Origin: Chthoniobacterales bacterium
GTDB taxonomy: Bacteria > Verrucomicrobiota > Verrucomicrobiia > Chthoniobacterales > UBA10450
Direction of reading: 5' to 3'
Assembly: GCA_013821455.1 (NCBI GenBank)
Contig: JACDGS010000024.1
Location: forward strand, 1 to 59,597
Length of the DNA: 59,597 bases
The position numbers were made by a program, and so were the translations under genes. This document shows positions 1 through 59,597 of the stretch, one piece after another; the stretch's first letter is position 1; the number at the start of each line of letters is the position of its first letter. The notes beneath the pieces were generated by a model. It was not told the origin of the DNA, did not search any database, and was given only the letters and a program-made list of their open reading frames with translations.

Positions 1-648
1 CGTGAACGCAGTAACAATCCGGAGCAACCGTCCAATCGAGCCGCCGAGTAGGAGAAGACCGATGATGAAAAGAATATGATCCGGACCGATGAAGATGTGA
101 TGGACGCCTTCCAGCAAAAATTGCCTAACGACTGTAAGAGTACCCTCGCTTTCCCCGGGCGCGTAGGAAATGTCGGTGTGCGCGCGATCGAAGATGCCCT
201 GATAGCGCAAAGCGACGCCTTCATCAATATTTAGGAAGGTGCGATGACGCGCGTCAGCCGCGAAGAGATGGCAATGCAGATGAATCGTGCCGCCATTCGG
301 GCGCAGGAATTCCAGACGCAGCCGGAGGTTCCTTTGCGCGGCAGCAGGCTGCACTTCAAGTAGAGTGGGAGAAAGCGTATCGCCGCCGGAAGTAATCGTA
401 AGACCGGTCGCGACAGTTCTAAGAAGGCGGTTTCTTAGTTGCTCGAGAGCAACGGAGTCAAGAAAGCTTGCCTCTTCCACACCCGGCAGTTCGCGCGCGA
501 AGTTTTTCGCTGAGGATTCAACTGTGACTTCGATCACACCGGAAGCGAGATGAAGATCGACGTAACTTAGTGGGAGCTCGTGACTAAATCCTGCAGGAAG
601 AGTTACCAGCAAGATCGCCAGAGTGAGTAAGACGGCACGTGCAGGCAT
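1..648 (-). CDS. HupE/UreJ-like membrane protein, 3' end outside window
   Basis: An ATG at 646-648 opens a minus-strand frame of 216 codons that is still open at the left edge, so the C-terminus is missing. Residues 1-22 form a signal peptide (hydrophobic core LLTLAILLVTLPAG). About 150 extracytoplasmic residues follow, then EGVHHIFIGPDHILF and a hydrophobic helix, which is the hallmark of HupE/UreJ_2 family proteins. Family members are thought to take part in nickel or other metal transport. The ATG lies 2 bp after the TGA of the TPR gene at 651, so it is probably the third gene of a DUF4331-TPR-HupE operon. Family assignment is fairly sure; the substrate is unknown. Confidence 0.8.
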   Translation of the reverse strand, partial: MPARAVLLTLAILLVTLPAGFSHELPLSYVDLHLASGVIEVTVESSAKNFARELPGVEEASFLDSVALEQLRNRLLRTVATGLTITSGGDTLSPTLLEVQPAAAQRNLRLRLEFLRPNGGTIHLHCHLFAADARHRTFLNIDEGVALRYQGIFDRAHTDISYAPGESEGTLTVVRQFLLEGVHHIFIGPDHILFIIGLLLLGGSIGRLLRIVTAFT

Positions 649-650
649 AG

Positions 651-2084
651 TCATTTTACTGCCAGAGCCTCGCGCGCTTTTGCCGCCTGCAAGGGATCGA
701 ATTCCGGACTAAGAGCGAGCGCGCGCTGAAGGTAGGAAGCGGCGAGCGACTCATCGCCCGCCGCGCGGGCGATCATCCCTGCACGATAGAGTAACTTCGG
801 GTCCCAAGTACTTAGCCGAAGGGCCTCCTTACTTGCGGTTTCCGCTTCCTGAACTCGCCCTGCTTTAAGCGCGGTCCAAGCCAATGCGTCCGCGCCATAG
901 ATATCGCGCCGGCCGGCGTGGTATTCGCTCCGCGCTAACTCGTAGGCGAGCTCAGGCTTCTTCTCATGATCGGCCAGGAAGAGGGCGAAATTCCGATCGT
1001 ATGGTGTCCCGTGAATCTTGCGTGAGTGTTCCCCGAGTTGCTCGACAAGATCGTAGCGGACGGCGGCGTCCGGTTCCCGCCCGGTTAAAAGATAGAGATC
1101 GCCTAACGAGGCCATGGCATCGAGCGTCGGAACAATTCGGACGGCCTCCTCATAGTAGGAAATCGCTTGAGGATAATCATGCTGCGCGGCGCGGACGCGT
1201 GCGAGCGAACCGAGCGCGCGAAAGTAACTGGGCGAAGTCTTGAGAATTGCGCGGTATTCCTTCTCGGCCTTAGGATAGTTACCAGTCGCGAAAGCTACTT
1301 CGCCTAACTGCCAGCGACTCCAGTTAATTGTCTCGTTAGGCGGATGAGACATCGCGCCTAAGAGGCAAAGTGCCGTTTGCAACTGGCGCTGCGCTTCCTC
1401 GGGTTTGCCATAGAGGAGCGCGAGACGGGCGAGGCGCGTCGCGGTGCCTGCATTATCCTCCTGGAGTGACTCCATCTTTCTGTAAGCAGCGTCCACCGTG
1501 TCATAGTCGCCTAACTCCAAAGCAGCGTCGCCCAGGACGGCGTAGGATTCGCCTTTATCCGGCTCGAGCTGGACTAACTGCTCCGCGTGCTGGCGCGCGG
1601 CGGCAAAGGCGTGGTTGGAAAACTCGGCATGCGCCAGGGCGAGCAAGCCACCGAGATTGCGCGCCGCCGGCACGGTCTCGAGAGAGGTCTGCGCTGCCGT
1701 TACGGCTAACGGAAGATAGTCTTCATTCCCTGTCTCGCGAACACGTTGCAGATAGTATTCCGAAAGCGCGTTCTGCGAGCGGCTTTCCTCCGGGTCGCGC
1801 TTCACTCGCTCGCTGTAATAGCGAATAAAGTCGTTCGTCGCCGCTTCGCCATCGGAAGTCGCCGGCATCAAGGCGCGACTGGCTGGCGGCGCAGAAGGCG
1901 TGAGGAGCTTCTCCGTGAGTTGCGCCAGCACACCCAGAGTGACCGCGATTGCCAATAGAGTTAGTCGCGACCTAACGAGTAAAGGACTGTGTGATGCGAC
2001 GGCTCGAGGAAATTCCCTCAAACGTGGCCCTTCTTCCTGGCTGATCACACACGAAAAATTCCGCGTCGCGGGCTTTCGCCGCAC
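651..2084 (-). CDS. TPR-repeat protein with N-terminal membrane anchor
   Basis: 477 codons from a GTG. After a basic stretch of about 40 residues there is one hydrophobic segment (LTLLAIAVTLGVLA, about residues 41-55), so the protein is probably anchored or exported. The rest is helical TPR repeats, for example AVLGDAALELGDYDTVDAAYRKM and YRAGMIARAAGDESLAASYL in pieces, up to the C-terminus. It starts 25 bp after the DUF4331 stop and ends 2 bp before the HupE start, so the three genes look co-transcribed. Its role is probably protein-protein scaffolding; no enzyme motif is visible. The true start could lie further in, because the first 40 residues are poorly protein-like. Confidence 0.75.
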   Translation of the reverse strand: MRRKPATRNFSCVISQEEGPRLREFPRAVASHSPLLVRSRLTLLAIAVTLGVLAQLTEKLLTPSAPPASRALMPATSDGEAATNDFIRYYSERVKRDPEESRSQNALSEYYLQRVRETGNEDYLPLAVTAAQTSLETVPAARNLGGLLALAHAEFSNHAFAAARQHAEQLVQLEPDKGESYAVLGDAALELGDYDTVDAAYRKMESLQEDNAGTATRLARLALLYGKPEEAQRQLQTALCLLGAMSHPPNETINWSRWQLGEVAFATGNYPKAEKEYRAILKTSPSYFRALGSLARVRAAQHDYPQAISYYEEAVRIVPTLDAMASLGDLYLLTGREPDAAVRYDLVEQLGEHSRKIHGTPYDRNFALFLADHEKKPELAYELARSEYHAGRRDIYGADALAWTALKAGRVQEAETASKEALRLSTWDPKLLYRAGMIARAAGDESLAASYLQRALALSPEFDPLQAAKAREALAVK

Positions 2085-2108
2085 GCCGCGGAATCCCCAT
2101 GAACTGAG

Positions 2109-3374
2109 TTATTGCCGGGTATGATCGTCCGGATTATCGCCTGGCGGGAAGGGCTGCGTCGGGTCGGCCACGAAGGGGAAGACGTTGCGCAGAGGTACCT
2201 CGTTCGCGTCCACATAGTCAGTAAGCGGCTGACTGTTATTAATCAGAGTGAAGGTGATATCGACGACATCATCGACCAGGCGCCGGCCGCCGAGATGACC
2301 AAAGCCACCATCAGGGTTGTTACCGCCCTGCGGCCCGGAGTTAGGTACGTTCAGATCAAGGCGCAAGATGTCGCCGTTGCGCTGAATCGTATCGAGAATC
2401 TGATTAATATGCGCGGCGTCTGTCCCGAAATTTTGCAGGTCGGTGATAAGGTCATTCCGGAAGCGTCCTCGCTTATCATCCTCGGTGGAAGCGCTGTTAT
2501 ATTCGTTTTTGCGCGTGGCGGGGATAAGTCCGTTGTTGACCAGCGGGTTACCCTCGCGATCGACATTGACCCATTCGCCTTTCCCGACATAGGCACCATC
2601 GGTCACTTTCTGGTTAGTGCGCCGCTGAGTCACAGCGTTAATCCCGATAACGGAGGTGCTGGCGCCGCGCAGATAGCTTGCAGGAATACTTACCGCGGTA
2701 ATCAAGGTGTTGAAACCCGCATAAGTGTCGCGGCCCCGGCGGAAGCCGAGGAGCGAGGTATCGGGGTGGCCTGGATTCATCAGCGAAGAAGCAACGAAAC
2801 GATTCGCGCCGGTGTCGTCGAGGAAGAAGGGATCGTCGGCATTACCGCCGAAAAACTTGGCGCCACTCTGGGGATCGAGTGTCACGACCGGCTGAGGCGC
2901 AGGTTGCGGTTGCGGCTCCTGCGTCGCGAGGGTAGTCGGGCCGGTAAACCCGAGAAGGATATTGCCGTTCGCATCGGAGAGTTTGATCGTGGCAGTTTGA
3001 GTCGTTAGGCGGCCGAGACCGGGCGTGTAAGTGACATCGACAAAGAGATCCGGCTTGGCGTCGCCCGTGTTTTCGATCTCGAAACGGTAACGGATGTTCG
3101 AGTCAAAGATCACCATGCCGAAGTGCTCACCGGAAACAATGAAACCCTGAGTGCTATTAAGGAGAACGACTTGCGAGTTATCATTCGGATCGAGAAAAGC
3201 CCACATATCGGCGATGTCGCTGCCGCGATCCTGCGCAATGGTTGGAGAATCGATATGGTCGGAGGCTTGGAGGCGCGCCGGCGCGAGGGAGGCGAGCGCG
3301 AGAAGTGCGCCGGCTCCAAGAAGACTCAGGCGGTGGGACCTGGAGTTAGGAAGGGTATGGTGGTGGTGCTTCAT
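2109..3374 (-). CDS. DUF4331 family secreted protein
   Basis: 421 residues from the ATG at 3372-3374, chosen because it is followed at once by a signal peptide (MKHHHHTLPNSRSHRLSLL, then GAGALLALASLAPARLQA). The mature protein begins SDHIDSPTIAQDRGSDIADM, the typical opening of DUF4331 proteins, and continues with WAFLDPND and a beta-rich body. Function of the family is not established; members are exported and often encoded beside TPR and HupE-like proteins, as here. First gene of a minus-strand cluster with TPR (25 bp gap) and HupE. A longer in-frame extension to 3545 exists but is poor in protein character and lacks a signal at its N-terminus. Confidence 0.85.
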   Translation of the reverse strand: MKHHHHTLPNSRSHRLSLLGAGALLALASLAPARLQASDHIDSPTIAQDRGSDIADMWAFLDPNDNSQVVLLNSTQGFIVSGEHFGMVIFDSNIRYRFEIENTGDAKPDLFVDVTYTPGLGRLTTQTATIKLSDANGNILLGFTGPTTLATQEPQPQPAPQPVVTLDPQSGAKFFGGNADDPFFLDDTGANRFVASSLMNPGHPDTSLLGFRRGRDTYAGFNTLITAVSIPASYLRGASTSVIGINAVTQRRTNQKVTDGAYVGKGEWVNVDREGNPLVNNGLIPATRKNEYNSASTEDDKRGRFRNDLITDLQNFGTDAAHINQILDTIQRNGDILRLDLNVPNSGPQGGNNPDGGFGHLGGRRLVDDVVDITFTLINNSQPLTDYVDANEVPLRNVFPFVADPTQPFPPGDNPDDHTRQ

Positions 3375-3565
3375 AGTCTTACGTAGAGATATTCGCTGCG
3401 ATGGTTGGTGGTTGTCGGTGCTGTTGCTGGGAAGAACGCGGGTAAGATGAGAATGCGCTGAGCCTATTCCCTCCTTTCTGAAGTTTTTGTTCTTTATCGT
3501 TTGTTCGCAAAGGTTGAGAATGTTTCTTCGTTGCCTCACCCCCAAAACTCTGGCAGCTAGAAATA

Positions 3566-4252
3566 ATGCGCGTCCTTGTTATCGAAGACGATCTTCGCCT
3601 CGCCCGGCAAATCACCCGTGAGCTGGCGCGAGCTAACCATGAGGCGAGCGCCCGCAATGACGGCGCGGAGGGATTGGAAACCGCGCTCGCGCAACCGCCC
3701 GATCTCATCGTGCTCGATATCAATTTACCAGGGATGAATGGCTTCTCGGTTCTGGCCAGATTGCGCGAGGCTCATTCGACGGCGCGCATTCTTATTCTCA
3801 CCGCGCGCAGCGAAGTGAACGAGCGGGTGAAAGGGCTTAAGGCCGGCGCCGATGACTATCTGGCTAAGCCTTTCTCGATGAACGAGCTGATGGCGAGGGT
3901 AGACGCTCTCGGGCGGCGCGCGGCTGCGCCCACCGCGGCCGATCTGCTGGTGGTCGGTGACTTACATATGGATGTGCAACATCGACATGTCCTGCGCGCT
4001 GGAAAACCGATAGCGCTTTCACCGCGGGAATTTGATGTCCTCCAGGTGTTAATGCAGGAGCCGGGAAGAGTCTTCTCTCGCACGGAACTCTGCGAGCGCA
4101 TCTGGCAGCGCGAACATGAATACGACACGCGGACAGTCGAGATTTTCATCACCCGGCTGCGCAAGAAAATTGACAGCGGCCATACGACCGCGTTGATCAC
4201 AACGCAGCGCTATGTGGGTTACTCCATTCAGGTGCCGGCTAGTTTTGCGTAA
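3566..4252 (+). CDS. OmpR/PhoB-family response regulator
   Basis: 228 residues. The receiver domain (1-118) has the acidic pair at D8/D9, phospho-acceptor D51 in VLDINLPGMNG, T79 in ILTA and K101 in LAKPF. The C-terminal winged helix (about 130-225) carries LSPREFDVLQVLM and the recognition part YDTRTVEIFITRLRKKI. It should bind DNA when phosphorylated by a histidine kinase. No kinase is encoded next to it, so it is an orphan here. It is divergent from the DUF4331 operon across about 190 bp, which makes that operon a candidate target (inference). Family is certain; signal unknown. Confidence 0.95.
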   Translation: MRVLVIEDDLRLARQITRELARANHEASARNDGAEGLETALAQPPDLIVLDINLPGMNGFSVLARLREAHSTARILILTARSEVNERVKGLKAGADDYLAKPFSMNELMARVDALGRRAAAPTAADLLVVGDLHMDVQHRHVLRAGKPIALSPREFDVLQVLMQEPGRVFSRTELCERIWQREHEYDTRTVEIFITRLRKKIDSGHTTALITTQRYVGYSIQVPASFA

Positions 4253-4266
4253 CAGTTCTGTTACGT

Positions 4267-4296
4267 AAAGGTTTGCCTGGATGTGAGAAAACCTTT
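4267..4296 (+). terminator. possible stem-loop after the response regulator
   Basis: AAAGGTTT at 4267-4274 is matched by its reverse complement AAACCTTT at 4289-4296 across a 14-base loop, 15 bp after the response-regulator stop and before the convergent DUF1499 gene. There is no T-run after it, so an intrinsic terminator is only weakly supported. Confidence 0.35.
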
Positions 4297-4311
4297 CCGA
4301 TCCTTTACTCG

Positions 4312-4680
4312 TTAGGCGGACGCTTTGATCGCGCCTCGGGCTTCAAGCCGGCGCCGCAAGCTCTCTACGCGCCGCCGGTTTACTCCGAAATCGTAATGAC
4401 CCAGGCGCGAGGCGGACCGGATAGCTAAGTCATTTCGATCGAGGCGTAACTGGATCACGAGATCATCCACGAACCGGAACAGAATAGTGCGACATTCAAC
4501 GCGGAGGAAATCTGCGCCCTCCTCGACGATTCGGGTCCGAGGCAGAGCCACTACGGCAGCGCGAATCGCCGGCCACGCGGCGGCGCGTGCGAGAAGGAAG
4601 GGGGCGACGGCATGGCACCGCTCCGTTGCTTCGGTCGAGACGCAATTCGTCGCAGAGCTTGGACAGGGCGGGAGAGTCAT
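4312..4680 (-). CDS. DUF1499 family protein
   Basis: 122 residues starting MTLPPCPSSATNCVSTEA, the usual family opening. The C-terminal half has TRIVEEGADFLRVECRT and VIQLRLDRNDLAIRSASRLG, matching the DUF1499 core (beta strand, VRSASR, then DLGVNRRRV). Biochemical function is unknown; the family is widespread in proteobacteria and verrucomicrobia and is often periplasmic. The stop codon is TAA of the motif GCC-TAA-CGA at 4309-4317, which here continues into the longer form ending near 4300. Convergent with the response regulator. Confidence 0.75.
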   Translation of the reverse strand: MTLPPCPSSATNCVSTEATERCHAVAPFLLARAAAWPAIRAAVVALPRTRIVEEGADFLRVECRTILFRFVDDLVIQLRLDRNDLAIRSASRLGHYDFGVNRRRVESLRRRLEARGAIKASA

Positions 4681-4758
4681 CGCGAAATTATCGATGCAAC
4701 GAGCTGCCTCGCGAACGGAAGTTGTGCACGGTGCGTCGGTCCACTACAATCCGCGGCC

Positions 4759-5400
4759 ATGAAGCTGTTCGCTCTTCGTTACTTTGGGCTTGGCAGTGTC
4801 GTGATTTTACTAGCCGGCGGCTGCACGGAGTTGCCTAACGATGTCGGCGTGCGCCAGCATCGCGCGGTCGCCGCGCTCACGCGCAAGGCGTCGCACCATC
4901 CGATCTTTGCCACTTGGGAGGACGATCCTGCGGCCAAAGGGAGGCCCAGGATTCTGGTTAATCTCACCACGCAGCAGGCCTTTTTTTATCGCGGCCAAAC
5001 GTTGATTGGCAAAACCAACATCTCCTCTGGACGGCGCGCCTATGAGACGCCGCCGGGGAAATACGAAGTCATCCAAAAGGACGCGAAGCATGTCTCGAGT
5101 GAGTACGGTGTGTACGAAAACCACGTCGGCGAGATCGTCACGCACGACGTGGTCGCGGAGAAGACACCGCAACCGAAGGGCTCGCATTTCGTCGGCGCGC
5201 CCATGCCTTACTTTTTGCGCTTCACCGAAGGCTACGGAATGCATGCCGGCTTCGTCCCGCGCGTGCGCGCCTCGCACGGTTGTATCCGGATGCCGATTGT
5301 CATGGCGAAACATTTTTTCGAAGCCGCCGAAGTAGGGACACGGGTGGAAGTGATCGAGCCGCCGGCCGCACCTACGCCTACGCCTACGCCTACGCATTAA
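4759..5400 (+). CDS. L,D-transpeptidase (YkuD/ErfK family), lipoprotein
   Basis: 213 residues from ATG 4759, chosen because it gives a lipoprotein signal with lipobox LLAGGC. The YkuD domain begins with ILVNLTTQQAFFYRGQTLIG and ends with the catalytic block HAGFVPRVRASHGCIRMP, in which His and the nucleophilic Cys (about residue 175) are intact. The enzyme would form 3-3 cross-links in peptidoglycan or attach proteins to it, acting from a membrane in the periplasm. The C-terminus is a PTPTPTPT tail. A clear paralogue sits at the other end of the window (54063-54680). The frame upstream to 4612 is not protein-like. Confidence 0.9.
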   Translation: MKLFALRYFGLGSVVILLAGGCTELPNDVGVRQHRAVAALTRKASHHPIFATWEDDPAAKGRPRILVNLTTQQAFFYRGQTLIGKTNISSGRRAYETPPGKYEVIQKDAKHVSSEYGVYENHVGEIVTHDVVAEKTPQPKGSHFVGAPMPYFLRFTEGYGMHAGFVPRVRASHGCIRMPIVMAKHFFEAAEVGTRVEVIEPPAAPTPTPTPTH

Positions 5401-5659
5401 GAAAGCGTGGATGACTCCAAGTGCCCTTCCACTAGCTGACTGCATTTCGTGCTATCACCTCTGAGCACCAATGCGCACTTAGCTTGGTGTGCGGTAGTCC
5501 ACCCTTACGATACCAAGACGTTAGGCAGGACCCTCGCCCATTTAGAGTTACCCCAGGAACGACCGGGCTAGCCGCGGCACACTTGCGTAATGTCTGGCAA
5601 CTAGTCCTTTATTCGTTAGGCGAGTGTTCCCGCTGACTACCGAGTTATCAAAATAGTCC

Positions 5660-6460
5660 CTACTTGGACTTCTTAACAGGCGGCGGCGGGCTGAGCGATA
5701 CTTTCGCCTTGGGATACTTTTCGATCTCGGCAGCTAGGCCAGTCAGATCGAAGACCACAGTCGATTCGCCGGCAAACTTAGGAAATAACCGTACTACTAG
5801 CCTGGAAGACTTAGTCGCGCGCTCGATGAACGTGCTGGGCGTCGGGCAAAAGGCCGCGGTAAAGTCCGACGATGAAAGCCAGAGCGCCGTTTCCGCGGGA
5901 GTCTGATCCCACCGCATCATGACTGCCGGATAGCGATCTCCCAGATATTCGTGGTTTGTGCTTATCATGACGTCCCATTTCCCTTCGCGCCATCGCGCGA
6001 TGAGCAAATCGTTTGTAGGTTGATCGCTCGCGGAATCTCGCACTCCCAGGAGAGAGAAGGTGGTGGTGGTCGAGTCATCCATCGCCGATTGGCGTGCATC
6101 AACTATCCAATGGTGATCTAAGAGAGTAGGCGAAGCGGAAGGGCTGGGAGAGGGTGAGGGAGAAGAAATCGCAACGGGAGAAGCAGTCTCGACCGGAGTC
6201 GTGACCAAAGCAGGAGTTGCGGTGGGCGGAGAAGTTTCGGCGGCAGCGGAACTCTTTGCCGGGGAGGGAGTCGCGGAAAAAGAGGGAACTGCAGAAGGAG
6301 AAGGACTCTCGGAAGTGGAAGGAGTCGCAGCAGGAGTTCCGGAAGCGGTAGGAGAAGGAATCGGTGTGTCATCCGGCGTCGCGGAGGGGCTGGCAACTTC
6401 CGCCCTGGCGACGCTAAGGATTGTCCATACGAGCAAGCCCGCTAGTTCCAGTTTCTTCAT
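5660..6460 (-). CDS. secreted Ser/Pro-rich protein with C-terminal globular domain
   Basis: 266 residues. A signal peptide (MKKLELAGLLVWTILSVARA) is followed by a low-complexity linker of about 90 residues made of Pro, Ser, Thr and Ala. A globular domain covers about 118-260 with TTTFSLLG, EYLGDRYPAVMMRWD and TVVFDLTGL. The C-domain pattern (a small substrate-like beta fold with an R-D-P-like strand and a closing FDLTGL) recalls the TagO/VasI group, but no type VI genes are nearby, so I do not assign that function. Stop TAG at 5660-5662. Probably a cell-surface protein. Confidence 0.7.
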   Translation of the reverse strand: MKKLELAGLLVWTILSVARAEVASPSATPDDTPIPSPTASGTPAATPSTSESPSPSAVPSFSATPSPAKSSAAAETSPPTATPALVTTPVETASPVAISSPSPSPSPSASPTLLDHHWIVDARQSAMDDSTTTTFSLLGVRDSASDQPTNDLLIARWREGKWDVMISTNHEYLGDRYPAVMMRWDQTPAETALWLSSSDFTAAFCPTPSTFIERATKSSRLVVRLFPKFAGESTVVFDLTGLAAEIEKYPKAKVSLSPPPPVKKSK

Positions 6461-6836
6461 CTCTTAAATTCTATTTCTCGTTGGGCTCTCTTCGGAATTC
6501 CCGGGGATCGGCCCCTGCAGCCGGGCTCCATCGAATGCCATGGCTTAGCCTTATCAGCAAGGTGAGTGCCCGCGGAGATTGAGTGCTGACATTCATCATC
6601 CCGCCGCTTTCAGCTCGGAGCGTGCCACCTGCAATTTAACCTTTCGGCGGTTGCTGGGAGCGCATCAGCCCCGCGGCGGTGGCAAACCGCCGCTCCTCGC
6701 GCTTCACGTCTAAGCGACCTAACGAGTAAAGGACCAGCAGATGACTGCCAAGAGAACAGCTTCGAACTCTGCGGAACGCAAAGGAAGTATCGGTTGGTCC
6801 ATTTCCCGAGATTAGGACTTTGGCGCAGTGGTGGCG
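6461..6836. other. gene-free stretch with one hairpin and one extended motif
   Basis: No convincing coding frame. It holds a perfect 8-bp inverted repeat (GCGGCGGT/ACCGCCGC, near 6673-6695) and one copy of the long motif CCTAACGAGTAAAGGAC at 6718-6734. The rest shows no recognisable structure. Confidence 0.5.
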
Positions 6837-7436
6837 CTACCGCGGGCTCCCGGCCGCGGCGACACTTGCCGCGACCATTTGGTGAAACTGCGCATCGATT
6901 TCTGGCGGAGTGAGGGAAGACCGGTAACTCATCCACCAGATAAGCTGGGAAAACAAGGCGCCGGCCAGGCCGTGAGCAAGAACAGCGCACTGTTCCTTGC
7001 CTAACGAGTATAGCCGTTTTTGTTGCCGCAAGCGATCCTCGATCGCGCGCGCGAAATGTGCCTCGCCCAGGTCCCGTAGGTCATGGAGACGGTTCGCTTC
7101 CACCAGCTTCCCAAAGAAATCGCGCATCTCGGCAACATGAGTGAAGAGCTCTGTCACGGGCGCGACTCGCTCTGACTGATCATTGCTCCGAGCGAGCAGG
7201 GTGGACATGCCGGCCATGAACTCATCCACGTCGCTCAGGAAGAGATCGTTCTTATCGCGATAGTGCGCATAAAAGGTAGAACGGCTGATTTGCGCGCGGT
7301 CCAGGACTTCCTGGACAGTGGCTTCATCGAAAGGCTTCTCGAGGAGGAGCGCGACGAGGGCGTCACCGAGTTGATTGCGACTGCGCGTGATGCGCCGATC
7401 TGGCTTTTTGCCCTGTCTTTTGGAGTTATCGGACAT
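6837..7436 (-). CDS. TetR/AcrR-family transcriptional regulator
   Basis: 199 residues from the ATG at 7434-7436 (MSDNSKRQGKKPDRR). The N-terminal helix-turn-helix is clear: ALVALLLEKPFDEATVQEVL then AQISRSTFYAHYRDKNDLF. The C-terminal ligand domain is typical in length. A TTG 45 bp upstream would extend it, but ATG is preferred. It is divergent from the membrane protein at 7512 over 75 bp, so it probably represses that gene and itself (inference). The inducer is unknown. Confidence 0.9.
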   Translation of the reverse strand: MSDNSKRQGKKPDRRITRSRNQLGDALVALLLEKPFDEATVQEVLDRAQISRSTFYAHYRDKNDLFLSDVDEFMAGMSTLLARSNDQSERVAPVTELFTHVAEMRDFFGKLVEANRLHDLRDLGEAHFARAIEDRLRQQKRLYSLGKEQCAVLAHGLAGALFSQLIWWMSYRSSLTPPEIDAQFHQMVAASVAAAGSPR

Positions 7437-7511
7437 GGTCACCGGGGCTGTGCGGAAACGTGAAGCGAATCCTTTCGACAAACGGAGAGTAGGGGCGCGA
7501 CACTTTCAAGT

Positions 7512-8144
7512 ATGAAGGATAACCGCTTGCGTGGGCTGGCGCTAATCATCGGCGCAATCGCAGGAGTCATAACAATGGCTGTGCATCCGATCGCGCATCA
7601 TGGGTTGATCTCACGAACGGAAATGGAAAGGCTGGAGTTACTCACGCGCGTGGTCCACGGGCTCGCGCTCGCTACTCTGCCGCTCATGTTTTTGGGCGCG
7701 TTCGTGCTGGCGCGCCGGCTCGATACTCCGCGGCGAATTGCCATGCTGGCGCTCGCTATCTATGGGTTTGCCCTGATCGCGCTTATGGGCGCGGCGACGA
7801 TGAGTGGGTTCGTCGCGCCGGGCGTCCTGCATGCGCTCGTCGTCGGTGACCCGCTGATCGAAACGCGCCGGCTCTTCCTCGATTTCACTTTTCGTTTGAA
7901 TCAGGGTTTCGCGGAGGTTTACACCGTGGGTTCGTGCATCGCGCTCGCCCTGTGGTCGGGCTTAATGGTAACCGAGCGCCGGTTCTCGCGCTCGCTCGGA
8001 GTCTATGGATTGCTCGCAAGCCTATCCTCGGTCGCGGCGCTGCTGAGCGGACATCTTCCTCTCGATGTGCACGGATTTGGATTGGTTGCGTTCTCACAGT
8101 CCATCTGGTTTGCGATTGCGGGGAGCGTGCTGAGAAAAAGCTGA
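7512..8144 (+). CDS. multi-pass membrane protein of unknown function
   Basis: 210 residues with about six hydrophobic helices, for example LALIIGAIAGVITMAVHPI, LALATLPLMFLGAFVLA, IAMLALAIYGFALIALMG and VYGLLASLSSVAALLSGHL. I do not recognise a named family; the conserved-looking histidines (HPIAHHG, HLPLDVHGFG) lie at membrane edges. It is divergent from a TetR regulator and is its most likely target, so a role in envelope stress or efflux is possible (inference). Confidence 0.7.
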   Translation: MKDNRLRGLALIIGAIAGVITMAVHPIAHHGLISRTEMERLELLTRVVHGLALATLPLMFLGAFVLARRLDTPRRIAMLALAIYGFALIALMGAATMSGFVAPGVLHALVVGDPLIETRRLFLDFTFRLNQGFAEVYTVGSCIALALWSGLMVTERRFSRSLGVYGLLASLSSVAALLSGHLPLDVHGFGLVAFSQSIWFAIAGSVLRKS

Positions 8145-8238
8145 AGTGTGGAGATGAAGTTCTTTACTCGTTAGGCGACGTTCTGGCCAGCCGCCGTGCC
8201 CTCGACGCAGCCTTAGGCGAGTCGAGGCGGGTTCGACG

Positions 8239-8511
8239 ATGGGCTGGCATTCCTTCGATCAATCATTGCTCAAAGCTTTCACGGAGAATCTGATTTCCGA
8301 AGAAATAGCCATCACGTATTGCTCGAATAAGGCGAGGATGCGGCGCGATCTAGATCACTTAGGCAAGGTCAATGGGACGAGAGTGGGGGAGAGTCATTCG
8401 GGCTTGAAGCTCTCGGCGGTGAAGTCACCGCCCTCACCGCCCGCACGTCCGCGCCCGGTGGCTCCAGACCTGATGACGCAGCCCCCGAAGCCGGTGGCGG
8501 TGAAAAGCTGA
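8239..8511 (+). pseudogene. C-terminal remnant of a PilT-type twitching ATPase
   Basis: About 90 codons. Residues 5-44 (SFDQSLLKAFTENLISEEIA, then AITYCSNKARMRRDLDHL) match the extreme C-terminal helical region of PilT/PilU retraction ATPases, where MQTFDQ, I(S)EE.A..Y..... and MRRDLD occur in this order. All ATPase parts (Walker A/B, His and Asp boxes) are absent and nothing similar lies upstream, so this is a fragment left by a deletion or recombination. A Pro-rich tail follows. It could still be translated. It suggests the lineage has type IV pilus genes elsewhere. Confidence 0.65.
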
Positions 8512-8641
8512 AAAGCTAAAATCCTGAAATGCCGAGGAGGTAAGGATTGGGACGGTCCTTTACTCGTTAGGCTCAAGACATCCTCAACGACTTCGCTATC
8601 GTCGGCCTTGCGCCAAGCATGTTCTCTGATTGAATAGTCGC

Positions 8642-9023
8642 ATGAACGATCAATCCATCCTTGGCGGGGCCAAAGCAGGTTGCTTTGTGTGCGTGACCGA
8701 CCGCGCGCGTGCTAAGACCTTCTATGGCGAGACGCTGGGCCTCACTTTGGTCCACGAAGATAATTTCGCCGCGGTTTTCGACTCCAACGGGACCACGCTG
8801 CGTGTGTCGCCGGCAAAGGATTTCAAACCGCAACCGTTCACTGTCATGGGCTGGGAGGTGCCGGAGATTAGGAGTGTGGTAAAGGAACTCGCCGCAGTGG
8901 GGATCGAATTCGTGCGCGTTCCTGGCCTGCCACAGGATGAGCAAGGGATATGGTCGCCTGCGCCGGGGATCTTCCTGGTTCAAAGATCCGGATGGAAACA
9001 TGTTAAGTCTCGCGCAGCACTAG
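8642..9023 (+). pseudogene. VOC (glyoxalase-like) family protein, frameshifted
   Basis: Starting at ATG 8642 the frame reads a normal VOC domain: GCFVCVTDRARAKTFYGETL, GLTLVHEDNFAAVFDSNGT and VVKELAAVGIEFVRVPGL. After QGIWSPAPG (about 8965) the frame turns into nonsense and runs on to 9049. Another frame supplies the expected ending SSWFKDPDGNMLSLAQH with a TAG at 9021-9023. The shift lies in or near the G-run at about 8969-8975. It is either a real inactivating indel or a sequencing error at a homopolymer. The intact protein would be a small metal-dependent dioxygenase or lyase-fold enzyme of about 126 residues. Confidence 0.75.
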
Positions 9024-9072
9024 GACGGGTGGCGGCTAGTAGTCGTTAGGAGCGTCTCGTAGCTAGAGGGTT

Positions 9073-9187
9073 TGTCATCCCGAGCGGAGCGAGAGACCTC
9101 GCAAGCGTGGTTGGGCGTTGCCTCTGCGGGTAACTTCGAATGACGCTTGCGGGGTCCTTCACCGCGCTTCGCCGGCTCAGGATGACA
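9073..9187. repeat. GTCATCC palindromic element A
   Basis: Starts TGTCATCCCGAGCGGAGCGA and ends CGCCGGCTCAGGATGACA. The ends are inverted repeats and the inner parts (ACCTCGCAAGCG... / CGCTTGCGGGGTCC) pair again, so the unit can fold into a long hairpin. Follows the decayed VOC gene. Confidence 0.85.
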
Positions 9188-9275
9188 CACTCATTTGATG
9201 AGATGGCTTTCAGTTACCACTCACTAGTTTTAACTAAACTTATCGCAGCCTGCAGGAGGGACGACGAGTTATCCC

Positions 9276-9584
9276 TTACGGCAGGCGCTGTAGGATGAGC
9301 GTTCTTTGCCTGGGATATTGATAGACCGTTCCCACCGCCCAAAGGGTCTGACCTGGACTGGCGGCAATTCCGAAGAGCTCGTTATGCGACGGCCCAACGT
9401 TAGGGCTTGTTAGGCGGGCGATTTCTTCCTGGTGCGCCTCGGGGGTGAGACTTTGCGCGTTGAGAATCCTAGCGCACGCCAGGGTTAAAAGAAGAACGGC
9501 GACCCATTGCGGAAGACGAAGAAACGCAGAGATAGGAGCACGAGGAAGAGATCGGTCAGGGTGTCGCGGATCCCGAAAAGCCAC
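9276..9584 (-). CDS. short exported protein, possibly a gene fragment
   Basis: 102 residues from GTG. A hydrophobic core VAVLLLTLACARILNAQ looks like a signal peptide ending in a plausible A-Q cleavage site. The short remainder ends with ELFGIAASPGQTLWAVGTVY, a pattern seen in propeller-like repeats of large extracellular proteins (S..WAVG), so this may be the 5' end of a larger gene truncated by an early stop. It lies 20 bp downstream of the RND permease on the same strand. I cannot assign a function. Confidence 0.45.
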   Translation of the reverse strand: MAFRDPRHPDRSLPRAPISAFLRLPQWVAVLLLTLACARILNAQSLTPEAHQEEIARLTSPNVGPSHNELFGIAASPGQTLWAVGTVYQYPRQRTLILQRLP

Positions 9585-9603
9585 TTCTCGTTAGACGAAA
9601 AGG

Positions 9604-12600
9604 CTAGCGCGCTCCAGCTGGGTCCGGATTCAACTCGGGCGCTTCGTGTTTCTGCGCGTCGGCTTCATGATGCGAGTGGGCGCTGCGCAGGAACGGCACT
9701 TTGTCGAGCACGCTCTCCTGGAACCATTCCAGTGCGAGATAGATCACGGGCGTGATATAGAGCGTGATTAACTGGGAGAAGATCAGGCCGCCGACGATGA
9801 CCAGACCCAACGGCCGCCGTGAGGAGCCGTCCGCGCCAAAGCCCAGGGCCAGAGGGACAGCGCCCATCAGCGCGGCGAGCGTAGTCATAATAATCGGGCG
9901 GAAACGTTCGATGCTTGCTTCGTGAATGGCGGCGCGGCGGTCGTAGCCTTCGTCGAGTCGATGCAGCGCGAAGTCCACAATCATGATGCCATTCTTTTTT
10001 ACGATGCCCATGAGAAGAAAGAGTCCAATCACGGAGTAGAGCGAAAGAGTAGAACGAAAAACCCATAGGGTTAGCAGGCCGCCGACGACCGCCGGGAAAA
10101 GCGTCGAAAGCACGGTGATAGGATGCACATAGCTTTCGTAGAGAATTCCAAGAATGACATACATGACGAAGAGCGCCGCGATGACGAGAAACGGCAGTGC
10201 GCCGAAGAGCTGCTCAAGGACGAGACCTTCACCTTGTAACTCCCCTTTCACCGTCGGCGGCAAGACCTGCGCGGCGGTTTTGTTTATGAACGAGGTGACA
10301 TCACCAAGTGCCACGCCGGGTTTCGTATCGAAGCCGAACGTGACACTCGTAAACTGATTGGTGTGATTGACTGACTGCAGTCCTAGCTTGGCCGCCGACC
10401 GAGTGACAGCGTTAATCGGGATTAGCTTGCCGGTGCTATCCGACTTCACATAGACTTCGCGCAGATCCTCCGGCGTTGCGCGTGTCTTGTCGTCGGCCTC
10501 GACGATAACCTGATATTGGTCGTCGGCCTGTTTGATAAGATAGACGTAGTTCTGCGAATAAGCCGCGCGCAGCAGGCTCTCGATTGTTGTCGTGGAAACT
10601 CCATAAGTTCCCGCGCGATCGCGGTCGATATTAATGTCGAGATTGGGAGTATTCCGGAAAAGATCGGAGCGTGGCGGGCTGGCAAAGCCGTTGTAATCGC
10701 GCAACGCCGTCGTCAGTTTATCAGCCGCGTCGTAAACTTCATTCGGATTGATCCCGCTGAGCACATAAGTGTAGCGGCCAAACGAACTGCCCGTCGCGCC
10801 GACGTTGATTTGCAGCACGGGTTGCGGATTGAGCGTGGGGAAAATTCCGGGAATACCAGCGCACGCTTTGCGCAAATCCGCGGCAACGTCGTCAATCGTT
10901 TTGCGATCGCCCACGCCTTTCAAGAAGAGCACGGTGAAAACACCCGCGGTCAGTCCAGCGCGGCCGGCGACGGTGAAGTATTTATCGACTGCGGGATTGG
11001 CCTGTAGAATCGGATCGAGCTTGTCCTGAAAGACGCGCTGTTGTTGCGGCGACGCGCCTTCCTGCACGATGAAAAATCCGCGGATAACTCCGCTGTCGCC
11101 CGTCGGCAGCAAGGTGAAGGGCAACTGGGTGAAGAAAAACCAAACGCCCAGGATGCAAGCAACGATGATCGGCGCGGCGAGCCACCCGTGATCGAGAAAC
11201 CAATCGAGCGTGCGTCCATAAGACTGGACAATCGGGACGAAAAACCTGGCGACGAATTTTTCCGTCCAGGTCTTCGCGTGACCGCGTCCGCGCTCGGCGA
11301 GAAGACGCGCGCACATCAGCGGCGTGAGCGTGAGCGAGACCAGTCCCGAGGCGAAAATCGCGACGATGATCGTGATCGCGAACTCGCGAAAGATTCTGCC
11401 TAACAATCCCGGCATGAAGGCGAGGGGAATAAAAACCGCCGCGAGCGAGAGCGTCATCGAGAGAATGGTGAAGGAAATTTCTCCCGCGCTGTTAAGCGTC
11501 GCACGATAAATTGTTTCGCCTGCCTCCGCGCGCCTAACGACGTTTTCAAGGAAGACAATCGCGTCATCGACGAGAAAGCCGATGGCCAGCGTGAGCGCCA
11601 TCAGGGTCAGGTTATTGATCGAATAATCGAGCGCCCACATCGCGAGAAAAGTGATGAGGAGCGACATCGGCAGCGCCACGATCGGGATCAGTGTGTCGCT
11701 CGCGCGCCCGAGGAAAAGGAAGATGACAAGGATGACGAGGACGAACGCGATCGCGAGAGTCGTCTGCACGTCGTGCACGGAGGAGACGATCGTGGCCGAG
11801 CGATCGAAGGTAGGAATCAACCGGATCGAGCCAGGCAGCTCGCGTTGCAGTCCGGGCAATAAACTGATAACCGAGCGTGCAACTGCGACGGCGTTCGCGC
11901 CCGCCTGGCGCGAGACCGCGAAGACGATGACCGACGCCGGCGGGTTAAAACCGCGCGCAAAAAAATGCCGCGACAATCTCTCGTCCTGCACACCGTCGAT
12001 CACGCGCGCGATATCGCGCAGATAAATCGCGGAATTCTTCGGGCCGCGGGCGACGATCATGTTGCGGTAGCCCTCCGCCGTCTCCACCTGTCCGTTCGGT
12101 CGCAGGACGAACGACATGTTTTTCCCATCGAACTGCCCCGCGCCGGAGTAGGCCGTGTTCGCCCTGATAGCGGTCGCGAGATCGACGAAGGTCAAGTTGC
12201 GCGCCGCGAGTTTGCCCGGATCGACCTTTACCCGGATCGCGCCCTTCACGCCGTAGATCGCGACCTGCGAAACACCCGGCAAAATGTTAATCCGCTGCTG
12301 CACTTCCGTTGTGGCGTAGCGATACAACTCGCCATCGGTAAGTGTTTCACTCGTTAGGGCAATGTAAGTGACGGGCTGATCGTTTGGGTTCGCCTTGCTG
12401 AAGGTCGGCGGGCTGGGCAAGTCGCTCGGGAGTTGTCCGGTCGCGGCCTGGATGGCGGACTGCACGTCGGTCGCGGCGGCGTCGATGCTTTTCGAGAGAT
12501 CGAATTGCAGGGTAATATTGGTGCTGCCCTGCGTGTTCGAGCTGGTGGTGAGCTTGAGACCGGGGATGGTGGTAAATTGTTTTTCCAGCGGCGTCGCGAT

Positions 12601-12930
12601 GGTGTTCGCCATCGTTTGCGGATTCGCGCCCGGGTAGGAGACGTTCACGCTGATAACCGGGTAATCGACCGCCGGAAGATCGTTCACCGCAAGCTGACGG
12701 TAAGTGAGAACGCCGAAGACGATGATCGACGTCGTGAGCAGCATCGTCATGACCGGCCGCTGGATGAAAGGCCGCGAAAGTCCCGACGAGAATTGGACGA
12801 GTTTCTGCGCCGGAGTGTCCTTGCTTTTCTCCTGCGCGCGTTCGGCGGGCATGCCGCGGTGCGCGCCGTTCGCGGGCGCGCTGCCGTTGCCGGATTCGCC
12901 GTCGTGGCCGTTGCTGCGCGCAGGATTCAT
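9604..12930 (-). CDS. RND efflux transporter permease (HAE1/AcrB type)
   Basis: 1108 residues, the usual length of hydrophobe/amphiphile RND pumps plus a hydrophilic N-terminal extension of about 50 residues (rich in Gly, Asn, Ala). The pump proper starts LSRPFIQRPVMTMLLTTSII. Visible are the porter domain (YPGANPQTMANTIATPLEKQ), the transmembrane relay region (LALAIGFLVDDAIVFLENV with the DD pair) and the second half (LFLLMGIVKKNGIMIVDFAL). It uses the proton gradient to expel compounds together with the adaptor encoded just upstream (2 bp gap). No TolC-like channel gene is in the window. Substrate unknown. Confidence 0.95.
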   Translation of the reverse strand: MNPARSNGHDGESGNGSAPANGAHRGMPAERAQEKSKDTPAQKLVQFSSGLSRPFIQRPVMTMLLTTSIIVFGVLTYRQLAVNDLPAVDYPVISVNVSYPGANPQTMANTIATPLEKQFTTIPGLKLTTSSNTQGSTNITLQFDLSKSIDAAATDVQSAIQAATGQLPSDLPSPPTFSKANPNDQPVTYIALTSETLTDGELYRYATTEVQQRINILPGVSQVAIYGVKGAIRVKVDPGKLAARNLTFVDLATAIRANTAYSGAGQFDGKNMSFVLRPNGQVETAEGYRNMIVARGPKNSAIYLRDIARVIDGVQDERLSRHFFARGFNPPASVIVFAVSRQAGANAVAVARSVISLLPGLQRELPGSIRLIPTFDRSATIVSSVHDVQTTLAIAFVLVILVIFLFLGRASDTLIPIVALPMSLLITFLAMWALDYSINNLTLMALTLAIGFLVDDAIVFLENVVRRAEAGETIYRATLNSAGEISFTILSMTLSLAAVFIPLAFMPGLLGRIFREFAITIIVAIFASGLVSLTLTPLMCARLLAERGRGHAKTWTEKFVARFFVPIVQSYGRTLDWFLDHGWLAAPIIVACILGVWFFFTQLPFTLLPTGDSGVIRGFFIVQEGASPQQQRVFQDKLDPILQANPAVDKYFTVAGRAGLTAGVFTVLFLKGVGDRKTIDDVAADLRKACAGIPGIFPTLNPQPVLQINVGATGSSFGRYTYVLSGINPNEVYDAADKLTTALRDYNGFASPPRSDLFRNTPNLDINIDRDRAGTYGVSTTTIESLLRAAYSQNYVYLIKQADDQYQVIVEADDKTRATPEDLREVYVKSDSTGKLIPINAVTRSAAKLGLQSVNHTNQFTSVTFGFDTKPGVALGDVTSFINKTAAQVLPPTVKGELQGEGLVLEQLFGALPFLVIAALFVMYVILGILYESYVHPITVLSTLFPAVVGGLLTLWVFRSTLSLYSVIGLFLLMGIVKKNGIMIVDFALHRLDEGYDRRAAIHEASIERFRPIIMTTLAALMGAVPLALGFGADGSSRRPLGLVIVGGLIFSQLITLYITPVIYLALEWFQESVLDKVPFLRSAHSHHEADAQKHEAPELNPDPAGAR

Positions 12931-12932
12931 TG

Positions 12933-14045
12933 TTAGGGGCTCACGTTCGATTTTGTGCCGGCGGCCGCGGGCTCGTTAGGCTGTTTCTCTTCCTGCGCGA
13001 CGACCTTTGCGCCAGGCGCCAGTTGCAACTGCCCGCGCACGACGACCGTCTCGCCGACCTTTAGCCCTTCGCTCACGACGACGCGATCGCCTTGCCGTTG
13101 TCCGCTTTTCACCTGGCGAAGATCGAGTGTCGAATCGGGTTTGACGACGAAAACATACGGGCCTTTCTGGCCGATCTGGACGGCTTCGTTAGGCACGAGT
13201 TTCGCGTTCTTGAGGGTGTCGAGAATCAGGCGCACATGCACGAATTGCGATGGCCAGAGCGCCCGGTCGGGATTGGGGGTGCTCGCGCGTGCCTGCACCG
13301 TGCCGGCACCGGACTGGACGGTGTTGGCGATGAAATACAACTCGCCCTCGCGCGGCGTGACGTTGTCGCCTTCCGCTTCCGTCATCACTTTCAAGGCCGG
13401 CCCGCCCAGATGTTGCCTAACGAGTGGAAGGTCGGGCTCCGCGATCGTGAAATCGGTGTAGATCGGATCGAGGTTATCGATTGTGACGAGGACGGCGCCG
13501 CCACTGCCGGCACTGACCGTGTTCCCCACATCGACTTGGCGCAGGCCGATGCGACCATTGATCGGCGAACGAATGGAGCAGTAATCGAGATTCACCTGCG
13601 CGGCTGAAACCGCCGCCGACGTGCGCATGGCGTTCGCTTTCGCCGTATCGAGGTCCTGCGTCGCGGTCACGCCCTGGGTTCGCAGTTGCTCTTGTCGTTT
13701 CAGATTCGCATCGGCCAGGGCAGCGTCGGCTTTCGCTGCGTCCAAGACGGCCTGAGACGGTTTCGGATCGATGGTGAAAAGAGGGTCGCCCTTTTTCACA
13801 TCGGCGCCGTCCTGGAAAAGACGTGCTGTGATTTGGCCGCTGACCTGCGCCTGCACCTGCACACTCTCGGAGGCTGCGCAGGTCCCGATTTCGTCGAGGT
13901 AAAGCGGCACGTCGGCCGAGGTGACCTTCGTGACGGCAACGGTGCGTGGCGGAGGCTCCGCAGCTTCTTTCTTCCCGCAGCCGGCGAGCGCAACGAGCGT
14001 CGTCGCGAGGGAAAGCGCGAGAGGAAATCTTAGGCGAGTTCTCAT
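12933..14045 (-). CDS. RND periplasmic adaptor (membrane fusion) lipoprotein
   Basis: 370 residues with lipobox LVALAGC at about residues 17-23. Domains follow MFP order: barrel-sandwich hybrid strand (VQVQAQVSGQITARLFQDGA), alpha-hairpin (ALADANLKRQEQLRTQGVTA), return strand (LDYCSIRSPINGRIGLRQVD) and beta-barrel (VTPREGELYFIANTV). It bridges the RND pump to an outer-membrane channel. The ATG overlaps the stop of marR by 4 bp and its stop lies 2 bp before the pump start, so marR-adaptor-pump is one operon. Confidence 0.95.
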   Translation of the reverse strand: MRTRLRFPLALSLATTLVALAGCGKKEAAEPPPRTVAVTKVTSADVPLYLDEIGTCAASESVQVQAQVSGQITARLFQDGADVKKGDPLFTIDPKPSQAVLDAAKADAALADANLKRQEQLRTQGVTATQDLDTAKANAMRTSAAVSAAQVNLDYCSIRSPINGRIGLRQVDVGNTVSAGSGGAVLVTIDNLDPIYTDFTIAEPDLPLVRQHLGGPALKVMTEAEGDNVTPREGELYFIANTVQSGAGTVQARASTPNPDRALWPSQFVHVRLILDTLKNAKLVPNEAVQIGQKGPYVFVVKPDSTLDLRQVKSGQRQGDRVVVSEGLKVGETVVVRGQLQLAPGAKVVAQEEKQPNEPAAAGTKSNVSP

Positions 14046-14542
14046 TTCGTTCGTTTCGGATGCGAGCCGTTGCTTTTCGCGCCAGCGCGTCTGTTGCCTA
14101 ACGAGGCATTTTCGATGCCAGCTTTCGCCCCAATCTGCGCGAGAACTTTCATGCAGGTCTCCAATTCATCTGGCGGAATGTCCGCCACCAGTTCGCGGCG
14201 GAGCGTGTGGGCGGCGGCATGGATTTTGGTCAGGATCGCGTTCGAGCGGCGTTGCAGGTGGACCGTTTTGCAGCGGCGATCTTGCGCGGAGTTACGGCGC
14301 TCGATCCAACCTTCGCGTTCAAGTCCATGGAGCAACCCGACGAGCGTCGGCTCCTCCACGCCGATGCGTTGGGCGAGGTCGCGCTGAGTCAGCGTGCCGT
14401 TATTTTTCGAGAGATGATTGAGCGTGCGCCACTTCGCCTGGCTCAAACCAAGTGGGCGCAGGCGTTCGTCCAGCTTATTTCGCCAGGCGCGGGCGGCGCC
14501 GTGCAGGAGCTGGCCGATCATTTGTTTGTTGCGCGGTGGCAT
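14042..14542 (-). CDS. MarR-family transcriptional regulator
   Basis: 166 residues. The winged helix-turn-helix is clear: LSQAKWRTLNHLSKNNGTLT, QRDLAQRIGVEEPTLVGLLH, then ERRNSAQDRRCKTVHL for the wing. First gene of the efflux operon. A perfect 16-bp palindrome lies 2 bp upstream of its start codon, so it most likely represses its own operon until a phenolic or antibiotic ligand binds (known for the family; ligand here unknown). Confidence 0.93.
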   Translation of the reverse strand: MPPRNKQMIGQLLHGAARAWRNKLDERLRPLGLSQAKWRTLNHLSKNNGTLTQRDLAQRIGVEEPTLVGLLHGLEREGWIERRNSAQDRRCKTVHLQRRSNAILTKIHAAAHTLRRELVADIPPDELETCMKVLAQIGAKAGIENASLGNRRAGAKSNGSHPKRTK

Positions 14543-14544
14543 GA

Positions 14545-14560
14545 TTCGTTAGCTAACGAA
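14545..14560. promoter_or_regulatory. palindromic MarR operator
   Basis: TTCGTTAGCTAACGAA is a perfect 16-bp inverted repeat ending 2 bp before the marR ATG (14540-14542). Size, AT-rich half sites and position match MarR-family operators. Each half contains TCGTTAG, the first seven bases of the window-wide motif, but not the full eight-base word. Confidence 0.75.
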
Positions 14561-14617
14561 CGAATCCGTGGTTTCTGGATTATTGTCAATCGCAGCCGGG
14601 TGCAATGCAGGCCTTCT

Positions 14618-14878
14618 CCGGGGAGCACGGGCTGCTAGCCCGTTGGTTGCGGCGGTCTGCCGCGACGAACTTTCGTCAGGGTGCGGAGGCCTTTGGGCTA
14701 CGACGTCACGTGGCGAGTTCAATTTTTCTGTGGCTGTCTTGCGTCGGCAACGGGGAGCGCGGGCACACTAGAAGGTCGCGCTTTTCTCCCGAGCTCAGGC
14801 GCCGGGGTCTTGTCCTCGTTCCCGAAGTCCGCGAAGGCAGACTGCCTTCGCCAACGGGCTGGCAGCCCGTGCTCCCCA
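14618..14878. repeat. large hairpin element, GGGGAGCACGGGCTG family
   Basis: Left end GGGGAGCACGGGCTGCTAGC and right end (reverse complement) GGGGAGCACGGGCTGCCAGC are inverted copies; each end also contains its own small hairpin (CGGGCTG.TAGCCCG) followed by a second one around CAGTCTGCC/GGTCTGCC. The middle is less symmetric. It fills the space between marR and the glycosyltransferase. The element at 44571-44819 has the same ends. Confidence 0.8.
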
Positions 14879-14895
14879 GATTCAGCACGATGGAC

Positions 14896-16278
14896 CTATG
14901 GGGTTCGCTTCGTCCTCAGGAGGATTACGCGGCGACCGCGGTAGTCTTTAATCCGCAGGATGGATTCTGTGTTCGAGAGCGCTGCCTCATTCTCGGGTTG
15001 AATCAGAATGTAGCGCGCGGCCGCCGGTAAATCAGCCGCTGTTCGCAGATAGACGATTGGCCGTTGCAGGTAAAAGAGGTACGGCTGGTAATCGGGATCA
15101 ATCGCGTAGAGGGACTCGTTAGGCGGAATCGCGGCCTCAAGCTGCGCGGCGATCGGGCGAACTTTTTCGCGCGCGCGGAGCCGGGGGATAATCACGATCG
15201 AATAAATCAGCATCGCGATCGTGACTGCGACAACCGTCCAAGTGATGACTTTGCGCAGAGACTTCGGCCAGACGAGCGCGTGTTCTTTAATGAGGATCGC
15301 GAGCAGCCAGATGGCCGGCGCGAGCAGCGGCATGGTGTAACGCGGCAACGCACCCGGCGCCAGACTCACGACCAGGAACGAAACGGTGATGCCTAACGAC
15401 AAGCCGCGGCAAAGCTTTCGCTCGTTTTCATTCTCCAGGAGACGGAAACGGGCGAACGGCAGCAGCGCCGCCCACGGCAGCAGGTAGCAAATTCCTCGCG
15501 GAAGATTAAGCAGCCAATCGTTGAGATGGAAACCTTCGCCCACGACGCGGCCGGAAAACTGCCGCGACCAAATGCTCGCGACGTGTCCGCCATGCACCAT
15601 CGTTAGGCAAGGGATCGCCCAGGCGGCAAAAATTCCGAGCATGAGCAGAATGCCTAGCCAATGTGGCGCTGTCCGCAGTTGGCGCAGCTCGCCTAACGAA
15701 TAAAGGACTGCGACGACGACGGCGTAGAAGAAGAATAAGTTCAGCGGTCCTTTGGCGAGCAGGCCGAGCCCGAGAAAAACCGACGGGACTAGCCAGGCCT
15801 GCCAGGGCCGCCGAGGCTCGCGCCACCAGCTCAGCCAGCAGATAAAAGCGAGCGCCGTAAGTGAAACGTAGAGCGCTTCGATCTCGATCAGACGGCCTTT
15901 TTCAAGGAGACCAAAGTTCGTCAGCCACATGAGGGCCGCGGCAATTGCGCCGTTCCCGCCGAGGCTCCCGCGCGCGAGCGTGACGAAGGCGAGCGCGACC
16001 GCAAGAACGCAAAGCGCCGATGGTAAACGCGCCGTCCACTCATTACGCGCGCCGAAGATTTTGAAGAAGGCCGCGACGAGCCAATTCACCAACGGCGGTT
16101 TAGAGAAGTATGGTTCGCTGCCGATCTGCGGCACGATGTAGTTGCCCGTTTCGAGCATCGTGACCGCGGGCAGAATGCGGCGGCCCTCTTCGCTTTTGAT
16201 TTCGAGCGAGCCTAACCGCGGCAGGTAAATCGCCGCCCAGACTACCAGCACCAACAATAAAGACCGACCGCGCGCCAT
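14896..16278 (-). CDS. PMT/ArnT-like family 39 glycosyltransferase
   Basis: 460 residues from ATG 16276-16278 (MARGRSLLLVLVVWAAIYLP). The first periplasmic loop has the family signature SEEGRRILPAVTMLETGNYI, then PYFSKPPLVNWLVAAFFKIF, as in ArnT and related PMT_2 enzymes. About ten further hydrophobic helices and a soluble C-terminal tail follow. It would transfer a sugar from a polyprenyl-phosphate carrier to lipid A or a protein outside the inner membrane. The frame extends to 16371 into repeat DNA, so the shorter start is preferred. The long motif form lies in frame at 15691-15708 (reads VLYSLG). Confidence 0.85.
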   Translation of the reverse strand: MARGRSLLLVLVVWAAIYLPRLGSLEIKSEEGRRILPAVTMLETGNYIVPQIGSEPYFSKPPLVNWLVAAFFKIFGARNEWTARLPSALCVLAVALAFVTLARGSLGGNGAIAAALMWLTNFGLLEKGRLIEIEALYVSLTALAFICWLSWWREPRRPWQAWLVPSVFLGLGLLAKGPLNLFFFYAVVVAVLYSLGELRQLRTAPHWLGILLMLGIFAAWAIPCLTMVHGGHVASIWSRQFSGRVVGEGFHLNDWLLNLPRGICYLLPWAALLPFARFRLLENENERKLCRGLSLGITVSFLVVSLAPGALPRYTMPLLAPAIWLLAILIKEHALVWPKSLRKVITWTVVAVTIAMLIYSIVIIPRLRAREKVRPIAAQLEAAIPPNESLYAIDPDYQPYLFYLQRPIVYLRTAADLPAAARYILIQPENEAALSNTESILRIKDYRGRRVILLRTKRTP

Positions 16279-16289
16279 CTGCCGGACGT

Positions 16290-16400
16290 AACACAGCCAT
16301 CCCTGGCTGTCGCGTCGAGGGGGCATCTTGCCCGCAGTTTGATGACGCGCCAAGGCCGGAAGCCTACTCAATCTCGCAGGCTGGAAGCCCGCGTTACGTA
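16290..16400. repeat. small hairpin cluster upstream of the glycosyltransferase
   Basis: Short inverted repeats in a row: ACAGCCATCCCTGGCTGT, a GGGCATCTTGCCC hairpin, then GGCCGGAAGCC and GGCTGGAAGCC blocks. They look like remnants of dispersed hairpin repeats. The divergent promoters of the glycosyltransferase and nusA must lie in or beside this region. Confidence 0.5.
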
Positions 16401-16456
16401 GCTTGACGGCGCGACTCGGTAAAAGTATCGTGCGCGCCTAGTCCGTTGCTGGATTG

Positions 16457-16485
16457 GAGTGGGAGCTGGTGTCCCACTCTTTTTT
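16457..16485 (+). terminator. intrinsic-terminator-like hairpin in the nusA leader (possible attenuator)
   Basis: GAGTGGGA (16457-16464) pairs with TCCCACTC (16472-16479) across a 7-base loop and is followed by six T (16480-16485). It ends only 20 bp before the nusA ATG. The upstream gene is on the other strand, so this cannot terminate a neighbour on the plus strand; it most likely acts on the nusA operon transcript itself. NusA autoregulation by termination is known in Escherichia coli; extending it here is inference. Confidence 0.7.
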
Positions 16486-16505
16486 GTCGCTGGACCTCAC
16501 TTTTC

Positions 16506-17756
16506 ATGAACGCCGAGTTTATCGCCATGCTGGATTACCTGGAACGGGAGCGCGGAATCAAACGCGAAATCCTGATCGAGGCGGTCTCGAACGCCCTCCT
16601 CTCGGCGTCGAAAAAGAGCGTTAGTGCTTCGCGCGATTTGCACATCGAGATCGATCCGAAGACGGGCGAAATCCGTGCGCTCGCAAACTTGCTCGTGGTC
16701 GATCGCGTGACCAATCCCGCGGACGAAATCTCCCTCGATAAAGCGCGCCGCACCAAAGCCGATGCGGCGGTGGGTGAAGAGATGGAGGTGGAAGTGACTC
16801 CGAAAAACTTCGGCCGCATCGCCGCGCAGACGGCGAAGCAGGCCATGATGCAGCGCATCCGCCAGGTCGAGAAGGAAATGATCTACGAGGAGTTCAAGGA
16901 TCGCGCGGGCGAGATTGTCAGCGGAACGGTCCGGCGTTTCGATCGCTCGGACGTCATTCTCGATCTCGGAAAATTTGAGGCGATCATGCCGCAACGCGAG
17001 CGCGTCGTGGTCGAAGATTACAACATCGGCGATCGTCTGCGCGCCTACGTGGTCGCGGTCGAGAATGGCATTCGCGGTCCGGAGATTATCATTTCACGGA
17101 GCCATCCCAATTTCGTTAGGCGACTTTTTGAATTGGAAGTGAGTGAGATTGCCGACGGCACGGTGGAGATCCGCGGCATCGCGCGCGAAGCCGGTTATCG
17201 CACGAAGATCGCCGTTTTTAGCGACAATCCGAAAGTCGATCCGGTTGGTGCTTGCGTCGGTATGCGTGGGTCGCGGGTGAAAAACATCGTTAGGGAATTG
17301 AACAACGAGAAGGTCGATATCATCCGCTGGAGCTCCGACCCGAAGGACTTTGTCCTCGAAGCGCTCAAGCCCGCGAAGGTAAAGAACCTCGTCTTCGACC
17401 TGGAGAAAAAGAGCGCCACCATTTCCGTCGATGAAGACCAACTCTCGCTCGCCATCGGCAAGAAAGGCCAAAACGCGCGCCTAACGAGTCGCCTGACCGG
17501 TTGGGAAATTAACATCGAGAAGGAAGCGCCGAGCACGAGCGCGGTGGAGCAGAAAGTGGCCCACGCGGCGCAGTCGCTCGCCAGCGCGCTGCCGATCACG
17601 GACGAGCAGGCGATGACGCTGGTGAAGACCGGCTTTACGAATCTGGAAGGTTTGCAGGATGCCGAGATGCAGGACCTGATCGACATCCTCAGCGTGGACG
17701 AAGCAAAGGCGCGCGATATTTACGAAGCCGTGCACAAACACGCTGCGGCCACTTGA
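16506..17756 (+). CDS. nusA: transcription termination/antitermination factor NusA
   Basis: 416 residues from ATG 16506 (MNAEFIAMLDYLERERGIKR). NusA N-domain 1-125, S1 domain about 130-200 (GEIVSGTVRRFDRSDVILDL), KH domains about 205-345 (DPVGACVGMRGSRVKNIVRE and LAIGKKGQNARLTSRLTGWE), and a short C-terminal helical repeat (TGFTNLEGLQDAEMQDLIDI). It binds RNA polymerase and controls pausing and termination. First gene of the nusA-infB-rbfA-nrnA-truB-ribF cluster; rimP, usually before nusA, is missing here. Confidence 0.97.
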   Translation: MNAEFIAMLDYLERERGIKREILIEAVSNALLSASKKSVSASRDLHIEIDPKTGEIRALANLLVVDRVTNPADEISLDKARRTKADAAVGEEMEVEVTPKNFGRIAAQTAKQAMMQRIRQVEKEMIYEEFKDRAGEIVSGTVRRFDRSDVILDLGKFEAIMPQRERVVVEDYNIGDRLRAYVVAVENGIRGPEIIISRSHPNFVRRLFELEVSEIADGTVEIRGIAREAGYRTKIAVFSDNPKVDPVGACVGMRGSRVKNIVRELNNEKVDIIRWSSDPKDFVLEALKPAKVKNLVFDLEKKSATISVDEDQLSLAIGKKGQNARLTSRLTGWEINIEKEAPSTSAVEQKVAHAAQSLASALPITDEQAMTLVKTGFTNLEGLQDAEMQDLIDILSVDEAKARDIYEAVHKHAAAT

Positions 17757-17803
17757 AATGGCTGCGCGCTAACTGCTCACGGCCATGAGCAAAAAACATT
17801 TTC

Positions 17804-20218
17804 ATGCCCACAAAAACGACGACCAAAACCACGGCGCGCAAGGCGCCTGCGCGCAAGGCGGCCGCACCGGCCGCCGCTGCGAAGTCGTCGCCTGCCGCGC
17901 GCGCGGCTGCTAAGCCCGCGAAGACGGCCAAAACCTCCAAAAGCAAAACTCAGGAAACTGTGTCTTCCGCTTTGCCAGTCACCGAAACCGCGCCCAAGCC
18001 CGCGCCGGCGGTAGCGACTCCTCCTTCCGCCGCACCGAAAAAGGCCGTGCCTCCTGTGAAACCGATGATGGTTAAATCAGAGGCAGTGAAGCCCGTGGTG
18101 CCGGCGACTCGCTCGGCCTTTGCACCCATCACTGGACGCAAACCCGCGGAGCCTAAGACAACCAGTCAGACCCAACCGCCCGCAGTAGAAAAGCCGGCGA
18201 GCGAAACAAGCGCGAAGCCGATGGCCGAAGCGGTCTCACTCATCGATCCGCGAACTCCGAAGCCGAAGCGGGCCGCGTCCGACACGGCAACGAAGAATTC
18301 GTTTCTCCCACCGATCTCGAAGATTCGCGAGGCGCACGTGGCCGCGCCCGAGCCGGTTGTTCTCGCAACCGCCGAGGCCACCGCGCCTGCGGTCGCCGCC
18401 TCGAGCAGCAACGGGGAAGCTGAAATTGCCGAGGACGGACGGCCGATCATTCACATTAAACCGCCGATCGTCGTCAAAGATCTGGCCACGCAGCTCGGAG
18501 TGAAAAATTTCCAGCTCATCAAAGAGCTGATGGACGACTTCAATATTTTCGCGAACCCCAACCTGACGGTCGAACCCGAGGTCGCGAGCAAAATTTGCGA
18601 TAAGCACGGCTTCGTTTTCGAAATGGAGCGCCGCGAAAAAGGCGGCGGTGTTCATAAGCAGGTCGAGGTCGTCGTCGCGCCTCCGCCTCCGGTCATCGAG
18701 AAAGAGGAAGAGCTGAAGCTGCGCGGCCCGATCATCACTTTTATGGGCCATGTCGATCACGGCAAGACGTCGCTCATGGACGCGATCCGCAAGACGCGCG
18801 TCGCGGCGGGCGAAGCCGGCGGCATTACGCAGCACATCGGCGCCTACACGGTCAATTATAAAGGGACGCGGATCACTTTTCTCGACACGCCAGGTCACGC
18901 GGCTTTCACCGCGATGCGCGCACGCGGCGCAAATGTAACAGACATTGTTGTCCTTGTGGTCGCGGCCGATGACGGCCTCATGCCGCAGACGATCGAAGCG
19001 ATCAACCACGCCAAAGCTGCGCCGCATGTGAAGATCATGGTCGCGGTCAACAAGATGGATTTGCCCGGCGCGAATCTCGATCGGGTGAAACAACAACTCC
19101 AAGAGCGCGATCTCACACCGGAGGATTGGGGTGGCGAAACAATCGTTGTGCCGGTTTCCGCTACGAAAGGCACGGGTGTTGATCAGTTGCTCGAAAACAT
19201 GGCGGTGCAAGCCGAGGTCATGGAGTTAAAAGCTTCGCCCACCGCCACTCCGCGCGGCACCGTGATCGAAGCGCAAGTCGAACCCGGCCGCGGACCGACC
19301 GCGACCGTCATCGTGCAGATGGGCACACTGAAAGTGGGCGAGCCATTTATCTGCGGGGATTACGGCGGCAAGATCAAATCCCTCGTTGATGATCACGGCA
19401 AACCGATCAAGTCCGCCGGTCCCTCGACGCCGACGAAGGTTTTAGGTTTCACTGGTTTGCCTAACGCCGGCGACGAATTCCTCGTCATGGAGTCGGAGAA
19501 ATCCGCCAAGACGCTGAGCGAAGAGCGACTGGCGGCGAAACGCACCGAGAAGTTGAGCATGCCGCAACGCGCCACCCTCGAGAGCCTGCTCGAAGCGGCC
19601 GATGGCAAAAAAGTCCTGCGTTTGATTTTGAAGTGCGATGCGCAGGGTTCGCTCGAAGCGCTCATCGCGTCGTTAGGCCAAATCGAGAGCAAGAAAATCG
19701 ATCTCGAAATGATCCACGCCGGGGTTGGTCCGATTTCCGAGTCGGACATTCTGCTCGCGAGCGCGTCCAACGCCGTCGTCGTCGGCTTCAACATCAAAGT
19801 CGAGAGCAACGCCGTCGCCGCTGCAAAACACGAAGGCGTGCAGGTGAAACTTTACAGCATCATCTACGAACTCATCGACCAGATGAAGGAAGCGATGGCC
19901 GGCATGCTCGATCCGGAGCATCGCGAATCCGTCATCGGTCACGCCGAAGTGAAGCAGGTCTTCCAGTTGAGCCGCGGTATCGTCGCCGGCTGTCTCGTCA
20001 CGGATGGGCGCATCAGCCGCACCGCGCGTGCGCGTGTCTTGCGTCGCCGCCAGCCGGTTTACGATGGCGGCCTCTCGACGTTGCGACGTTTCCAGGACGA
20101 CGTAAAAGAAGTCCGCGTCGGACTGGAGTGCGGCATTAAGCTGGGAGATTTCACCGAGTATCAAGTCGGCGACATCATCGAGTGCTACCAGCTCGAACAG
20201 GTGGCGCAGAAGCTGTAG
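17804..20218 (+). CDS. infB: translation initiation factor IF-2
   Basis: 804 residues. A long Ala/Lys/Pro-rich N-terminal region (1-215) precedes the conserved part. G-domain motifs: GHVDHGKTS (about 315), [29 protein letters not shown], and SATKGTGVD. Domains II, III and IV follow, the last with the RGIVAGC and GLECGIKL blocks. It is the GTPase that places initiator tRNA on the 30S subunit. It begins 47 bp after nusA; the start is [10 protein letters not shown] at 17804. One CCTAACGA word (minus orientation) lies in domain III. Confidence 0.97.
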
Positions 20219-20269
20219 GGCACGCTTCCAGCTTGCCTAACGACGCTGGTGCGAGCGCCGTCCATTTCT

Positions 20270-20626
20270 ATGAAACATCGATTGCTCCGTGTGAACGAAT
20301 TACTGAAGCGAGAGCTGAGCGCTCTTCTAGTGCGCGAAATGTCGTTCGAAAACCTGCTCGTCACCGTGAATCAGGTGGACGTCACGCCCGATCTGAAATC
20401 GGCCCACGTTTACATCAGCGTCCTCGGCTCGCTGGGGCGCAAAGAAGTCCTCCCGAAGCTGGAAGCGAATCGCGCCGCCTTGCAGTCTGCGCTGTCGAAA
20501 CACGTCGTCCTCAAATACACGCCGCACCTCGTTTTCCATCTCGATGATTCGATCGAGCGCGGCTCGCGCGTCCTCAAGATTTTGCAGGAAATAGAACCTT
20601 CTCCCGTCACCGAGCCTAACGAATGA
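20270..20626 (+). CDS. rbfA: ribosome-binding factor A
   Basis: 118 residues from ATG 20270 (MKHRLLRVNELLKRELSALL). Family features: the KH-like core with VTVNQVDVTPDLKSAHVYIS and the C-terminal TPHLVFHLDDSIERGSRV. It helps mature the 30S subunit. Its last codons are CCT AAC GAA TGA, so the window-wide motif encodes PNE at the C-terminus, and the TGA overlaps the ATG of the next gene by 4 bp (translational coupling). Confidence 0.95.
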   Translation: MKHRLLRVNELLKRELSALLVREMSFENLLVTVNQVDVTPDLKSAHVYISVLGSLGRKEVLPKLEANRAALQSALSKHVVLKYTPHLVFHLDDSIERGSRVLKILQEIEPSPVTEPNE

Positions 20627-21636
20627 ACACCACCGTCGAACCACCCCAAGTCAGCCTAACGAATTCAACTTTCGCCGAAATCGCCGCCGTCCTGCGCGCG
20701 CACGAATCTTTCGTCGTCCTCAGCCATGTGCGGCCCGACGGCGACGCGCTCGGGAGTCAGATCGCGATGGGGCTCGCGCTGCAACAGCTCGGAAAAAAAG
20801 TGAAAGTCTGGAACGAGGAAGGTCTGCTCGAGAAATTTTCCTTCCTGCCCGGCGGCGAGCTTGTGACTCTGCCGCCTAACGAGCCGGAAGATTTCGACGT
20901 CGTCGTCGCGCTCGACACCGCGACGCGTCAGCGGCTCGGTGACAACGTCCTCGCCGCCGTCGGCGAAGCAAAAGTTTGGATCAACATCGATCATCACCCA
21001 AGCAATCCGCGTTACGGCGATCTCGTGCATATCGATTCGATCGCGCCGGCGACGGGGCAGATTTTATTCGAGTTTCTGCAAAGCCAGGACCTGCCGCTCG
21101 ATGAAGCGATTGCCGAAAATCTTTTCGCTGCCATTTCCACCGACACCGGCTCGTTCCAATATCCGAACACGACCGACCGCACCTTCGAGATTGCGGCCGA
21201 TATTCTGCGTTGCGGCATCAAGGTCGGCGAGCTGAGCCAGAGACTTTACGAGAGTTATCCGCGCCGCCGCATCGAGCTGCTGCGCGTGCTTCTCGATCAC
21301 ATGCGTTTCGACGCCGATGGCAAGGTCGCGAGCTTTAGCCTGCCGCTCGCGATGGCGAATGAGCTGGGCGTCATCCCTGAGGATAACGAAGGATTGATCG
21401 ATCATCTCCGAGCGATCCAAGGCGTGATCATCGCGATCTTTTTCGAGGAACTCGAAGACGGCAAAGTGCGTGTGAGCATGCGCTCGAAAGATGAGCGCGC
21501 CGACGTTTGCGAAATCTGCAAATCCTTCAAAGGCGGCGGCCACAAACTCGCCGCGGGCGCGCGGATGACCGGCAGCCTCGACGATGCGGTCCGACGAGTC
21601 ATCGCCGCCGCGGTCGAAGCGGTGAACCCGCTCTAA
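20623..21636 (+). CDS. DHH-family phosphoesterase (NrnA-like oligoribonuclease / pAp phosphatase)
   Basis: 337 residues. DHH domain motifs: SHVRPDGDALGSQIAMGLAL (motif I), VVALDTATRQRLGD (II), NIDHHPSN (III, the DHH), and SIAPATGQILFEFL with AAISTDTGSFQYPNT (IV). The C-terminal DHHA1 part ends in GGGHKLAAGARMTG. It would degrade short RNA fragments and 3'-phosphoadenosine 5'-phosphate. Starts inside rbfA (4-bp overlap). Three motif copies lie at or near its 5' end (20614, 20654, 20874). Confidence 0.9.
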   Translation: MNTTVEPPQVSLTNSTFAEIAAVLRAHESFVVLSHVRPDGDALGSQIAMGLALQQLGKKVKVWNEEGLLEKFSFLPGGELVTLPPNEPEDFDVVVALDTATRQRLGDNVLAAVGEAKVWINIDHHPSNPRYGDLVHIDSIAPATGQILFEFLQSQDLPLDEAIAENLFAAISTDTGSFQYPNTTDRTFEIAADILRCGIKVGELSQRLYESYPRRRIELLRVLLDHMRFDADGKVASFSLPLAMANELGVIPEDNEGLIDHLRAIQGVIIAIFFEELEDGKVRVSMRSKDERADVCEICKSFKGGGHKLAAGARMTGSLDDAVRRVIAAAVEAVNPL

Positions 21637-21772
21637 TGTCATGCCGAGCGAAGCCGAAGGCGCAGACGAGGGATCCCGCGGAACAACCGAAAAGCGCGCT
21701 CGCTATTAATCGAAAACTTCACAGAAGACCGACGGGATCCTTCGACTGCGCTACGCTCCGCTCAGGATGACA
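21637..21772. repeat. GTCATCC palindromic element B
   Basis: TGTCATGCCGAGCGAAGCCG at the left, CGCTCCGCTCAGGATGACA at the right, with inner complementary arms around GGGATCCC...GGGATCC. It begins directly after the TAA of the DHH gene and ends 20 bp before truB, inside an otherwise tight operon. Confidence 0.85.
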
Positions 21773-21792
21773 AAGTTTTTGAGCCGCTACCC

Positions 21793-22515
21793 ATGTCCCT
21801 AACTGCCACACCCGACGGCGTGCTGCTCGTCGATAAAGCCGGCGGGATGACTTCCCATGACGTCGTCGCGCTCGTTAGGCGACAACTGCAAATCAAGAAA
21901 GTCGGGCATTGCGGAACGCTGGACCCAATCGCCACCGGTCTCCTCATTCTCACCCTCGGCCGCGGCACGAAAATCCAGGACCTGATCATGAGCGAGGACA
22001 AGGAATACGTTGGCACCTTGTCGTTAGGCGCCACGACCGACACGCAGGATCGTGCCGGGCGAATCGTTGAGGAACGTCCCGTGCCTGATCTTTCGGAGGA
22101 GGAAATCACTGCGGCTTTCGAGAAATTTTGCGGCGATTTCTATCAGATGCCGCCCATGGTTTCCGCGATCAAACAAGGCGGCGTCCCACTCTACAAACTG
22201 GCGCGCCAAGGGAAAACCGTGGTGCGCGATGCGCGACTCGTGCACGTTTATCGCTACAGCATCGATCGCGTTGCGCTGCCGGAGATCGACTTCACGGTCC
22301 TCTGCAGTAAGGGCTTTTATGTTCGCACCTATGCGCACGACATAGGCAATGAGCTGGGCTGCGGCGCGCATTTGAAGGAGCTGCGCCGCACGCGCTCCGG
22401 CCGTTTCGATCTCACGCGGGCGGTTACGGTCGAGGAAATCAAAACCGCGCCGCCGGTCGATATCCTCGGAAAAATTCTCACCCTGCCGGAAGTATCGCGG
22501 ATGCGCGGGGCCTAA
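21793..22515 (+). CDS. truB: tRNA pseudouridine-55 synthase
   Basis: 240 residues. Start MSLTATPDGVLLVDKAGGMT; catalytic block KVGHCGTLDPIATGLLIL with the essential Asp in LDP; YVGTLSLGATTDTQD; GKTVVRDAR; FYVRTYAHDIG; and LRRTRSGRFDLTRAV. It converts U55 in the T-loop of tRNAs. The gene ends GGG GCC TAA CGA, so the motif supplies the stop codon. Standard place in the infB-rbfA-truB-ribF cluster. Confidence 0.96.
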   Translation: MSLTATPDGVLLVDKAGGMTSHDVVALVRRQLQIKKVGHCGTLDPIATGLLILTLGRGTKIQDLIMSEDKEYVGTLSLGATTDTQDRAGRIVEERPVPDLSEEEITAAFEKFCGDFYQMPPMVSAIKQGGVPLYKLARQGKTVVRDARLVHVYRYSIDRVALPEIDFTVLCSKGFYVRTYAHDIGNELGCGAHLKELRRTRSGRFDLTRAVTVEEIKTAPPVDILGKILTLPEVSRMRGA

Positions 22516-22571
22516 CGAAGCTCACATCGCCTAACGAGTCCAACAACCTCCGCGATTTGGTGTGCGCGCAA

Positions 22572-22715
22572 TGTCATCCCGAGCGAAGCGAAGCGCAGTC
22601 GAGGGATCCGGCAGAGCTTCCGTAAAGAAAAACCACAAAATCGTCAGAGGCACGCGCGCGTGCGCCACACCCGCCCGCCGATCCCTCGGCTCCACTTCGT
22701 TTCGTTCGGGATGAC
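22572..22715. repeat. GTCATCC palindromic element C
   Basis: TGTCATCCCGAGCGAAGCGA at the left and CGTTCGGGATGACG at the right, with inner GTCGAGGGATCCGG / GATCCCTCGGC arms. It fills most of the truB-ribF gap. Confidence 0.85.
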
Positions 22716-22752
22716 GGTTGCGTAACCTCGTCTCCAATCTCACGCTCCTTCG

Positions 22753-23670
22753 ATGCGCATCCTGCAATCCATCCCGGAGCTGGCGCAAATTCCGGGTCCG
22801 CTCTTTCTCGCGATCGGTGTTTTCGACGGCGTTCACCTCGGACATCAAGCGGTCATCTCCACCGCGGCGCGCGATGCCGCCAACGATCGCGGGACTGCAG
22901 TGGTCGTGACCTTCGATCCGCATCCGGCAAAAGTCCTGCAACCGCAAAACAGCAAACGACTCCTGACCGCAACCCAGCACAAAATCGAACTCATCCGCGC
23001 TCTCGGCGTGTCGCATCTGCTCGTGCTGAAATTCGATCGCGAATTTGCGGCGACTCCTCCGGAAGAGTTCGTTAGGCAATTGGCCGCGGCCGCGCGACCG
23101 CTGCGGGAAATTTGCGTTGGTCAGGAATGGTCCTTCGGCAAAAACCGCGCGGGCAACCTCGCACTTTTGCAAAAGCTCGGTGTCGAGCTGGACTTCCGCG
23201 TTGTCGGCGTTGACCCCGTAACTTCCGAGGGTGCGGTCGTGAGTAGTACCGCCATTCGGCAGGCGGTGGAAGCAGGCGAGCTCGCGGACGCGGCGCGCAT
23301 GTTAGGCCGCGAATACACGATTCTCGGCACCGTGGAAAGCGGCAGCCACATGGGCCGCAGTCTCGGTTTTCCGACGGCAAATCTCAGCGCGCACAGCGAG
23401 CAATATCCGCCTAACGGAGTTTATGCGGCGGAGGCGCGACTTGAAGGTAAGCGGCTGCGCGGGGTAGTTAATTTGGGTGTGCGTCCGACCGTCGCGGACG
23501 GCTCGCCGACGCGCGTGCTCGAGCTGCATCTCTTCGATTTCGACCGCGACATTTACGGCAGCGACATCGAAGTTCGCTTTATCCATTATCTGCGGCCGGA
23601 AAAGAAATTCGAAAACCTGGCCGCGTTACGCGCGCAGATCGCGCGGGACGTCGAAGCCGCGCGCGACTAA
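22753..23670 (+). CDS. ribF: bifunctional riboflavin kinase / FAD synthetase
   Basis: 305 residues. N-terminal adenylyltransferase: AIGVFDGVHLGHQAVI (HxGH-type), VVTFDPHPAKVL, EEFVRQL, VGQEWSFGKNRAGNLALL and SSTAIRQAV. C-terminal riboflavin kinase: GRSLGFPTANLSAHSEQYPP, GVYAAEARL, VVNLGVRPTV and ELHLFDFDRDIYGSDIEVRF. It makes FMN and FAD from riboflavin. Last gene of the translation cluster. Confidence 0.96.
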   Translation: MRILQSIPELAQIPGPLFLAIGVFDGVHLGHQAVISTAARDAANDRGTAVVVTFDPHPAKVLQPQNSKRLLTATQHKIELIRALGVSHLLVLKFDREFAATPPEEFVRQLAAAARPLREICVGQEWSFGKNRAGNLALLQKLGVELDFRVVGVDPVTSEGAVVSSTAIRQAVEAGELADAARMLGREYTILGTVESGSHMGRSLGFPTANLSAHSEQYPPNGVYAAEARLEGKRLRGVVNLGVRPTVADGSPTRVLELHLFDFDRDIYGSDIEVRFIHYLRPEKKFENLAALRAQIARDVEAARD

Positions 23671-23763
23671 TCGCACTCGTTAGGCAAAGCACCCCAACAC
23701 GCCGCTCGTTAGGCGATTCGGTGTCTTTTGAAGCCGGCGACGCGCCGGGGGATCGGCAGCACT

Positions 23764-24102
23764 TCAGCTGCGATCGCGAACCTGAAGATACGCCGCACTG
23801 GCCGCGCCGACCGTGACGACCACGGCGCAGAAAGTCGCCACCACGAAGAGGATCCAAAGCGGCATCGCGGCCAAAGTTTGCACCGCCGAGACAAGAAAAT
23901 GTCCGCCATCGGAAGCGAGGTAAGTAATGACACAAGCCAGCATCGTAATGCCGAGCAAAACAGCGCCCCGTAGCGAAGTCCGCGTCGTCCTGCGCGCCGG
24001 AACTTTCTGCATGAGCTGGGCGGTGAAGCCGGCATCGTCGATGTAAGCCGCTTCCTCACGCAACCGCGCGTCCAGCCAGTCTTCATGCAGCTCTTCGTCC
24101 AT
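23764..24102 (-). CDS. small membrane protein, probable partner of the ECF sigma factor
   Basis: 112 residues: a charged N-terminus (MDEELHEDWLDARLREEAAY), then two hydrophobic segments (GAVLLGITMLACVITYLA and PLWILFVVATFCAVVVTVGA) and a short tail. It starts 2 bp after the sigma-factor stop on the same strand. Position and one soluble plus two membrane parts suggest an anti-sigma-like regulator, though no zinc-binding HxxxCxxC motif is present. Function therefore inferred only from context. Confidence 0.7.
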   Translation of the reverse strand: MDEELHEDWLDARLREEAAYIDDAGFTAQLMQKVPARRTTRTSLRGAVLLGITMLACVITYLASDGGHFLVSAVQTLAAMPLWILFVVATFCAVVVTVGAASAAYLQVRDRS

Positions 24103-24104
24103 TG

Positions 24105-24641
24105 TTAGGCAGGTCCCCAGGCGGCGAGCGTTTTCTTCAATTTCTCCCGGCCCCGCAAGACATTCGTCTTTACGGTGCCGAGCGGAATATCGAGCACGCG
24201 CGCAGCTTCATCATGCGATAAGCCGTTTTGGCAGCAAAGCAAAATCGCGGAGCGCTCGTGGAGCGGCAGGAGTGAGAGCGCGTGCATGAGATCGTGTTTT
24301 AGTGCGGGATCTGTGACCTGCGGATCTTCCTGTGCTTCCAGCATCGTCTCGTCGATCCCGACCAGTTCTTTGCGTTTTCGCGCGTCTTCCCGAAAGCAGT
24401 TGTAAGCGATGCGGTAAAGCCAGGTGGAGAATTTCGCTTCGCCGCGAAAACTCGAGAGGTGCCGGTAAGCGCGCAGAAAAGTTTCCTGCGCGAGATCATC
24501 GGCCAGCGCGAGATCGTTACGCGTGAGCTGCCGCAGTAAACCGCGAATCGCCGACTGGTGATTGCGCACCAGTTCAGCGAAGGCGTGGTGGTCGTCATGG
24601 ACGAGGACGCGCGCGACGAGATCAGCATCGGTCAGTGGCAC
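24105..24641 (-). CDS. ECF-type RNA polymerase sigma factor
   Basis: 178 residues. Region 2: FAELVRNHQSAIRGLLRQLT, DLAQETFLRAYRHLSSFRGE then FSTWLYRIAYNCFREDARKR. Region 4: LPLHERSAILLCCQNGLSHD then EAARVLDIPLGTVKTNVLRG. It would direct RNA polymerase to stress or envelope promoters. Paired with the small membrane protein downstream, which could hold it inactive (inference). Confidence 0.93.
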   Translation of the reverse strand: MPLTDADLVARVLVHDDHHAFAELVRNHQSAIRGLLRQLTRNDLALADDLAQETFLRAYRHLSSFRGEAKFSTWLYRIAYNCFREDARKRKELVGIDETMLEAQEDPQVTDPALKHDLMHALSLLPLHERSAILLCCQNGLSHDEAARVLDIPLGTVKTNVLRGREKLKKTLAAWGPA

Positions 24642-24650
24642 GTGCCAAGG

Positions 24651-25391
24651 TTACACCGGTGGGGAAGGGGGAAGGGAAGGAGGTTCGTGACGCAGGTCGA
24701 GCCTCCAGAAGATGAGGTAGGCGACACCGATCAGAAACGGAAAGATGCCGAGGCTCCAGACACCGCCATCCCAGTCGCTGACAGCGCCGAAGAAAATCAT
24801 CGCGCCCACGCCCCAGAGCATCCACTTGATGCCGCGGCGCAGATCGGAGCGTTGCCTAACGACGGGCGGTGGATTGAGCAGCGACTCGGGCACGGGCTGA
24901 CCTTTTTCCACCATCATGCGCACGGTTTTATGCATCGCGCGGTTCCTGGAGAAGCTGAAGTAGAGGATCACCGCCACGATGAGCACCGGCATCCCGAAGA
25001 TGGCGAGGAAAACGATGAAAACGATCGGCACCGCGAGCCACGCGGCGTCGCCATCATCGCCATCGGCGCGGAAATGATGTTTGCCGGCGGTAAACTCGAA
25101 ATGCCGTCGGATTTTGCTCTCGATCATGTTGTCGATCGTGTCGTCCGCGTCTGGTGTGGCAGACGGAGTGGCGAGTGTCGCGGTTGGCGCGGGAGTGAAC
25201 GCCGGAGCCGGCGTGATCGCCGGTGTCGCAACTACCGGGGTGGGAATAGCGACCACGGGCGCAGCAGGCGTAGCGACTGGCGCCGCGGTTGCCTGAACGT
25301 TAGGCGCGAGAGTGGAGGCGGGCGTCTGCCCAAATGCGCCGATCGCACTGAGTAAGCAGAAGATTATACTGGCGGTGATTTTCATTTTCAT
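24651..25391 (-). CDS. DUF6249-like membrane protein with Ala/Pro/Thr-rich linker
   Basis: 246 residues from ATG 25389-25391 (MKMKITASIIFCLLSAIGAF), a signal peptide or first membrane segment. About 60 residues of Ala, Pro, Thr and Val repeats follow. The C-terminal part has AWLAVPIVFIVFLAIFGMPV, a basic cytoplasmic loop (SRNRAMHKTVRMMVEKGQPV, then PESLL) and two more membrane segments. The hydrophobic helix plus the VEKGQPVPE loop is typical of DUF6249 proteins, whose role is unknown. It ends 9 bp before the sigma-factor start, so these genes may be co-transcribed. Confidence 0.75.
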   Translation of the reverse strand: MKMKITASIIFCLLSAIGAFGQTPASTLAPNVQATAAPVATPAAPVVAIPTPVVATPAITPAPAFTPAPTATLATPSATPDADDTIDNMIESKIRRHFEFTAGKHHFRADGDDGDAAWLAVPIVFIVFLAIFGMPVLIVAVILYFSFSRNRAMHKTVRMMVEKGQPVPESLLNPPPVVRQRSDLRRGIKWMLWGVGAMIFFGAVSDWDGGVWSLGIFPFLIGVAYLIFWRLDLRHEPPSLPPSPPV

Positions 25392-25717
25392 CCTTTGCTC
25401 ATGGGATGCGGCGAGGGCGGCTTTTGGATTCAATTTTCGGCGAGAAAGTTGCCGGTTCAAAAATGGCGGCAAGCGAATTCCCGCCCGGATCCGCTTTTGA
25501 GATACTTCTCGAACGCGATGGCTTTGGCTTTGGAGCGAAACGAAATCGCCGTCTCTATGAGCCAGGGCCGGGACTTGCTGTATGCGTGCATCTCCCCGCG
25601 TTGTGCTTATCTAGCCTGTTAGCGAGGTGTTGTGTCGCTCCGGTGTAATGTTTCGATTGGTCTCCTTTGCTAGCCAGAATATACACGTAGAACATGGGAT
25701 GAGAGTCGGTGTTCTGG
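25392..25717. other. gene-free stretch before the tRNA
   Basis: I find no convincing gene. A plus-strand frame of 60-80 codons near 25406-25648 has no family features. The upstream promoter of the DUF6249 gene must be at its left end. Confidence 0.4.
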
Positions 25718-25836
25718 GGCTTGGCCTGCCAAGCCGTAGCCTTGGAGCGCCGGGATTACACGTGACCAGCCCGCCTGCGCTTCGCTCCGGCGTGGCGCTC
25801 CATCCACCGCTTTCCGCTGCGCTCCCAAGCGGAGGC
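25718..25836. repeat. cluster of small inverted repeats next to tRNA-Gly
   Basis: Three hairpins in a row: GGCTTGG/CCAAGCC (25718-25735), TGGAGCGCC/GGCGCTCCA with 9-bp arms (25743-25802) and CCGCTT/AAGCGG (about 25807-25832). On the minus strand they follow the tRNA directly, so one may serve as its transcription end; no T-run is present. Confidence 0.6.
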
Positions 25837-25911
<75 letters not shown>

Positions 25912-26024
25912 AGCCCGTCGGATTCGACGGACTGCTATAATCGCCAACGCCCCCGGGGGCGCAAGGCCAAATTGGCGGCGCGAAATCGCGCGTTTCCCCC
26001 GTCGCCGCGTGCTAGAATCGGTTC

Positions 26025-26441
26025 ATGTCCGTTCTTCACACCTCTGCCGGTGCGCTCCTCATCGCGCAGCTTTTCGTGGCCGCGTTTTTCGCGATTCTTT
26101 TTCTACAATCGGGTGTCGATAAGATTCTCGATCGCCGCGGTAACCTCGACTGGCTGACCGGACACTTCGCTAAAAGTCCGCTCGCCGGCATCGTGCCGCT
26201 CTTGCTCGGTGTGCTGACAGCGGTGGAACTAGCCGCCGGAATTCTCAGCGCGCTTGGCTTTTTCCTTTTGCTTGTGCGGCGCGATTCGTCGGTCGCGTTT
26301 TACGGCGCAGTCGTCTCGGGAATTGCGCTGCTCGCGCTCTTTTTCGGTCAGCGCATGGCCAAGGAGTATCCCGGTGCGGCATCGCTCGCGCCTTATCTTC
26401 TCATCGCGCTTTTCGCGATTCTTGCGCTCGGAGCGGCGTGA
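26025..26441 (+). CDS. DoxX-like membrane protein
   Basis: 138 residues with four hydrophobic helices: LIAQLFVAAFFAILFLQSGV, IVPLLLGVLTAVELAAGILS, AFYGAVVSGIALLALFFGQR and LAPYLLIALFAILALGA. The opening FLQSGVDKILDRRGNLDWLTG is typical of DoxX-family proteins, small quinone-linked or electron-transfer membrane proteins of unclear function. Its stop overlaps the GTG of the next gene by 4 bp, so the two are coupled. Confidence 0.75.
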   Translation: MSVLHTSAGALLIAQLFVAAFFAILFLQSGVDKILDRRGNLDWLTGHFAKSPLAGIVPLLLGVLTAVELAAGILSALGFFLLLVRRDSSVAFYGAVVSGIALLALFFGQRMAKEYPGAASLAPYLLIALFAILALGAA

Positions 26442-27508
26442 AAAGTTTTGTCCTGCACGGCGCCTTGCCGGTCTTGCTTGTCTGCGCCGCAGGCGTGCGC
26501 GCTGAGCAGGAAATTGTCGCGCCGCCGCCGGGAAAACTCTATCAGGGCTTTTTCTACAGCGCGCCATTGCCGGGGAGCGATGATGCGAGCGAGCACAACG
26601 TTGCGCCCGCCGATGTCGCCGCCTTTGAGACCGCAATCGGACGAAAAACGGCGTGGATATATTTTTCCGACAACTGGTTTGAATCGCGCGCTTTTCCTGC
26701 AGACACCTGCGCCTGGATTCACTCGTTAGGCAAAGTGCCCTATGTGCGACTCATGCTGCGCTCCGATCTCGACCAACGCCACGCGGAGAAAACCTTTAGC
26801 CTAACGAACATTATTGCAGGGGAATTTGATGACGACCTGCGGCGCTGGGCGATCTCCGCGAAAGCCTTTGCCCACCCGATCCTGATCGAGTGGGGAACGG
26901 AACCAAATGGCCAATGGTTCGCCTGGAACGGCAGGTGGAATGGCCGCGCTGCCGGGCCGGCGCGCTACGTCGCGGCCTATCGCCACATTGTCGATCTCAT
27001 GCGCGACGCCGAAGCCGACAACCTGCAATGGATTTGGCACGTGAATTGGGACGACGATCCGGAGAGGAACTGGAATCGCCTCGAGAATTATTTTCCCGGC
27101 GAAAATTATTGCGACTGGCTCGCGGTCAGTGCTTACGGCGCACTCACACCGCGCGCGGCCGATCGGCCGGGAAGTTTCCGCGAAGAACTCGATGCCGCCT
27201 ATCCGCGCCTAACGAAACTAGCGCCGGGCAAACCGATCATCGTGGCCGAATTCGGCGGCGACGTTCACTATCCTAAAGTTCCGGCCGCGATATGGGCGCA
27301 CGCGGCGCTCGAAGATCTCTTTTCCGGTCGTTGGCCCGCGGTGATCGGCTTTTGCTGGTGGAACGAAACTTGGGAAAACGACGACATTGCGGCGCACAAC
27401 TCCGATCTAAATATCCTCCACGATCCCGCGCTGACCTCGGTTTTTCGCGAGGCTCTGGCGAAGCATGCCGCTCTCCTGCAGACGTCGCCCATCGTTAGGC
27501 AACCGTGA
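26438..27508 (+). CDS. secreted glycoside hydrolase, GH26-like
   Basis: 356 residues from GTG with a signal peptide (VLHGALPVLLVCAAGVRA). TIM-barrel glycosidase features: GFFYSAPLPG, YVRLMLRSDL, IEWGTEPNGQWFAWNG with a candidate acid/base Glu, WIWHVNWDDDPERNW, YFPGENYCDWLAVSAYG, and IIVAEFGGD with a candidate nucleophile Glu. These fit family GH26 (mannanase/glucanase) or a close clan-A family. It probably acts on plant or microbial polysaccharide in the periplasm or outside. Overlaps doxX by 4 bp; two motif copies lie within 80 bp (26723, 26799). Confidence 0.75.
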   Translation: MKSFVLHGALPVLLVCAAGVRAEQEIVAPPPGKLYQGFFYSAPLPGSDDASEHNVAPADVAAFETAIGRKTAWIYFSDNWFESRAFPADTCAWIHSLGKVPYVRLMLRSDLDQRHAEKTFSLTNIIAGEFDDDLRRWAISAKAFAHPILIEWGTEPNGQWFAWNGRWNGRAAGPARYVAAYRHIVDLMRDAEADNLQWIWHVNWDDDPERNWNRLENYFPGENYCDWLAVSAYGALTPRAADRPGSFREELDAAYPRLTKLAPGKPIIVAEFGGDVHYPKVPAAIWAHAALEDLFSGRWPAVIGFCWWNETWENDDIAAHNSDLNILHDPALTSVFREALAKHAALLQTSPIVRQP

Positions 27509-27547
27509 AACCTTGCACCGCCCCACCTGCGCGTTAGTCTCCGCGCC

Positions 27548-28774
27548 ATGAAAATCGTCCTGGCCTATTCAGGCGGACTCGACACCTCCGTCATCCTGCG
27601 TTGGCTGCGCGAAAACTACAACGCGGAGATCATCTGCTTCTGCGCCGACATTGGCCAGCGCGAGGAGCTCGACGGACTCGAAGCGAAAGCGCTCAAGACC
27701 GGCGCGCGCAAATGCGTCATCGAAGATTTGCGGGAGGAATTCGCGCGCGATTTCATCTTCCCGATGCTCCAGGCCGGCGCGATTTACGAAGGCCAGTATT
27801 TTCTGGGCACCAGCATCGCCCGTCCGCTCATCGCCAAACGCATGGTGGAAATCGCGCGCGCCGAGAACGCGGACGCGATTGCGCACGGCGCGACGGGAAA
27901 GGGGAACGATCAGGTGCGTTTCGAGCTGACCGCCGCCGCACTCGCGCCCGAACTCCGTGTTATCGCGCCCTGGCGGGAAGCTCGCTTTCGCGAACTATTT
28001 CCCGGCCGTGCCGAGATGATCGCCTATGCGGAGGCGAACAAGATTCCAGTCGAAGCCAGTGCCGCGAAACCATATTCGAGTGACCGCAATTTACTCCACA
28101 TCAGCTTCGAAAGCGGAATTCTGGAAGACCCGTGGTTCGACGCGAGCGGGCCGGAAATGCGCGAGATGTATAAGCTGAGCGTCGCGCCGGAAGAGGCGCC
28201 TAACGAACCCGAATTCGTCGAGCTGGAATTTGCGGATGGCAACTGCATCGCCGTCGATGGCGGAAAGCTGAATCCGTTAGGCGTGATGGAAACGTTGAAC
28301 GAGCGCGGCGGACGGAATGCGATCGGCCGCGTCGATTTGGTGGAGAACCGTTTCGTCGACATGAAAAGCCGCGGCGTTTACGAAACTCCCGGCGGCGCGA
28401 TCCTTCATTTCGCGCATCGGCAAATGGAGAGCCTGACGATGGACCGCGAAGTGATGCACCTGCGCGACAGCCTCATCCCGAAATACAGCACGCTGGTTTA
28501 CAACGGCTTTTGGTTCTCGCCCGAGCGGGAAGCCTTGCAGGCGCTGGTCAGTAACACGCAGCGCAACGTGAGCGGAGTCGTTAGGCTGAAGCTCTACAAG
28601 GGGAATATCATCATTGCTGGACGGAAGAGCCCGAAGAGCCTTTATGATCCGCACATCGCGACGATGGAGGGCAGTGGGCTGAGCACCTACGATCAAACTG
28701 ACGCTACCGGCTTTATCCATCTAAATGCGCTTCGTTTGAAAGTGCGCGCCGCGCTCGACCACTTGTCATCCTGA
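27548..28774 (+). CDS. argG: argininosuccinate synthase
   Basis: 408 residues. Begins [20 protein letters not shown], with the ATP pyrophosphatase loop SGGLDTS. Other family blocks: [33 protein letters not shown] and [20 protein letters not shown]. It joins citrulline and aspartate in arginine synthesis. The last codons are TTG TCA TCC TGA: the final residues and the stop come from the left end of the palindromic element at 28764. Faces argH, with which it shares that element. Confidence 0.97.
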
Positions 28775-28865
28775 GCCGCGCAGACGGCGAAGGACCCCGC
28801 AAGCGTCCGTGAGGCTCGCCGTCCCTCAAACGCTTGCGGGGTCCTTCGCTCCGCTCAGGATGACA
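28764..28865. repeat. GTCATCC palindromic element D, shared 3' end of argG and argH
   Basis: Left end TTGTCATCCTGAGCCG, right end CGCTCAGGATGACAA, with inner pairs GACCCCGCAAGCG / CGCTTGCGGGGTCC. argG and argH converge into it and both stop at the TGA inside their copy of TCATCCTGA. The near-perfect fold makes it a plausible bidirectional transcription terminator. Confidence 0.88.
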
Positions 28866-30225
28866 AGTTAGACGCCAACACGTTGCGCCACCGCTCCAAC
28901 TCCACCGCGACATTTGCCGGCGACGGCGCGCCCGGCGCGGTTCGCCTAACGAGCGATTGACGAACGTTAAAAACTTCCGCCACATCCGCCTCGAAAAAAT
29001 ATGAGGTCTCGCGCAAACGCTCGAACGGAATCTGATCAAGGGCGCAGCTCGCGTCCCTGACCAATCGCCCCACCACATCGTGCGCCTCCCGAAATGGCAA
29101 CCCTTTGCGCACGAGATATTCCGCCAGATCGGTCGCGAGGAGCATCGGATCGCACGCCGCTTTCTCCATCACCGCGTCGTGAATCGCCATTCCCCTAACG
29201 AGTCCGGAGAGGACCACGAGCGCGGCTTTCACCGCGTCGATTGAATCGAAGAGCGGCTCCTTGTCCTCCTGCAGATCGCGCTGATACGAAGTCGGCAAAC
29301 CCTTGAGCGTCGTCAGCAGCGCCACCAGATTCCCGACCAGCCGGCCGGTCCGCCCGCGCGTCAGCTCCGCCATGTCGGAGTTCTTTTTTTGCGGCATCAA
29401 ACTGCTGCCCGTGCTGTAGTCGTCGCTCAAAGTGGCGAAACCAAACTCGGTCGTCGTCCAAAGGATAATGTCCTCGCTTAGGCGCGAGAGATGCACGCCG
29501 ATGAGCGCGAGCGCGAAAAGCATCTCCGCGACGAAATCCCGATCGCCCACCGCGTCCAGGCTGTTGCGCGAGAGCGCGGGAAAACCGAGCCGGTCGGCGA
29601 TCAACTGCCGATCGAGCACAATGGTCGAACCCGCGAGCGCGCCCGAGCCTAACGGCATCACATTTATCCTCGCCAGTCCGTCCTGCAGCCGCGCGTGATC
29701 GCGCTCCAGCGCTTCGAGATGTGCGAGCAAATGATGCGCGAAAAGGATCGGCTGCGCGCGCTGCGTGTGCGTGTAGCCAGGCATGATGGCATCGCGATGA
29801 GCCTCCGCAACTTCGAGGAGGGCGCGCTGCAATTCGCGCAAACCGTGCTGCACTTCGCCAGTCTCGAAACGCGCGAACATCCGCAAATCGAGCGCGATCT
29901 GATCGTTCCGGCTCCGCGCCGTATGCAGCTTTGCACCGGCCGCGCCGATCCCGCTCGTTAGGCTGGATTCGATGTTCATGTGCAAATCTTCCAGCTCCGG
30001 TTTCCAGACGAACTCGCCGCGATTGATTTCCTCCTCAATCGCGCGCAGGCCGTGCTCGATCTCCGCGAGTTCGTTAGGCGAAATAATTCCCGCGGCCGCC
30101 AGCGCCGCGGCGTGCGCGAGCGATCCGGCGATGTCGTAGCGATAGAGCCGCCAATCGAACGAGACCGACTCGCTATAGTGCTGGGCGATCTTCGCCGCTT
30201 CCCCGCTGAATCTACCGTGCCGCAT
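28855..30225 (-). CDS. argH: argininosuccinate lyase
   Basis: 456 residues from ATG 30223-30225 (MRHGRFSGEAAKIAQHYSES). The fumarase-superfamily signature TGSSLMPQKKNSDMAELTRG is intact, as are HTARSRNDQIALDLRM and PGYTHTQRAQPILFAHHLLA. It releases arginine and fumarate. The start overlaps a small argF remnant by 14 bp; the longer frame to 30264 runs through that remnant in another frame. It ends NLSS with the stop inside element D, mirroring argG. Confidence 0.96.
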   Translation of the reverse strand: MRHGRFSGEAAKIAQHYSESVSFDWRLYRYDIAGSLAHAAALAAAGIISPNELAEIEHGLRAIEEEINRGEFVWKPELEDLHMNIESSLTSGIGAAGAKLHTARSRNDQIALDLRMFARFETGEVQHGLRELQRALLEVAEAHRDAIMPGYTHTQRAQPILFAHHLLAHLEALERDHARLQDGLARINVMPLGSGALAGSTIVLDRQLIADRLGFPALSRNSLDAVGDRDFVAEMLFALALIGVHLSRLSEDIILWTTTEFGFATLSDDYSTGSSLMPQKKNSDMAELTRGRTGRLVGNLVALLTTLKGLPTSYQRDLQEDKEPLFDSIDAVKAALVVLSGLVRGMAIHDAVMEKAACDPMLLATDLAEYLVRKGLPFREAHDVVGRLVRDASCALDQIPFERLRETSYFFEADVAEVFNVRQSLVRRTAPGAPSPANVAVELERWRNVLASNLSS

Positions 30226-30290
30226 TTTGCTCCGCGAGCAGAGTGAGGATGGCCTTCTGCACATGCAACCGATTTTCCCCTCGAATAGGG
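30212..30290 (-). pseudogene. C-terminal remnant of ornithine carbamoyltransferase (argF)
   Basis: Minus-strand frame ending TAG at 30212-30214 reads GENRLHVQKAILTLLAEQ, then NAAR. ENRLHVQKAIL is the conserved C-terminal helix of ornithine carbamoyltransferases. Nothing else of the enzyme is found upstream; OsmC occupies that side. The remnant overlaps the argH start by 14 bp, as expected if an argF-argH gene pair lost argF by deletion. Identification rests on about 15 residues, so moderate confidence. Confidence 0.6.
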
Positions 30291-30557
30291 TTGCGCTCCA
30301 GATGAGAAGAGCGCGGAAAAATTACCCTAACGACTCCGTTCCATTGTCGAGGGTGACTTCGACCAAATCGAGAATTCGGATTTGCAGGAGGAGACGCATC
30401 TTCTTTTCCCTGGCGTGTCCAGAGGCTCCGATGACAACCACTTTGGTGGACGGTTTGTCAAAGAAGCATCGAGGGACCGCGGCGACGGTGATACAAACGA
30501 AGATTGCGGGGATGGCCTGCGATTGCCTCGCTGGACGGGCGGAGCGAGAATCAGCGC
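30291..30557. other. gene-free stretch between the argF remnant and osmC
   Basis: Short frames exist on both strands but none has family features. One motif copy (CCTAACGA) lies at 30326. A minus-strand stretch around 30420-30330 reads like KVVVIGASGHA followed by unrelated sequence, too short to call. Confidence 0.35.
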
Positions 30558-30965
30558 ATGGTTAACATCTCGATCAGCTACACCGGCGGGCTCCACTGCG
30601 ACGCGCTTCACGGACCGTCCCAGGCGAAAATCGAAACCGACGCGCCCGCGGACAATCAGGGAAAAGGCGAGGCATTCTCCCCAACCGACCTGGTCGCGGC
30701 GGCGCTTGGCACCTGCATCGTCACGACGATGGCCATTGTGGCCGAGAGACATCAGGTGGAGCTGAAAGGGATGACGGTGACTGTAGCGAAAGAAATGGCG
30801 AGCGACCCCCGCCGCATCAGTCGCCTAACGACAGAAGTACATGTGCCGTTGCCTAACGATCATCCTCAGCGTGCCTTGCTCGAAAAAACCGCGCTCGGTT
30901 GCCCGGTGCACCGCAGTCTCGCCACAGAGATGGAGCGGCCGACGGAGTTTTTCTGGGAGGGCTGA
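30558..30965 (+). CDS. OsmC/Ohr-family protein
   Basis: 135 residues from ATG 30558 (MVNISISYTGGLHCDALHGP). Both reactive cysteines of the family are present: ALGTCIVTTMAIVAERHQVE and LEKTALGCPVHRSLATEME. Members reduce organic hydroperoxides, or in the YhfA-like branch have unknown substrates; the EFSPTDLVAAALG-like block (AFSPTDLVAAALG) fits the latter. Two motif copies 28 bp apart encode RLTTEV and PLPNDHP. Confidence 0.88.
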   Translation: MVNISISYTGGLHCDALHGPSQAKIETDAPADNQGKGEAFSPTDLVAAALGTCIVTTMAIVAERHQVELKGMTVTVAKEMASDPRRISRLTTEVHVPLPNDHPQRALLEKTALGCPVHRSLATEMERPTEFFWEG

Positions 30966-31076
30966 TGTAGCCGTTTCGCTGTGCGAAACGTGGGTATCGA
31001 CGGTAACTCTCGCTCTTGGGCGAATTCCGCGATTCAAGCCTATCTCCGTGTCTCCACAGGGAGACATTTACAGCAG

Positions 31077-31100
31077 CGACAGCGACAGCGACAGCGAAGC
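31077..31100. repeat. hexanucleotide tandem repeat
   Basis: ACAGCG is repeated about four times (CAGCGACAGCGACAGCGAC around 31077-31100) in the short gap between the convergent osmC and the deoxyhypusine-synthase-like gene. Likely a slippage-prone microsatellite of no known role. Confidence 0.6.
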
Positions 31101-31120
31101 AGCGCTTGCTTGTCGCATTC

Positions 31121-32167
31121 TTACAGCCCGAGCACCCAGGCGAAGATCAAAGGCGCGCAAATTGTGGCATCGCTTTCGACCAGGAACTTCGGAGTCGAAG
31201 ACGCGAGCTTGCCCCAGGTGATCTTTTCGTTAGGCACAGCGCCGGAGTAGCTGCCGTAGCTCGTCGTGGAATCGCTGATTTGGCAGAAATATCCCCACAG
31301 CGGCACGCGGGTGCGCTCGAGATCCTGGTGGAGCATGGGGACGACGCAAATTGGGAAATCACCGGCAATGCCGCCCCCGATCTGGAAGAACCCGATTGAG
31401 CCCTCTCGGTTGCGGAGCCTCTTCGAGTTTTTCGTATAGTGATCCGCGAGCCAGGTCATGTATTCGATGCCGGTGCGCACGGTGTGCACGTTCTTCACGT
31501 CACCGCGGATCACCGCCGCCGCATACATATTACCGAGCGTGGCATCCTCCCAGCCGGGCACGACGATGGGCAGATTCTTTTCGCAGGCCGCCACCATCCA
31601 GGAATTTTTCGGGTCGATCTGGTAGCTCTTCTTCAGCTTCCCGCTGCGCAGAATCTTGTACATGAACTCGTGCGGGAAAAAATGCTCTCCGGCACGGTCG
31701 GCCGCGATCCATTCTTCGAGCACCGCCTTCTCAATCCGCCGCATCGCTTCCATCTCCGGAATGCACGTGTCGGTCACGCGATTCATGTGCCGGGCGAGCA
31801 ATTGTTCCTCGTCATGTGGCGTCAACTGCCGGTAGTGCGGCACTCGCTCGTAGTGATCGTGTGCGACGAGATTGAAAATATCCTCTTCGAGGTTCGCTCC
31901 GGTGCAGACGATCAGGTGCACCTTGTCGCGACGGATCATCTCCGCCAGGGAGATGCCGAGTTCGGCGGTCGACATCGCCCCCGCGATCGTCAGCAACATC
32001 TGGCCGCCGGCAGCGAGGTGTTGCTCATATCCCTTGGCGGCGTCGAGCAACGCGGCGGCGTTGAAGTGGCGATAATTCTGCGCGATGAATTTCGAGACGG
32101 GGCCTTTTTTTACCGCGAGCGCGGCGTTGATCTCTTCGGGATTCTTGGAGCGTCGTTTGGCTTTCAT
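31121..32167 (-). CDS. deoxyhypusine synthase-like enzyme
   Basis: 348 residues. Family blocks: LLTIAGAMSTAELGISLAEM, LIVCTGANLEEDIFNLVAHD, NLPIVVPGWEDATLGNMYAA, IGFFQIGGGIAGDFPICVVP and YSGAVPNEKITWGKL with the lysine that carries the aminobutyl intermediate, then DATICAPLIFAWVL. Eukaryotic and archaeal enzymes modify eIF5A/aIF5A with spermidine. Bacteria lack that target, and the bacterial homologues are thought to act in polyamine metabolism (for example homospermidine formation). Active-site lysine intact, so an NAD-dependent aminobutyl transfer is likely. It is followed on the minus strand by a short gap to osmC, which faces it. Confidence 0.88.
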   Translation of the reverse strand: MKAKRRSKNPEEINAALAVKKGPVSKFIAQNYRHFNAAALLDAAKGYEQHLAAGGQMLLTIAGAMSTAELGISLAEMIRRDKVHLIVCTGANLEEDIFNLVAHDHYERVPHYRQLTPHDEEQLLARHMNRVTDTCIPEMEAMRRIEKAVLEEWIAADRAGEHFFPHEFMYKILRSGKLKKSYQIDPKNSWMVAACEKNLPIVVPGWEDATLGNMYAAAVIRGDVKNVHTVRTGIEYMTWLADHYTKNSKRLRNREGSIGFFQIGGGIAGDFPICVVPMLHQDLERTRVPLWGYFCQISDSTTSYGSYSGAVPNEKITWGKLASSTPKFLVESDATICAPLIFAWVLGL

Positions 32168-32184
32168 GGCTTGGGCAACTTTGG

Positions 32185-33153
32185 TCAGGCTGGATAGACC
32201 CAGCGCATGTAGTCGGCCACCCCGGCTTCGAGCGAGAACTGCGGTTCGTAGCCTAACGAGTGCCTAACGAGGGTGAGATCGGCCTCGGTGTGATTCTGGT
32301 AATGGGCGTGCGGATTATCGAAATACTCCGGCGCGAAATCGGTGCCTAACGATTGATTCAAAATCGCTATGAGCTCGTTGAACGACCGCGCCTGCCCGGA
32401 GCCGAGATTAAAAATCCCGCTCTCTTTCGCCTCCAGCGCGCGCAGTGTTCCCTGCACGATGTCCTTCACGTAAACGAAGTCGCGCTTCTGCTCGCCGTGT
32501 TTGAATATGCGCGGACGCTTTGCCTCCTTCATCTGCCGCGAGAGATGGAGAATCATGCTCGCCGGAATTCCTTTGTGCGCTTCGCGCGGGCCGTAAACGT
32601 TGAAATAACGCAGGCCGACAATTTTCCAATTCGCCGACTCTGCGCCCGCGCGGCGGGCGAGGTTGTCCATGATCGCTTTGGAAAAAGCATAGACGTTAGC
32701 GGGTGCGGCCTCGTCCGCTTCTGAGTTGACGCCACTGGCCGCACCGTAGGTCGCCGCGGACGATGCATAGACGATGCGGGTCTCGTTAGGCCGGGCGAAG
32801 GCCAGAAGGCGGCGAAAGCTTTCGACGTTGTCATGCGTCTGCACGAACTGATCGTGCACGGTCGTGTCGGTGATCGACGCGAGATGAAAAATCGCGTCGA
32901 ATTTTTCTTCTCCAAACTGCGTCTGCCAATCGAGCGTGGCGAGATTTTGCGCGACGAAATCGCCGCGGTACCCGCGCAGGTTCTTGAAATCGCCGGAACG
33001 AAAATCATCGATCACAGTTAGGCGTGCATCAGGGAATTTCTCCTGCAGCGCGAGCGTAAGATTCGAGCCGATGAAGCCGGCGCCGCCGGTGACGAGGAGA
33101 TTGTTAGGCGAATTTTTCACAGCGAAAAGCGGGGAACTTTCGGAGGCTGACAA
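32185..33153 (-). CDS. hldD: NAD-dependent epimerase, HldD (ADP-heptose 6-epimerase) type
   Basis: 322 residues. Rossmann loop LLVTGGAGFIGSNLTLALQE; IFHLASITDTT; catalytic Ser/Tyr/Lys as YASSAATYG and NVYAFSKAIMD; LRYFNVYGPREAHKG; and HGEQKRDFVYVKDIVQGTL, which fits ADP-glyceromanno-heptose 6-epimerase well. It would supply heptose for the lipopolysaccharide core. 17 bp before the deoxyhypusine-synthase-like gene on the same strand. Two motif copies stand in tandem (32251, 32262) in its 3' part. Confidence 0.85.
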   Translation of the reverse strand: MSASESSPLFAVKNSPNNLLVTGGAGFIGSNLTLALQEKFPDARLTVIDDFRSGDFKNLRGYRGDFVAQNLATLDWQTQFGEEKFDAIFHLASITDTTVHDQFVQTHDNVESFRRLLAFARPNETRIVYASSAATYGAASGVNSEADEAAPANVYAFSKAIMDNLARRAGAESANWKIVGLRYFNVYGPREAHKGIPASMILHLSRQMKEAKRPRIFKHGEQKRDFVYVKDIVQGTLRALEAKESGIFNLGSGQARSFNELIAILNQSLGTDFAPEYFDNPHAHYQNHTEADLTLVRHSLGYEPQFSLEAGVADYMRWVYPA

Positions 33154-33204
33154 ATAAATCTTGAGCGGGGAAGCGCAAGCGGCTACTTCTGCGCCAGTTC
33201 TTTG

Positions 33205-33396
33205 CGAGTTTGATCAGTGGAACGGCGCGAGAAATCCCGTTGGAATCGGGAGCAGTTGCGCTGCTGTAACTGGATACGACTTCCCTTGAGCCAATCGTTA
33301 GGCAACGGTGCGAACCGAGCCGGCGGTGAAGGCGGGAAGAAGGTGTGCGTCGGGTCGTTAGGCAAGACGCCGCAAGCCAGGAGCCAGAATATTTGC
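33205..33396 (+). promoter_or_regulatory. cobalamin (adenosylcobalamin-type) riboswitch
   Basis: The core can be read in order: GAGAAATCCCGTTGGAATCG (33229-33248), GGGAGCAGTTGCGCTGCTGT (to about 33267), GAGCCA near 33288-33293, GGCGGGAAGAAGGTG near 33331-33345, and the B12 box AGCCAGGAGCCAG at 33375-33387. These match the conserved segments GGAA.cCGGT.gAA.tC, GC.G..GCGC..CTGTAA, GCCA, GGGAAGG and AGCCAGGAGAC of cobalamin riboswitches. It precedes a BtuB-like receptor, the classical target. Two copies of TCGTTAGGC (33295, 33355) sit in variable peripheral regions. Confidence 0.88.
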
Positions 33397-33495
33397 CCGC
33401 TCCACTCTCATTCGTGCCGCCGCGTGTGCGGGCCGGCGCGACAAAACTTCTTCGCAGAAAAGAAGAGTGAGAGTCGTGGAGGAAGCGCCGGCAGG

Positions 33496-33530
33496 TGACG
33501 AGTCCGCCTCTCTTTTTAGTGGAGGTCACT
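33496..33530 (+). promoter_or_regulatory. hairpin and Shine-Dalgarno of the BtuB-like gene
   Basis: GTGAC (33496-33500) pairs with GTCAC (33526-33530) around a loop containing TTTTT and the ribosome-binding sequence GGAGG (33523-33527), which is 7-8 bp before ATG 33535. The fold could hide the ribosome-binding site, so it may be the expression platform of the riboswitch (inference). Confidence 0.5.
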
Positions 33531-33534
33531 TGTT

Positions 33535-35685
33535 ATGTTTGGATTTGGAAATTGGGTGGCGTGTACGCAGGAGCGCACCTCGCTGTTATTGGAGAACTCG
33601 TTAGGCGCTCGCGGTTCGAGCGGGAATCCGGGGAGCGCACGCGCCTCGCGTGCTGGCGATGGCGCCTCGCCATCGCGAACTTTCGGCATCGTTCGAGTTT
33701 CGGAGGCGCGTCAGTGTTGTGATCGGTGCGTTTTGGACTCACGCTTTGCGGCGAGGCGCCGCAAAGAGCACGCGAGGCGCGTGCGCTCCCCGGAGCTGTT
33801 CGCTGCGCTCCTCTTGGCAATCGGAGCGTCGTTAGGCAACGTGAACGCGCAGGACGCGATCAGTAGTCCGACGCCCGCGCCGGTCGCTGATGAGATCGTA
33901 GTCAGCGCGACGCGTGTTCCTACGCCGCAGGAGGAAACGGGCGCGAGCATCAGCGTGATTACGTCCGACGACCTCGCCGGCAAACAAACCGAGCGCGTCT
34001 CCGATGCGCTGCGCGAAATTCCTGGACTTTCCGTGGTGCAAAGCGGCACTCAGGGCCAACTCACTTCGGTCTTCACGCGAGGATTAAAGAGCGAGCACAC
34101 GCAAGTTTTGATCGATGGAATTCCGATCAACCAGGGACTGGCGGGACTGTTCAACTTTGCCGATCTCACGGTGGACGACATCGATCACATCGAGGTCGTG
34201 CGCGGACCGCAGAGCACGCTTTACGGTCCGCGTGGACTTGCGGGCGTGATCCAAATTTTCACTAAACAGGGAAGCGGTCCGCCGAGCGGCTCAGTCAGTG
34301 CCGAGGGTGGTTCCTACGATACCTTCCGCGAAACTTTTCAAACCTCCGGGAGCTGGCAGCAATTCGACTACTCGTTAGGCGCGAGTCGGCTCGATACGGA
34401 TAACGCCCGGCCTAACAATGAGTATCGCAACACCTCCGCGGTCGCGAATCTGGGCTGGTCGCCTAACGAACAATTCCGCCTGAGCGGCCTCTTCACTTAT
34501 TCCAACTCTGACGCGAGCAGCCCCAACATTATCTCTGATCCCAAGCCGCTCGATAACCTCCTCACCGAGCGCTGGCTGATCGCTCCGCATCTCGATTACA
34601 AGCCGTTCGATTGGTGGGAGCACAAACTGATCGTGAGCTACGATCACGAGCGGCAGGTGAACGATCCGAACGAAGATGGATTTCTTCCCGGGACGACATT
34701 TGTCGGTGCGACGCGCGCGCTTTTCGAGCGTTTCACGGTTGATTACCAAAACGATCTCCGGCCCACGAACTGGCTCACCCTAACGAGTGGGTTTTTCTAC
34801 AGCGACGTCGATGCCGGACAGGAACGGCCCTTCGTCTCGCAGGCGTTTGGACCGCTGCCGACTTTCATCAGCGATCACACCGCTGAAGTTGCCGGCTTCG
34901 TGCAAGCCAGCGCGAAACCGTTTGAGGGACTGAATCTGGTCGCGGGCGGGCGCGACGACCATTTCAACCAATTTGGCGATGTCTGGACTTATCGGGTCGC
35001 AGGCAGTTATCGAATCAAACCAACTGACACGGTTTTGCATTCCAGCTACGCCACGGGTTTCAGTCCACCCACGAGTCAGGACAAAATCTTCGGCAACAAC
35101 TTCAATCTCGATCCCGAAAGAGTGCGCGGCTTCGACGTCGGCGTGACCCAGAATCTGTGGAACTCGCGCGTTGTTCTCGACGCGACCTATTTTCACAACA
35201 GGCTCTCCAACGTCATCGGTTACAACGGCGCTTTCGATCTCGTGAATCTCGGCGCGGCGCGGACGCAGGGCTTGGAATTTGAAGCGCACGCCCGCCCGCT
35301 CGAGGACCTCACCCTGACGGCGAGCTACAGTTATCTTGAGGCCGAGAAAACCTCCGCGACCGACATTTCGCAGCCGCCGGGCTCGCGCTTGCCCCGGCGT
35401 CCGCGGAACGAGGTTTATGTTTCCGCTTCGTATCTCTGGTGCAAAAAATTGCGCACAACGGCGGAAGCGAAATGGGTCAATGCGCGTGAGGAAATTAACT
35501 TCGGCTTCCCAAATTTCGACATCGAGGATTACTCGTTCGCGAACTTCGCCGCGGAATATCAGGTGAATTCTTGCCTAACGATCTTCGGCCGGATTGATAA
35601 CCTAACGAACGAGCATTACTCCGAAGTCTTCGGCTTCCCGGCGCTGGGACGGGCGGCCTATGGCGGAGTCCGGGTGTCGTTCTGA
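33535..35685 (+). CDS. BtuB-like TonB-dependent receptor with repeat-derived N-terminus
   Basis: 716 residues from ATG 33535, which has a good GGAGG. The receptor itself starts late: a signal-like LFAALLLAIGASLGNVNAQ (residues about 86-104), then the plug (DEIVVSATRVPTPQEETGAS, DALREIPGLSVVQSG, VEVVRGPQSTLYGPRGLAGV-like VVRGPQSTLYGPRG) and a 22-strand barrel ending in FPALGRAAYGGVRVSF. Residues 1-82 are encoded by a palindromic repeat (33617-33791). A GTG at 33781 (VRSPELFAAL) is an alternative start and would give a normal signal peptide. The receptor imports cobalamin across the outer membrane, in line with its riboswitch. Confidence 0.85.
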   Translation: MFGFGNWVACTQERTSLLLENSLGARGSSGNPGSARASRAGDGASPSRTFGIVRVSEARQCCDRCVLDSRFAARRRKEHARRVRSPELFAALLLAIGASLGNVNAQDAISSPTPAPVADEIVVSATRVPTPQEETGASISVITSDDLAGKQTERVSDALREIPGLSVVQSGTQGQLTSVFTRGLKSEHTQVLIDGIPINQGLAGLFNFADLTVDDIDHIEVVRGPQSTLYGPRGLAGVIQIFTKQGSGPPSGSVSAEGGSYDTFRETFQTSGSWQQFDYSLGASRLDTDNARPNNEYRNTSAVANLGWSPNEQFRLSGLFTYSNSDASSPNIISDPKPLDNLLTERWLIAPHLDYKPFDWWEHKLIVSYDHERQVNDPNEDGFLPGTTFVGATRALFERFTVDYQNDLRPTNWLTLTSGFFYSDVDAGQERPFVSQAFGPLPTFISDHTAEVAGFVQASAKPFEGLNLVAGGRDDHFNQFGDVWTYRVAGSYRIKPTDTVLHSSYATGFSPPTSQDKIFGNNFNLDPERVRGFDVGVTQNLWNSRVVLDATYFHNRLSNVIGYNGAFDLVNLGAARTQGLEFEAHARPLEDLTLTASYSYLEAEKTSATDISQPPGSRLPRRPRNEVYVSASYLWCKKLRTTAEAKWVNAREEINFGFPNFDIEDYSFANFAAEYQVNSCLTIFGRIDNLTNEHYSEVFGFPALGRAAYGGVRVSF
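33617..33791. repeat. hairpin element in the 5' coding region of the BtuB-like gene
   Basis: Left GGGGAGCGCACGCGCCTCGC and right (reverse complement) GGGGAGCGCACGCGCCTCGC match as inverted ends; further inside GATGGCGCCTCGCCATCGCG and GCTTTGCGGCGAGGCGCCGC form smaller hairpins. It reads in frame as SARASRAGDGAS and RRKEHARRVRSP. It has no counterpart in TonB receptors. Confidence 0.8.
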
Positions 35686-35741
35686 GCCCGCGCCGGCTCT
35701 CGCACTTGCGGCGCGGCGGCGCGGCTGTTAACGGCTAACGC

Positions 35742-37073
35742 GTGGATCCCGTTCTCTCCGCTTTGCTCGGCTTGCTCGCGGGCGCCGTCGTTGTGGGGGC
35801 GATTCTGCTCCTCGCGCGGCGCAAGCGCGATGAGCGCTTCGAGGAACTGCATCGCGCTCAAGAGCGGGTCGAGCGGACGTATCGCGAAGAAGCGGCGCGG
35901 AATCGCGAAGAAGCATCCCATGCCGCCAGGGCGCAGCGGGAAGAACTAAGCGGCGCGCTGCGAAAACTGGGGGAGTCCAATTTGCAATCGATCGCTGAGA
36001 TTGGCATGATTTTGAAAGGCCAGCTCGAGGCCGTCTCGCAACAAACCGGCAAGCTCACCGAGTCAAATGAAGCGCGGCTCGACAACATGCGTGCGGTGGT
36101 CGATACGCGGCTGAAACAACTCCAGGAAGACAATGCGCACCAGATCGATCGCATGCGCGCGACGGTGGATGAAAAGCTGCAAGGCACTTTGGAAAAGCGT
36201 CTCGGCGAATCGTTCCAGATGGTCAGCGACCGGCTGGAAAAAGTGCATCACGGACTCGGCGCGATGCAGCAACTGGCGAGCGATGTCGGTGGTTTGCAGC
36301 GCGTCCTCACCAACGTGAAGGCGCGCGGCGGCTGGGGTGAAGTGCAACTCGGTGCGCTCCTTGAGCAGGTGCTGGCGCCAGAGCAATTCGCGCGCAACGT
36401 GAAGACGCGCGAGGGCAGCGGCGAAGTGGTCGATTTTGCGATCAAGCTGCCGGGCGTTGAAGATGGCGCGCCGGTTTGGCTACCGATCGATGCGAAATTT
36501 CCGGTGGAAGATTATCAGCGTCTGCTTCTCGCCCAGGAAGCGGCTGACCTTCCGGCGGCGGAGGAGGCGATGAAAGGCCTCGAGACGCAACTGCGCAAAA
36601 GCGCAAAAGACATTTGTGCGAAGTACATCAACTCGCCGCGCACGACCGATTTTGCGCTGATGTTTTTGCCAACGGAAGGGCTCTACGCGGAAGCAATCCG
36701 GCGGATCGGTTTGGTCGAACAAGTGCAGCGCGATTGCAAAGTCGTCTTCGCCGGGCCGACGACGCTGGCGGCTTTGCTCAACAGCTTGCAGATGGGTTTC
36801 CGGACGCTCGCGATCCAACAAGGCTCGAGTGAAGTCTGGAGTTTGCTGGCTTCAGTCCGCACGGAGTTTGGGAGGTTTGGCGGGTTGCTCGACGGCGTCA
36901 GGAAAAAACTCGATCAGGCTTCGACGCAGTTGGACGACGCGACGCGAAAGTCGCGCACGATCGAGAAGAAGCTAAACCGCGCGGAGAAGCTGCCGGCTAA
37001 TCCTCAGCCGCTGTTGCCGGCGTTACTCGGGGAAAACGAAGAAGAGGAAGACGAAGATGAGTCGTCATCCTGA
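35742..37073 (+). CDS. rmuC: DNA recombination protein RmuC
   Basis: 443 residues from GTG. One membrane helix (ALLGLLAGAVVVGAILLLA), a coiled coil over about 25-180 (EELHRAQERVERTYREEAAR), then the RmuC nuclease-like domain: LTNVKARGGWGEVQLGALLE, VVDFAIKLPG, VWLPIDAKFPVEDYQRLL, TTDFALMFLPTEGLYAEAIR and GPTTLAALLNSLQMGFRTLA. RmuC limits inversions between inverted repeats in E. coli, notable in a genome full of them. Last codons TCG TCA TCC TGA: the stop lies in the next palindromic element. Confidence 0.95.
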   Translation: MDPVLSALLGLLAGAVVVGAILLLARRKRDERFEELHRAQERVERTYREEAARNREEASHAARAQREELSGALRKLGESNLQSIAEIGMILKGQLEAVSQQTGKLTESNEARLDNMRAVVDTRLKQLQEDNAHQIDRMRATVDEKLQGTLEKRLGESFQMVSDRLEKVHHGLGAMQQLASDVGGLQRVLTNVKARGGWGEVQLGALLEQVLAPEQFARNVKTREGSGEVVDFAIKLPGVEDGAPVWLPIDAKFPVEDYQRLLLAQEAADLPAAEEAMKGLETQLRKSAKDICAKYINSPRTTDFALMFLPTEGLYAEAIRRIGLVEQVQRDCKVVFAGPTTLAALLNSLQMGFRTLAIQQGSSEVWSLLASVRTEFGRFGGLLDGVRKKLDQASTQLDDATRKSRTIEKKLNRAEKLPANPQPLLPALLGENEEEEDEDESSS

Positions 37074-37232
37074 GCGTAGTGAAGCGAAGCGGAACGGAGT
37101 CGAGGGATCCCGTTGAGCAACGTTGAAGTGACGCTAGCCAATCGTCTCCAAGTAAGACTGAACCGAGATCGGAGCGGCGTGGAGGCGCCACGGGATCCCT
37201 CGACTTCGCCTCCGGCTCCGCTCGGGATGACA
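37063..37232. repeat. GTCATCC palindromic element E, supplies the rmuC stop
   Basis: CGTCATCCTGAGCGTAGTGA at the left, GGCTCCGCTCGGGATGACAA at the right, with inner GTCGAGGGATCCCG / GGGATCCCTCGAC arms. It overlaps the last four codons of rmuC. Confidence 0.88.
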
Positions 37233-37256
37233 ACGAATTTGACGAGCTCGATTAAA

Positions 37257-37277
37257 CTGTAATTGTATTAATTACAG
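37257..37277. promoter_or_regulatory. palindromic operator before the SDR gene
   Basis: CTGTAATT (37257-37264) and AATTACAG (37270-37277) are perfect inverted 8-bp arms with a 5-bp spacer GTATT. The site is AT-rich in a GC-rich genome and lies 49 bp before the SDR start, so it looks like a repressor binding site. No matching regulator gene is adjacent. Confidence 0.6.
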
Positions 37278-37325
37278 AAACGAAATGGGACAAACTCAAA
37301 TCGCTCGAGAGACGAATAAGAATTT

Positions 37326-38057
37326 ATGAGCGCACAAAAAATCGCACTGATTACTGGAGCTAACAAAGGCATCGGACTCGAAACCGCGCGACAGCTTGCG
37401 CAAAAAGGCATCACCGTCCTCGTCGGCGCGCGCGATGAAGCGAAGGGTAAGGAAGCCGTTGCGGAATTGAAGAAAGGCGGCTTGGAAGCGCGCGCGATCG
37501 CAATCGATGTGACCAATTCCGACAGCATTAAAGCGGCCGCTGCGCAGGTCGAAAAGGAGTTTGGCCATCTCGAGATCCTCGTGAACAACGCCGGCATCAT
37601 GATCGACGACAAGGATGCGAAAGTGAGCGAGCAAACGCTCGAGACCTGGCGAAAAACGTTCGACACGAATGTTTTTGGATTAATCGAAACGACGAAAGCG
37701 TTCCTTCCGCTCCTGCGCAAAAGCGACGCCGGCCGCATCGTGAACCTCTCTAGCATTCTCGGCTCGATCACGCTGCACGCGACGCCGGGCTCGCCGGTTT
37801 ACGACAATAAGGTCGCGGCCTACAACGTTTCGAAATCGGCCGTTAACGCCTTCACCGTGCAGCTCGCTTACGAGTTGAAGGACACGAAGATCAAGGTGAA
37901 CGCGGCGCATCCGGGTTGGGTGAAAACCGACATGGGCGGCGAGGGCGCACAGATGGAAATAGCGGACGGCGCGAGGACCAGCGTCGAGCTGGCTACGATG
38001 GGCGCGGATGGGCCTAATGGGTCTTACGAGCACGATGGCGAGAAGCTGCCCTGGTAA
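37326..38057 (+). CDS. short-chain dehydrogenase/reductase (carbonyl reductase-like)
   Basis: 243 residues. TGANKGIGLETARQLAQKGI is the cofactor loop, with NNAGIM at about 85, catalytic Ser in NLSSILGSITLHATPGSPVY and YxxxK as YNVSKSA. AHPGWVKTDMGG and the end EHDGEKLPW are typical of classical SDRs related to carbonyl reductases. NADPH-dependent reduction of a carbonyl compound is likely; the substrate is unknown. It follows a palindromic operator and precedes htrA by 6 bp. Confidence 0.9.
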   Translation: MSAQKIALITGANKGIGLETARQLAQKGITVLVGARDEAKGKEAVAELKKGGLEARAIAIDVTNSDSIKAAAAQVEKEFGHLEILVNNAGIMIDDKDAKVSEQTLETWRKTFDTNVFGLIETTKAFLPLLRKSDAGRIVNLSSILGSITLHATPGSPVYDNKVAAYNVSKSAVNAFTVQLAYELKDTKIKVNAAHPGWVKTDMGGEGAQMEIADGARTSVELATMGADGPNGSYEHDGEKLPW

Positions 38058-38063
38058 GACGTA

Positions 38064-39140
38064 ATGAGCCGAATCATTCCATTTCCAGAGCGGGGGCGAT
38101 ACGCCCGATTGGTCCCGACGCTCTTCGACGAAAGTGCGCGGGTCCCTGGAGTCGTTAGGCCAGAGCCTAACGATGACGCTAACCTCCTCGATGTTTACTC
38201 ACAGACAGTCGCCGCCGTGGTCAACCGCGTGGCGCCGAGCGTCGTTAACATCCGCGTGCAAAACGCGCAGCGTGGTGCGGGCGGCGGTTCCGGTTTCATC
38301 ATCGCCCGCGACGGTTTTATTCTTACGAACAGTCATGTCGTGCATGGCGCGCAGGAGCTGGAGGTGACGCTGCATGACGGCCGCGTTTATCCGGCGGAAC
38401 TCATCGGCACCGATCCCGAGACCGATCTGGGAGTCGTTAGGATCGACGCGCCTGATATTCAACATGCGCGCCTCGCGGATTCCTCGGCGATTCGCGTTGG
38501 TCAGATCGCGATCGCGGTTGGTTCGCCCTACGGCTTTCAGCAAACGGTGACCGCAGGAATTGTGAGCGCGCTCGGCCGTTCCATGCGCTCGGAATCGGGC
38601 CGGTTGATGGATGAAATTATCCAAACCGACGCGGCGCTTAATCCTGGGAACTCCGGCGGCCCGCTTTTGAACAGCGCCGGCGAAGTCATCGGCGTGAACA
38701 CGGCCGTTATTCTGCCGGCACAGGGAATTTGTTTCGCGATCGCGAGCAACACGGCGCATTTCGTGGCGGGCTGGCTGATCAAGGAAGGTCGCATCCGCCG
38801 CAGCTCCATAGGGATCGGCGGTCAAAATGTACCGCTGCATCCGCGGGTGGTGCGCTTTCACAAGCTGGGCGCGGATCGCGGCGTGCTCGTGCTGGAAGTG
38901 GAGCCGGGCAGCCCGGCAGATCTAGCCGGCGTGAAGGAGAACGACACGATTGTCGGCTTCAAAGGCCAGGTCATTGCCACGATAGACGACCTGCAAAAAC
39001 AACTCGTGGCGGCGGAGATCGGTGTGCCTTCGCCGATCATGTTTTTGCGCGGGATAGAGAAGCGCTTTGCCATGGTCGTGCCGCGCGAGTTGCCGCCGCT
39101 GCATCTCAGACAAAAGAACCTAACGAGAAAAGGACAGTAG
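38064..39140 (+). CDS. HtrA/Deg-type trypsin-like serine protease with PDZ domain
   Basis: 358 residues. The protease domain has GGGSGFIIARDGFILTNSHV (catalytic His in NSHVV), DPETDLGVVRID (Asp) and NPGNSGGPLLNSAGEVIGVN (Ser). One PDZ domain covers about 245-345 (GVLVLEVEPGSPADLAGVKE, NDTIVGFKGQVIATIDDL). No signal peptide is evident at the N-terminus, so it may be cytoplasmic or exported in another way. It ends with CTAACGAGAAAAGGACAG TAG and trxA starts at the next base. An inverted pair of the motif (38152-38173) forms a perfect 9-bp hairpin inside the 5' coding region. Confidence 0.93.
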   Translation: MSRIIPFPERGRYARLVPTLFDESARVPGVVRPEPNDDANLLDVYSQTVAAVVNRVAPSVVNIRVQNAQRGAGGGSGFIIARDGFILTNSHVVHGAQELEVTLHDGRVYPAELIGTDPETDLGVVRIDAPDIQHARLADSSAIRVGQIAIAVGSPYGFQQTVTAGIVSALGRSMRSESGRLMDEIIQTDAALNPGNSGGPLLNSAGEVIGVNTAVILPAQGICFAIASNTAHFVAGWLIKEGRIRRSSIGIGGQNVPLHPRVVRFHKLGADRGVLVLEVEPGSPADLAGVKENDTIVGFKGQVIATIDDLQKQLVAAEIGVPSPIMFLRGIEKRFAMVVPRELPPLHLRQKNLTRKGQ

Positions 39141-39464
39141 ATGAACGAACCAATTAATATTAATGAAGCCAGCTTTGAGAAAGCGGTCCTGCAGGCGCCG
39201 ATGCCAGTGCTGGTGGACTTCTGGGCCGACTGGTGCGGACCGTGCAAGATGATCGCGCCGGTCCTGAACGAAATCGCGAGGGAAGGCGAAGAGCGTTATC
39301 GCATCGCCAAGGTGAATATTGATGACGAGCCAGCGCTGATGCAGCGCTTTCAGGTGCGCGGCGTGCCATCGCTGCTCTTCTTCAAAGGTGGCGAGCTGCG
39401 CGACCAGATTGTCGGCGTCGCGCCGAAGAAGCGGATCGTGGAGAAGTTGGAAGCGTTGGCCTAA
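39141..39464 (+). CDS. trxA: thioredoxin
   Basis: 107 residues. Active site FWADWCGPCKMIAPVLNEIA, the buried Asp region, cis-Pro in VRGVPSLLFFKGGE and the C-terminal helix. It reduces protein disulfides in the cytoplasm. It starts directly after the htrA stop. The stop is TAA of GCC TAA CGA, and the long motif GCCTAACGAATAAAGGAC covers the end (39459-39476), as it does for the next gene. Confidence 0.96.
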   Translation: MNEPININEASFEKAVLQAPMPVLVDFWADWCGPCKMIAPVLNEIAREGEERYRIAKVNIDDEPALMQRFQVRGVPSLLFFKGGELRDQIVGVAPKKRIVEKLEALA

Positions 39465-39484
39465 CGAATAAAGGACTATAGACT

Positions 39485-39949
39485 ATGAGTGAAACAAAAG
39501 AAATTTCCGCCCCGGATCTGACACAACGTCCGCCGCGCAGTCCGCGCTGCCGTCTTGGCGGGTATGTGCTGTTGCCACGCATGCTCGATAAAGGGCGCGC
39601 GACGATCGCGGGAAAGAACGGCGAATATCATTATGATTGTCCGCTCGATCAGCATCTCGTGAACTATCTCGGTTTTGATGCGGAGGCTTTGCGTGAGCAG
39701 TTAGCCGCCGGGAAAGGAGATGGGGAGATTCTCGAGTGGCTCAATGCCAACGCGAAGAACAAGCGCGCACCGTGGGAGATCGAACAGTGGAGCGAGTTTC
39801 AGGGAAGGCGCGGACCGGATAGCGACGCGGAAACGTTAGGCATGTTTTCGGAGCGGGTAGCGTCGTTTTCGAAGACTCGGGAAGACATCAAGACCTGGGG
39901 CGATTTGCTCGATTTAGATGACTTCGTGACCTTCGGCGGGAAGGCCTAA
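39485..39949 (+). CDS. DUF5069 family protein
   Basis: 154 residues. DLTQRPPRSPRCRLGGYVLL, PRMLDKGRATIAGKNGEYHY, DCPLDQHLVNYLGFDAEAL and APWEIEQWSEFQ are the family blocks. It is a cytoplasmic protein of unknown function common in verrucomicrobia and planctomycetes. Third gene of the htrA-trxA-DUF5069 operon (20 bp gap). Stop TAA again within the motif, GCCTAACGAGTAAAGGAC at 39944-39961. Confidence 0.85.
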   Translation: MSETKEISAPDLTQRPPRSPRCRLGGYVLLPRMLDKGRATIAGKNGEYHYDCPLDQHLVNYLGFDAEALREQLAAGKGDGEILEWLNANAKNKRAPWEIEQWSEFQGRRGPDSDAETLGMFSERVASFSKTREDIKTWGDLLDLDDFVTFGGKA

Positions 39950-39976
39950 CGAGTAAAGGACGCGGTATATCAGGAT

Positions 39977-40092
39977 TGTCATCCCGAGGGAACCGAGGGA
40001 CCCCGCAAGCGTCGCTCGGCGTTACTCTGGAATAGCGACTTCGAGGGACGCTTGGGAGGTCCCTCGCCGCGCTTCGCCTGCTCGGGATGACA
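39977..40092. repeat. GTCATCC palindromic element F
   Basis: TTGTCATCCCGAGGGAACCG at the left and TGCTCGGGATGACAA at the right; inner GACCCCGCAAGCGTC / ACGCTTGGGAGGTCC arms. It lies between the convergent DUF5069 and DUF885 genes and could end both transcripts. Confidence 0.85.
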
Positions 40093-40115
40093 AGTTGGTT
40101 TCGCGCGTCAACAGT

Positions 40116-41891
40116 CTACAACACCGCGTTCCACTGCTTGGGGTCTTTCAGGAGCATTTCGCGCAGTAACCGGATCGGCGGCATGCCGTGATTCAGCATC
40201 TCGTCGTGGAATTTCTCGAGCGAGAATTTTGCGCCTTCCTGCGTTTGGTAGTCGGCGCGCAGTTTTAGGATCTCCAGTTTGCCTAACGTGTAGTTGAGGT
40301 AACCCGGATCGAAGGTGCCGCGCATTGCTTCCGACAGCGACGGCTTTTCTTCGTAGTAGCAATTTTCGTGGAAGAACTTTGCCCCGTCGGCGACCGACAT
40401 GCCTAACGTGTGCATCTTGATCGAAACACAAAGTCGACAGAGTCGCAGCAACGCTTCGTCGGCCTGCGCCATGCGGTACTTAGCCGCGCGCACTTTTTGT
40501 TCGGGCGTCGGAATTACCACGCTGCCGAAACCTTCGTCGAGCATCATTTTTTCGCAGTAATGCGCCCAGCCTTCGACATAGGCGTAGCTACTAAACATCT
40601 TGCGCACATTGCTCGCGGAAGAGGCGTTGAGATGGAGAAACTGCACGTAATGCCCGGGGTAAGCCTCGTGGATTGAGACTACGTCTGCGGTATAGTAGTT
40701 AAACGAAGTCAGCCATTCATTCTTCTGTTGATCGGTCCAATCGACTTCAGTCGGCGTGACGTAGTAGTAGGCTTGCGTCGCTTTTTTCTCGAACGGCCCA
40801 GGCGTATCCATCGAGGCGAAACTAGTCGCGCGATCGAATGACGGCGTCTCCGCCACCGTCGCGCGGACGTCGGATGGGATCGTGACCAAACGATGCTCGA
40901 GCACGTATTGGCGAATCGTGTCCAGGTCCTTCGCCATCTCGGGAATCAACTCCGCGGCTTTCGGGTGATTCTGTTGCACTTCCGCCCAAACTTGGATCGG
41001 CGTTTTTTTCGGGTCGATGATTTTCGCGGAGGCCGCGAAGACGTCCTGCTCTTCCTTTAAACGCTGCAAACCGAGCGCGAGGATTTTCGTGGGCGGCATA
41101 TCGACCAACTCCGTGCCCGCGAGGTAGCGCTGATACTTTTCCGCGCCGAGTGCGAAGTCTGCGGTCGCTTTCGCCATCCGCTCTTTCGTTAGCCAGTTTG
41201 CGTAGTCGCGCAGCGCCGCGGCCGCTTTCTTGTTCGAGTCCTCAAAAGCGGCGCGGAGCGATTCGTCGTCGAGATCTTTGAGTGCGGCGACGAGATCCTT
41301 TTCCAAAAAATCGGCCGAGCCGTTGGCGATTTGCACGGCCAACTCCACGAACGGCTTCGGCAACACCGTCGCGAGGTTGGTCTTCGCCGCCGTCATGACG
41401 TTGCTCGTCTGATCCTCGATCGTGACGATGTCGCGGACGCGCTCGGCGAGCGGTTTGAAATCGCGCTTGATGTAAATGTTCACGTCGATCGCGCGCGCGT
41501 AGGCCATCGGGTTTTTCTCGAAGACATTCATGTCCACGAACTGCGTGAGCTCGCCCGCAATCGAGGAAAGAAGGATGCGACGATCGAGGTTGGCACGTTT
41601 GCTTAATTGCGCAGTGTCCATTTTGCCAAGGTCGCGTTGGAAACGCTGCAAGCGCTCGATCTCGGCGTCGATCGCGAGCCGGCTGTAATCTCCGATCTTG
41701 CCATCGTATTGATGCAGACCGAGCGCGACGCCGACGAGAGGCCGTGCGGCGAGGTAGCCATTGCTGAAGTCGATCGCTATTTTATCGAAATCGGCGTCGC
41801 CCTTTCCCGCGGCATCCGTCGCAGCCGGAAGCGGCGCGACCCAGCCTAACGACAAGAGGAAAAGAAGCAGTCGCAGGCCGGTCGATTTCAT
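40116..41891 (-). CDS. DUF885 family protein (predicted zinc metalloprotease-like), secreted
   Basis: 591 residues from ATG 41889-41891 with a signal peptide (LRLLLFLLSLGWVAPLPAA). Family blocks: DFSNGYLAARPLVGVALGLH, LDRRILLSS, YYYVTPTEVDWTDQQKNEWL, and VVSIHEAYPGHYVQFLHLNA, where HEAYPGH resembles an HExxH-like metal site, followed by YAYVEGWAHYCEKMMLDEGF. DUF885 proteins are distantly related to M32-type carboxypeptidases. Protein turnover in the periplasm is likely but unproven. Confidence 0.85.
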   Translation of the reverse strand: MKSTGLRLLLFLLSLGWVAPLPAATDAAGKGDADFDKIAIDFSNGYLAARPLVGVALGLHQYDGKIGDYSRLAIDAEIERLQRFQRDLGKMDTAQLSKRANLDRRILLSSIAGELTQFVDMNVFEKNPMAYARAIDVNIYIKRDFKPLAERVRDIVTIEDQTSNVMTAAKTNLATVLPKPFVELAVQIANGSADFLEKDLVAALKDLDDESLRAAFEDSNKKAAAALRDYANWLTKERMAKATADFALGAEKYQRYLAGTELVDMPPTKILALGLQRLKEEQDVFAASAKIIDPKKTPIQVWAEVQQNHPKAAELIPEMAKDLDTIRQYVLEHRLVTIPSDVRATVAETPSFDRATSFASMDTPGPFEKKATQAYYYVTPTEVDWTDQQKNEWLTSFNYYTADVVSIHEAYPGHYVQFLHLNASSASNVRKMFSSYAYVEGWAHYCEKMMLDEGFGSVVIPTPEQKVRAAKYRMAQADEALLRLCRLCVSIKMHTLGMSVADGAKFFHENCYYEEKPSLSEAMRGTFDPGYLNYTLGKLEILKLRADYQTQEGAKFSLEKFHDEMLNHGMPPIRLLREMLLKDPKQWNAVL

Positions 41892-41998
41892 GCGGGCCAT
41901 CCTAAGAGGCCCGGCGGCGCTTGTCATACGGGGTGCGGTTGGCAAAAATGGCAGAATGAACGACACTCGCCCCGTTCGCGTCCAAAGCACTATTGCCT

Positions 41999-43318
41999 AT
42001 GAAGCGTCTTTCGCTCCGCACGCTGCCCTCCTTTTTCGCCGCCGGCATCCTGCTTGTCACCCCGGCAGGTATTGTTCGCGCGGCGGAGCCTCAGCCAACG
42101 CCAACGCCGACTCCGGATGGCAACGGCTATGGTGAGATCGCGACTTTCGCGAAAGCGATCGAGTTGATTCGGCAGGACTACGTCGATGGGGACAAGGTCA
42201 GCTACCACGACCTCATCTACGCGGCGATGAAAGGCATGCTCTCGTCGCTCGATCCGCACAGCCAGTTCATGGACCCGGACGACTTTAAGGACATGCAGGA
42301 CGACACCCGGAGCCGCTTCAACGGCCTCGGCGTGGAAGTGGCTATGCGCGAGGGCGTGCTCACGGTCGTGACGCCGATCGAAGACACGCCCGCGGCGAAG
42401 GCCGGTGTGCTGGCCGACGATGAGATTTTAAAAATCAACGGCACCTCGACGGAGAAGCTCAGCTTGCAGGATGCGGTCGATGTTCTGCGGGGCGAGCCCG
42501 GCCACAATATCACCCTAACGATCCTGCGACCGTCGAGCAAAGAGATCAAAGACTACCTGCTCGAACGGAAAGAGATCAAGGTGCGCAGCGTGAAAGGCGC
42601 GCGTCTTCTTTCACCCGAGCTGACTGGTCCCTACAAGGTCGCCTATGTGCGCCTGGTGCAATTCAACGAACCAACCGCGGAGGAATTTGGCAAAGCGCTC
42701 GACGATTTGCAGAAGCAAGGGATGCAGGCGCTCGTGCTCGACCTGCGGAACAACCCTGGCGGTTTGCTCAACAGCGCGGTCGATGTGCTCGGCCAATTTC
42801 TGCCGGCGAACACGAAGGTCGTCTCCACCCAGGGACGCGCTTACTCCCAGCAGCACGAATATTCTACTCCAGTCGGAATCAAGGAACGGCCGCATTTTCC
42901 GGTGGCGGTTTTAGTCAATGGAGGGAGCGCGAGTGGCTCTGAGATCGTGGCTGGCGCGTTGAAGGATTTGCATCGCGCGGTCGTCGTGGGCGAGACCACT
43001 TTTGGCAAAGGCTCGGTGCAAAACGTGATGCAGTTGCCGGATGGCTCGGCGCTGCGATTCACCACCGCGAAATATTTCACGCCGAGTAAACAAGTGATCC
43101 AGGGAAACGGCGTCGTGCCTAACATTCGCGTCCCGCTCACGCTCGACCAGGAGCGTGCGGTCGCGTCGTTGCGCAACGACGACAAGATCACTCCCGACGC
43201 CGCCACCGCGCTGATCAAGGCCAAGGATGCGCAACTCACGCGCGCGATCGATGCCCTCAAAGGCGTCATGATCTACGCGCAGCAGACCTCGCCCGCGGTT
43301 GATGCGGTGAAGAAATAG
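41999..43318 (+). CDS. S41 family C-terminal processing protease (CtpA-like)
   Basis: 439 residues from ATG 41999 with a signal peptide (TLPSFFAAGILLVTPAGIVRA). PDZ domain about 95-175 (FNGLGVEVAMREGVLTVVTP, EDTPAAKAGVLADDEILKIN). Peptidase domain: VLDLRNNPGGLLNSAVDVLG, LVNGGSASGSEIVAGALKDL (catalytic Ser) and VGETTFGKGSVQNVMQLPDG (Lys). It trims or degrades periplasmic proteins from their C-terminus. Divergent from DUF885 by about 107 bp. Confidence 0.93.
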   Translation: MKRLSLRTLPSFFAAGILLVTPAGIVRAAEPQPTPTPTPDGNGYGEIATFAKAIELIRQDYVDGDKVSYHDLIYAAMKGMLSSLDPHSQFMDPDDFKDMQDDTRSRFNGLGVEVAMREGVLTVVTPIEDTPAAKAGVLADDEILKINGTSTEKLSLQDAVDVLRGEPGHNITLTILRPSSKEIKDYLLERKEIKVRSVKGARLLSPELTGPYKVAYVRLVQFNEPTAEEFGKALDDLQKQGMQALVLDLRNNPGGLLNSAVDVLGQFLPANTKVVSTQGRAYSQQHEYSTPVGIKERPHFPVAVLVNGGSASGSEIVAGALKDLHRAVVVGETTFGKGSVQNVMQLPDGSALRFTTAKYFTPSKQVIQGNGVVPNIRVPLTLDQERAVASLRNDDKITPDAATALIKAKDAQLTRAIDALKGVMIYAQQTSPAVDAVKK

Positions 43319-43324
43319 AAGGAG

Positions 43325-43403
43325 CCACAGATAGACACGGATGAAACACGGATGAGAAAAAGGGCCTCTCCCTATCCGTGTTTCATCCGTGTTCATCCGT
43401 GGC
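43325..43403. repeat. CACGGATG palindromic repeat
   Basis: CACAGATAGACACGGATGAA, ACACGGATGA, then ATCCGTGTTTCATCCGTG and TTCATCCGTGG form an inverted repeat with several CACGGATG units in each arm. It fills the ctpA-tsaD gap and is of a different family from the GTCATCC elements. Confidence 0.8.
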
Positions 43404-43438
43404 CTCTTCTCTTCCTTCCCCGCAGCGCCGGTGACTAA

Positions 43439-44563
43439 ATGCAGCTTCTGCTCGCGCTCGAAACCTCCTGCGATGAGACCGCGATCGCGCTCCTGCGCGG
43501 GCGCGAACTGCTCACTAGCATCGTCGCCTCGCAGGTGGCCGAACATCAGCAATACGGCGGCGTCGTGCCCGAAGTGGCCTCGCGCAATCATCTCCGGCAC
43601 GCGCCGCGCCTGCTCGCGCAAGCTGTGGCCGAAGCCGGCATTTCGTTAGGCGAAGTGGATGCCTTCGCCGCGACCAGCGGACCGGGCCTGGCCAGCTCGC
43701 TCATGATCGGCGCCTCCCTGGCAAAAGGTCTCGCCCTCGGTTTCGAGAAACCGTATCTCGCCGTTAACCATCTCGAAGGCCACCTGCTCTCGCCTTTTTT
43801 CGCGACCGACAACGGGGTCGAGCCTAACGTCTCTCTTGTCGTCAGTGGCGGACATACTTTGCTGGTTGAGGTCGGCGGAGTGGGGCGTTATCGCATCCTC
43901 GGGCGCACCGTCGATGACGCCGCGGGGGAGGCGTTCGACAAAGTGGCAAAGATGCTCGGTCTCGCTTATCCGGGCGGCCCGGAGATCGAAAGGTGCGCGC
44001 GCGACGGCGATCCGGCGCGGTTCGATTTGCCGCGGAGCATGCTGCATTCCGGCGACGCGAATTTTAGTTTCAGCGGCTTGAAAACGGCGGTGCGCTATTT
44101 GTTGCCGAAGATCGCCAGCAGTGTCATCCCGCGCGGAGCCGAAGGCGCAGTCGAGGGACCCGGTGGCGTAACGAGAAGCGAAGATGCCGGGACAGACTTT
44201 CGCGCGCCGGAGATTCCAGGCAATTCGACGGGATCCCTCGACTTCGCTCGGGATGACGTGCGCGACCTCTGCGCGTCGTTCCAGCGCGCGGTCGTCGATG
44301 TGCTCGTCGCGAAAACAATCGCGGCGGCGCGGGCCGCGCGGCGCTCGCTCGTCACCGTGAGCGGAGGCGTGAGCTGCAACCAGGAATTGCGCGCCCGGAT
44401 TTCGTTAGGCTGCGTAGCCGCGGGCTTGGAGCTACGCTTCGCCGAGCCGCAACTCTGCACCGATAACGCGGCCATGATTGCCTTCGCCGCCCTGCAACAT
44501 CTCCAGCACGGAGATGCGACTCCCCTAACGAGCGAGATCGATCCCAACCTCTCGCTCGCGTGA
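43439..44563 (+). CDS. tsaD: tRNA N6-adenosine threonylcarbamoyltransferase with repeat-derived insertion
   Basis: 374 residues. Kae1/TsaD blocks: LLALETSCDETAIALL, HQQYGGVVPEVASRNHLRHA (metal-binding HxxxH), FAATSGPGLASSLMIGASLA, NHLEGHLLSPFF, LVVSGGHTLLVEV, GRTVDDAAGEAFDKVAKMLG, HSGDANFSFSGLKTAVRYLL, VSGGVSCNQELRARI and LCTDNAAMIAFA. Between YLLPKI and LCASFQRAVVDVL there are 46 extra residues (about 228-273) encoded by palindromic element G. The family is normally about 335-345 residues long. The enzyme with TsaB, C and E makes t6A37 in tRNAs; the insertion falls in a likely surface loop. Confidence 0.95.
   Translation: MQLLLALETSCDETAIALLRGRELLTSIVASQVAEHQQYGGVVPEVASRNHLRHAPRLLAQAVAEAGISLGEVDAFAATSGPGLASSLMIGASLAKGLALGFEKPYLAVNHLEGHLLSPFFATDNGVEPNVSLVVSGGHTLLVEVGGVGRYRILGRTVDDAAGEAFDKVAKMLGLAYPGGPEIERCARDGDPARFDLPRSMLHSGDANFSFSGLKTAVRYLLPKIASSVIPRGAEGAVEGPGGVTRSEDAGTDFRAPEIPGNSTGSLDFARDDVRDLCASFQRAVVDVLVAKTIAAARAARRSLVTVSGGVSCNQELRARISLGCVAAGLELRFAEPQLCTDNAAMIAFAALQHLQHGDATPLTSEIDPNLSLA
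44121..44258. repeat. GTCATCC palindromic element G, inside tsaD
   Basis: TGTCATCCCGCGCGGAGCCG at the left and TTCGCTCGGGATGACG at the right; inner GTCGAGGGACCCGG / GGGATCCCTCGAC arms. It is 138 bp, a multiple of three, and reads VIPRGAEGAVEGPGG ... TGSLDFARDD in the tsaD frame without a stop. Confidence 0.9.
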
Positions 44564-44570
44564 TTCGTTT

Positions 44571-44819
44571 CCGGGGAGGACGGGCTGGTAGCCCGTCGCA
44601 GCCGGCAGTCTGCCGGCTGCTTTTTGCGCGAAGAGCGCAACTCGTTAGGCGCACGACTGACGCCCGAGTCCTCCCCAGAGAGCTCGGCGGAGACTGCGCC
44701 GAACTCTTTTGGGGGTGATTCGCGCGTCAGTCCTGCGCTCGACGAGTTTGCGCTCTTCGCGCAAAAAGGCAGCCGGCAGACTGCCGGCTGCGACGGGCTA
44801 CCAGCCCGTCCTCCCCGGA
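44571..44819. repeat. giant near-perfect hairpin, GGGGAGGACGGGCTG family
   Basis: The left arm (from CCGGGGAGGACGGGCTGGTA at 44571) and the right arm (its reverse complement, ending at 44819) match for roughly 110 bp each with few differences. Each arm contains smaller hairpins (CGGGCTGGTAGCCCG, GCCGGCAGTCTGCCGGC). The left arm has ACTCGTTAGGCGCA, the window-wide motif, where the right arm has ACTCGTCGAGCGCA. Directly follows tsaD. Confidence 0.9.
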
Positions 44820-44822
44820 GGC

Positions 44823-45109
44823 AGTCATCTCGTTCTCAAATACTGCCTAACGAATGCAAACGACGAGATTCCCTCGTGAAAATGCGCCGCGATGGCGGGT
44901 AGCGCATGCGTCCCGTGTGCTGCGACGGTGTTCCACCCTCGCGAACTTTTCCTCGGACGCGCTCCTTGCCTAACGACATCGTATGAAAAAAGCTCGTCGT
45001 GTTGGAACAGCGCAACCGGCACACGAGACGTGTGCGCTACCCCGTGCCAGCCCGCTGACGTGCGCCCGAATGTTTCCCGGCAGACCGGCGAATTCCGGCG
45101 GGCCGAAGA
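44823..45109. other. gene-free stretch with a further hairpin element
   Basis: No gene seen. It contains GGGTAGCGCATGCGTCCCGT (44897) with a matching inverted end ACGTGTGCGCTACCCC (about 45030-45045), a hairpin of about 150 bp resembling the element in the BtuB-like gene. Two motif copies lie at 44845 and 44968. Confidence 0.55.
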
Positions 45110-45991
45110 TCAATACTCTCGCGCGAGGAGATAGTTCGCGAGTGCGTGCAGCGTCTCGGCTTTCTTGCCTAACGAGTCCAACGCGTCGTGTGCCACCTTC
45201 GTTAGGCGACCGGCCTCCGCGCGCGATTTTTCCAGCCCGATCACCGCCGGATAGGTGGCTTTTTGCGCGGCCACGTCTTTGCCGGCGCTCTTGCCCAGCT
45301 TCTCGCTCGTTTGCGTGACATCGAGAATGTCGTCGATCACTTGAAAAGCGAGCCCAAGGGCGCGGCCGAAATCGCTCATGGCTGCGAGTTGCGTCGGCGT
45401 GGCGTTGGCGCTCATCGCCCCGAGCCGCACCGAGGTGGTGAGCAGCGCGGCGGTTTTATTTTCGTGGATGTAACGGAGCTGTGCGCGGGTATGCGGTTTT
45501 CCTTCGCCTTCGAGGTCGGCCACTTGCCCTGCGATCAGTTTGCGGCTGCCTGCGGCGACGGAAATTTCGCGCATGATTTCGCGCAGGTCGTAGCGCGGCC
45601 AGGTGTCTGCCTGCGCCGCGATTTCGAACGCAATTGTAAGCAGCGCGTCACCCGCCAGCACAGCAATGCCGTCGCCAAAGACTTTGTGGCACGTGGCGCG
45701 GCCGCGGCGAAAATCGTCGTTATCCATGCTCGGGAGATCATCGTGGATGAGCGAGTAGGTGTGAATGCATTCCAGCGCGCAGGCGAGCGGGAGCGCGCTT
45801 TTCGTTAGGCCGGCGCAAGCCTCGGCGGCGGCGAGGCAGAGAATCGGGCGCAAACGTTTTCCCCCCGCGAAAAGCGAATAGCGCATTGCTTTGTGGATGG
45901 TGGCCGGTTTCGCGGAGGCTTGGGGGAGGAATTGGTCAAGAGCGCGATCGACTTCTCTTTGGCGACTCGTTAGGTAAGCGGGCAAATCCAC
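45110..45991 (-). CDS. ispA: short-chain polyprenyl diphosphate synthase (IspA type)
   Basis: 293 residues from GTG 45989-45991 (VDLPAYLTSRQREVDRALDQ), the usual length. First Asp-rich motif HDDLPSMDNDDFRRGRATCH, second FQVIDDILDVT, with GGKRLRPILCLAAAEA and YIHENKTAALL. It makes farnesyl (or geranyl) diphosphate for undecaprenol and quinone pathways. The frame runs open up to 46093 through hairpin DNA; those residues are not family-like. An inverted pair of the motif (45167/45199) lies in its 3' part. Confidence 0.92.
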   Translation of the reverse strand: MDLPAYLTSRQREVDRALDQFLPQASAKPATIHKAMRYSLFAGGKRLRPILCLAAAEACAGLTKSALPLACALECIHTYSLIHDDLPSMDNDDFRRGRATCHKVFGDGIAVLAGDALLTIAFEIAAQADTWPRYDLREIMREISVAAGSRKLIAGQVADLEGEGKPHTRAQLRYIHENKTAALLTTSVRLGAMSANATPTQLAAMSDFGRALGLAFQVIDDILDVTQTSEKLGKSAGKDVAAQKATYPAVIGLEKSRAEAGRLTKVAHDALDSLGKKAETLHALANYLLAREY

Positions 45992-46032
45992 AGGGGGCGA
46001 ATCTGGAAAGCGGGGTGCCGGTGTGCAACAGG

Positions 46033-46059
46033 AAGTTAGGCCTCTGGCCTGACTTCCGC
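46033..46059. terminator. hairpin between the ABC permease and ispA
   Basis: GGAAGTTAGGCC and GGCCTGACTTCC are imperfect inverted arms around a TCT loop, in the gap after the ABC permease (which ends at 46086). It may end that transcript, but no T-run follows. Confidence 0.4.
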
Positions 46060-46085
46060 CGCTCCATGGCGTCGGCTGCCCATGG

Positions 46086-46892
46086 TTAACCACCCACTGC
46101 CTGGTAGTGGCCGAGTCCCCGTTTCCACATCAGGTTTGCCGCGACCCACATGGCGAGCAGCCAGCCGCATTGGATGGCAAGCGCGCCGTACATTTCCGCG
46201 CCGCGCACCCGGCCCTGGAAGATGGCGATGGGGCAGAAGAGTTCGTAGTAAAAGGGCAGCCATTTCATCACGGCCTGAATGGCTGGTGGCATGATGTCGA
46301 GCGGGAACATCTGGCCGCCGAGGAAGTACTCGAAGCTGTAAACGATGAAAACGATGGTGGAGATTTCCAGAATCCAGAAGGCCATCATGGAGAGCGCGTA
46401 GGTGAGGAAGAATTGAATGAAGGCCGACATGAGGAGGGAGACGAACGCGCAGAGCCAGGTCGCGAGTTCGTTAGGCAGAATGATAAAGTGCCGGAAGTAA
46501 ATGAAGATGCCCGCGATCGGCAGGATGGTGACGAGGGTGTAAACGAGCCGGCCACTGAGGAAAATGCTGAACCGGTAGCCGAGGTAGTTGACGGGTTTGG
46601 TGAGGAAGGAATTGATCTGGCCTTCGCGGATGTCGGCGGCGATTTGCCATTCGTCCTCGGTCGGGGTGACGAGGTTGCTCACGAGGATTGTGAGCAGGTA
46701 GTAATAGATCATCGAGCCGTAGTCGTAACCGCGCAGCCCGCCGCCGTGTTCGTGAAAGACGGCGCGCCAAAGGAAGATGGTGCCAATGAGCGGGATGATG
46801 CCGAAGACCGCGCGGAGGAGGTAATTCCAGCGATAAACGAAGGTGTTTTGGATCCCGAGGTTGAAGACGGTGAGATATTTTTGCGGGCTCAT
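46086..46892 (-). CDS. ABC-2 type transporter permease
   Basis: 268 residues with six membrane segments (LLRAVFGIIPLIGTIFLWRA, MIYYYLLTILVSNLV, LVTILPIAGIFIYF, LCAFVSLLMSAFIQFFLTYA, LEISTIVFIVYSFEYFLGGQ, and the last near the C-terminus). The N-terminal YLTVFNLGIQNTFVYRWNYL and the loop DIREGQINSFLTKPVNYLGY identify the ABC-2 permease group that includes DUF990-like exporters. The matching ATPase and second permease are not adjacent upstream in the window. Substrate unknown. Confidence 0.85.
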   Translation of the reverse strand: MSPQKYLTVFNLGIQNTFVYRWNYLLRAVFGIIPLIGTIFLWRAVFHEHGGGLRGYDYGSMIYYYLLTILVSNLVTPTEDEWQIAADIREGQINSFLTKPVNYLGYRFSIFLSGRLVYTLVTILPIAGIFIYFRHFIILPNELATWLCAFVSLLMSAFIQFFLTYALSMMAFWILEISTIVFIVYSFEYFLGGQMFPLDIMPPAIQAVMKWLPFYYELFCPIAIFQGRVRGAEMYGALAIQCGWLLAMWVAANLMWKRGLGHYQAVGG

Positions 46893-46930
46893 CGCGGTGG
46901 CGGAAGGAAGTAACGCGAGCGGACAACAGT

Positions 46931-47085
46931 TGTCATCCTGAGCCGGCGAAGCGCGGAGAAAGACCTCGCAAGCGTTCTTTGGCTTTCACCCGCAAGATGG
47001 CTTTGGTGCGTAGTTGTCGTTAGGCAGGAAACGCCGTTTGGCCAGGGCGGGGTCCCTCGCCGCGCTTCGCCGACTCGGGATGACA
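46931..47085. repeat. GTCATCC palindromic element H
   Basis: TTGTCATCCTGAGCCGGCGA at the left and GCCGACTCGGGATGACAA at the right, interrupted in the middle by unrelated sequence with one motif copy (47017-47025). Lies upstream of the ABC permease. Confidence 0.8.
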
Positions 47086-47120
47086 ACTGCTACAGCCGGC
47101 TCGTTAGGCCGAGCGATGAA

Positions 47121-47735
47121 CTATTCGAGCCGGCGCATCTGGCGATCGTGCCAGTGCGCCATGAAAATGAGCGCGCAAAAGGCACCGAGCAACGCCATGA
47201 ACATGTCCTCCTGCGTGTCCCAGATGTCGCCCTGGGTGGCGAGAAATTCATTCGCCGCGGAACCCGAAGCGAGCGCTGTCCACCACTCGATCAATTCGTA
47301 GAGCGCGCTGATTCCCAAACAAACGAAGAGCACGATGGCGAAGAGCCAGCCGCGCGAGCGGACGACGTTTCGCCTAACGAAAAGCTCGCGTGTGACGAGC
47401 GCGGGAACGAAGCCCTGCGCGAAATGCCCCAGCCGATCGTAGTGATTGCGGTGCCAGCCGAAGATCGGCTTGATCCATTCGAAGAACGGCACTCGCGCAT
47501 AACTGTAATGTCCGCCCACGCAGAGCAGCATAATGTGCAGGGCGATGAGCGTGCAAACGAGCGTGGTGAAACGAAAACGGCTGTAGGTCGCAAGCAACAC
47601 GGCGCCGCCGATGATGCCGGGAATGGTTTCGAGCCACCACGTGAGACGGTCGTAGGGCTGCCATGCCGACCAGGCGAAGACGACCGCCGTTGCGAGAAGA
47701 AGCGCGAGATGAAGCGGCGACGGGCGCGTGTTCAT
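47121..47735 (-). CDS. YjdF/DUF2238 membrane protein
   Basis: 204 residues with about six membrane helices. RNHYDRLGHFAQGFVPALVT and LGISALYELIEWWTAL then LATQGDIWDTQEDMFMALLG are the DUF2238 signature (HFAQGF, ELIEW, GDxWDTQxDM). The function of the family is unknown. Its ATG lies 2 bp from palindromic element I, which occupies the place of a leader. Confidence 0.88.
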   Translation of the reverse strand: MNTRPSPLHLALLLATAVVFAWSAWQPYDRLTWWLETIPGIIGGAVLLATYSRFRFTTLVCTLIALHIMLLCVGGHYSYARVPFFEWIKPIFGWHRNHYDRLGHFAQGFVPALVTRELFVRRNVVRSRGWLFAIVLFVCLGISALYELIEWWTALASGSAANEFLATQGDIWDTQEDMFMALLGAFCALIFMAHWHDRQMRRLE

Positions 47736-47737
47736 TC

Positions 47738-47865
47738 GTCATCCCGAGCGGAGCGAAGCGGAGCCGAAGAAGGATCCCGTCGAGTTTTCGTTAGATTCTC
47801 GTTGGCCAGCTTCACGGTTGCATCACGGGATCCCTCGGCTGCGCTGCGCTCCGCTCGGGATGACA
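47738..47865. repeat. GTCATCC palindromic element I
   Basis: CGTCATCCCGAGCGGAGCGA at the left and CGCTCCGCTCGGGATGACAT at the right; inner AGGATCCCGTCG / CACGGGATCCCTCGGC arms. It fills the pdxA-yjdF gap exactly. Confidence 0.87.
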
Positions 47866-47868
47866 TGG

Positions 47869-48726
47869 TTAACGCTGAGCCAGTTCCACCGCCAGCCGGA
47901 TCGCGGCGATCATGCTATCCGGCCGCGCGATTCCCTTCCCCGCGATCTCAAAAGCGGTCCCGTGATCGGGGCTCGTGCGCGGGAAGGGGAGACCGAGAGT
48001 CACATTCACGCCCTCGTGAAACGCATGCAGCTTCAGCGGGATCAAACCCTGGTCGTGATACATGCAAAGCACCGCGTCGAATTCCCCCTCAACCGCGCGA
48101 TGGAAGATCGTATCCGGCGAGTAAGGGCCGCTAAACTCACCTAACGACTCGCCACGCAACTGCGCGATAGCTGGGGCGATGATCTCGATCTCTTCTCGGC
48201 CCAGCGCGCCGGACTCGCCGGCGTGCGGATTCAAGCCCGCGACTGCGATCCTGCGGCCGCCGCGCCTAACGACGAAGTCCGCCAGCAGTTTGCCCACGCG
48301 GACGATTTCGAGGCAACGCAGGTTTGCGATCGCCTGTGCGAGCGAAAGGTGAATGGTCGCGAGCGCGACCGTGAGTCCGCGGCCGGTCAGAAGCATGGCG
48401 AAGTTATCGACGTTGCAGCGCGCGGCGAAGAATTCCGTTTGCCCGGGAAAATCGAAGCCAATCTCATACATGCGCGCCTTGTGGATCGGTCCGGTGACGA
48501 CGGCGTCGATCTCACAAGTGAGTGCGCGGCGGGCGACTTCTTCCAAGGCATCACGCGCGGCCAGCGCGCTTGAAGGGGTCGGTTTGCCTAACGAAAAACC
48601 ATTTGTCGGCCCGATGATTTCGCAGGTCGCGTCGTTAGGCAATTTTCCAGAGTCAAAAGCAGCGCGGATGATTTCCGGGCCGATGCCGGCCGGGTCGCCG
48701 GTGGTGATGCCGATGCGTGGACGCAT
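47869..48726 (-). CDS. pdxA: 4-hydroxythreonine-4-phosphate dehydrogenase
   Basis: 285 residues, shorter than the 329 of E. coli. Family blocks: RIGITTGDPAGIGPEIIRAA, DAVVTGPIHKARM, GQTEFFA, MLLTGRGLTVALATIHLSL, VAGLNPHAGESGALGREEIE, GPYSPDTIFHRAVEGEFDAV, CMYHDQGLIPLKLHAF, and TSPDHGTAFEIAGKGIARPD. It catalyses an NAD-dependent step in pyridoxal 5'-phosphate synthesis. It follows surA (82 bp) as in many proteobacteria (surA-pdxA). The missing length is mainly in the region after GPTNG. Confidence 0.95.
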   Translation of the reverse strand: MRPRIGITTGDPAGIGPEIIRAAFDSGKLPNDATCEIIGPTNGFSLGKPTPSSALAARDALEEVARRALTCEIDAVVTGPIHKARMYEIGFDFPGQTEFFAARCNVDNFAMLLTGRGLTVALATIHLSLAQAIANLRCLEIVRVGKLLADFVVRRGGRRIAVAGLNPHAGESGALGREEIEIIAPAIAQLRGESLGEFSGPYSPDTIFHRAVEGEFDAVLCMYHDQGLIPLKLHAFHEGVNVTLGLPFPRTSPDHGTAFEIAGKGIARPDSMIAAIRLAVELAQR

Positions 48727-48807
48727 GGCTCAATGTTCAGAGGGAGCACGCGCGAGCAAGAAAGGGAGGGCCGCTTTGTCAGCGCCTTGGGCGGTTGCAA
48801 ACCGCGA

Positions 48808-49809
48808 TTAAAAGGTCTTGATGTAGGCCTTCGAGCGCAGGCTGGCGATCCAGTGTTCCTGCAACTGTTGCGCCTGTTCCTGGCGCATGCGGCTTTCGAT
48901 GTCGGCTCGCACATCCTTCAGCGGTTTGAGATCGCCGCCCTGCCGCGCTTCCACTTTCAAAAGGTAGTAGTTGGTTCCGAGGCTAACGACTTTGCTGATC
49001 TCGCCAGGCTTCATTTTAAAGGCCACTTCGGAGAGCTGCGGCGAGAGCGTTTTGTCGTCGATCCAGCCCCAATCGCCGCCCAGATCGCGCGTGCTGTCCT
49101 CGGAATACATCTGCGCCATTTTGTCGAAATCGGCACCGGTGATGAGTTTGCCGCGGATCTCCTCCGCCATTGCTTTTTGCGGATCCTGAGCGCCGGCCTC
49201 GGCTTTCCCCGGGATCATGATCATGCGCAGTTTTACCTGTGCTTTGCTGGAGAAAAATTCCCGGTGCTGCTTGTAATATTCCTCGATCTTGCCCGGCGGA
49301 ACCATCAGGTTCGACTTCACGTTTTTCGAGCGCATCGCCTGCACGATGATCTTCTCGCGCTCGAGGGATTTGAATTTCGAAATCGAAAAATTCTGCGCTT
49401 CCATCGTCTTGATGAAGGCGTTGCGGTCGCCGCCGAAGGAGTCGCGGATCACATCTTTCACGCGCTCATCGACGAAGAAACCGGGGATCTCGAGTTTGTC
49501 CTTACTGAACTGCTGAATGATGAGCTGGCGATCGATCAAATCCTGCAGAGCGGATTTACGAAGTTCGATGATTTTTTTGTTCAACTCCTCGCCGGAATAT
49601 TGCGACCGGAGCAACCGCTCGCGCGGCTCTACGATCTGACGCACTTCGGAATAAGTGATGACATCGTTGTTCACGACCGCAGCGATGCCATTGACCGATT
49701 GGGCGCCATGAGTCGGCGAAGCAGTCGCGGCAACGGCGAGGAAAATCGACGCGAGGAGGACCGTGGCCGGATGCTGCCAGAAGCTCAAAGTTGCTTTATT
49801 AAATGCCAT
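48808..49809 (-). CDS. SurA-type periplasmic peptidyl-prolyl isomerase
   Basis: 333 residues with a signal peptide (ATVLLASIFLAVAATASPTH, GA). The SurA N-domain starts NGIAAVVNNDVITYSEVRQI. One parvulin domain covers about 185-290 (LRMIMIPGKAEAGAQDPQKA, DFDKMAQMYSEDSTRDLGGD, WGWIDDKTLSPQLSEVAFKM, KPGEISKVVSLGTNYYLLKV). It acts as chaperone for outer-membrane proteins in the periplasm. The start overlaps the mfd stop by 25 bp. Confidence 0.9.
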   Translation of the reverse strand: MAFNKATLSFWQHPATVLLASIFLAVAATASPTHGAQSVNGIAAVVNNDVITYSEVRQIVEPRERLLRSQYSGEELNKKIIELRKSALQDLIDRQLIIQQFSKDKLEIPGFFVDERVKDVIRDSFGGDRNAFIKTMEAQNFSISKFKSLEREKIIVQAMRSKNVKSNLMVPPGKIEEYYKQHREFFSSKAQVKLRMIMIPGKAEAGAQDPQKAMAEEIRGKLITGADFDKMAQMYSEDSTRDLGGDWGWIDDKTLSPQLSEVAFKMKPGEISKVVSLGTNYYLLKVEARQGGDLKPLKDVRADIESRMRQEQAQQLQEHWIASLRSKAYIKTF

Positions 49810-52800
49810 ATCTCGGAAAGTTGGAGATCGATGCTAGCGGAAGTTAAACGGGGAAATTTGCCTCCGACAAGAATAAAGTCGCCGCGTCGACTCAGCATTA
49901 GTTTGCGGTCGCGCACCTCGATCCGGCTGATGCCAGAGCGGGCGGCCGAGAGCCTGATCTCGCTGAGGAGGAGAAGATTGTCAACCGCTGTCGACCGCAC
50001 GCCGAAGCGATCGCGCCATTCCCGACGGAGACGATGAAGTTGTTCCTGGTTCGTGATTTCCGCCAGCGCGCGGTAGGCTTGAATCCGAAGAGCGGCATCG
50101 CTGACGTATGCGGTCGGGAGAAAAGCGGGGACCAATTCTGTTGCGCCGGCGGCGAGAAATTGTCCCTCGTTTATCGCGAGGAAATCGAGCCGCACTTCCA
50201 CCTCGAGGCGCGGGCGCAACTTGTCTCCCTTCAACTGCGCCACGGCCTGCTTCAGTAACTGACAATAAAGATCGAACCCAACCGCGACGATGTGACCGCT
50301 CTGCGCCGTCCCGAGAATGCTGCCGGCGCCGCGAATCTCGAGATCGCGCATCGCGATGCGAAAGCCCGCGCCTAACGAACTGTATTGTTTGATGGCGTTA
50401 ATGCGTTTCCGTGCGGCGCCGACGGTCATCATCTCGCGCGGAAGCAGAAGATAGGCATAGGCCTTATGCTCGGCGCGCCCGACGCGTCCGCGCAGTTGAT
50501 ACAAGTCCGCGAGCCCGAAGCGATCTGCGCGATCGATGATGATGGTGTTGGCGTTGGGAATATCGAGGCCGCTTTCGATGATCGTGGTGCAAACCAGGAC
50601 GTCGATTTTGCCGGCGACGAAGCGTTGCATAACCAACTCAAGTTCGTCCGCGCTCATCTGGCCATGGCCGAATTCCACGCGCGCCTCCGGGCAAAGCTCG
50701 ACGATGCGGTCGCGCATTTTTTCGATCGACAGCACGCGATTGTGGAGAAAGAAAACCTGTCCCTGGCGTTCGAGCTCGCGGTTGATCGCGTCGCGAATAA
50801 TGCGCTCATCGTAGCCGCAAACGATCGTCTCGACCGGGAGCCGATTGAGCGGCGGCGTCTCAATCGTGGACATGTCTTTCACCCCGACTAACGATAAGTA
50901 GAGCGTGCGCGGAATCGGCGTGGCTGAAAGCGTGAGCACATCCACGAGTTTGAAGAGTTCCTTGAATTTTTCTTTGTGCAGCACGCCGAAGCGCTGCTCT
51001 TCGTCGATCACGACAAGGCCGAGATCCTTGAAAATAACATCGCCGGAAATGAGCCGATGCGTGCCGACGACAACGTCCACGCCGCCGTCGCGCAGGAGCT
51101 GCAAAACTTTTTTCTGCTCCGCGGGTGAACGAAAGCGGCTGAGCATTTCGATCCGCACCGGATAATCGAGCATGCGCTGGCGGAACGTTTCGAAATGCTG
51201 TTGCGCGAGGACGGTCGTGGGCGTGAGGACCGCCACCTGTTTACCTTCCATAACCGCTTTGAAGGCCGCGCGAATTGCGACTTCGGTTTTTCCAAAACCA
51301 ACGTCGCCGCAGATCAGCCGATCCATCGAGCGCTCTGCTTCCATGTCGTTTTTCGTTTCGATAATGGCTTTGAACTGGTCGGGTGTTTCGCGAAATGGAA
51401 ACGAATGCTCGAACTCCTGCTGCCACTTCGTATCGGGTCCGAAAGCGTGACCGGTTTGCGTCTCGCGCTCGGCCTGGAGCGCGAGCATTTTGCCCGCGTA
51501 ATCGAAGATGGAAACGGCGGCGTTTTTGCGCGCACGCGACCAGCGCGCGTCAGCCAGGGAACTTAGCGGCGGCGTTTTTTTCCCGACGCCGACATAACGC
51601 GAAACCATGTAGGCCTGCTCGAGTGGCACATACAGTTTTGCTTCCTCCGCGAATTCAATCGCGAGCACTTCGCCGGCCTCGCCGGCGCCGAATTTTTGCA
51701 AACCGAGGAAGCGGCCGATGCCGTGTTCGAGATGCACGACGAGATCGTCTTCGTGCAGCTCGCTGAAATCGATCTGCGCGCGATGACCGCTGAATTTCGT
51801 CGCGCGTTGCAGGCGGCGTCGTCCGTGCGTGGGCGCGCGCCCGAAAAGCTCGGCGGCAGCGAGCACGACAAGGTTCGCCGCAGGGAAACAAAAACCGCGT
51901 GGAAGCGTGCCTTCTGCTAAGTCGAAGCCGGTTGTTTCGATTTTCGCCTCGGCCATGATCTCGCGGAAACGCTCGATCTCGCCTTCAGTTTGGAAGTAGA
52001 TGGCGACGCGCGCGCCGCTCGCGCGCCAGTTCGTTAGGCGACTGAAAAATTGGCGGCGCTTAGCTTCGGCCAGAATGAATTCGCCCGTGTCGAATTCGCC
52101 GATCTCGCAATCGACAAAAGCGCCGGAAAAATCCTCGACGGCGGCGTCTGGAGACGCTCCACTCCGCTCGGGATGACAATCGAGCCAACCCTCGCCGATG
52201 AGGATGTCGGCGCTTTCGTCTTCTTCCGGTTCGAGCGCGATTTGGAGGTCGTTAGGCGAAATGTAGTCACGCACTTTTCCACTCTGGTCGTCCGCGGCGC
52301 CTAACAAGATTTCGACCGCCGGCAAATGACCGACCGAAGTTTGCGTATCGAGATCGAACTCGCGCAACGATTCGATCTCATCGCCAAAAAATTCCGCGCG
52401 GATCGGCCGCAGCGCCTGCCACGAATAAATATCCAAAATACCGCCGCGAACGGCGAACTGTCCGCGCGTCGTGACTTGCGGGGCGCGCTCGTAGCCGGCT
52501 TCGCCTAACGAGCTCACGACACGCTCGAGTTCTTCCCGCCCTCCGCGCTGCAGGCGAAGTGCCGCGGAGCGCAAACTGCCGCGCGGGGGAGCGGGTTGAT
52601 CGACGCTGGCGCGGGTGGCGACCACGACATGCCGTTGTTGTCCATCGAGCCGGCTGAGAAGACCGAGTCGTTCCGCGGAGATCTCCTGATCCGGTAGAAT
52701 ATTTTCCACCGCGAGGAATTCGGCCTCGGGCAGAAAGAGCGCTTCGGGAAACCAATTCACGAGCGCCTCGTAAAGCGACTCCTGCCGGCGCACATCCGGA

Positions 52801-52985
52801 CAAATCACCCAGAGTGACGGCTTAAGCGCGCTCGCGAGCGCGGCGACGAGAAACGCTTGCGCCGGTGCGATGACGTGAGAAAACGCGACTGGCCGCTGGC
52901 CCGCGTGCAACTCTCGCAGTTGCCGCGCGATCGGCGCGCTGCGCACGACCGCGCCGAGCAGCTCCGCGCCTAACGAGTCGGCCAC
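49785..52985 (-). CDS. mfd: transcription-repair coupling factor
   Basis: 1066 residues. UvrB-like N-domain ([35 protein letters not shown]), RNA-polymerase interaction domain ([20 protein letters not shown]), helicase motifs ([106 protein letters not shown]) and the C-terminal TRCF domain. It removes stalled RNA polymerase and recruits UvrA. Around residue 275 the frame contains [12 protein letters not shown], a half copy of the GTCATCC element. Follows aroF by 6 bp. Confidence 0.96.
52141..52177. repeat. half copy of the GTCATCC element inside mfd
   Basis: CTCCACTCCGCTCGGGATGA then CAA matches the right end of the palindromic elements. On the coding strand of mfd it reads CHPERSGAS in frame. 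The opposite arm is missing, so it may be a partial insertion or decayed copy. Confidence 0.75.
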
Positions 52986-52991
52986 GTTTTC

Positions 52992-54005
52992 TTAAACGTC
53001 GCGGCCGACTGCCGCCGCGACGGCGCGGACTCGCCTAACGAGATCGGCGAAAACCTCCGGCAGCAGCGCCTGGTCGCCGTCACTGCGCGCCCGCTCCGGA
53101 TTATCATGCACTTCAATCATGAGCGCGTCGGCGCCTGCGGCCACGGCGGCGAGCGCCATCTGCGGGATGTAATCGCGCAGACCAATGCCGTGCGTCGGAT
53201 CAACCACGACGGGGAGCCGTGTTTTCGCTTTCAAGATTGGGACCGCATTTAGATCGAGGGTGTTCCGCGTCATCGTCTCGAAGGTGCGGATGCCGCGCTC
53301 GCAGAGGAGAACGTTCGGATTGCCTTCGCTCAGGATGTATTCGGCGCTCAGGAGGAGATCGTTGATCGTGGCGCTGAAGCCGCGCTTCAACATCACCGGG
53401 AGGCGGCTCCGGCCGACTTCCTTGAGGAGCGCAAAATTCTGCATATTGCGCGAACCGATCTGGAGGCAGTCGGTGTATTTCTCCATCATCGCGAGATCGC
53501 GGGTGTCCATGATTTCGGTGATGATGGGAAGGCCTGTGGCCGCGCGTGCATCCGCAAGAAAGCGCAGACCGTCTTCGCCTAATCCCTGGAAACTGTAAGG
53601 CGAGGTGCGTGGCTTAAAAGCACCGCCGCGGAGCACGCGCGCGCCGGCATTTTTGACCGAATGCGCGATGGCAAGAGTTTGTTCCTCGCTCTCGACCGAG
53701 CATGGTCCGGAGATGAGTACGACTTTTTCGCCGGTGCCAAATGGAACGGAACCGATGGTGACCGGCGGCGGCTTGGTGCCATTCGGCGAGACGAGCCGAT
53801 ACGGTTTCATGACCGCAAAGACCGACTCGACGCCGGGAATTGCGGCAAGCGGTTTTTCGCGGATCACGTCCTCCGGCCCGATCACGCCGATGACCACGCG
53901 CATCGTCCCGCGCAAGACTTCCGCCTTGAGACCGAACTCCTCGACGCGTTCGACGATGTGATCGATCTGCGCGTCGGTGACGGCAGGTTGGGTGATTATG
54001 ATCAT
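52992..54005 (-). CDS. aroF: 3-deoxy-7-phosphoheptulonate synthase (AroA/AroF beta type)
   Basis: 337 residues from ATG 54003-54005 ([20 protein letters not shown]). A regulatory domain of about 70 residues is followed by the synthase barrel: [120 protein letters not shown] and [12 protein letters not shown]. It starts the shikimate pathway. First gene of the aroF-mfd-surA-pdxA run. Confidence 0.94.
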
Positions 54006-54062
54006 GGCGGGCGAGCAGGAGTTTACCCGGAGCGGCAGGCCGGGCAACCGCGCGCGGCGCCT

Positions 54063-54680
54063 TTAGGGAACAATCTCGACCGGCGTGCCGAGATCGACTG
54101 AGCGATAGAAATTCTCGGCCATAAATGCAGGCATACGGATGCAGCCGTGCGATGCGGGATAGCCCGGCAGGTAGCCGGCGTGCAAGCCGAAGCCGGGCGC
54201 GATTTGCATGTAATAGGGCATGGGGGCGCCCTTGTAATGTGTGCCTGGCGGTTTGGGATCAACCTGCTTGTCGATGTTTGGCACAACGACATTATCGGCT
54301 CCATCCACATAGTCGCCGTAAACACTGGAGGCGTGATCCGGATCTTTCTGGATAATCTTGAAACGACCCATCGGAGTATCCTTGCCTTCGCGGCCGGTGG
54401 AAAGTTGCGAGATACCGACGAGTTGTCCGCCTTTGTAAAAGTAGGCGCGCTGTTCGCTCAGGGTAATCTTGATCGAAGGTTTACCGGGCACACCGTCCCC
54501 ATCCCAGTAGGATACGGTATCGACGGGCGCACTTGAGGAAACGGGCTGACCGCCATACACGCCGCCGAGATACTGCGTCTCACCATTGCCCAGGCGGGGA
54601 TCTTCCTCGGCGCAACCGGCCAGGGTCAGAAGCATCGCGCTTGTGACCATTAAAGATGAGCGGGTGAAGGAGCGAAACAT
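54063..54680 (-). CDS. L,D-transpeptidase, second copy, lipoprotein
   Basis: 205 residues from ATG 54678-54680 (MFRSFTRSSLMVTSAMLLTL) with lipobox LTLAGC. YkuD domain: SIKITLSEQRAYFYKGGQLV, GISQLSTGREGKDTPMGRFK, IIQKDPDHASSVYGDYV, KGAPMPYYMQIAPGFGLHAG and the catalytic YLPGYPASHGCIRMP. It resembles the enzyme at 4759-5400 throughout (PMPYYM.../PMPYFL..., ASHGCIRMP). The last 58 bp before aroF form the intergenic gap. Cross-links peptidoglycan in the periplasm. Confidence 0.9.
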   Translation of the reverse strand: MFRSFTRSSLMVTSAMLLTLAGCAEEDPRLGNGETQYLGGVYGGQPVSSSAPVDTVSYWDGDGVPGKPSIKITLSEQRAYFYKGGQLVGISQLSTGREGKDTPMGRFKIIQKDPDHASSVYGDYVDGADNVVVPNIDKQVDPKPPGTHYKGAPMPYYMQIAPGFGLHAGYLPGYPASHGCIRMPAFMAENFYRSVDLGTPVEIVP

Positions 54681-54824
54681 GGCAATTTTGGCGCGGGGAA
54701 GCGCAACTAACGCGGTCGCCGATTTAATGTCAAGATAGGTAGCAGCATCCGGACCCGGCGGCTTGAATTTTGCTTGGATTTGTCGAGACTGGCGATCTTC
54801 CGACACATAAGCCTTTCGTCACTC

Positions 54825-55172
54825 ATGCCTACTTACGAATATTCATGTCAGAAATGCGGCCAGAACTTCGACGCCTATCAGTCGATGCGCGACGAGACTT
54901 ATAAGACATGTCCAAAGGAGCTTTGCCGCCAGGCTAAGTGGGGTAAGGGCAAAGTGAAACGACTTCTGGGTACCGGAGCTGGACTGATTTTCAAAGGCTC
55001 CGGCTTCTATATCACGGACTACAGGAGTAACTCCTACAAGGAAGGTGCTAAGAAAGAAGCGCCCGCTTCGACCACAGAGAAGAAGGGCGATAGCGCCGCA
55101 GCGAAATCCGAGAGTAAGCCTGCTGCTACTTCTCCCGCTGCATCGCCCGCGAAGAAGGACTCAAGCACGTGA
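54825..55172 (+). CDS. FmdB-type zinc-ribbon regulator protein
   Basis: 115 residues from ATG 54825 (MPTYEYSCQKCGQNFDAYQS). Zinc-ribbon cysteines CQKC and a second pair CPKELC; then GTGAGLIFKGSGFYITDYRS, the FmdB/CxxC_CxxC signature. The C-terminal 40 residues are Lys/Ala/Ser/Pro-rich. Function of the family is unclear. Its stop overlaps the next GTG by 4 bp. Confidence 0.9.
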   Translation: MPTYEYSCQKCGQNFDAYQSMRDETYKTCPKELCRQAKWGKGKVKRLLGTGAGLIFKGSGFYITDYRSNSYKEGAKKEAPASTTEKKGDSAAAKSESKPAATSPAASPAKKDSST

Positions 55173-55912
55173 CGAAACTAGTTTGTCCGGATTGCCGGCA
55201 CGAAAACGAAGCGGAGCGCATTTATTGCCATAACTGTGGCAGCCGGCTGGATCGCAGTGCGGTCAAGAAGGAGATAATCGCGACGGAAGAAAGTGCCGAG
55301 GTCACGCAGCGTCGCTTAAAGAGCATGTTTAGCCCAACGCGCGGGCGAACGAAAAGTATAGCTGTTAAAGCTTTAAAGGTGATCCTGGGCGCTTGCTGTT
55401 TGGCGGCACTTATTCAGATGCTTTTACCGCCTGACCCATCCCCGGAAACCAAGAGTAGCTCTCTCACGCCGATGATAAGTATGGACTTACTCTCGGCTCT
55501 GCAGGCTCGTAACCCGGCGCGCCTTACCTATAGCTCGGAGGACGTTAATGCTTACCTGATGGCGGCGCTTAAGCGGAAAGATAGTCCGGCCAAAGAGGGT
55601 TTCTTCCCCATCCAGCGCCTTCATGCTCAGTTCGATGAAGGAACTTGCAGCCTCCATATGGCGCGAAGTTTTGTTGGCTTAACGATTTCCGAGGGGGCTA
55701 CCTACGGCGTTGATATTAATAACGGTACCATAGTTGCCTCCTGTGAGAGCGGCTATGTCGGTAGGATGCCGATTCAGCCGCAGCTTATGCGCGGATTAAA
55801 CTTTATGTTCCACAGAGTGTGGGAAACCCTGGACCGCGAGCGTAAGCAAATCGCAAAGCTCGCGGGCCTGGAGTTTCATCCTAACTCTGTCACGCTGATC
55901 GTCGTCCGCTAG
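55169..55912 (+). CDS. zinc-ribbon membrane protein of unknown function
   Basis: 247 residues from GTG, coupled to fmdB. N-terminal zinc ribbon CPDCRHENEAERIYCHNCGS (four Cys), a linker, one membrane helix (AVKALKVILGACCLAALIQM) and a C-terminal extracytoplasmic domain of about 150 residues with EDVNAYLMAALKRKDSPA and MARSFVGLTISEGATYGVDI. Not recognised. Codon use looks different from its neighbours (more TAA/CTT/GCT-type codons), and no motif copies occur here. Confidence 0.75.
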   Translation: MTKLVCPDCRHENEAERIYCHNCGSRLDRSAVKKEIIATEESAEVTQRRLKSMFSPTRGRTKSIAVKALKVILGACCLAALIQMLLPPDPSPETKSSSLTPMISMDLLSALQARNPARLTYSSEDVNAYLMAALKRKDSPAKEGFFPIQRLHAQFDEGTCSLHMARSFVGLTISEGATYGVDINNGTIVASCESGYVGRMPIQPQLMRGLNFMFHRVWETLDRERKQIAKLAGLEFHPNSVTLIVVR

Positions 55913-55951
55913 GGCTCCGCCTAGTCTTTGTTAGAAAGGACGCAGGGAGAG

Positions 55952-56599
55952 TTAGCCGAGACCCATGGTGGAGAGTAACCGGTCGTCAATACGGCCATCA
56001 ACGCGAAGACCGTTCGCGCGCTCATAGCTCCGGATCGCGCGGCGTGTGCTATCGCCTACGATACCGTCGATCTCACCATGATAGTAACCCGATCTCGCGA
56101 GACGCTCCTGCACCCGCGCTTCGACGGATGACTGGTCTTTTGGATCGCGCTCCTGCGAGTTGCGGTTTCGCGGATCAGCGACGCGGCCGTTGTAAACACC
56201 CTGTTGGTCATAGCCATAAGCCGGGTAGCCATATCCGTATCCGTAGGAAGGATAAGCATAGCCATATGGATAACCATAGTAGGCGTAAGGATACCCAAAG
56301 CCGAATGCATAATACGGATAGAACCCGCCGTAATAGAATCCACGGCCGCCATAAAACCGGCCGCCGTTGAACCGCCCGCCGCCACGGAAATTTCCGCTGC
56401 CACCGCGATTGAAGCTCCCCGATTGCGCTCCGCTGCCGCCGCGATTGAAATTCCCCGATTGCGCCCCGCTGCCGCCGCGGCTCATCCCGCTGCCGCCCGA
56501 CCCTCCGCCACCTCCGCGATGTTGAGCGTGAGCTGGAGCAGCCAACGCGAGCAAACCGGCAGTTGCGATGGCAAGTGAAAACATGGTTCGTGATTTCAT
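55952..56599 (-). CDS. Gly/Tyr-rich secreted protein with peptidoglycan-binding domain
   Basis: 215 residues. Signal peptide (MFSLAIATAGLLALAAPAHA), then GGGGGSGGSG and two near-copies of RGGSGAQSGNFN, then a Tyr/Gly stretch (FYPYYAFGFGYPYAYYGYPY). The C-terminal 65 residues are a PG_binding_1 domain: VQERLARSGYYHGEIDGIVG and DSTRRAIRSYERANGLRVDG. It probably sits in the cell wall; the Gly/Tyr part may be adhesive or structural (inference). Confidence 0.85.
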   Translation of the reverse strand: MKSRTMFSLAIATAGLLALAAPAHAQHRGGGGGSGGSGMSRGGSGAQSGNFNRGGSGAQSGSFNRGGSGNFRGGGRFNGGRFYGGRGFYYGGFYPYYAFGFGYPYAYYGYPYGYAYPSYGYGYGYPAYGYDQQGVYNGRVADPRNRNSQERDPKDQSSVEARVQERLARSGYYHGEIDGIVGDSTRRAIRSYERANGLRVDGRIDDRLLSTMGLG

Positions 56600-56693
56600 A
56601 ATTAGTTATTCCTGTTTAAGCTTCGAAACTATAGCACAATTGGACGCATCCAGCGGCTATTCTCTATAAAAATATTCGGCTTCTTTGACCGTC

Positions 56694-57986
56694 GTGCGTT
56701 TCAAATTATTCATCGCCATCGCGCTTTTTTTTGATGCCGGCATTTGCCGCGCGCCGGGCGACGTCAAGGCGCACAGCGTGAGTACGTCGCGCCAATTCAT
56801 CGTCTTCGGCACGGAGGTCGGGGTGAGGGGAGCGATGTGCGATTTGGCGGAACGAACAAAGGCGGATCTGCTCCAGATTTTCGCTTTGCCCGACGCTTGG
56901 AAAACACCGCTAATCATTAACCTTGATTATCCACAGGCGAATTTGCCCGAGCTGTTGCCAGCCCATTTGGATTTCAGCCAGATCGGCTCCGGCTTGAAAC
57001 TACAACTTAATCTTCTCGTGACCGGCGACCTCAATGGACGCGAGGTGCAGCGAGAACTGCTGCGCGCGATCCTGCTCGAGATGATTTACCGGTCGCGGCC
57101 GAACGTTGCGGCGGGCACGCCCTACACAACTCCGCCGGACTGGCTGGTGGATGGCGTTCTCCAGCTCGCGCCTGGCCATGACAGCGACGAGGCCGCGCAA
57201 CTGCTCGCCTCTCTCGTCGTGGCGGACAAGATCTCGCCGCTCGAGGAAGTCGTTAGGCAAAAGCGGGATTTGCTCGATCCGGCCTCGCGCAAAATGCATG
57301 ACGCCTACGCCATGGCGCTCGTGCAATTGCTCCTCGATTCGCCTGACGGGCGGCGAAACGTCGTCCACTATCTGAACGATCTGCCCGACGCGCCTAACGA
57401 TGCCATGGCTGACTTGCAGGCGCATTTTCCGTCTGTCCTGGGCGCAGCCTCCGGCAGGTGGTGGGCACTGAGCGTGGCGCGCTTGTCCGCGACCGACCGT
57501 TACCGAATCCTGAGTGCGGAGGAGACTTCCAAACAGGTCGAACGCCTTTTGCGCATCTTCATTCCTGGGCCGGATGGCAAAGGAAAGGATTACGCTCTGA
57601 ATGAATATGCACGCTACCTGAAGCTGCCCGCGAGCCGGCGCGCGTTGCTCGAAGCCAGCCAGGAATTCCTAGTCCTGAGCGCGCGGGCGCATCCTTCCTA
57701 CCGGCTGATCGTGCAGGAGTACTATGCCCTAACGAGCCTCCTCGCCCGGGGTAAAACCAAACGCGTGAGCGCGCGTCTGGAGCGGGTGGCGGGGTATCGC
57801 GCCGCCGTCGACGGTCAGGGGCGCGACATCGATGATTACGTAAACTGGTTTGAAGCCACGCAGCTCAAGACGATGAGTGGCGCCTTCTCGGAAGTGTTGA
57901 AAGCAGCGAGCGAGGAGGAGAATGGACCGCCGCGCCGGCGCGATGCCATTTCGGTTTACCTGGACTCGATCGAGGCGAGCCTGTGA
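56694..57986 (+). CDS. secreted protein of unknown function
   Basis: 430 residues from GTG 56694 (VRFKLFIAIALFFDAGICRA), chosen for its signal peptide; TTG 56685 is an alternative. The mature part is mostly helical: VSTSRQFIVFGTEVGVRGAM, TPPDWLVDGVLQLAPGHDSD, QRELLRAILLEMIYRS and many ALxxLL patterns. The block around PDWLVDGVLQL resembles the metal-free Glu-type helices of gluzincin-like proteins but no HExxH is present. I do not recognise the family. Three motif copies fall in it. Confidence 0.75.
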   Translation: MRFKLFIAIALFFDAGICRAPGDVKAHSVSTSRQFIVFGTEVGVRGAMCDLAERTKADLLQIFALPDAWKTPLIINLDYPQANLPELLPAHLDFSQIGSGLKLQLNLLVTGDLNGREVQRELLRAILLEMIYRSRPNVAAGTPYTTPPDWLVDGVLQLAPGHDSDEAAQLLASLVVADKISPLEEVVRQKRDLLDPASRKMHDAYAMALVQLLLDSPDGRRNVVHYLNDLPDAPNDAMADLQAHFPSVLGAASGRWWALSVARLSATDRYRILSAEETSKQVERLLRIFIPGPDGKGKDYALNEYARYLKLPASRRALLEASQEFLVLSARAHPSYRLIVQEYYALTSLLARGKTKRVSARLERVAGYRAAVDGQGRDIDDYVNWFEATQLKTMSGAFSEVLKAASEEENGPPRRRDAISVYLDSIEASL

Positions 57987-58022
57987 CTGTCTCGCCTAAC
58001 GACGCCTAACACCTAACGAAGC

Positions 58023-58748
58023 CTAGAGTTTGTCCGCCTGGTCGCGCAGCTTCTGTTTCAAACTATCGTGCTGCGAGTTGCGGATTTGATCGAGAAATTG
58101 CCGCGCCTGCATCTTATCGCCGCGTTTCAAACTGACGCGCGCGAGCTGGAGATAGGCGAAATCTCCCTGCGGCGAAAGTTCCAGCACGTGCTTCCAGGCG
58201 GCATCAGCTTCCACCCAATCGGCGTTGGGCACACCGTAGAAAGTTTCCGCGTAGCTGCGCGCATATTCCATATCGTTAGGCGAAAGCCGGCTCGCGGCGC
58301 GAAATTCCGCCAGGGCGCGGTGCAGGAGAGTGTCGTCGTTGATTTGCCAGGCGGCGGTCAGGTCGTGGCGCAAAAGAAATTCCACATTCCCAAGATTGTA
58401 ATGGTAGGCCGCGACCGCACCGGCGCAGTTGATCGCGCGTTGAAATTGCTCGGCCGATTGCGCCGCGCGTCCCATGTGCAGGTAGGCCCCGCCTAACGAG
58501 TTTGCGACCGCGGCATTCGTCGGATCGAGCAACTGCGCGAAACGCCAGTGCGTGATGGCGGGCCGTAGTTGTCCGTGGTTGGAATAAAACTCGGCATAAG
58601 AAAAGTGCGCGGCCGCCGAGGAGGGATTGCGCTGTAAGTCTTTTTCATGCACGGCCTGCTCGCGCTGCGCTTCCGCGTCGAGCACAGGCTCGTCGGCGCG
58701 CGCGACTGCGAGCGCAGTGCAAAGGAGAAAGAGGAGACGGAAGCGCAT
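58023..58748 (-). CDS. secreted TPR-repeat protein
   Basis: 241 residues with a signal peptide (MRFRLLFLLCTALAVARA). TPR units: SAAAHFSYAEFYSNHGQLRP, AVANSLGGAYLHMGRAAQSA, YHYNLGNVEFLLRH and DFAYLQLARVSLKRGDKMQA. No catalytic part is visible; likely a scaffold in the periplasm. Convergent with the gene before it across a gap of only 36 bp that holds motif copies (57995, 58012). Confidence 0.85.
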   Translation of the reverse strand: MRFRLLFLLCTALAVARADEPVLDAEAQREQAVHEKDLQRNPSSAAAHFSYAEFYSNHGQLRPAITHWRFAQLLDPTNAAVANSLGGAYLHMGRAAQSAEQFQRAINCAGAVAAYHYNLGNVEFLLRHDLTAAWQINDDTLLHRALAEFRAASRLSPNDMEYARSYAETFYGVPNADWVEADAAWKHVLELSPQGDFAYLQLARVSLKRGDKMQARQFLDQIRNSQHDSLKQKLRDQADKL

Positions 58749-58828
58749 GACGTATCCTACACTATTTGCTCCCGTTGCCGATAGTCGCTATCATAGCGCT
58801 CGCGCTCGCCCAGAGTCGCAATTTTTGC

Positions 58829-59266
58829 ATGCAGAAGATCGGATTTGCTGAAGCCCTCGATACCATCGTCGCTGGCGACAATCGTTTCCACCGCGACGCC
58901 TACGTCTTCCTGCGGGACGCACTGGATTACACCACCAAACAGCAGAAGAAAGCGCGCGGCGCCGCTGTCCGCCACGTCGCGGGTCCGGAGTTGCTCGAAG
59001 GCGTGCGCCTTTACGCCCTGAAGGAATTTGGTCCAATGGTGCAGACGGTTTTTTCCTATTGGGGAATCAACCGTTGCGAAGATGTCGGCCACATGGTTTT
59101 CAACCTGATCGGCGCCGGTATCTTCGGCAAGACCGAGCAGGATTCGCTCGATGATTTCAAGGCTGTTTACTCGTTTCATGAGGCGTTTGTAAAACCGTAT
59201 CTGCCCGAGGCTTTGCAACCGGTTTCACCACTTCCGCCGATTCTGCCTGCGCCGAAGGTGCTCTAG
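58829..59266 (+). CDS. Minf_1886 family protein
   Basis: 145 residues from ATG 58829 (MQKIGFAEALDTIVAGDNRF). Family pattern: HRDAYVFLRDALDYTTKQQK, RHVAGPELLEGVRLYALKEF, GPMVQTVFSYWGINRCEDVG and HMVFNLIGAGIFGKTEQDSL. The family was named from Methylacidiphilum infernorum and is common in Verrucomicrobiota and Planctomycetota; its function is unknown. Supports the phylum assignment. Confidence 0.88.
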   Translation: MQKIGFAEALDTIVAGDNRFHRDAYVFLRDALDYTTKQQKKARGAAVRHVAGPELLEGVRLYALKEFGPMVQTVFSYWGINRCEDVGHMVFNLIGAGIFGKTEQDSLDDFKAVYSFHEAFVKPYLPEALQPVSPLPPILPAPKVL

Positions 59267-59289
59267 CGGGATTCGTGCCCAGCGCCCGC

Positions 59290-59597
59290 ATGATTGGCAA
59301 CGCTTCTTTAAGTCCGTCCGCTCCGTCCGGTTCGCCCGCCATCACTTTCCCGCCCGTGACGGCGGAGAAATCGACTTTGCCTAACGGCCTAACGATCATC
59401 GTGCAGACGGATCGGAGCGCACCGGTCGCGAGCGTGCAAGCCTGGTGCGGCACCGGCAGCGTGGACGAAGATCGTCATCTCGGCGCCGGGCTTTCGCACA
59501 TTCTCGAGCACATGCTTTTCAAAGGCACGAAGACGCGCACGACGAACGCGATCGCGCAGAGCGTGCAGGACCAGGGCGGCTACATCAACGCCTACAC
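59290..59597 (+). CDS. M16-family zinc peptidase, 3' end outside window
   Basis: Open to the right edge, 102 codons seen. Begins MIGNASLSPSAPSGSPAITF, then LPNGLTIIVQTDRSAPVASV and the inverted zinc motif HILEH in GAGLSHILEHMLFKGTKTRT, typical of M16 peptidases (insulinase/PqqL/processing peptidase). Expected to be 400-900 residues. It starts 23 bp after Minf_1886. Two motif-like words lie in LPNGLT. Confidence 0.85.
   Translation, partial: MIGNASLSPSAPSGSPAITFPPVTAEKSTLPNGLTIIVQTDRSAPVASVQAWCGTGSVDEDRHLGAGLSHILEHMLFKGTKTRTTNAIAQSVQDQGGYINAY

Follow-up and report, generated by a model that had tools for sequence, protein, structure and literature searches.

The nusA-infB locus and its leader

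The DNA analysed here (59,597 nucleotides, referred to below as the window) comes from a 4.3-Mb draft genome of a Chthoniobacterales bacterium, the NusA of which is 84–87% identical in named relatives (Spartobacteria, Chthoniobacterales and unclassified Verrucomicrobia metagenome assemblies). On the plus strand lie nusA (16506–17756; Pfam NusA_N and KH_5), infB encoding IF-2 (17804–20218; Pfam IF-2, IF2_N and GTP_EFTU) and rbfA (20249–20626; Pfam RBFA), followed by genes for a DHH phosphoesterase, TruB and RibF, all with Pfam support. From gene order and strand, we infer that nusA-infB-rbfA-DHH phosphoesterase-truB-ribF form one transcript with nusA as the first gene. The divergent gene upstream, on the minus strand, encodes a PMT-type glycosyltransferase (14896–16371; Pfam PMT_2 and PMT).

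The region between these divergent genes contains a predicted σ70-type promoter on the plus strand (16403–16431; TTGACG, 17-nt spacer, TATCGT), from which transcription would start at about 16438–16440, and a terminator hairpin on the same strand (16457–16479). The hairpin is built of the 5′ arm GAGTGGGA (16457–16464), the 7-nt loop GCTGGTG (16465–16471) and the 3′ arm TCCCACTC (16472–16479), giving eight Watson-Crick pairs, five of them G-C, with a possible ninth pair G-T (16456/16480); the folding energy of the hairpin with its flanking bases is −14.6 kcal/mol. It is followed by a T6 tract (16480–16485), at which a leader RNA terminated after about 47 nt is predicted to have its 3′ end, and no T run follows the hairpin on the opposite strand. 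The G+C-rich stem (8 bp, 5 G-C pairs) and the T6 immediately after it on the coding strand are the sequence features by which intrinsic terminators are recognized. The end of the T tract is 20 nt and the end of the stem 26 nt away from the nusA ATG, and the predicted leader is about 67 nt long in total. Since the σ70-like promoter precedes the hairpin, the latter is inside the predicted transcript.

Direct reading of the sequence confirmed the coordinates of the initial annotation, which had described an 8-bp GC-rich stem with six T ending 20 bp before the nusA ATG and an upstream gene on the other strand. Its placement of the hairpin in the leader of the nusA-infB operon, which a transcription start downstream of the hairpin would contradict, also held at the level of sequence: the predicted promoter is upstream of the hairpin and the nusA ATG downstream, not only in the window but throughout the family. 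We found nusA in 111 of 117 relatives, and 66 family genomes had enough upstream sequence to be used as the leader set (G024 and G060, whose contigs end at most 30 nt from nusA, were left out of these counts). In all 66, TTGAC and TAnnnT separated by 16–17 nt are present within −130 to −60, ahead of the hairpin, at a promoter-to-ATG distance of 100–108 nt (126 nt in G019), whereas none of the 1210 control windows (70 nt each) taken further upstream contained this pattern. The arrangement of a leader attenuator, with the promoter before the terminator and the gene start after it, is thus predicted from sequence in 66 of 66 family genomes.

An intergenic hairpin could alternatively insulate nusA against read-through from upstream or terminate the upstream gene. 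However, the glycosyltransferase gene points the other way in the window, a homologue has the same place and strand at nusA in 58 of 62 family genomes (a count that leaves out G060), and the hairpin is kept in G003 and G004, two members of the window's genus where this homologue was not found. Moreover, an insulator would block nusA itself, because the predicted nusA promoter is upstream of the hairpin in all 66 genomes. We regard this explanation as hardly conceivable.

The scan for terminator-like sites with a loose definition was uninformative by itself, because it returned 18 sites in 10 kb compared to 14.0 ± 4.7 in shuffled sequences. With a strict definition (eight perfect pairs, a loop of 3–8 and five T), three sites were found on both strands of the 59.6-kb window versus a mean of 0.23 in 60 shuffles (highest shuffle: 7); the other two face each other near 44.6–44.8 kb. 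We also considered that the hairpin could be a copy of a repeat dispersed over the genome. This was rejected: the hairpin is single-copy, and its core occurs once in the genome when up to three mismatches are allowed (three times for a reversed control pattern). The decisive argument against chance is the conservation of the hairpin.

The genome does contain an abundant repeat of its own. The 8-mer GCCTAACG is present in 100 copies in the window (53 on the plus and 47 on the minus strand; for example, at 15117, 15391, 15601, 15691, 17114 and 17479), with A as the next base in 89 of them, and CCTAACG occurs 118 times versus 4.8 expected. Exact copies of GCCTAACGA number 2306 + 2299 in the genome (4605 in total, about one per 930 bp) versus 33 + 29 for the reversed control, and they are located on both strands, within genes too. 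There are 1410–2754 copies in four genus mates, 2147 in G005 and 1802 in G014. The remaining family members that were searched contain between 19 and about 590, and the other families of the order at most 30. The repeat looks like a DNA-uptake-type sequence, for which our literature search showed no case in Verrucomicrobiota. Neisseriaceae and Pasteurellaceae are known to have such sequences. In addition, long imperfect palindromes that resemble one another (GGGGAGnACGGGCTGnTAGCCCGT...) form inverted pairs at 14617–14672/14825–14880 and 44573–44620/44769–44810, perhaps representing a dispersed palindromic repeat family. Elsewhere in the window, a cobalamin riboswitch (33189–33414; 35.9 bits) is situated about 120 nt before an ORF of 716 amino acids (33535–35685).

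Conservation of the leader in the family and the phylum

The initial annotation had proposed conservation in close relatives as a check on the hairpin. Indeed, all five genomes of the genus possess exactly one copy of the hairpin core (at most two mismatches), 27–31 nt before nusA, and conservation extends across the phylum (see below). Hairpin, promoter and spacing are common to all 66 family genomes. The stem is identical to that of the window in 58 of 65 relatives, and its mean identity to the window is 99.2%, compared to 80% for the loop and 52.9% for fourfold-degenerate nusA sites; the difference between stem and fourfold sites suggests that the stem is under selection on its sequence. 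The T run comprises four to six T in the family and is followed, directly or one base later, by GTC in every one of the 66 genomes.

We built a covariance model (R1) from the 66 leaders and ran it over 117 genomes. In 67 of the 73 genomes of the family, the model gave a single strong match in sense orientation (56–98 bits), and every one of these was located at nusA. Among the six genomes lacking it, four (G035, G041, G042 and G050) had no nusA match, G049 had a weak match unlike nusA, and in G060 the contig ends 29 nt upstream. Leaving aside antisense hits at this position and the leaders of related families, matches elsewhere scored at most 21.9 bits in a search that scored 40 candidates per genome and may miss weak matches. 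By these searches, the leader element is single-copy and nusA-specific.

The invariant GTC (16486–16488 in the window) belongs to a stretch (16486–16496, plus strand) that also includes the 3′ strand (16491–16495) of an outer helix, the 5′ strand of which (16440–16446, plus strand; AGUCCGC in most of the family) is at the 5′ end of the leader. The two strands read AGUCCGC/GCGGGCU in most genera and AGACCGC/GCGGUCU in the genus g4, whereas in the window the pairing is limited to GUCCG/UGGAC and is no better than in shuffles (z = +0.63). In the family alignment, 96.9% of outer-helix cells are paired and three of seven pairs have changes on both sides. A single lineage contributes most of these double changes, and the same structure had been used to fit the alignment. 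The whole leader structure beats all 500 shuffles. With one genome per genus, the mean z of the outer helix was −1.97, with seven of 14 genera below −2. We rejected the outer helix as a phylum-wide feature, since z was below −2 in 14 of 88 cases and no general signal was seen outside the family. It is therefore best described, as far as the alignments indicate, as an addition at the family level that is reduced in the genus of the window.

For the wider distribution, we compiled 176 distinct nusA loci, 108 from relatives and 68 from named records, after 12 of 80 named loci had been removed as duplicates of genomes already included. A hairpin with a T run was found within 100 nt upstream of nusA on the coding strand in 146 loci and on the other strand in eight; the remaining 100-nt bins out to 1500 nt contained such sites in at most five loci on the coding strand and at most eight on the other. 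The stem cores of the 146 loci were GUGGG/CCCAC (91), GUGGG/CCCGC (16), GUCGG/CCGAC (15), GUCGG/CCGGC (10), GCGGG/CCCGC (5) and others (9). This includes compensatory exchanges in which both sides have changed (U-A to C-G and G-C to C-G), with G-U intermediates present.

We then sampled the phylum Verrucomicrobiota evenly: a nusA match was obtained in 187 genomes at least 90% complete, of which 90 were used, mostly one per genus (30 + 60 loci, taken among the matches listed). Among these listed matches, 76 of the 90 genomes have a terminator no more than 130 nt upstream of nusA, and 37 of 43 families have it at least once; a stricter core pattern, applied to the same 90 listed genomes, gave a GUGGG or GCGGG core in 63 and none in 27. 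Within the same order and outside the family, the scan detected no terminator in 24 of 42 genomes, including all those of f2, f5, f9, f11 and f13, showing that the device is replaceable, a point against the mechanism proposed below. In f4 and f5 (L075, L076, L077, L079, L080, L083 and L109), where the terminator is mostly absent, the leader contains a hairpin (e.g., GACCGA..UCGGUC) ending about 10–15 nt before the nusA ATG, and attenuation is perhaps replaced by translational control in these two families.

To summarize, the part of the initial annotation that placed a terminator in the nusA operon leader is well supported by the predicted promoter and the conservation. The annotation had further suggested that too much NusA would shut off its own operon; taken as a whole, its interpretation is partly supported.

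Proposed control of the leader terminator

NusA stimulates hairpin termination. In the mechanism that we propose, transcription would begin at the σ70-type promoter at about position 16439, and the polymerase would encounter the hairpin and T run within about 47 nt. A fraction of the polymerases would stop in the T run and release the leader RNA of about 47 nt, and the remaining ones would read through into nusA-infB-rbfA. A surplus of NusA would increase the stopped fraction and a shortage would decrease it, and in this way NusA would set the amounts of both NusA and IF-2. We consider such partial leader termination with NusA feedback on the nusA-infB operon to be probable. The promoter pattern, the hairpin, the T run, their position, the conservation, the nusA specificity and the undetected antiterminator and RimP are what the genome comparisons establish. 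That the hairpin terminates transcription in the cell, that it does so partially, and that NusA is the tuning factor are steps that we infer. NusA would be the best candidate for a tuner, because it is the first product of the operon, stimulates hairpin termination and has precedents, described for Bacillus subtilis and proposed for Streptococcus agalactiae and the rimP-leader (see below). A short T run of four to six T would also fit a conditional terminator.

The complementarity of the 5′ leader to the two stem arms did not exceed that in shuffles (mean z of −0.65 and +0.78; 14 genera), and no antiterminator was detected in this way. Therefore, a terminator tuned by a protein is likelier than one switched by RNA. 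The outer helix is no antiterminator, because both it and the terminator hairpin can form in the same RNA. A riboswitch or a known Rfam leader was rejected as well, since Rfam gave no match at the leader at the gathering threshold and only chance-level matches in a permissive scan.

A terminator without any feedback, cutting the expression of the operon by a constant fraction, would agree with the strength of the hairpin and with the fact that no second regulatory structure was found in the leader; a stem of 8–9 bp at −14.6 kcal/mol may terminate without NusA. Nevertheless, a weaker promoter could do the same, yet the stem is nearly invariant, and the terminator recurs at nusA in most families of the phylum sample, among the matches listed. 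Furthermore, the cases published for the nusA operon are described as regulated. A constant brake is thus unlikely.

The attenuator might instead respond to another input, such as NusG, Rho, a cold-shock protein, ribosome loading, or a binder of the stem, loop, GTC or outer helix. A plain terminator does not account for the invariant GTC and the family-level outer helix, and cold stress changes the transcription of the equivalent operon in Escherichia coli (PMC6511841). Against this stand the weakness of the outer helix in the window and its restriction to the family, as well as the missing Rfam match; we judge a different input to be improbable.

Finally, the hairpin could act on mRNA stability or translation and be non-functional as a terminator. 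In favour of this are its short distance from the start codon, the outer helix, which for most family members stops about 10 nt ahead of the ATG, and the leader hairpins of f4 and f5, which are not accompanied by the terminator. However, such an element needs no T run, which is present directly after the stem in all 66 family leaders and in 76 of the 90 phylum genomes, among the matches listed. This makes a pure stability or translation element very improbable, and termination in the leader with feedback by NusA is the reading that we prefer.

Relation to known leaders of nusA operons

Regulation of this type has been described in other bacteria. In B. subtilis, NusA autoregulates its synthesis via NusA-stimulated termination in its own 5′ leader, as reported in a review (PMC12288461). 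For the rimP-nusA operon of S. agalactiae, termination 31 nt after the start is reported and NusA feedback proposed (PMC4448216). The rimP-leader (Naville and Gautheret 2010, PMC2965389; RF01770) occurs in many bacteria, and NusA is proposed as its regulator, with RimP as the other candidate.

The leader studied here shares with the rimP-leader the intrinsic terminator in front of an operon with nusA and infB, the G-rich 5′ arm and C-rich 3′ arm, the proximity to the first start codon and the lack of a visible antiterminator. In contrast to the rimP-leader, the first gene here is nusA, and the stem is AGUGGGA..UCCCACU and not GGGc..gCCC; where the motif has GGGc(...)gCCC, the window has GGGA(...)UCCC, although GGGCC(...)GGCCC stems are present in some members of the family f17. 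The Rfam model RF01770 did not match the one genome searched, that of the window, and matched one of 14 controls (E. coli). Of the rimP-nusA-infB operon context of RF01770, nusA-infB is present here and rimP was undetected. A profile search for RimP (Pfam RimP_N, PF02576), which could miss a very divergent RimP, was negative in all 193 phylum genomes (at least 90% complete) and all 39 relatives, and positive in 10 of 14 controls. Since RimP was undetected in 193 of 193 genomes, rimP is unlikely to be the client of the leader terminator. By analogy, the leader would work like the rimP-leader, with strict membership in RF01770 failing on the stem motif and the model.

The B. subtilis leader is likewise a terminator in front of an operon encoding NusA; the NusA dependence is reported there, whereas we deduce it here, in another phylum and without rimP. 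In the E. coli metY-rimP-nusA-infB operon, the hairpin GGGCT-TTA-GGCCC with seven T precedes the rimP start by 24 nt, similar to the 26 nt between stem end and ATG in the window. The two leaders share this layout and differ in stem sequence, and no rimP was detected in the operon studied here. Unlike the leader described here, the E. coli one combines tandem terminators t1 and t2 with an upstream tRNA gene and RNase III sites (PMC6511841). A tRNA-like gene, recognized by eye, is located directly upstream of the nusA promoter in the family f12 (L105, L108 and L110; genomes G096, G104 and G111), a layout that recalls E. coli metY-rimP-nusA.

Our literature search, with subscription papers mostly outside its reach, found no report of a nusA leader terminator in Verrucomicrobiota. 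Feedback at the nusA leader is a known type of regulation, and in Verrucomicrobiota it seems to be undescribed. With the leader described here, attenuation in front of nusA would extend to an entire phylum without detectable RimP. The presence of the element without RimP bears on a question that the 2010 rimP-leader paper did not settle, namely which of the two proteins, RimP or NusA, acts as the regulator. In addition, the leader is a small, well-defined RNA of about 67 nt that is suited to direct testing of NusA feedback outside model bacteria. A more speculative idea, which we consider doubtful but worth stating, is that the AGUGGG..CCCACU hairpin and the GUC after it are recognized by their sequence, either by NusA or by polymerase with NusA bound to it, making the leader a dedicated NusA-sensor RNA of Verrucomicrobiota that hardly varies within the family. 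If true, such a sensor would couple transcription-termination capacity to the supply of IF-2 in a phylum apparently lacking RimP.
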